A DNA stretch of 13,090 bases from Candidatus Aenigmatarchaeota archaeon (GTDB lineage Archaea; EX4484-52; B79-G9). Positions 1 through 13,090 of the stretch are shown in pieces. Position numbers and translations under genes: made by a program. Below the pieces are notes generated by a model, which made no database searches, was not told the origin of the DNA, and was given only the letters and a program-made list of their open reading frames with translations. The stretch is from assembly GCA_023142905.1 (NCBI GenBank), contig JAGLIP010000008.1:1-13090 (forward strand). Reading direction: 5' to 3'. Each line of letters begins with the position of its first letter. Positions within the stretch are counted from its first letter, which is position 1.

Positions 1-1237
1 CTATTTTCATTATCGGCTCCCAATCAGGGTCAGTCATATCAGTTACAAGAACCTGGCCTTTCTTGAAATTCCCGATATCATGCACGGATTTTATTACATT
101 GACAGCCCCGGCACCTATTTTTGCGCCAACGCTTCCACCCTCAATAAGTATTTTTGATTTTTTAGCTAAAACAAATTCCTCAAGAACATTCCTGTTTTTT
201 GTTGATTGTACTGTTTCCGGCCTTGCCTGGACGATAAATAATTCTCCTGAAACTCCGTCTTTTGCCCATTCCATGTCCATCGGCTTGTGATGGCCAGCCT
301 TTTGGGAATAGTGGTCTTCAATTATAACTGCCCATTTTGCCAAAGTCAATAATTCATCATCATTTAAAGCAAACCTGGTCTGCTCCTTTTTTGTAGTTGG
401 TATGTTTTTTGTTGGTTTTGTCCCGTCGGTTGTATATACCATCTTAAGCTCTTTTGAGCCTATTGTTTTTGAAATTATTGGTCTTTTTCCCTGTGCGAGC
501 GTTGGCTTAAACACATAATACTCATCAGGATTGACTGCACCCTGCACCACATTTTCACCAAGCCCGTATGCTGCTGTAATAAATGCGACATCCTTAAACC
601 CGGATTCCGTATCAATTGAAAACATTACGCCTGCAGACCCTTTGTCCGACCGCACCATTTTTTGTACGCCAATTGAAAGAGCAATTGAAAAATGATCAAA
701 ACCCTTATCCACCCGATACGATATCGCCCTGTCGGTGAATAATGAAGCAATACATTTTTTTGATGCCTCAATTAGTTGGCTGGCTCCTCTTATGTTAAGG
801 TAAGTGTCTTGCTGGCCTGCGAAACTTGCATCAGGCAAATCCTCTGCTGTAGCTGAACTTCTTACAGCAACATCCGTGTTTTCACCATACTGCTTACACA
901 TATGCCCATAGGCCTCAATTATTATGCGTTTAAGATCATCTGAAAGTTCGGCATTAAGAATGGCTGCCCGGACTTTCGCCCCGCGCTTCTGCAGGTTTGC
1001 TATATTTCTCGTATTTAAATCTGAAAGAATTTCTCGTATATTATCTTTTAATCCTGATTTTTCAATAAAGTCCCTATAAGCACGAGCAGTTACAGCAAAT
1101 CCGTTGGGTATCTTCACACCTTTTGGCGTTAGATTCCTATACATTTCCCCTAAAGACGCGTTTTTGCCGCCAACAATAGGAACATCCTCAATGCCCAGTT
1201 GGTCAAACCATAAAATGAATTGTTCGTTTTTATCCAA
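1..1237 (-). CDS. ppsA: Phosphoenolpyruvate synthase, N-terminal part (cut by window edge)
   Basis: This enzyme (pyruvate, water dikinase) makes phosphoenolpyruvate from pyruvate and ATP in the cytoplasm, releasing AMP and phosphate, and feeds gluconeogenesis. The 412 visible residues are the ATP-grasp nucleotide-binding half. They show GGKNASLGEM at residues 23-32, VAVRSSATAEDLPDASFAGQ from residue 123, a GVMFSIDTESGF block, AYGLGENVVQG, and the closing QARPET at 337-342. The frame is still open at TDPDWEPIMKI where the window ends, just before the swivelling phosphohistidine domain and the C-terminal PEP-binding barrel, so roughly half of the usual 750-800 residues are missing. That is a window effect, not a truncation. 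The TTG start is chosen because AGGTGAT sits 6 bases before it; an in-frame GTG four codons upstream lies inside that Shine-Dalgarno. It has its own TATA box, so it need not be co-transcribed with the surface gene upstream. Confidence 0.95.
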   Translation of the reverse strand, partial: MDKNEQFILWFDQLGIEDVPIVGGKNASLGEMYRNLTPKGVKIPNGFAVTARAYRDFIEKSGLKDNIREILSDLNTRNIANLQKRGAKVRAAILNAELSDDLKRIIIEAYGHMCKQYGENTDVAVRSSATAEDLPDASFAGQQDTYLNIRGASQLIEASKKCIASLFTDRAISYRVDKGFDHFSIALSIGVQKMVRSDKGSAGVMFSIDTESGFKDVAFITAAYGLGENVVQGAVNPDEYYVFKPTLAQGKRPIISKTIGSKELKMVYTTDGTKPTKNIPTTKKEQTRFALNDDELLTLAKWAVIIEDHYSQKAGHHKPMDMEWAKDGVSGELFIVQARPETVQSTKNRNVLEEFVLAKKSKILIEGGSVGAKIGAGAVNVIKSVHDIGNFKKGQVLVTDMTDPDWEPIMKI

Positions 1238-1249
1238 GAATATCACCTT
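1235..1249 (-). promoter_or_regulatory. Shine-Dalgarno and TTG start of ppsA
   Basis: On the minus strand AAGGTGAT precedes ATTC and then TTG. AGGTGAT is fully complementary to the usual archaeal 16S rRNA 3' end, and its spacing decides for the TTG over any other start. Confidence 0.75.
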
Positions 1250-1273
1250 ATGTAAAAATATGACTATCAGGAG

Positions 1274-1281
1274 TATATATA
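1274..1281 (-). promoter_or_regulatory. TATA box of ppsA
   Basis: TATATATA on the minus strand, preceded by CGAAGC, which resembles a purine-rich BRE. Transcription would begin about 25 bases downstream, near 1250, giving a very short leader that still holds the Shine-Dalgarno. Assigned from sequence pattern only. Confidence 0.6.
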
Positions 1282-1307
1282 GCTTCGTTGTTGTTACCTA
1301 CTAAATC

Positions 1308-1322
1308 CCTAAATATTTTAGG
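1308..1322. repeat. Inverted repeat upstream of the ppsA promoter
   Basis: CCTAAATATTTTAGG has perfect 6-bp arms around a 3-bp centre and lies about 27 bp upstream of the ppsA TATA box. It could be an operator for a dimeric regulator or the remains of a terminator for the gene upstream. The rest of 1238-1381 shows nothing else clear. Confidence 0.4.
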
Positions 1323-1381
1323 CATTATAACAACTTGAAAACGCACCACGCCAATGTTCTTTTTACAAAAATTATGATACA

Positions 1382-1681
1382 TTACATCCAAAAAAAGCGT
1401 TCAATACCAAATAAGCGGATAGAATTTGTGATTGGTTGTATAACTATTGTTTTAATATATTCCAAAACATATCCCAACTGGATTTTTGTTTTTGCCGATA
1501 TTTTTTCATTTTTATCTTGTTTAAAATCAAAAAAATCAAAACTTTGATTATTTTCACTGTTTCGATTACCTGTTTCATTAAATCCTATGATGTCTACATA
1601 CTCATCGGTTTTGTTTTCGCCATTATATTCAAATGTCTTATTTTTTTCAGTCATATTTTGTGTTTCATTTTGCAATTCTGG
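1382..1681 (-). CDS. -1-frame continuation of the MopE-like gene
   Basis: The frame -1 to the MopE-like gene is open from 1720 down to a TAA at 1382. Joined at the A9 run (1682-1690) it adds about 99 residues after KK: PELQNETQNMTEKNKTFEYN and on. It has six N-X-S/T sequons (NET, NMT, NKT, NKT, NET, NQS) within about 45 residues, the signature of the other surface proteins here and unexpected in a non-coding frame. The end is more hydrophobic (GYVLEYIKTIVIQPITNS) but is not a clear membrane helix. Three readings fit: a -1 frameshift product, an assembly or real indel in the A9 run, or a separate 90-residue gene from the ATG at 1654, which overlaps the TGA of the main frame as ATGA. The separate gene would lack a signal peptide, which sits poorly with its sequons. 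No family recognised. Confidence 0.5.
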   Translation of the reverse strand, partial: PELQNETQNMTEKNKTFEYNGENKTDEYVDIIGFNETGNRNSENNQSFDFFDFKQDKNEKISAKTKIQLGYVLEYIKTIVIQPITNSIRLFGIERFFWM

Positions 1682-3273
1682 TTTTTTTTTAATTTTTTCT
1701 CTTTTTGCTGTATTTCTTTTTCAGGCTTGCATTCTTTAGCCCATGCATCCTGATCAATCCATGCATCAAGAGTGCCTTGTGTGCAGCCTGTTTTATATTC
1801 GCCTTTATTGTTTCCTGGCTTGCAGTCAAGGATTTGCTTACAACTGCAGCCATAAAGAGCAGTTAAGTACATATTCTCGCTGTCGTAATGGTTTTTGTTC
1901 TTGTTTTCTGCAAACCACGGGATTGTACCTTCACAAAGGTCGAATTCATTAGGAACGCCATCATTGTCTTCATCCGGAAGGGCACAGACATTGTTTTCAT
2001 CTATAAACCCATCGCAGTCATTATCCAAACCATCGCAGATTTCGTCTTCAGGTGTAACTGTTGGAATTATTATGCTCCAAATGCCGATAATACATGTTTT
2101 GGTTCCAAGAGAACATATTCCAATATCACTTGTCCCGTAAATTTCTATCAGGTTTTCGTCTATAAAACCATCGCAGTCGTTGTCCGTATTATCGCATGTT
2201 TCTGATAGTGGCATAATTTCATTGTTGTCTATCCACATACCATGTTCACAGGTCTGCGTATTATTTTCGCATGCGCCTAAATTGCCTGCGTTTTGATAAA
2301 GATTTTCATCAATTTCATTGTCGCAGTCATTATCAAGAGTATCGCATATTTCTATCCCGGGAGCTGATGAAGAACATGTATTTTGCAGGTTTCCCTCAAC
2401 ACAAATGAATTGTCCTGTATTTTCGCATTCACCCACACCGCATGTTGTCGATATTGGTATGTATTTTTCGTCTATTTCTCCATCGCAGTTGTTATCAACG
2501 CCATCGCATAAAGAATCAGTCGCATTTGGATTTATGGTATCGTTATCATCATTGCAGTCCCCGCCGCATGTTGTGAACCCATCGCTGTCGTTGTCAAAAC
2601 CTTCATCGACTTCGCCATCAAGGTCATTATCGATTCCATCACATTTTTCATATTCAACAACCGTAAATGTATCGATTGGAATATATTCCCTGTTTCCTAT
2701 TCCGCCTATGCTGGATTCAAACCAAATATAAATTGTGTATACTCCGAGCCCGTGATCAGTATTATTAATTAACGGTATGATTTTGTTGAATCCTCTTGTT
2801 GAATTTATGGGTATCCAACCTTGCCAAACAACATCTTCAGTATTTATATCCGTAATTTTATCGTTATAATCATTGTGTTCTGTTCTGTTCTCTGCATCAG
2901 CAATGCCTACGCGTATGTCTACATATGGTAGGAAATAATTTCCCGTAATTGTAACTGTTTCTCCAAGATAATAAATTGCATTATTTGATGGTGCCGATGT
3001 GTCGTTTATATCATATAAAACAGAATCGTAGTCCATAAGTTCGCAATCATTCCATAAGCCATCATAAGGAATATTTACAGCTCCTGAAAAAATATAATAA
3101 TTATTATCATTGCAATCCATTGGCGTTTCTTGTCCATCCCCGTCTGTATCAACTCCCTTCGGATTACTTTCATTTCCATCTTCATCAATTGCGTACGCAT
3201 ACGGTATGACAAATAAACTAGATAAAATCACCAACAAAACAATCATTTTTCTACAATCCAAATCACTAATCAA
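1651..3273 (-). CDS. Secreted protein with MopE-type metal-binding repeats (main frame)
   Basis: About 540 residues. The N-terminus is a signal peptide: charged RK, hydrophobic MIVLLVILSSLFVIP, and likely cleavage after YAYA at residue 28. A diverged MopE half-repeat follows (DTDGDG at 42-47, then MDCNDNN and NIPYDGLWNDC), then a beta-sandwich-like region. Five repeats of the form C-D-x-x-D-N-D-C-D-x-x-I-D-E span residues 211-426; the first has Leu for the middle Cys (CDGIDNDLDGEVDE). Spacers carry Cys pairs of the type GICSLGTKTCIIGIW. Next comes a thrombospondin-type-3-like acidic loop (DEDNDGVPNEFDLC, about 432-446) and a Cys-rich segment with GCSCKQILDCKPGNNKGEY. In known proteins such repeats bind copper or calcium; binding here is inferred. 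The TTG at 3273 is preferred because GGGTGGT precedes it; GTG at 3282 overlaps that site and ATG at 3246 has no clear ribosome site. The frame stops in a Lys-rich tail at 1651, but a -1 frame continues (separate entry). Confidence 0.88.
   Translation of the reverse strand: MISDLDCRKMIVLLVILSSLFVIPYAYAIDEDGNESNPKGVDTDGDGQETPMDCNDNNYYIFSGAVNIPYDGLWNDCELMDYDSVLYDINDTSAPSNNAIYYLGETVTITGNYFLPYVDIRVGIADAENRTEHNDYNDKITDINTEDVVWQGWIPINSTRGFNKIIPLINNTDHGLGVYTIYIWFESSIGGIGNREYIPIDTFTVVEYEKCDGIDNDLDGEVDEGFDNDSDGFTTCGGDCNDDNDTINPNATDSLCDGVDNNCDGEIDEKYIPISTTCGVGECENTGQFICVEGNLQNTCSSSAPGIEICDTLDNDCDNEIDENLYQNAGNLGACENNTQTCEHGMWIDNNEIMPLSETCDNTDNDCDGFIDENLIEIYGTSDIGICSLGTKTCIIGIWSIIIPTVTPEDEICDGLDNDCDGFIDENNVCALPDEDNDGVPNEFDLCEGTIPWFAENKNKNHYDSENMYLTALYGCSCKQILDCKPGNNKGEYKTGCTQGTLDAWIDQDAWAKECKPEKEIQQKEKKLKKNQNCKMKHKI
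1681..1687 (-). other. In-phase -1 slippery heptamer A-AAA-AAC
   Basis: The main frame reads TTA AAA AAA AAC CAG here, so A-AAA-AAC matches the X-XXY-YYZ rule for -1 ribosomal frameshifting in the correct phase. Slipping back one base leads into CCA GAA TTG, the open sequon-rich frame. Downstream RNA is AT-rich with no obvious stem or pseudoknot, so efficiency is uncertain. Slippage of RNA polymerase on the A9 run would give a similar outcome. Confidence 0.45.
1996..2643 (-). repeat. Five MopE-type coding repeats
   Basis: Imperfect repeats at protein level: CDGIDNDLDGEVDE, CDGVDNNCDGEIDE, CDTLDNDCDNEIDE, CDNTDNDCDGFIDE and CDGLDNDCDGFIDE, each about 42 bases and separated by variable Cys-containing spacers. 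The first two are linked by a DNDSDGFTTCGGDCNDDN segment, the canonical MopE calcium-like loop. Confidence 0.85.
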
Positions 3274-3284
3274 AGATACCACCC
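3271..3284 (-). promoter_or_regulatory. Shine-Dalgarno and TTG start of the MopE-like gene
   Basis: GGGTGGT on the minus strand is followed by ATCT and TTG, the same arrangement as at ppsA (AGGTGAT, ATTC, TTG). It is a weaker match to the 16S tail but favours TTG at 3273 over GTG at 3282, which lies within it. Confidence 0.5.
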
Positions 3285-3321
3285 ATAAAAATAAATTTTA
3301 ATATATTTTTGTATTTTATAG

Positions 3322-3331
3322 TTTATAAATT
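3322..3331 (-). promoter_or_regulatory. Likely TATA box of the MopE-like gene
   Basis: AATTTATAAA on the minus strand lies about 50 bases before the chosen TTG, placing transcription start near 3300 with a leader of about 25 bases that holds the Shine-Dalgarno. The surrounding sequence is so AT-rich that nearby alternatives (such as CTATAAAA at 3313-3320) cannot be excluded. Confidence 0.4.
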
Positions 3332-3486
3332 AAAAGGAACATTAAAAGGGTTGCTGACTGTAATTATGCTTATTCTGTTTAATATTAAGAATTAAGAAGA
3401 ATACTGGTTTTTCTTACGGATTCTATTAATGGCTTACGGGGGTTAATATTTCGTTGTATTTGTCTTTATTTAATGTTATTTTTTGT

Positions 3487-3514
3487 CTAGTTAATATTAC
3501 CTAGTTAATATTAT
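3487..3514. repeat. 14-bp tandem direct repeat in the divergent promoter region
   Basis: CTAGTTAATATTAC (3487-3500) is followed immediately by CTAGTTAATATTAT (3501-3514), differing only in the last base. The second copy runs into the TATA box of the plus-strand gene. The core TTAATATT also occurs at 3379-3386 (inside the palindrome TTAATATTAA) and 3443-3450. A repeated regulator site is possible; a simple AT-rich duplication is the alternative. CTTACGG is also repeated, at 3413-3419 and 3433-3439. Confidence 0.6.
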
Positions 3515-3517
3515 ATA
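3510..3517 (+). promoter_or_regulatory. TATA box of the beta-helix surface gene
   Basis: ATTATATA is centred about 27 bases before the ATG at 3541, so transcription would begin at or very near the start codon. No Shine-Dalgarno sits at a useful distance from that ATG, which fits a leaderless mRNA. Confidence 0.5.
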
Positions 3518-3540
3518 GGGTGTAAGTCAAAAATACTACT

Positions 3541-6500
3541 ATGTATCGAGATATCACTATGAACCGCCAAGTAAATTTTTTTCTTGTTGTATTTGTTTTT
3601 ATATTCTTAATGGCTGCAGAAAATGGATATGCTGCATGTGTTCCATGGACGGAAACAATTACGATTAGCTCTGTTGGAACAACAACTATGTGCTATAATG
3701 TTACGACAATTGAAGATAGTGGTCTTGACGGAATTATTAGACTGGATGCGAATAATATAATTTTAGACTGCAATGGTTCTATAATTTACGGAAACTACTT
3801 AAGTTCAAGTATCGGAATACAAAAAACTTTTGGCAATGGCAATAATGTTATTTTAAAAAACTGTACTTTTTATGGTTACACATACGGCATTTATATGTCT
3901 AGTGTGGATAACATTATAATTCAGGATAGTAATTTTAGCAGCAACACACACAACATATATTTTTCCGGAGTAAATAACAGTGAAATTTTAGACACCACAA
4001 TTAATGGCGCATCAGATTGTGGGGCGTATTTACTAAATTCTAAAAACATAACTTTTAAGAACAACACAATTGCGCAAAACACACAAAGCGGCATATATCT
4101 TTCAGGCACAACGGACAGTTGGATTGACGGGAATGATATTGTTGATAACGGGGATGGGACAAATTCTCAAATATTTTTGACTTCTTTGAGTTTAAATAAT
4201 AATATTACCGACAATTTTTTTTCCGGGAGTAATGGCGTAGCTAATTGGGCAATAAATATCAATTCCGGTTCTTTTAATTTAATTCGCAATAACGAGATAT
4301 TATTTACGGGTAATGGCGGGTTAGATAATGGGGGTATCAAAAGTAATTATGAATCAAATACAATAAAAAATAATACCATACAAAATGCAAAGGGTGTGGG
4401 TATAAAAATAGAAAATGCGGCATCAAACATAATTGACGAAAATACAATTACGGATTCTATAACTTATGGTATCTATGTGGATAATACGCTGGTACTCCCA
4501 AGCAATATGACTAATAATTTCATTAAAGGTGCGGGTACTGCGGGAATATACTTAATTGATACATCCGATTCTACAAAGATATACAACAATACGATTACAA
4601 ATACCAGCTTAAAAACATTAGGTTATGGTATCTCTATTTCCGGAGATGCACGATATAATAACATAAGTTATAATGACATATCGTATGCAACAAATAACGG
4701 ACTTTATTTTTCCAATTTTCCAAGAAATAATCAAATATATTATAATTTTTTAAGAAACAGCATACAAGATGATTTTAAAATTGAAACCATCGCTTCTGCA
4801 ACGGATAATAACATTTCTTTAAACGCGCTTACGAAAAATTTTACATATCCTACGGGTTCCGGAAACAACATTTTAGATAACATCCTCGCCAATCTTATTG
4901 TTGATAATGACACGAATCCTATCCGGGATTATTCTAATATTACCGATGCTGTTGGTGCGGCTGTGGCAGGCAGTAAGATTTTTGTCTATGATGGATATTA
5001 CAAAGAATCCATCAATCTTACTAACGATAACATGACGCTTGTGGGTGAGACTAAAGAGAACACATCTGTCAACTGCTCAAACGGAAATTACGCTTTCAAA
5101 ATCGAATCAAACAATAACATAACAATAGACAATTTTACGATTGAATGTATTTATCCCGGTCGGGGGATTTGGATTGAAAACACTAATTTCACCAATGTTT
5201 TTAATTCGATAATAAGAAATAATGGATACGGTATTTTTCTATTGAGTGCATATTATAATACACTAAAAGACATTCTTTTTAAAAATAATTATCAAGGTCT
5301 TGCACTTTTTTCAACAGAAGATAATAATATAACAAAAAATAACTTTTCTACATCTATAATGCACGATATAAATATCGGTTCTGATGCATTAAGCAACAAT
5401 ATATGGAAAAACAAGTTTACAAGCACTACTAATATATATGACGGGGGAGATAATTCTTATTGTATAAACGGCTGGGACAATTGGTATACGGACTCTTTAT
5501 CTACAAATCCGGAATGCTTTGCGGATTTCACCGCAGAGTGGAATGACTTAATAATATATGTAAACGACACAGTTAGATTGATTGTAAACCTTACCGGAGA
5601 AACAGAGATTGCGCAATTGAATGCAACCATATACTGGAATGGGACAGCTGCGAATTATTCTTTAGAGTCTTACAGCGGGAACAACATAACAGGTCAATGG
5701 TCGTATGTTTTTAATGACACGGAATTTTTGGGGTCCTACCTATTGGTTGAACTTCATAGAAAAGATGCAGATGCAGATGTTGGGAGCCATGACTTAATTA
5801 CTGTATTTGATACGAAAATACTTGAAATGAACACTTCGCTAGATAAGACAAACGAAAACATCAATCAACCCATAAATATTTTTGTAAATGTCTCAAATAA
5901 TGCATCCGCAATTGAAAATGTTACCACATACATCCTAAAGCCCGATGGGTATCTGGAAGTAAAAGAGCTCGCGCTTCAAAAAATAATTTCAGGAATCTAT
6001 TATTATTCGCTTAAATATGAAAACACAAGCCGTTCAGGAGAATATGATATAAACATAACCGCATATGCAAAAAACACAGTGACAGAAAATCAGTCATTTA
6101 CAATAAATTACGGCTGGCCATACATACAGCTTATTGAGGGAAATACAAAATATGAAAACAATACGAATTACACAAGAAGATATGGGATTTACGCAATTGG
6201 CGGCGATCTTAGAAATGTTACCGCCAGCTTATTTATTAACAGCAGCGTACTTGAATTCAATAGCGATATTAACGAAAAAAACAAATCAAATATATATCTA
6301 GAATCAACGGATGGCTGGGAAGTTGAATGGAATATAACAACAATCAATACAGGCACAAGTTATGTAAACCTTACAATTGCAAACAGCACAATTTTATCCC
6401 CCAACGGATACTATAATGAAAGAAATACAACAGTTAACATAAGCGTGGGTGGGTCAGATACAGAAGACCCAGCAATCAAAAATTTATGGGTAGAAAACGA

Positions 6501-8730
6501 TTATACAACATACAATCTAAACGAGACCGTAATAATATATGCAAATATTAGCGATAATTTTGGTGTGAAGAGCGCGTTTTTAAATATAACGCATCCAACA
6601 GGTTTTAGCGAAAACATCGCAGGCGAGAGAGTAGAAACATACGAAGATGATGTTGTAAAATTCAGATTCAACGCGGAAAACATAACAACGATTACAACCA
6701 CAACACCCTATATTTTTTATACCAATGCAAGTGACTATTCTGAAAACACCAATATATCAACGACAGAAAACTTTAACACAACAGACCAGTATTCTGTCGG
6801 TATCACCATATACGACATATACAACCGCGGTGAGTGGGTGAATGTAACGCTTGATGTCTTAAATGTCAACAGCTTGTCTGTAAGCGGATTTTCGGAGACT
6901 ATAAGTTTAAATGATACTGAAGGCAACAAAAGCATACTTCAAGACGGCACTTACTTTATAACCGCAACAAATAAGACCGGACTATACAGTATTTATGCCA
7001 ATGTGTCTAAATACAAAAACGCAGGCAATGCAACAAAAGAATTTAACATTACAGACAAGTTGATTGCATCGGTTTTTGCGCCGCCTTTAACATATAATCC
7101 TACAAGGGAAGACCCGCTTACAATAACATTCAGGATATCAACTGCGCGAGGCGAAGCATACTTATATGATGCAAATTTCACAGCATCCTGTTACCTTACA
7201 AGGGGCGGTTTCTGGGGTAGTAACAACAACACTGAAGGGACATACATCGGCTCAAACATTACATGGAGTCAATATGATGAATATTGCTTTGCCGCCCCCA
7301 CTGCAGGAACGCAGTTTAACATCACATTTAATATTTCTGATGACCCATATAACAACACAGGAATCGACACACACTTCCGGACAACAAAAAGTGAAAGCAC
7401 AACGCCTTCGGGAGGGGATGATACAATCACAACAAGCCCTTATATTGGTGGGGATATCCTGATGCCGACAACAACTGAAAAAGAAAACATAACGGATTTT
7501 GATTTTTCAATAAAACCGGAAAAACTCATGATAATTCAGGGCACGCAGGAACGGACATTTTTGGTTCTAAACAATATCGGGGATATGAAACTAGAGCTCA
7601 ACATCACAATAAAAAAAGAATGCTGTGAAATAAACACAAACAGTTCAATAACTGTAGAACCAAAAAACAAAGTAAGTGTTCCTTTAGATATATACGCAAA
7701 CCTTACAATAGAACCCAATGAATACCACACAACAATTACCGCAGAAAAAGGCGCTCTTGAAAAAACAGAAACATTAATTGTTGTTATTGAAGAAAATCCA
7801 TCTCTTGGTTCTCTTAGAAACCTAAAAGAACAATCAAATTCGCTGAAACAAACTATCGCTCAATATAAAACCGCAGGCGTTAATACTGAAAATCTTGAAA
7901 AAATGTACGAAACACTTACAACCATTCTCCTTAAGGCACAAACCGCAATAAATAACGACGACCTTGAAGCATTAAATGCAGAGATAGCTAAAGCAAAAGT
8001 AGAAAAGGCAAAACTTGAAGCAGAAATACTGGGTCTAAAGACAATCCTGTGGCTTAATGAATACAAAGAAGAGCTTATTGTCGGAATAGTTTCATCATTG
8101 ATTATTTTCTTATTTACGACAAAATTTTTGATTCCATATCTTTGGATGAAAAAAGAGCTTATGCATTTAAGAAAGAAAGAAAGAAAATTAGCTGAAGTAA
8201 GGAAGGCAACAGAAATTCAGTACTTCAAAAGGCAGATTGACGAAGCCACATTTAATAAAATAATGGCTGACAAACAAAGCGCAATAAATGATGCTAAAAT
8301 TGAAATAAGGGGTTTAGAAACATCCATATCGCTTCTAAAAAGAGGAAAATTCAGCAAAATTGAAGGGATTGAAAAATACAAAGTCTCCGGCAAATTAAAA
8401 CAAAACATGAACGGATTTACCGTAATGATTAAAAAACCATTTGCAAAAAAAGAAAATACAATTCATGAAAAAAAAATAGAAGAATTCTCATTTACTCCAA
8501 AAAAAAGCAACATACTAAAGGATACCTCAAGAAGCTCTAAAGGTTCTATTGCAAAAATCTTAAGAAAATACCACAACTGGAAAATTAAAAAACAAGAAAG
8601 AAAACTTGTTCATGAAATAGATTCACTTGAAACCGAAGAAACAAAGCTTGAAAACGAAGAATCAAAAATAAAAAGAGCGATTAATGAGCTTAAAAAAGAA
8701 AAAGAAGAACTTGAAAACTCCGAAAAATAA
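3541..8730 (+). CDS. Giant membrane-anchored surface protein with parallel beta-helix, Ig-like and coiled-coil regions
   Basis: 1729 residues. A signal peptide (FFLVVFVFIFLMAA, cleavage near NGYA) is followed by two NosD/pectate-lyase-like right-handed beta-helix blocks. Block one is about residues 30-450 with rungs such as NIILDCNGSIIYGN and NNTIAQNTQSGIYLSG; block two restarts at about 455 (FVYDGYYKESINLTNDNMTL) and ends at INGWDNWYTD near 641-651. About six Ig- or FN3-like beta domains follow to about 1290, then a Thr-rich linker, an NEW3-like beta domain (about 1310-1420), a coiled coil (about 1420-1505), one membrane helix (about 1512-1536) and a basic cytoplasmic tail. The tail has a SHOCT-like motif (YFKRQIDEATFNKIMAD from 1561) and a Lys/Glu coiled coil to the end. 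Sequons are frequent throughout the ectodomain. A glycan-binding, adhesive or envelope-structural role is inferred; no catalytic residues are recognised. ATG 3541 suits the TATA box; ATG at 3559 is the alternative and still gives the full signal peptide. Confidence 0.9.
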   Translation: MYRDITMNRQVNFFLVVFVFIFLMAAENGYAACVPWTETITISSVGTTTMCYNVTTIEDSGLDGIIRLDANNIILDCNGSIIYGNYLSSSIGIQKTFGNGNNVILKNCTFYGYTYGIYMSSVDNIIIQDSNFSSNTHNIYFSGVNNSEILDTTINGASDCGAYLLNSKNITFKNNTIAQNTQSGIYLSGTTDSWIDGNDIVDNGDGTNSQIFLTSLSLNNNITDNFFSGSNGVANWAININSGSFNLIRNNEILFTGNGGLDNGGIKSNYESNTIKNNTIQNAKGVGIKIENAASNIIDENTITDSITYGIYVDNTLVLPSNMTNNFIKGAGTAGIYLIDTSDSTKIYNNTITNTSLKTLGYGISISGDARYNNISYNDISYATNNGLYFSNFPRNNQIYYNFLRNSIQDDFKIETIASATDNNISLNALTKNFTYPTGSGNNILDNILANLIVDNDTNPIRDYSNITDAVGAAVAGSKIFVYDGYYKESINLTNDNMTLVGETKENTSVNCSNGNYAFKIESNNNITIDNFTIECIYPGRGIWIENTNFTNVFNSIIRNNGYGIFLLSAYYNTLKDILFKNNYQGLALFSTEDNNITKNNFSTSIMHDINIGSDALSNNIWKNKFTSTTNIYDGGDNSYCINGWDNWYTDSLSTNPECFADFTAEWNDLIIYVNDTVRLIVNLTGETEIAQLNATIYWNGTAANYSLESYSGNNITGQWSYVFNDTEFLGSYLLVELHRKDADADVGSHDLITVFDTKILEMNTSLDKTNENINQPINIFVNVSNNASAIENVTTYILKPDGYLEVKELALQKIISGIYYYSLKYENTSRSGEYDINITAYAKNTVTENQSFTINYGWPYIQLIEGNTKYENNTNYTRRYGIYAIGGDLRNVTASLFINSSVLEFNSDINEKNKSNIYLESTDGWEVEWNITTINTGTSYVNLTIANSTILSPNGYYNERNTTVNISVGGSDTEDPAIKNLWVENDYTTYNLNETVIIYANISDNFGVKSAFLNITHPTGFSENIAGERVETYEDDVVKFRFNAENITTITTTTPYIFYTNASDYSENTNISTTENFNTTDQYSVGITIYDIYNRGEWVNVTLDVLNVNSLSVSGFSETISLNDTEGNKSILQDGTYFITATNKTGLYSIYANVSKYKNAGNATKEFNITDKLIASVFAPPLTYNPTREDPLTITFRISTARGEAYLYDANFTASCYLTRGGFWGSNNNTEGTYIGSNITWSQYDEYCFAAPTAGTQFNITFNISDDPYNNTGIDTHFRTTKSESTTPSGGDDTITTSPYIGGDILMPTTTEKENITDFDFSIKPEKLMIIQGTQERTFLVLNNIGDMKLELNITIKKECCEINTNSSITVEPKNKVSVPLDIYANLTIEPNEYHTTITAEKGALEKTETLIVVIEENPSLGSLRNLKEQSNSLKQTIAQYKTAGVNTENLEKMYETLTTILLKAQTAINNDDLEALNAEIAKAKVEKAKLEAEILGLKTILWLNEYKEELIVGIVSSLIIFLFTTKFLIPYLWMKKELMHLRKKERKLAEVRKATEIQYFKRQIDEATFNKIMADKQSAINDAKIEIRGLETSISLLKRGKFSKIEGIEKYKVSGKLKQNMNGFTVMIKKPFAKKENTIHEKKIEEFSFTPKKSNILKDTSRSSKGSIAKILRKYHNWKIKKQERKLVHEIDSLETEETKLENEESKIKRAINELKKEKEELENSEK

Positions 8731-8819
8731 ATATTGGTCTATACGCCCAAGCTTGTTGTATTGGTCTATTCCTTTCCGGGTTTAATACTCCGGAGTTCTG
8801 CTCTGCGGGTAAGTCCGGC

Positions 8820-8836
8820 ACTCTAAAAGAGTTTTA
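8820..8836 (+). terminator. Terminator-like hairpin after the beta-helix gene
   Basis: ACTCT, loop AAA, AGAGT, then TTTTAT: a 5-bp stem followed directly by a T-run, 90 bases after the TAA of the plus-strand gene. Archaeal termination relies mainly on T-runs, so the stem may be incidental. Confidence 0.4.
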
Positions 8837-8850
8837 TCCTGTTTGGGTTA

Positions 8851-8879
8851 ATACCCCGCAGCTTGCTGCGATTGGGTAT
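8851..8879 (-). terminator. Strong hairpin just past the toroid gene stop
   Basis: ATACCC-CGCAG-CTTG-CTGCG-ATT-GGGTAT forms an 11-bp stem with a CTTG tetraloop and a 3-base bulge, within bases of the minus-strand TGA at 8881. It is copy C of the REP-like repeat and could act as a 3' end stabiliser or bidirectional terminator. There is no T-run directly after it on the minus strand, so the terminator role is tentative. Confidence 0.4.
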
Positions 8880-8880
8880 G

Positions 8881-11800
8881 TCATTGTGGCGATAAAAATG
8901 GTTTTGTTTCTGCTAACATTTCTGTATTTTTGCTTGTACTTATGTGTTCTTCAAGTATTTTGAGTGTTTCTTTTATGCGGCTGGCTATTTTTTCGTCATG
9001 ATGCGGTGGAAGCGTTGTTCTCGAATAGACACTTATTATTTTTGAAAGATATATGTCTGCTTCTTTGTATTTTTTGCGCTTTAAAAGATGCATTACGATC
9101 TCAAGTTCTTTTTCAAGAACTTTGAAATATATCGGGTCTCTTTTTTGCATTTTTCTATTAATTAGCCAGCTTAAAAAAACCACAATAAACATACTGACGA
9201 ATAATATTTGAAGCAAACTAACTTCATTAACTGGTTCATTAATTACGATTACCTCTTTTGGGGCATCAACAGAAACATTGAACCATACTCTCTTTTGCAA
9301 AATATTATCTTCATAATCAAAGCATCTGACCTCAAGAATATGTTCGCCGTTTTTTAAATCCGTTATTGTTTTAGTTTCGGCATAACTTATCCACCCTTTA
9401 GAGTCTAGTCTATAGACACAAACAGGGTTAAAATAATTTGAGCTTATGTTTATAGTAACATTTGTTACCATAATCAAGCTACCGTTTATAATGGATGTGA
9501 TATTAAATTCAAGTTCTTTCAATTTTGTAAAATATATGTATGGTTTTGAAAAATCATATAGGTTATAATTACTGTCAATTTCATAGAATATATATAGTTC
9601 CTTATTTTCCACAACAAACCTTAATATGGGGTCTTCTTCAACCACATAGTGTTCGTACAGGTAAACATTGATGTCATCACTTGTGTTTGCCACTTCTTTT
9701 GGAATTACATCATATACAATAATCGTATGGTTTGATGTTGCCGTTAAATCAAGAACAATGTCTTTGGTTGTATTCCTTGAAACATTCACCCACGCGTCTG
9801 GCTCTTCTGTCTTTTTGACATCCATTTCTAAATTATTCTCAAATAAAAATTCTTCAAGGTCTTCACATATCCGTGGATATTTTTCGCAAATTTCCTTAAT
9901 ATTGACAAGACCATAAGTATAGTTTTCTTCGGTCTCTTCCACTGCAAAACTGCTGCTGCTTGATGTTTTTTCTGGATCTATTAGGGGTACATCTTCGATA
10001 GTTGTAATGGACAGCGTGTCTGAAAAAAACCCGCCATAGGGTGTTGAAATATTAAATGCAATATTGTTTGTGCCTTCAATTGAACTTTCTATGGTGAAGT
10101 TAAGAAGTATTGTTTCATTGGGTGCAATCGACGGTATTGTAATCATCGTATTATTCATCTCTTCGGTAAAATTGATGAGCGGGATTGTAGTAACATTCGT
10201 TACCAAAAATCCTAAATCCAGTGCCAATTCAAAAGATATGTTGAACAAAGTATAATTTAGAGTATTATTTATTTCAAATAACAGGTAAAATTCTCCGTCT
10301 TTTTTTACTTCATTTTCTGAAAGGTATGTTGTTGTGTTTTGGAATAAATTGTCTGAAGTGATGGATGTTATGCTTGTGCTTGTCTCGCCATGAGCCCCTT
10401 TAGATGCATCTACATAAACGGTTATTGTGTTTGGACCAATACCTACAGGAAGTATTGTTATGTTTATCGTTGTGTTTTCATAAGGATTGAGACATGTAAT
10501 ATTTAGTGTTTGATTCTCCGTTATAAGCCCTGCGGTTAAATCAATTATAATATCCAAATATGTAAGCTCGTAGGTGTTATTATTTTCAATATATATTGTG
10601 GTATTAAAAGCATTGAAAATAGATGTTGTGTTTTTTGAAGTAATATTTACTATAATATTTCCCGTCTCTGTTGGATATGCTTGGTATGCTTTCCAATAAG
10701 CAACAATCATGGCTCCTTGGGAAAGGTCATTTTCGCATGAGTAATTATACCCAAAAGCATTGCACTTACTTGTTTCTACCTTACTTGTTTTGTTGAATGC
10801 GATGTCCAAATATTCTAATACGGGGTTTTGTTCATAAGCCTCCCAATAGGCAATAATGTTTGTTGCAAGATCATATGATGTGCAGCTTGTATTTACACAG
10901 TCGTTCATTGAGGAATTTGTAAGATTAATGGCCTTTTGTCGGTATGTATCATTTCCGGTCATTTCATATGCTTTCCAGAAGCCCCGTAAAAGCATTATAG
11001 ACCCGTTTTTTGAAAGACCCTCATTTGTAAGGTTTTTTGCAATATTTTGGTATGTTGCATTGCCGGTTGCTTCATACGCATCCCAATATGCAAGAATCAT
11101 CTGGCCCTGATCTGAATTGGTGAGGTCATTCGGGTCATCGCAATTGTAATCGCCAGCCCAGACATCACAACTGTCTGCAGTTCCTTCAGTGTATCCTTTT
11201 GCAAGATACTTAGAAAACCAATTCCCTATATTTTTGAAAGAAAACCACACAGAACTAATCATTGATGATTGCCTGTCAGGACCAGTAATATTTTTCTTGA
11301 AAGGCATTGAATCATGTGTGTTGCAGTTGAAATCTTCGAGATCGTTTTCGGTGTAGTTATGGTCGCAGGTTGCGTAATAATCATACATGCCATCTGCGGG
11401 TTTAAGTATGTCAATTTCACTTATGGTGAGATTAGAAGCAATTGATTTGTACACATTGTTTTTTTCCATCAAGTAGCCTAAGGTATATCCTGTTATCATC
11501 CATGCTTGCTGTCTTTCATCATCGCATGTATATTGATTAGACCATACATCACAATTAGGTGAAACAGATGTTGTTTCTGTAAAAAATTTTGCTTTGTTTT
11601 TGAAATTATTATTTCCTATAGATAATGCAATTTTGAATGTTCCATTACCGCCGGGAAACCTGTATCCTTCGCTGCTGTTAAAAAAATATTCGTAAACTCC
11701 CTGCTTATTGATATCTTCTTGAGGGATAAATATACTGCCGCCATAACTTATGTTATATTCTTTCCATATTTTCGGATTTGACATGTTCATGAGCCGAAAA

Positions 11801-13090
11801 TACATTTTCGGATTTTCAATATGCCCCCTTAGGTAAATAGTCATATTTAGGTCATTATTTAAGTTAGGTATGCTGTTCACTTCAGGCATATAAAAACCAC
11901 CCCTATCGGGTATTGTCTCATACGCACCCCAAAATGCAGCTGCGACAAGGCCCTGCTCTTCAGGGCTTGTGCATGAATAATCTCCGGTGTTTGGATTGCA
12001 GTCAATAGAATTGTTTTTGTTTGCAAGTGCAATTGTTGCTCTTAAATATTTGTATTCTCCTGTAAGGCGATACACCTCTTTTGAAAGCAATAGATTTGTG
12101 TTTTGCTTGTTTGAATCACACACATCAGAGATACAATATTCATAAAGCTCATTAGTTTGCTCAATGGCTTGTTGGGTATAATTCCCTGTTAGCTCATAGG
12201 CTTTCAAAAGACCCATCGCAAGAAACATAGATGTGTTATCCTGTAGAGAACGGGTTGATCCTTCGTCTGAAAAAGATAATGCTTTTGATAAATAAGTGCT
12301 GTTTCCGGTTAACTCCCAAGCTTCTAAATATGCGAGAATCATAAGGCCGACATCATCCGGCGTTCGGCACGAATAATTATCCGCCCATGCATCGCAATCA
12401 TCTGCAGAGCCTAAGGTATATGATTTAGCAATTTGTTTTATTGCAGTATTTTTGGTATTTCTATAATTCTGCCACATAGAATATATCATCAATGCCTGCC
12501 TTTCAGAGCCATCAATAATTGGATCGCTGCCTGTAATTGACCATCCTGTCTGGTTTGTTGATTCGCAGTTGTAGTCTCCTTTTGTATGGTCGCATGTTGA
12601 GATGGATGGCCTGGTTGTATGCGTTATGTTTTCAATGCTTACATCCAGCAGTTTTTGCGCGTATGTGTTGTTTTGCGTTGCCGTATCTGCGGTTTTAAAG
12701 CCAATCATCATCCATGCATGATTATCTTCCGAAGCGCAGGTCTGTGTGCCTGACCAGGGAGGCGGATTTGTCCAGGGATTGCAAAGGCTTCCAGAATCAG
12801 TACGGGTGATATTTTCTGCAAGAAGACGATATTTTAGCACCCTTTTAGAAAGCGCAATTTTGATTGTTGCGTCCCCCAAAGGATATCTCTCATTTCCGGA
12901 TGAAACAAAAAAATATTCATAGACTTCCTGGCCGCCTAAATCTTCTTTTGGAATAGTGAAATTCAATTTATCTGCGCCAGTGCTTAAGGCAGCCACATTC
13001 TTCCATTTGATGTCAAAAAGCGGTTTGTAATATAATGTCGGTGCATTGATTGTTGTTGAATTGCTAATTGTTATATTCATAGCACTTCCC
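8881..13090 (-). CDS. Surface protein with tandem beta-sandwich plus six-hairpin helical toroids (N-terminus outside window)
   Basis: At least 1399 residues counted from the first Met in the window (13080). The frame is open past it to the edge and no signal peptide is seen, so the true start probably lies upstream. Two homologous units repeat about every 410 residues: a beta-sandwich (1-80, ending QEVYEYFFVSSGNERYPLGD; 405-485, ending GVYEYFFNSSEGYRFPGGNG), then six helical hairpins of the type QGQMILAYWDAYEATGNATY, as in (alpha/alpha)6 toroids. Five Cys-Cys loops match between units, for example CDAWADNYSC (about 227) with CDVWAGDYNC (about 637). Ig-like domains (about 800-1030), a Ser run (SSSSS), a domain with YDVIPKEVANTSDD, a further Ig-like domain, one membrane helix (1289-1307) and a TPR-like helical tail of about 92 residues follow. 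Sequons abound. The fold recalls glycoside hydrolases and lyases that pair a beta-sandwich with a toroid, but no catalytic residues are identifiable; glycan binding or processing at the surface is a guess. Confidence 0.88.
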   Translation of the reverse strand, partial: GSAMNITISNSTTINAPTLYYKPLFDIKWKNVAALSTGADKLNFTIPKEDLGGQEVYEYFFVSSGNERYPLGDATIKIALSKRVLKYRLLAENITRTDSGSLCNPWTNPPPWSGTQTCASEDNHAWMMIGFKTADTATQNNTYAQKLLDVSIENITHTTRPSISTCDHTKGDYNCESTNQTGWSITGSDPIIDGSERQALMIYSMWQNYRNTKNTAIKQIAKSYTLGSADDCDAWADNYSCRTPDDVGLMILAYLEAWELTGNSTYLSKALSFSDEGSTRSLQDNTSMFLAMGLLKAYELTGNYTQQAIEQTNELYEYCISDVCDSNKQNTNLLLSKEVYRLTGEYKYLRATIALANKNNSIDCNPNTGDYSCTSPEEQGLVAAAFWGAYETIPDRGGFYMPEVNSIPNLNNDLNMTIYLRGHIENPKMYFRLMNMSNPKIWKEYNISYGGSIFIPQEDINKQGVYEYFFNSSEGYRFPGGNGTFKIALSIGNNNFKNKAKFFTETTSVSPNCDVWSNQYTCDDERQQAWMITGYTLGYLMEKNNVYKSIASNLTISEIDILKPADGMYDYYATCDHNYTENDLEDFNCNTHDSMPFKKNITGPDRQSSMISSVWFSFKNIGNWFSKYLAKGYTEGTADSCDVWAGDYNCDDPNDLTNSDQGQMILAYWDAYEATGNATYQNIAKNLTNEGLSKNGSIMLLRGFWKAYEMTGNDTYRQKAINLTNSSMNDCVNTSCTSYDLATNIIAYWEAYEQNPVLEYLDIAFNKTSKVETSKCNAFGYNYSCENDLSQGAMIVAYWKAYQAYPTETGNIIVNITSKNTTSIFNAFNTTIYIENNNTYELTYLDIIIDLTAGLITENQTLNITCLNPYENTTINITILPVGIGPNTITVYVDASKGAHGETSTSITSITSDNLFQNTTTYLSENEVKKDGEFYLLFEINNTLNYTLFNISFELALDLGFLVTNVTTIPLINFTEEMNNTMITIPSIAPNETILLNFTIESSIEGTNNIAFNISTPYGGFFSDTLSITTIEDVPLIDPEKTSSSSSFAVEETEENYTYGLVNIKEICEKYPRICEDLEEFLFENNLEMDVKKTEEPDAWVNVSRNTTKDIVLDLTATSNHTIIVYDVIPKEVANTSDDINVYLYEHYVVEEDPILRFVVENKELYIFYEIDSNYNLYDFSKPYIYFTKLKELEFNITSIINGSLIMVTNVTINISSNYFNPVCVYRLDSKGWISYAETKTITDLKNGEHILEVRCFDYEDNILQKRVWFNVSVDAPKEVIVINEPVNEVSLLQILFVSMFIVVFLSWLINRKMQKRDPIYFKVLEKELEIVMHLLKRKKYKEADIYLSKIISVYSRTTLPPHHDEKIASRIKETLKILEEHISTSKNTEMLAETKPFLSPQ
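10680..13080 (-). repeat. Internal protein-level duplication (two units of about 410 residues)
   Basis: Unit 1 (about 13080-11880) and unit 2 (about 11870-10680) align throughout: beta-sandwich, then paired loops CNPW...TC/CDVWSNQYTC, CDHTKGDYNC/CDHN...FNC, CDAWADNYSC/CDVWAGDYNC, CISDVC/CVNTSC and CNPNTGDYSC/CNAFGYNYSC, each loop followed by a helical hairpin. Divergence is high at DNA level, so the duplication is old. Confidence 0.8.

What the first reader, a model, noticed from the sequence alone, without database searches (positions are those of the whole stretch)
1382..1720. MopE-like gene may be completed by -1 frameshifting at A-AAA-AAC
The main frame ends in a short Lys-rich tail, while the -1 frame is open for about 110 codons from 1720 to 1382. 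Where they overlap, the main frame reads TTA AAA AAA AAC, placing a textbook A-AAA-AAC heptamer in the right phase, and slipping leads directly into the open frame. That frame carries six N-X-S/T sequons in about 45 residues, matching the glycosylated style of its neighbours, so it is probably translated and exported as part of the same polypeptide. Programmed frameshifting in archaea is rarely documented. An A9 run at 8468-8476 in the intact beta-helix gene shows that such runs are not automatically assembly errors here. A 1-base homopolymer error or a true mutation remain serious alternatives.
Basis: partly seen in the sequence, partly recalled or inferred. Interest (0 to 1): 0.75.

Follow-up and report, generated by a model that had tools for sequence, protein, structure and literature searches.

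The report
Surface-protein gene split at poly-A run
A small slip in an A-rich stretch has probably cut the sugar-site-rich tail off a surface-protein gene of an uncultured archaeon; two sister species carry the gene whole, and nothing found here shows that the cell is built to bridge the gap.

Summary
In detail: the MopE-repeat gene (3282..1651, minus) ends early, the -1 frame is open 1720..1382, and an in-phase A-AAA-AAC lies in the A9 run 1682-1690. The -1 frame is real coding sequence: two same-genus genomes read straight through into a homologous, sequon-rich tail. A one-off assembly error is unlikely: the tail is held as a separate 90-aa ORF with 5 contigs, and no fused same-species protein was among the 120 listed; no reads were seen. 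Programmed frameshifting is not supported. The heptamer is commonplace (133 in phase in 307 ORFs), no RNA structure stands out downstream, and both relatives lack the break and the A9. The tail may be under relaxed constraint here: 15 versus 3 lineage-specific residues, body 36 versus 33 (alignment-sensitive). Best account: a recent slippage indel in a poly-Lys tract truncates the protein, with leaky full-length product possible but unproven. Archaeal fucA1 has the same anatomy and also has whole relatives (PMC8211752, passages), so recoding is not excluded.

The parts
1651..3282 (-). Main frame: MopE-repeat protein (six PF11617 stretches), hydrophobic leader at the N-terminus by eye, truncated Lys-rich C-terminus
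   Evidence: P0001 is the same frame from a slightly later start
1682..1690 (-). A9 run; the frame break relative to relatives lies in or next to it
1681..1687 (-). In-phase A-AAA-AAC heptamer
   Evidence: commonplace
1693..1698 (-). A6 run in the same Lys tract, an alternative place for the indel (both frames are open here)
1382..1720 (-). -1 open frame; from 1681 on homologous to the C-terminal tails of two same-genus relatives
1382..1654 (-). Tail read as its own 90-aa ORF (ATG 1654-1652 overlaps the main TGA 1653-1651), as held in the protein database (P0121, 5 contigs)
1523..1537 (-). Five-residue in-frame insertion DFFDF, absent from both relatives
1448..1480 (-). QLGYVLEYIKT: region where both relatives share FWD, absent here, with a net four-residue insertion
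1388..1390 (-). TGG where both relatives have their TGA stop; the tail runs on two codons (WM) to TAA

Best explanation
A real, recent, lineage-specific frame-breaking indel in the poly-A (poly-Lys) tract, most simply by replication slippage, has separated a roughly 100-residue sequon-rich C-terminal tail from an exported MopE-repeat protein. Shown: two relatives are continuous, and the separated tail is held in the database with 5 contigs. Inferred: the main product is the truncated protein ending ...KKNQNCKMKHKI; the tail is made only at whatever low level RNA polymerase or ribosomes slip on A9/A-AAA-AAC, without a dedicated programme; and it has begun to lose constraint. The separate 90-aa ORF lacks the leader and would not be expected to be exported if it were translated from its own ATG.
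For: Two of the three other same-genus genomes (G001, G003; G002 had no match, 74% complete) carry one open frame through the region with a homologous tail. The tail is a separate ORF in P0121, 5 contigs, longest 54,436 nt; the main frame is P0001, 3 member sequences, 2 contigs, same longest contig; the window's own contig may be among them. One search listed no same-species fused protein among its best 120 (next best 67% identity). Lineage-specific residue changes (window vs G001, polarised by G003): body 36 vs 33, tail 15 vs 3, binomial p 0.0075. Tail dN/dS to G003 is 0.71 for the window and 0.39 for G001; in the body 0.12 and 0.17. The FWD shared by the relatives and their stop codon are lost. 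Neutral decay over the whole branch (half of dS) would leave the tail open in 0.5% of simulations, so the break is recent or the tail was long translated. PMC3711429 (passages) suggests that a singleton frameshift near a 3' end is more likely an indel mutation than one placed elsewhere in a gene.
Against: No reads were seen, and the contigs behind P0121 and P0001 may come from the same samples. The same paper expects singletons validated by BLASTp to be mostly sequencing errors. The relaxed-constraint test rests on 18 sites: two of the 15 are doubtful placements, one of six alignment settings gave 14 vs 5 (p 0.064), tail against body by Fisher gave p 0.03 to 0.12, codon positions 1+2 gave 24 vs 12 (p 0.065), and the tail end block alone 10 vs 3 (p 0.09). 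Tail dN/dS window-G001 is 0.38, the same as between the two intact tails (0.39), so the -1 frame still looks coding. No stop has appeared in it.
Confidence: 0.65

Rival explanations
1. Functional slippage: ribosomal -1 frameshifting at A-AAA-AAC, or RNA polymerase slippage on A9, makes a useful share of full-length protein, as in archaeal fucA1; selected or merely tolerated.
For: In-phase heptamer and homologous -1 frame. No stops and net in-frame insertions in the tail. fucA1 has the same anatomy: A-AAA-AAT, split in only some strains, relatives full length with an A stretch one shorter, about 5% (E. coli) to 10% (in vitro) efficiency (PMC8211752, passages). Indels at an 8A repeat are bypassed to functional protein in a laboratory drift of a DNA methyltransferase (PMC3812077, abstract and passages).
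Against: No downstream structure stands out, z 0.14 to 1.0 (pseudoknots not modelled). The heptamer is not conserved at the site and is commonplace. Of the seven coding runs of nine that could be compared, six (five A9 and one T9 in sense) lie in genes that a relative spans in one frame. Tail constraint may be lowered.
Confidence: 0.17
2. Consensus or assembly error in the homopolymer; the gene is whole in the organism.
For: The window lies in a 218-contig, 80% complete assembly. Both relatives are whole. The tail still looks coding. PMC3711429 expects BLASTp-validated singletons to be mostly sequencing errors.
Against: The separated tail is held with 5 contigs. Of 130 relatives' ORFs compared with 41 stretches of this assembly 2 were flagged: this gene and, by my reading, a gap between adjacent genes. 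Tail changes are lineage-specific.
Confidence: 0.12
3. Phase variation: run length switches in the population, so the tail is on in some cells and off in others.
For: Surface protein (leader by eye), homopolymer in the reading frame, tail still open.
Against: The database copies found are in the split state and no fused same-species form was listed. A9 is short for a phase-variable tract (recalled). Relatives lack the A9.
Confidence: 0.04
4. Translational coupling: ribosomes stop at TGA and restart at the overlapping ATG (ATGA), making the tail as a separate 90-aa protein.
For: ATGA overlap at 1651-1654; the tail is held as its own ORF.
Against: The same letters AATATGACT stand inside G001's intact frame, so the overlap is an old accident; a separate tail has no leader for export.
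Confidence: 0.02

Closest known systems
fucA1 alpha-L-fucosidase of Saccharolobus solfataricus (A-AAA-AAT; PMC8211752, passages seen)
   Same: Archaeal gene split in the -1 direction at a poly-A heptamer; relatives carry it whole
   Different: There a putative stem-loop and tandem rare codons flank the site and full-length protein was shown; here no structure stands out, there are no expression data, and the split-off part is a fast-evolving tail
Magnesium chelatase genes of Methanocaldococcus and Methanococcus (A_AAA_AAR; PMC5009743, passages seen)
   Same: Archaeal overlapping ORFs at a poly-A heptamer
   Different: There the heptamer is under strong purifying selection across genera and shifts strongly in heterologous tests; here it is not conserved
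Singleton indel frameshifts / hypothetical pseudogenes of the GeneTack survey (PMC3711429, passages seen)
   Same: One species, no conserved shift site, break validated by whole homologues, near the 3' end
   Different: The body of the protein is intact and constrained, so this is truncation rather than gene death
PF11617 MopE-type putative metal-binding repeat proteins
   Same: Six repeat stretches, total over the curated cut-off
   Different: Family name only; metal binding not tested, and the tail is outside the family
Haloarchaeal tailed-virus G-T frameshifts, among them A_AAA_AAC in HCTV-2 (PMC5009743, passages seen)
   Same: Same heptamer with an archaeal host
   Different: Viral tail-assembly recoding, predicted; here a cellular gene with no conservation of the site

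Membership tests
Programmed -1 ribosomal frameshifting | X-XXY-YYZ heptamer in the right phase inside the frame overlap | tested here: met
   but 133 such A-AAA-AAC sites in 307 ORFs
Programmed -1 ribosomal frameshifting | Stimulatory structure 5-9 nt downstream | tested here: not met
   four folds, 0 to -7.3 kcal/mol, none better than the mean of its shuffles (z 0.14 to 1.0); pseudoknots not modelled
Programmed -1 ribosomal frameshifting | Shift site and split frame conserved in homologues (GeneTack: cluster of five or more, conserved site) | tested here: not met
   both same-genus homologues whole, no A9 at the site; only two homologues available; G003 has an A8 with in-phase A-AAA-AAA nearby
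Programmed -1 ribosomal frameshifting | Joined product made in cells | not testable with these tools
   needs proteomics or a reporter
Programmed transcriptional realignment on A9 | Run of nine or more A in the frame overlap | tested here: met
   heterogeneous transcripts not testable
Lineage-specific indel frameshift (truncation) | Whole gene in close relatives, broken here, tail homologous | tested here: met
Lineage-specific indel frameshift (truncation) | Relaxed constraint beyond the break | tested here: inconclusive
   15 vs 3 against 36 vs 33, alignment-sensitive; tail dN/dS 0.71 to G003 (G001: 0.39) but 0.38 to G001
PF11617 Cu-binding_MopE | Profile match over curated cut-off | tested here: met
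   97.4 bits, cut-off 27, six stretches
Translational coupling | ORF2 start at ORF1 stop | tested here: met
   ATGA; the same letters stand within G001's intact frame, so not evidence of function

The most novel reading that the evidence does not exclude
A cellular archaeal gene, beside fucA1, in which slippage on A-AAA-AAC/A9 is used to set the ratio of a short and a long, tail-bearing form of a glycosylated surface protein.
Probability: 0.07. Interest if true: 0.75.

Novelty: new member of a known kind. Interest (0 to 1): 0.27.

Why it matters
It is a case of how an A-rich archaeal genome may lose a protein tail through a homopolymer indel, and a warning that an in-phase slippery heptamer in such genomes is not evidence of recoding: it occurs about once per 2.4 kb of coding sequence here. 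If slippage were shown, it would add to a very short list: PMC8211752 (passages) counts one reported archaeal case of -1 programmed frameshifting, besides predicted magnesium-chelatase and viral cases (PMC5009743, passages).

Tried and rejected
A database search with the G001 tail region alone scored 46 candidates and returned none at E <= 0.001, not even the G003 homologue. No shared C-terminal sorting motif: among the ends of 902 ORFs of 100 aa or more from the three genomes' stretches, the relatives' last 30 residues matched only the two relatives' own proteins below E = 1; the window tail is under 100 aa and was not in that set. The AlphaFold model of the intact G001 protein was too poor to use (mean pLDDT 35), so no fold search was made. 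Six heptamer sites with long -1 open frames were looked at, this one included: the longest is the next gene overlapping a glycosyltransferase-like ORF by a few codons; the other four lie inside ORFs that go on for 42 to 481 codons (names by eye). A flagged frame change at a T9 run (L132) reads as a gap between two adjacent genes. A tempting argument from the scarcity of A9 runs was weakened: the share of runs that is coding does not fall at nine. A paper search on MopE in archaea gave nothing I judged relevant among the 10 of 34 papers listed.

Full report
What is in the sequence. The MopE-repeat gene on the minus strand (3282..1651) ends ...KEKKLKKNQNCKMKHKI*, and the -1 frame is open from 1720 to 1382. 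The run at 1682-1690 is A9, read TTA AAA AAA AAC, so A-AAA-AAC is in phase. Pfam finds six PF11617 stretches in the main frame and only three sub-threshold matches in the -1 frame. The window is one of 218 contigs of a 1.04-Mb, 80% complete assembly, in which the main frame matches only itself.

The -1 frame is coding. Of 61 genomes searched, the own one included, 15 had a match. Outside the own genome only two, both of the same genus, matched over most of the protein: G001 (69% identity; L002) and G003 (67%; L003); the third same-genus genome had none and the rest matched over parts. Both homologues read on in one frame for 106 and 164 residues past the KECKP shared with the window. With the G001 protein as query the window tail is found at E = 7.5e-18, 48% identity, and the DNA CAAAATGAAACACAAAATATGACT is shared letter for letter with G001.

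Is the break real? The protein database holds the main frame as P0001 (3 member sequences, 2 contigs, longest 54,436 nt) and the tail as its own 90-aa ORF, P0121, with 5 contigs and the same longest contig. A gene caller would not be expected to call that ORF inside a whole gene (inference). No same-species fused protein was among the 120 listed of 4,925 matches, which scored only the 7,976 candidates sharing most words. Whether the contigs come from independent samples was not seen, and the window's contig may be one of them. As a background, 130 ORFs of G001 and G003 had orthologue-like hits in the 41 G000 stretches; two were flagged for a frame change, this gene and one that I read as a gap between adjacent genes. 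In the reverse direction G001 had 2 of 141 flagged: the same artefact and one gene with an A-run length difference plus an upstream stop. G003 had 0 of 42.

Is it programmed? In 307 ORFs of 120 aa or more in G000 there are 133 in-phase A-AAA-AAC, 279 A-AAA-AAA, 117 A-AAA-AAG and 108 A-AAA-AAT sites, this one included; two that I looked at lie inside long uninterrupted ORFs resembling HMG-CoA reductase and aconitase X (names recalled from the sequence, not searched). RNA folded from the base after the run (three lengths) or spanning it is no more stable than its shuffles (z 0.14 to 1.0). At the site G001 has AAG followed by A7. G003 has A6 there, and an A8 with an in-phase A-AAA-AAA a little upstream in the same Lys tract. 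Of 14 runs of nine in the stretches, six (five A9, one T9 in sense) lie in genes that a relative's protein spans in one frame, one is this site, one is the case read as intergenic, and six had no relative among the fetched stretches. By the table of PMC3711429 (passages) a programmed shift needs a cluster of five or more and a conserved site; neither is met, with only two homologues to test. Against dismissing it: fucA1 also has whole relatives whose A stretch is one shorter, and still yields about 5% (E. coli) to 10% (in vitro) full-length protein (PMC8211752, passages).

Selection on the tail. Using G003 to polarise, the body shows 36 window-specific and 33 G001-specific residue changes in 412 columns, the tail 15 and 3 in 88. 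Five of six alignment settings agree (p 0.0075 to 0.019) and one gives 14 vs 5, p 0.064; tail against body by Fisher gives p 0.029 to 0.040 in five and 0.12 in one. Codon positions 1+2 give 24 vs 12, p 0.065, and the end block alone 10 vs 3, p 0.09. Two of the 15 sit where the aligner mis-registers the start of the tail by my reading; 13 vs 3 remain (not retested). Tail dN/dS to G003 is 0.71 for the window and 0.39 for G001, but window-G001 is 0.38. The FWD shared by the relatives is gone, a five- and a four-residue insertion have appeared, and the relatives' TGA stop is TGG. On the other side the frame has no stop; whole-branch neutrality would leave 92 codons open in 0.5% of simulations, 0.2 substitutions per site in 6.7%. 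I read this as a tail that was translated for most of the lineage's history under loose constraint and was cut off recently.

Slippage. Runs of nine A or T number 14 in 375 kb of G000 against means of 48 (order 6) or 84 (order 4) in Markov sequences, while runs of eight number 171 against 139 or 193. In G001 the counts for eight and nine are 182 and 12, in G003 63 and 12, so the drop is weaker in G003. PMC1088944 (passages) reads selection against slippage from a fall in the coding share of runs; that share does not fall here (0.86, 0.89 and 1.00 for seven, eight and nine in G000, with ORFs called by length alone). The scarcity of A9 therefore fits instability of such runs but is no evidence of transcriptional slippage.

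Verdict. Real feature, correctly described. The likely nature is a lineage-specific truncating indel; recoding is unproven and has none of its stronger marks.

Noticed in passing
L131:3525-3942 (G000) vs L236:3880-4110 (G001): A gene open in G000 carries a stop and an A-run length difference in G001, so homopolymer frame breaks occur in the sister genome too.
   Followed up: partly
41 stretches of G000, window included: A/T runs of nine are three- to six-fold rarer than two Markov expectations while runs of eight are not; the coding share of runs does not fall at nine.
   Followed up: partly
window 1388-1390: Relatives' TGA stop is TGG here; the tail gains two residues before TAA.
   Followed up: yes
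window 8881-13089: Open frame of 1402 codons running off the window end: Cys-containing segments rich in sequons, a hydrophobic stretch and a charged C-terminal tail by eye; only a weak sub-threshold Pfam match (C5-epim_C).
   Followed up: no
window 3541-8730: 1729-aa beta-helix/NosD-like protein with a C-terminal hydrophobic stretch and long charged tail by eye; G001 (L209) has an 84% match to its C-terminal part in an ORF reaching the contig end and, beside it, a second ORF 28% alike.
   Followed up: no
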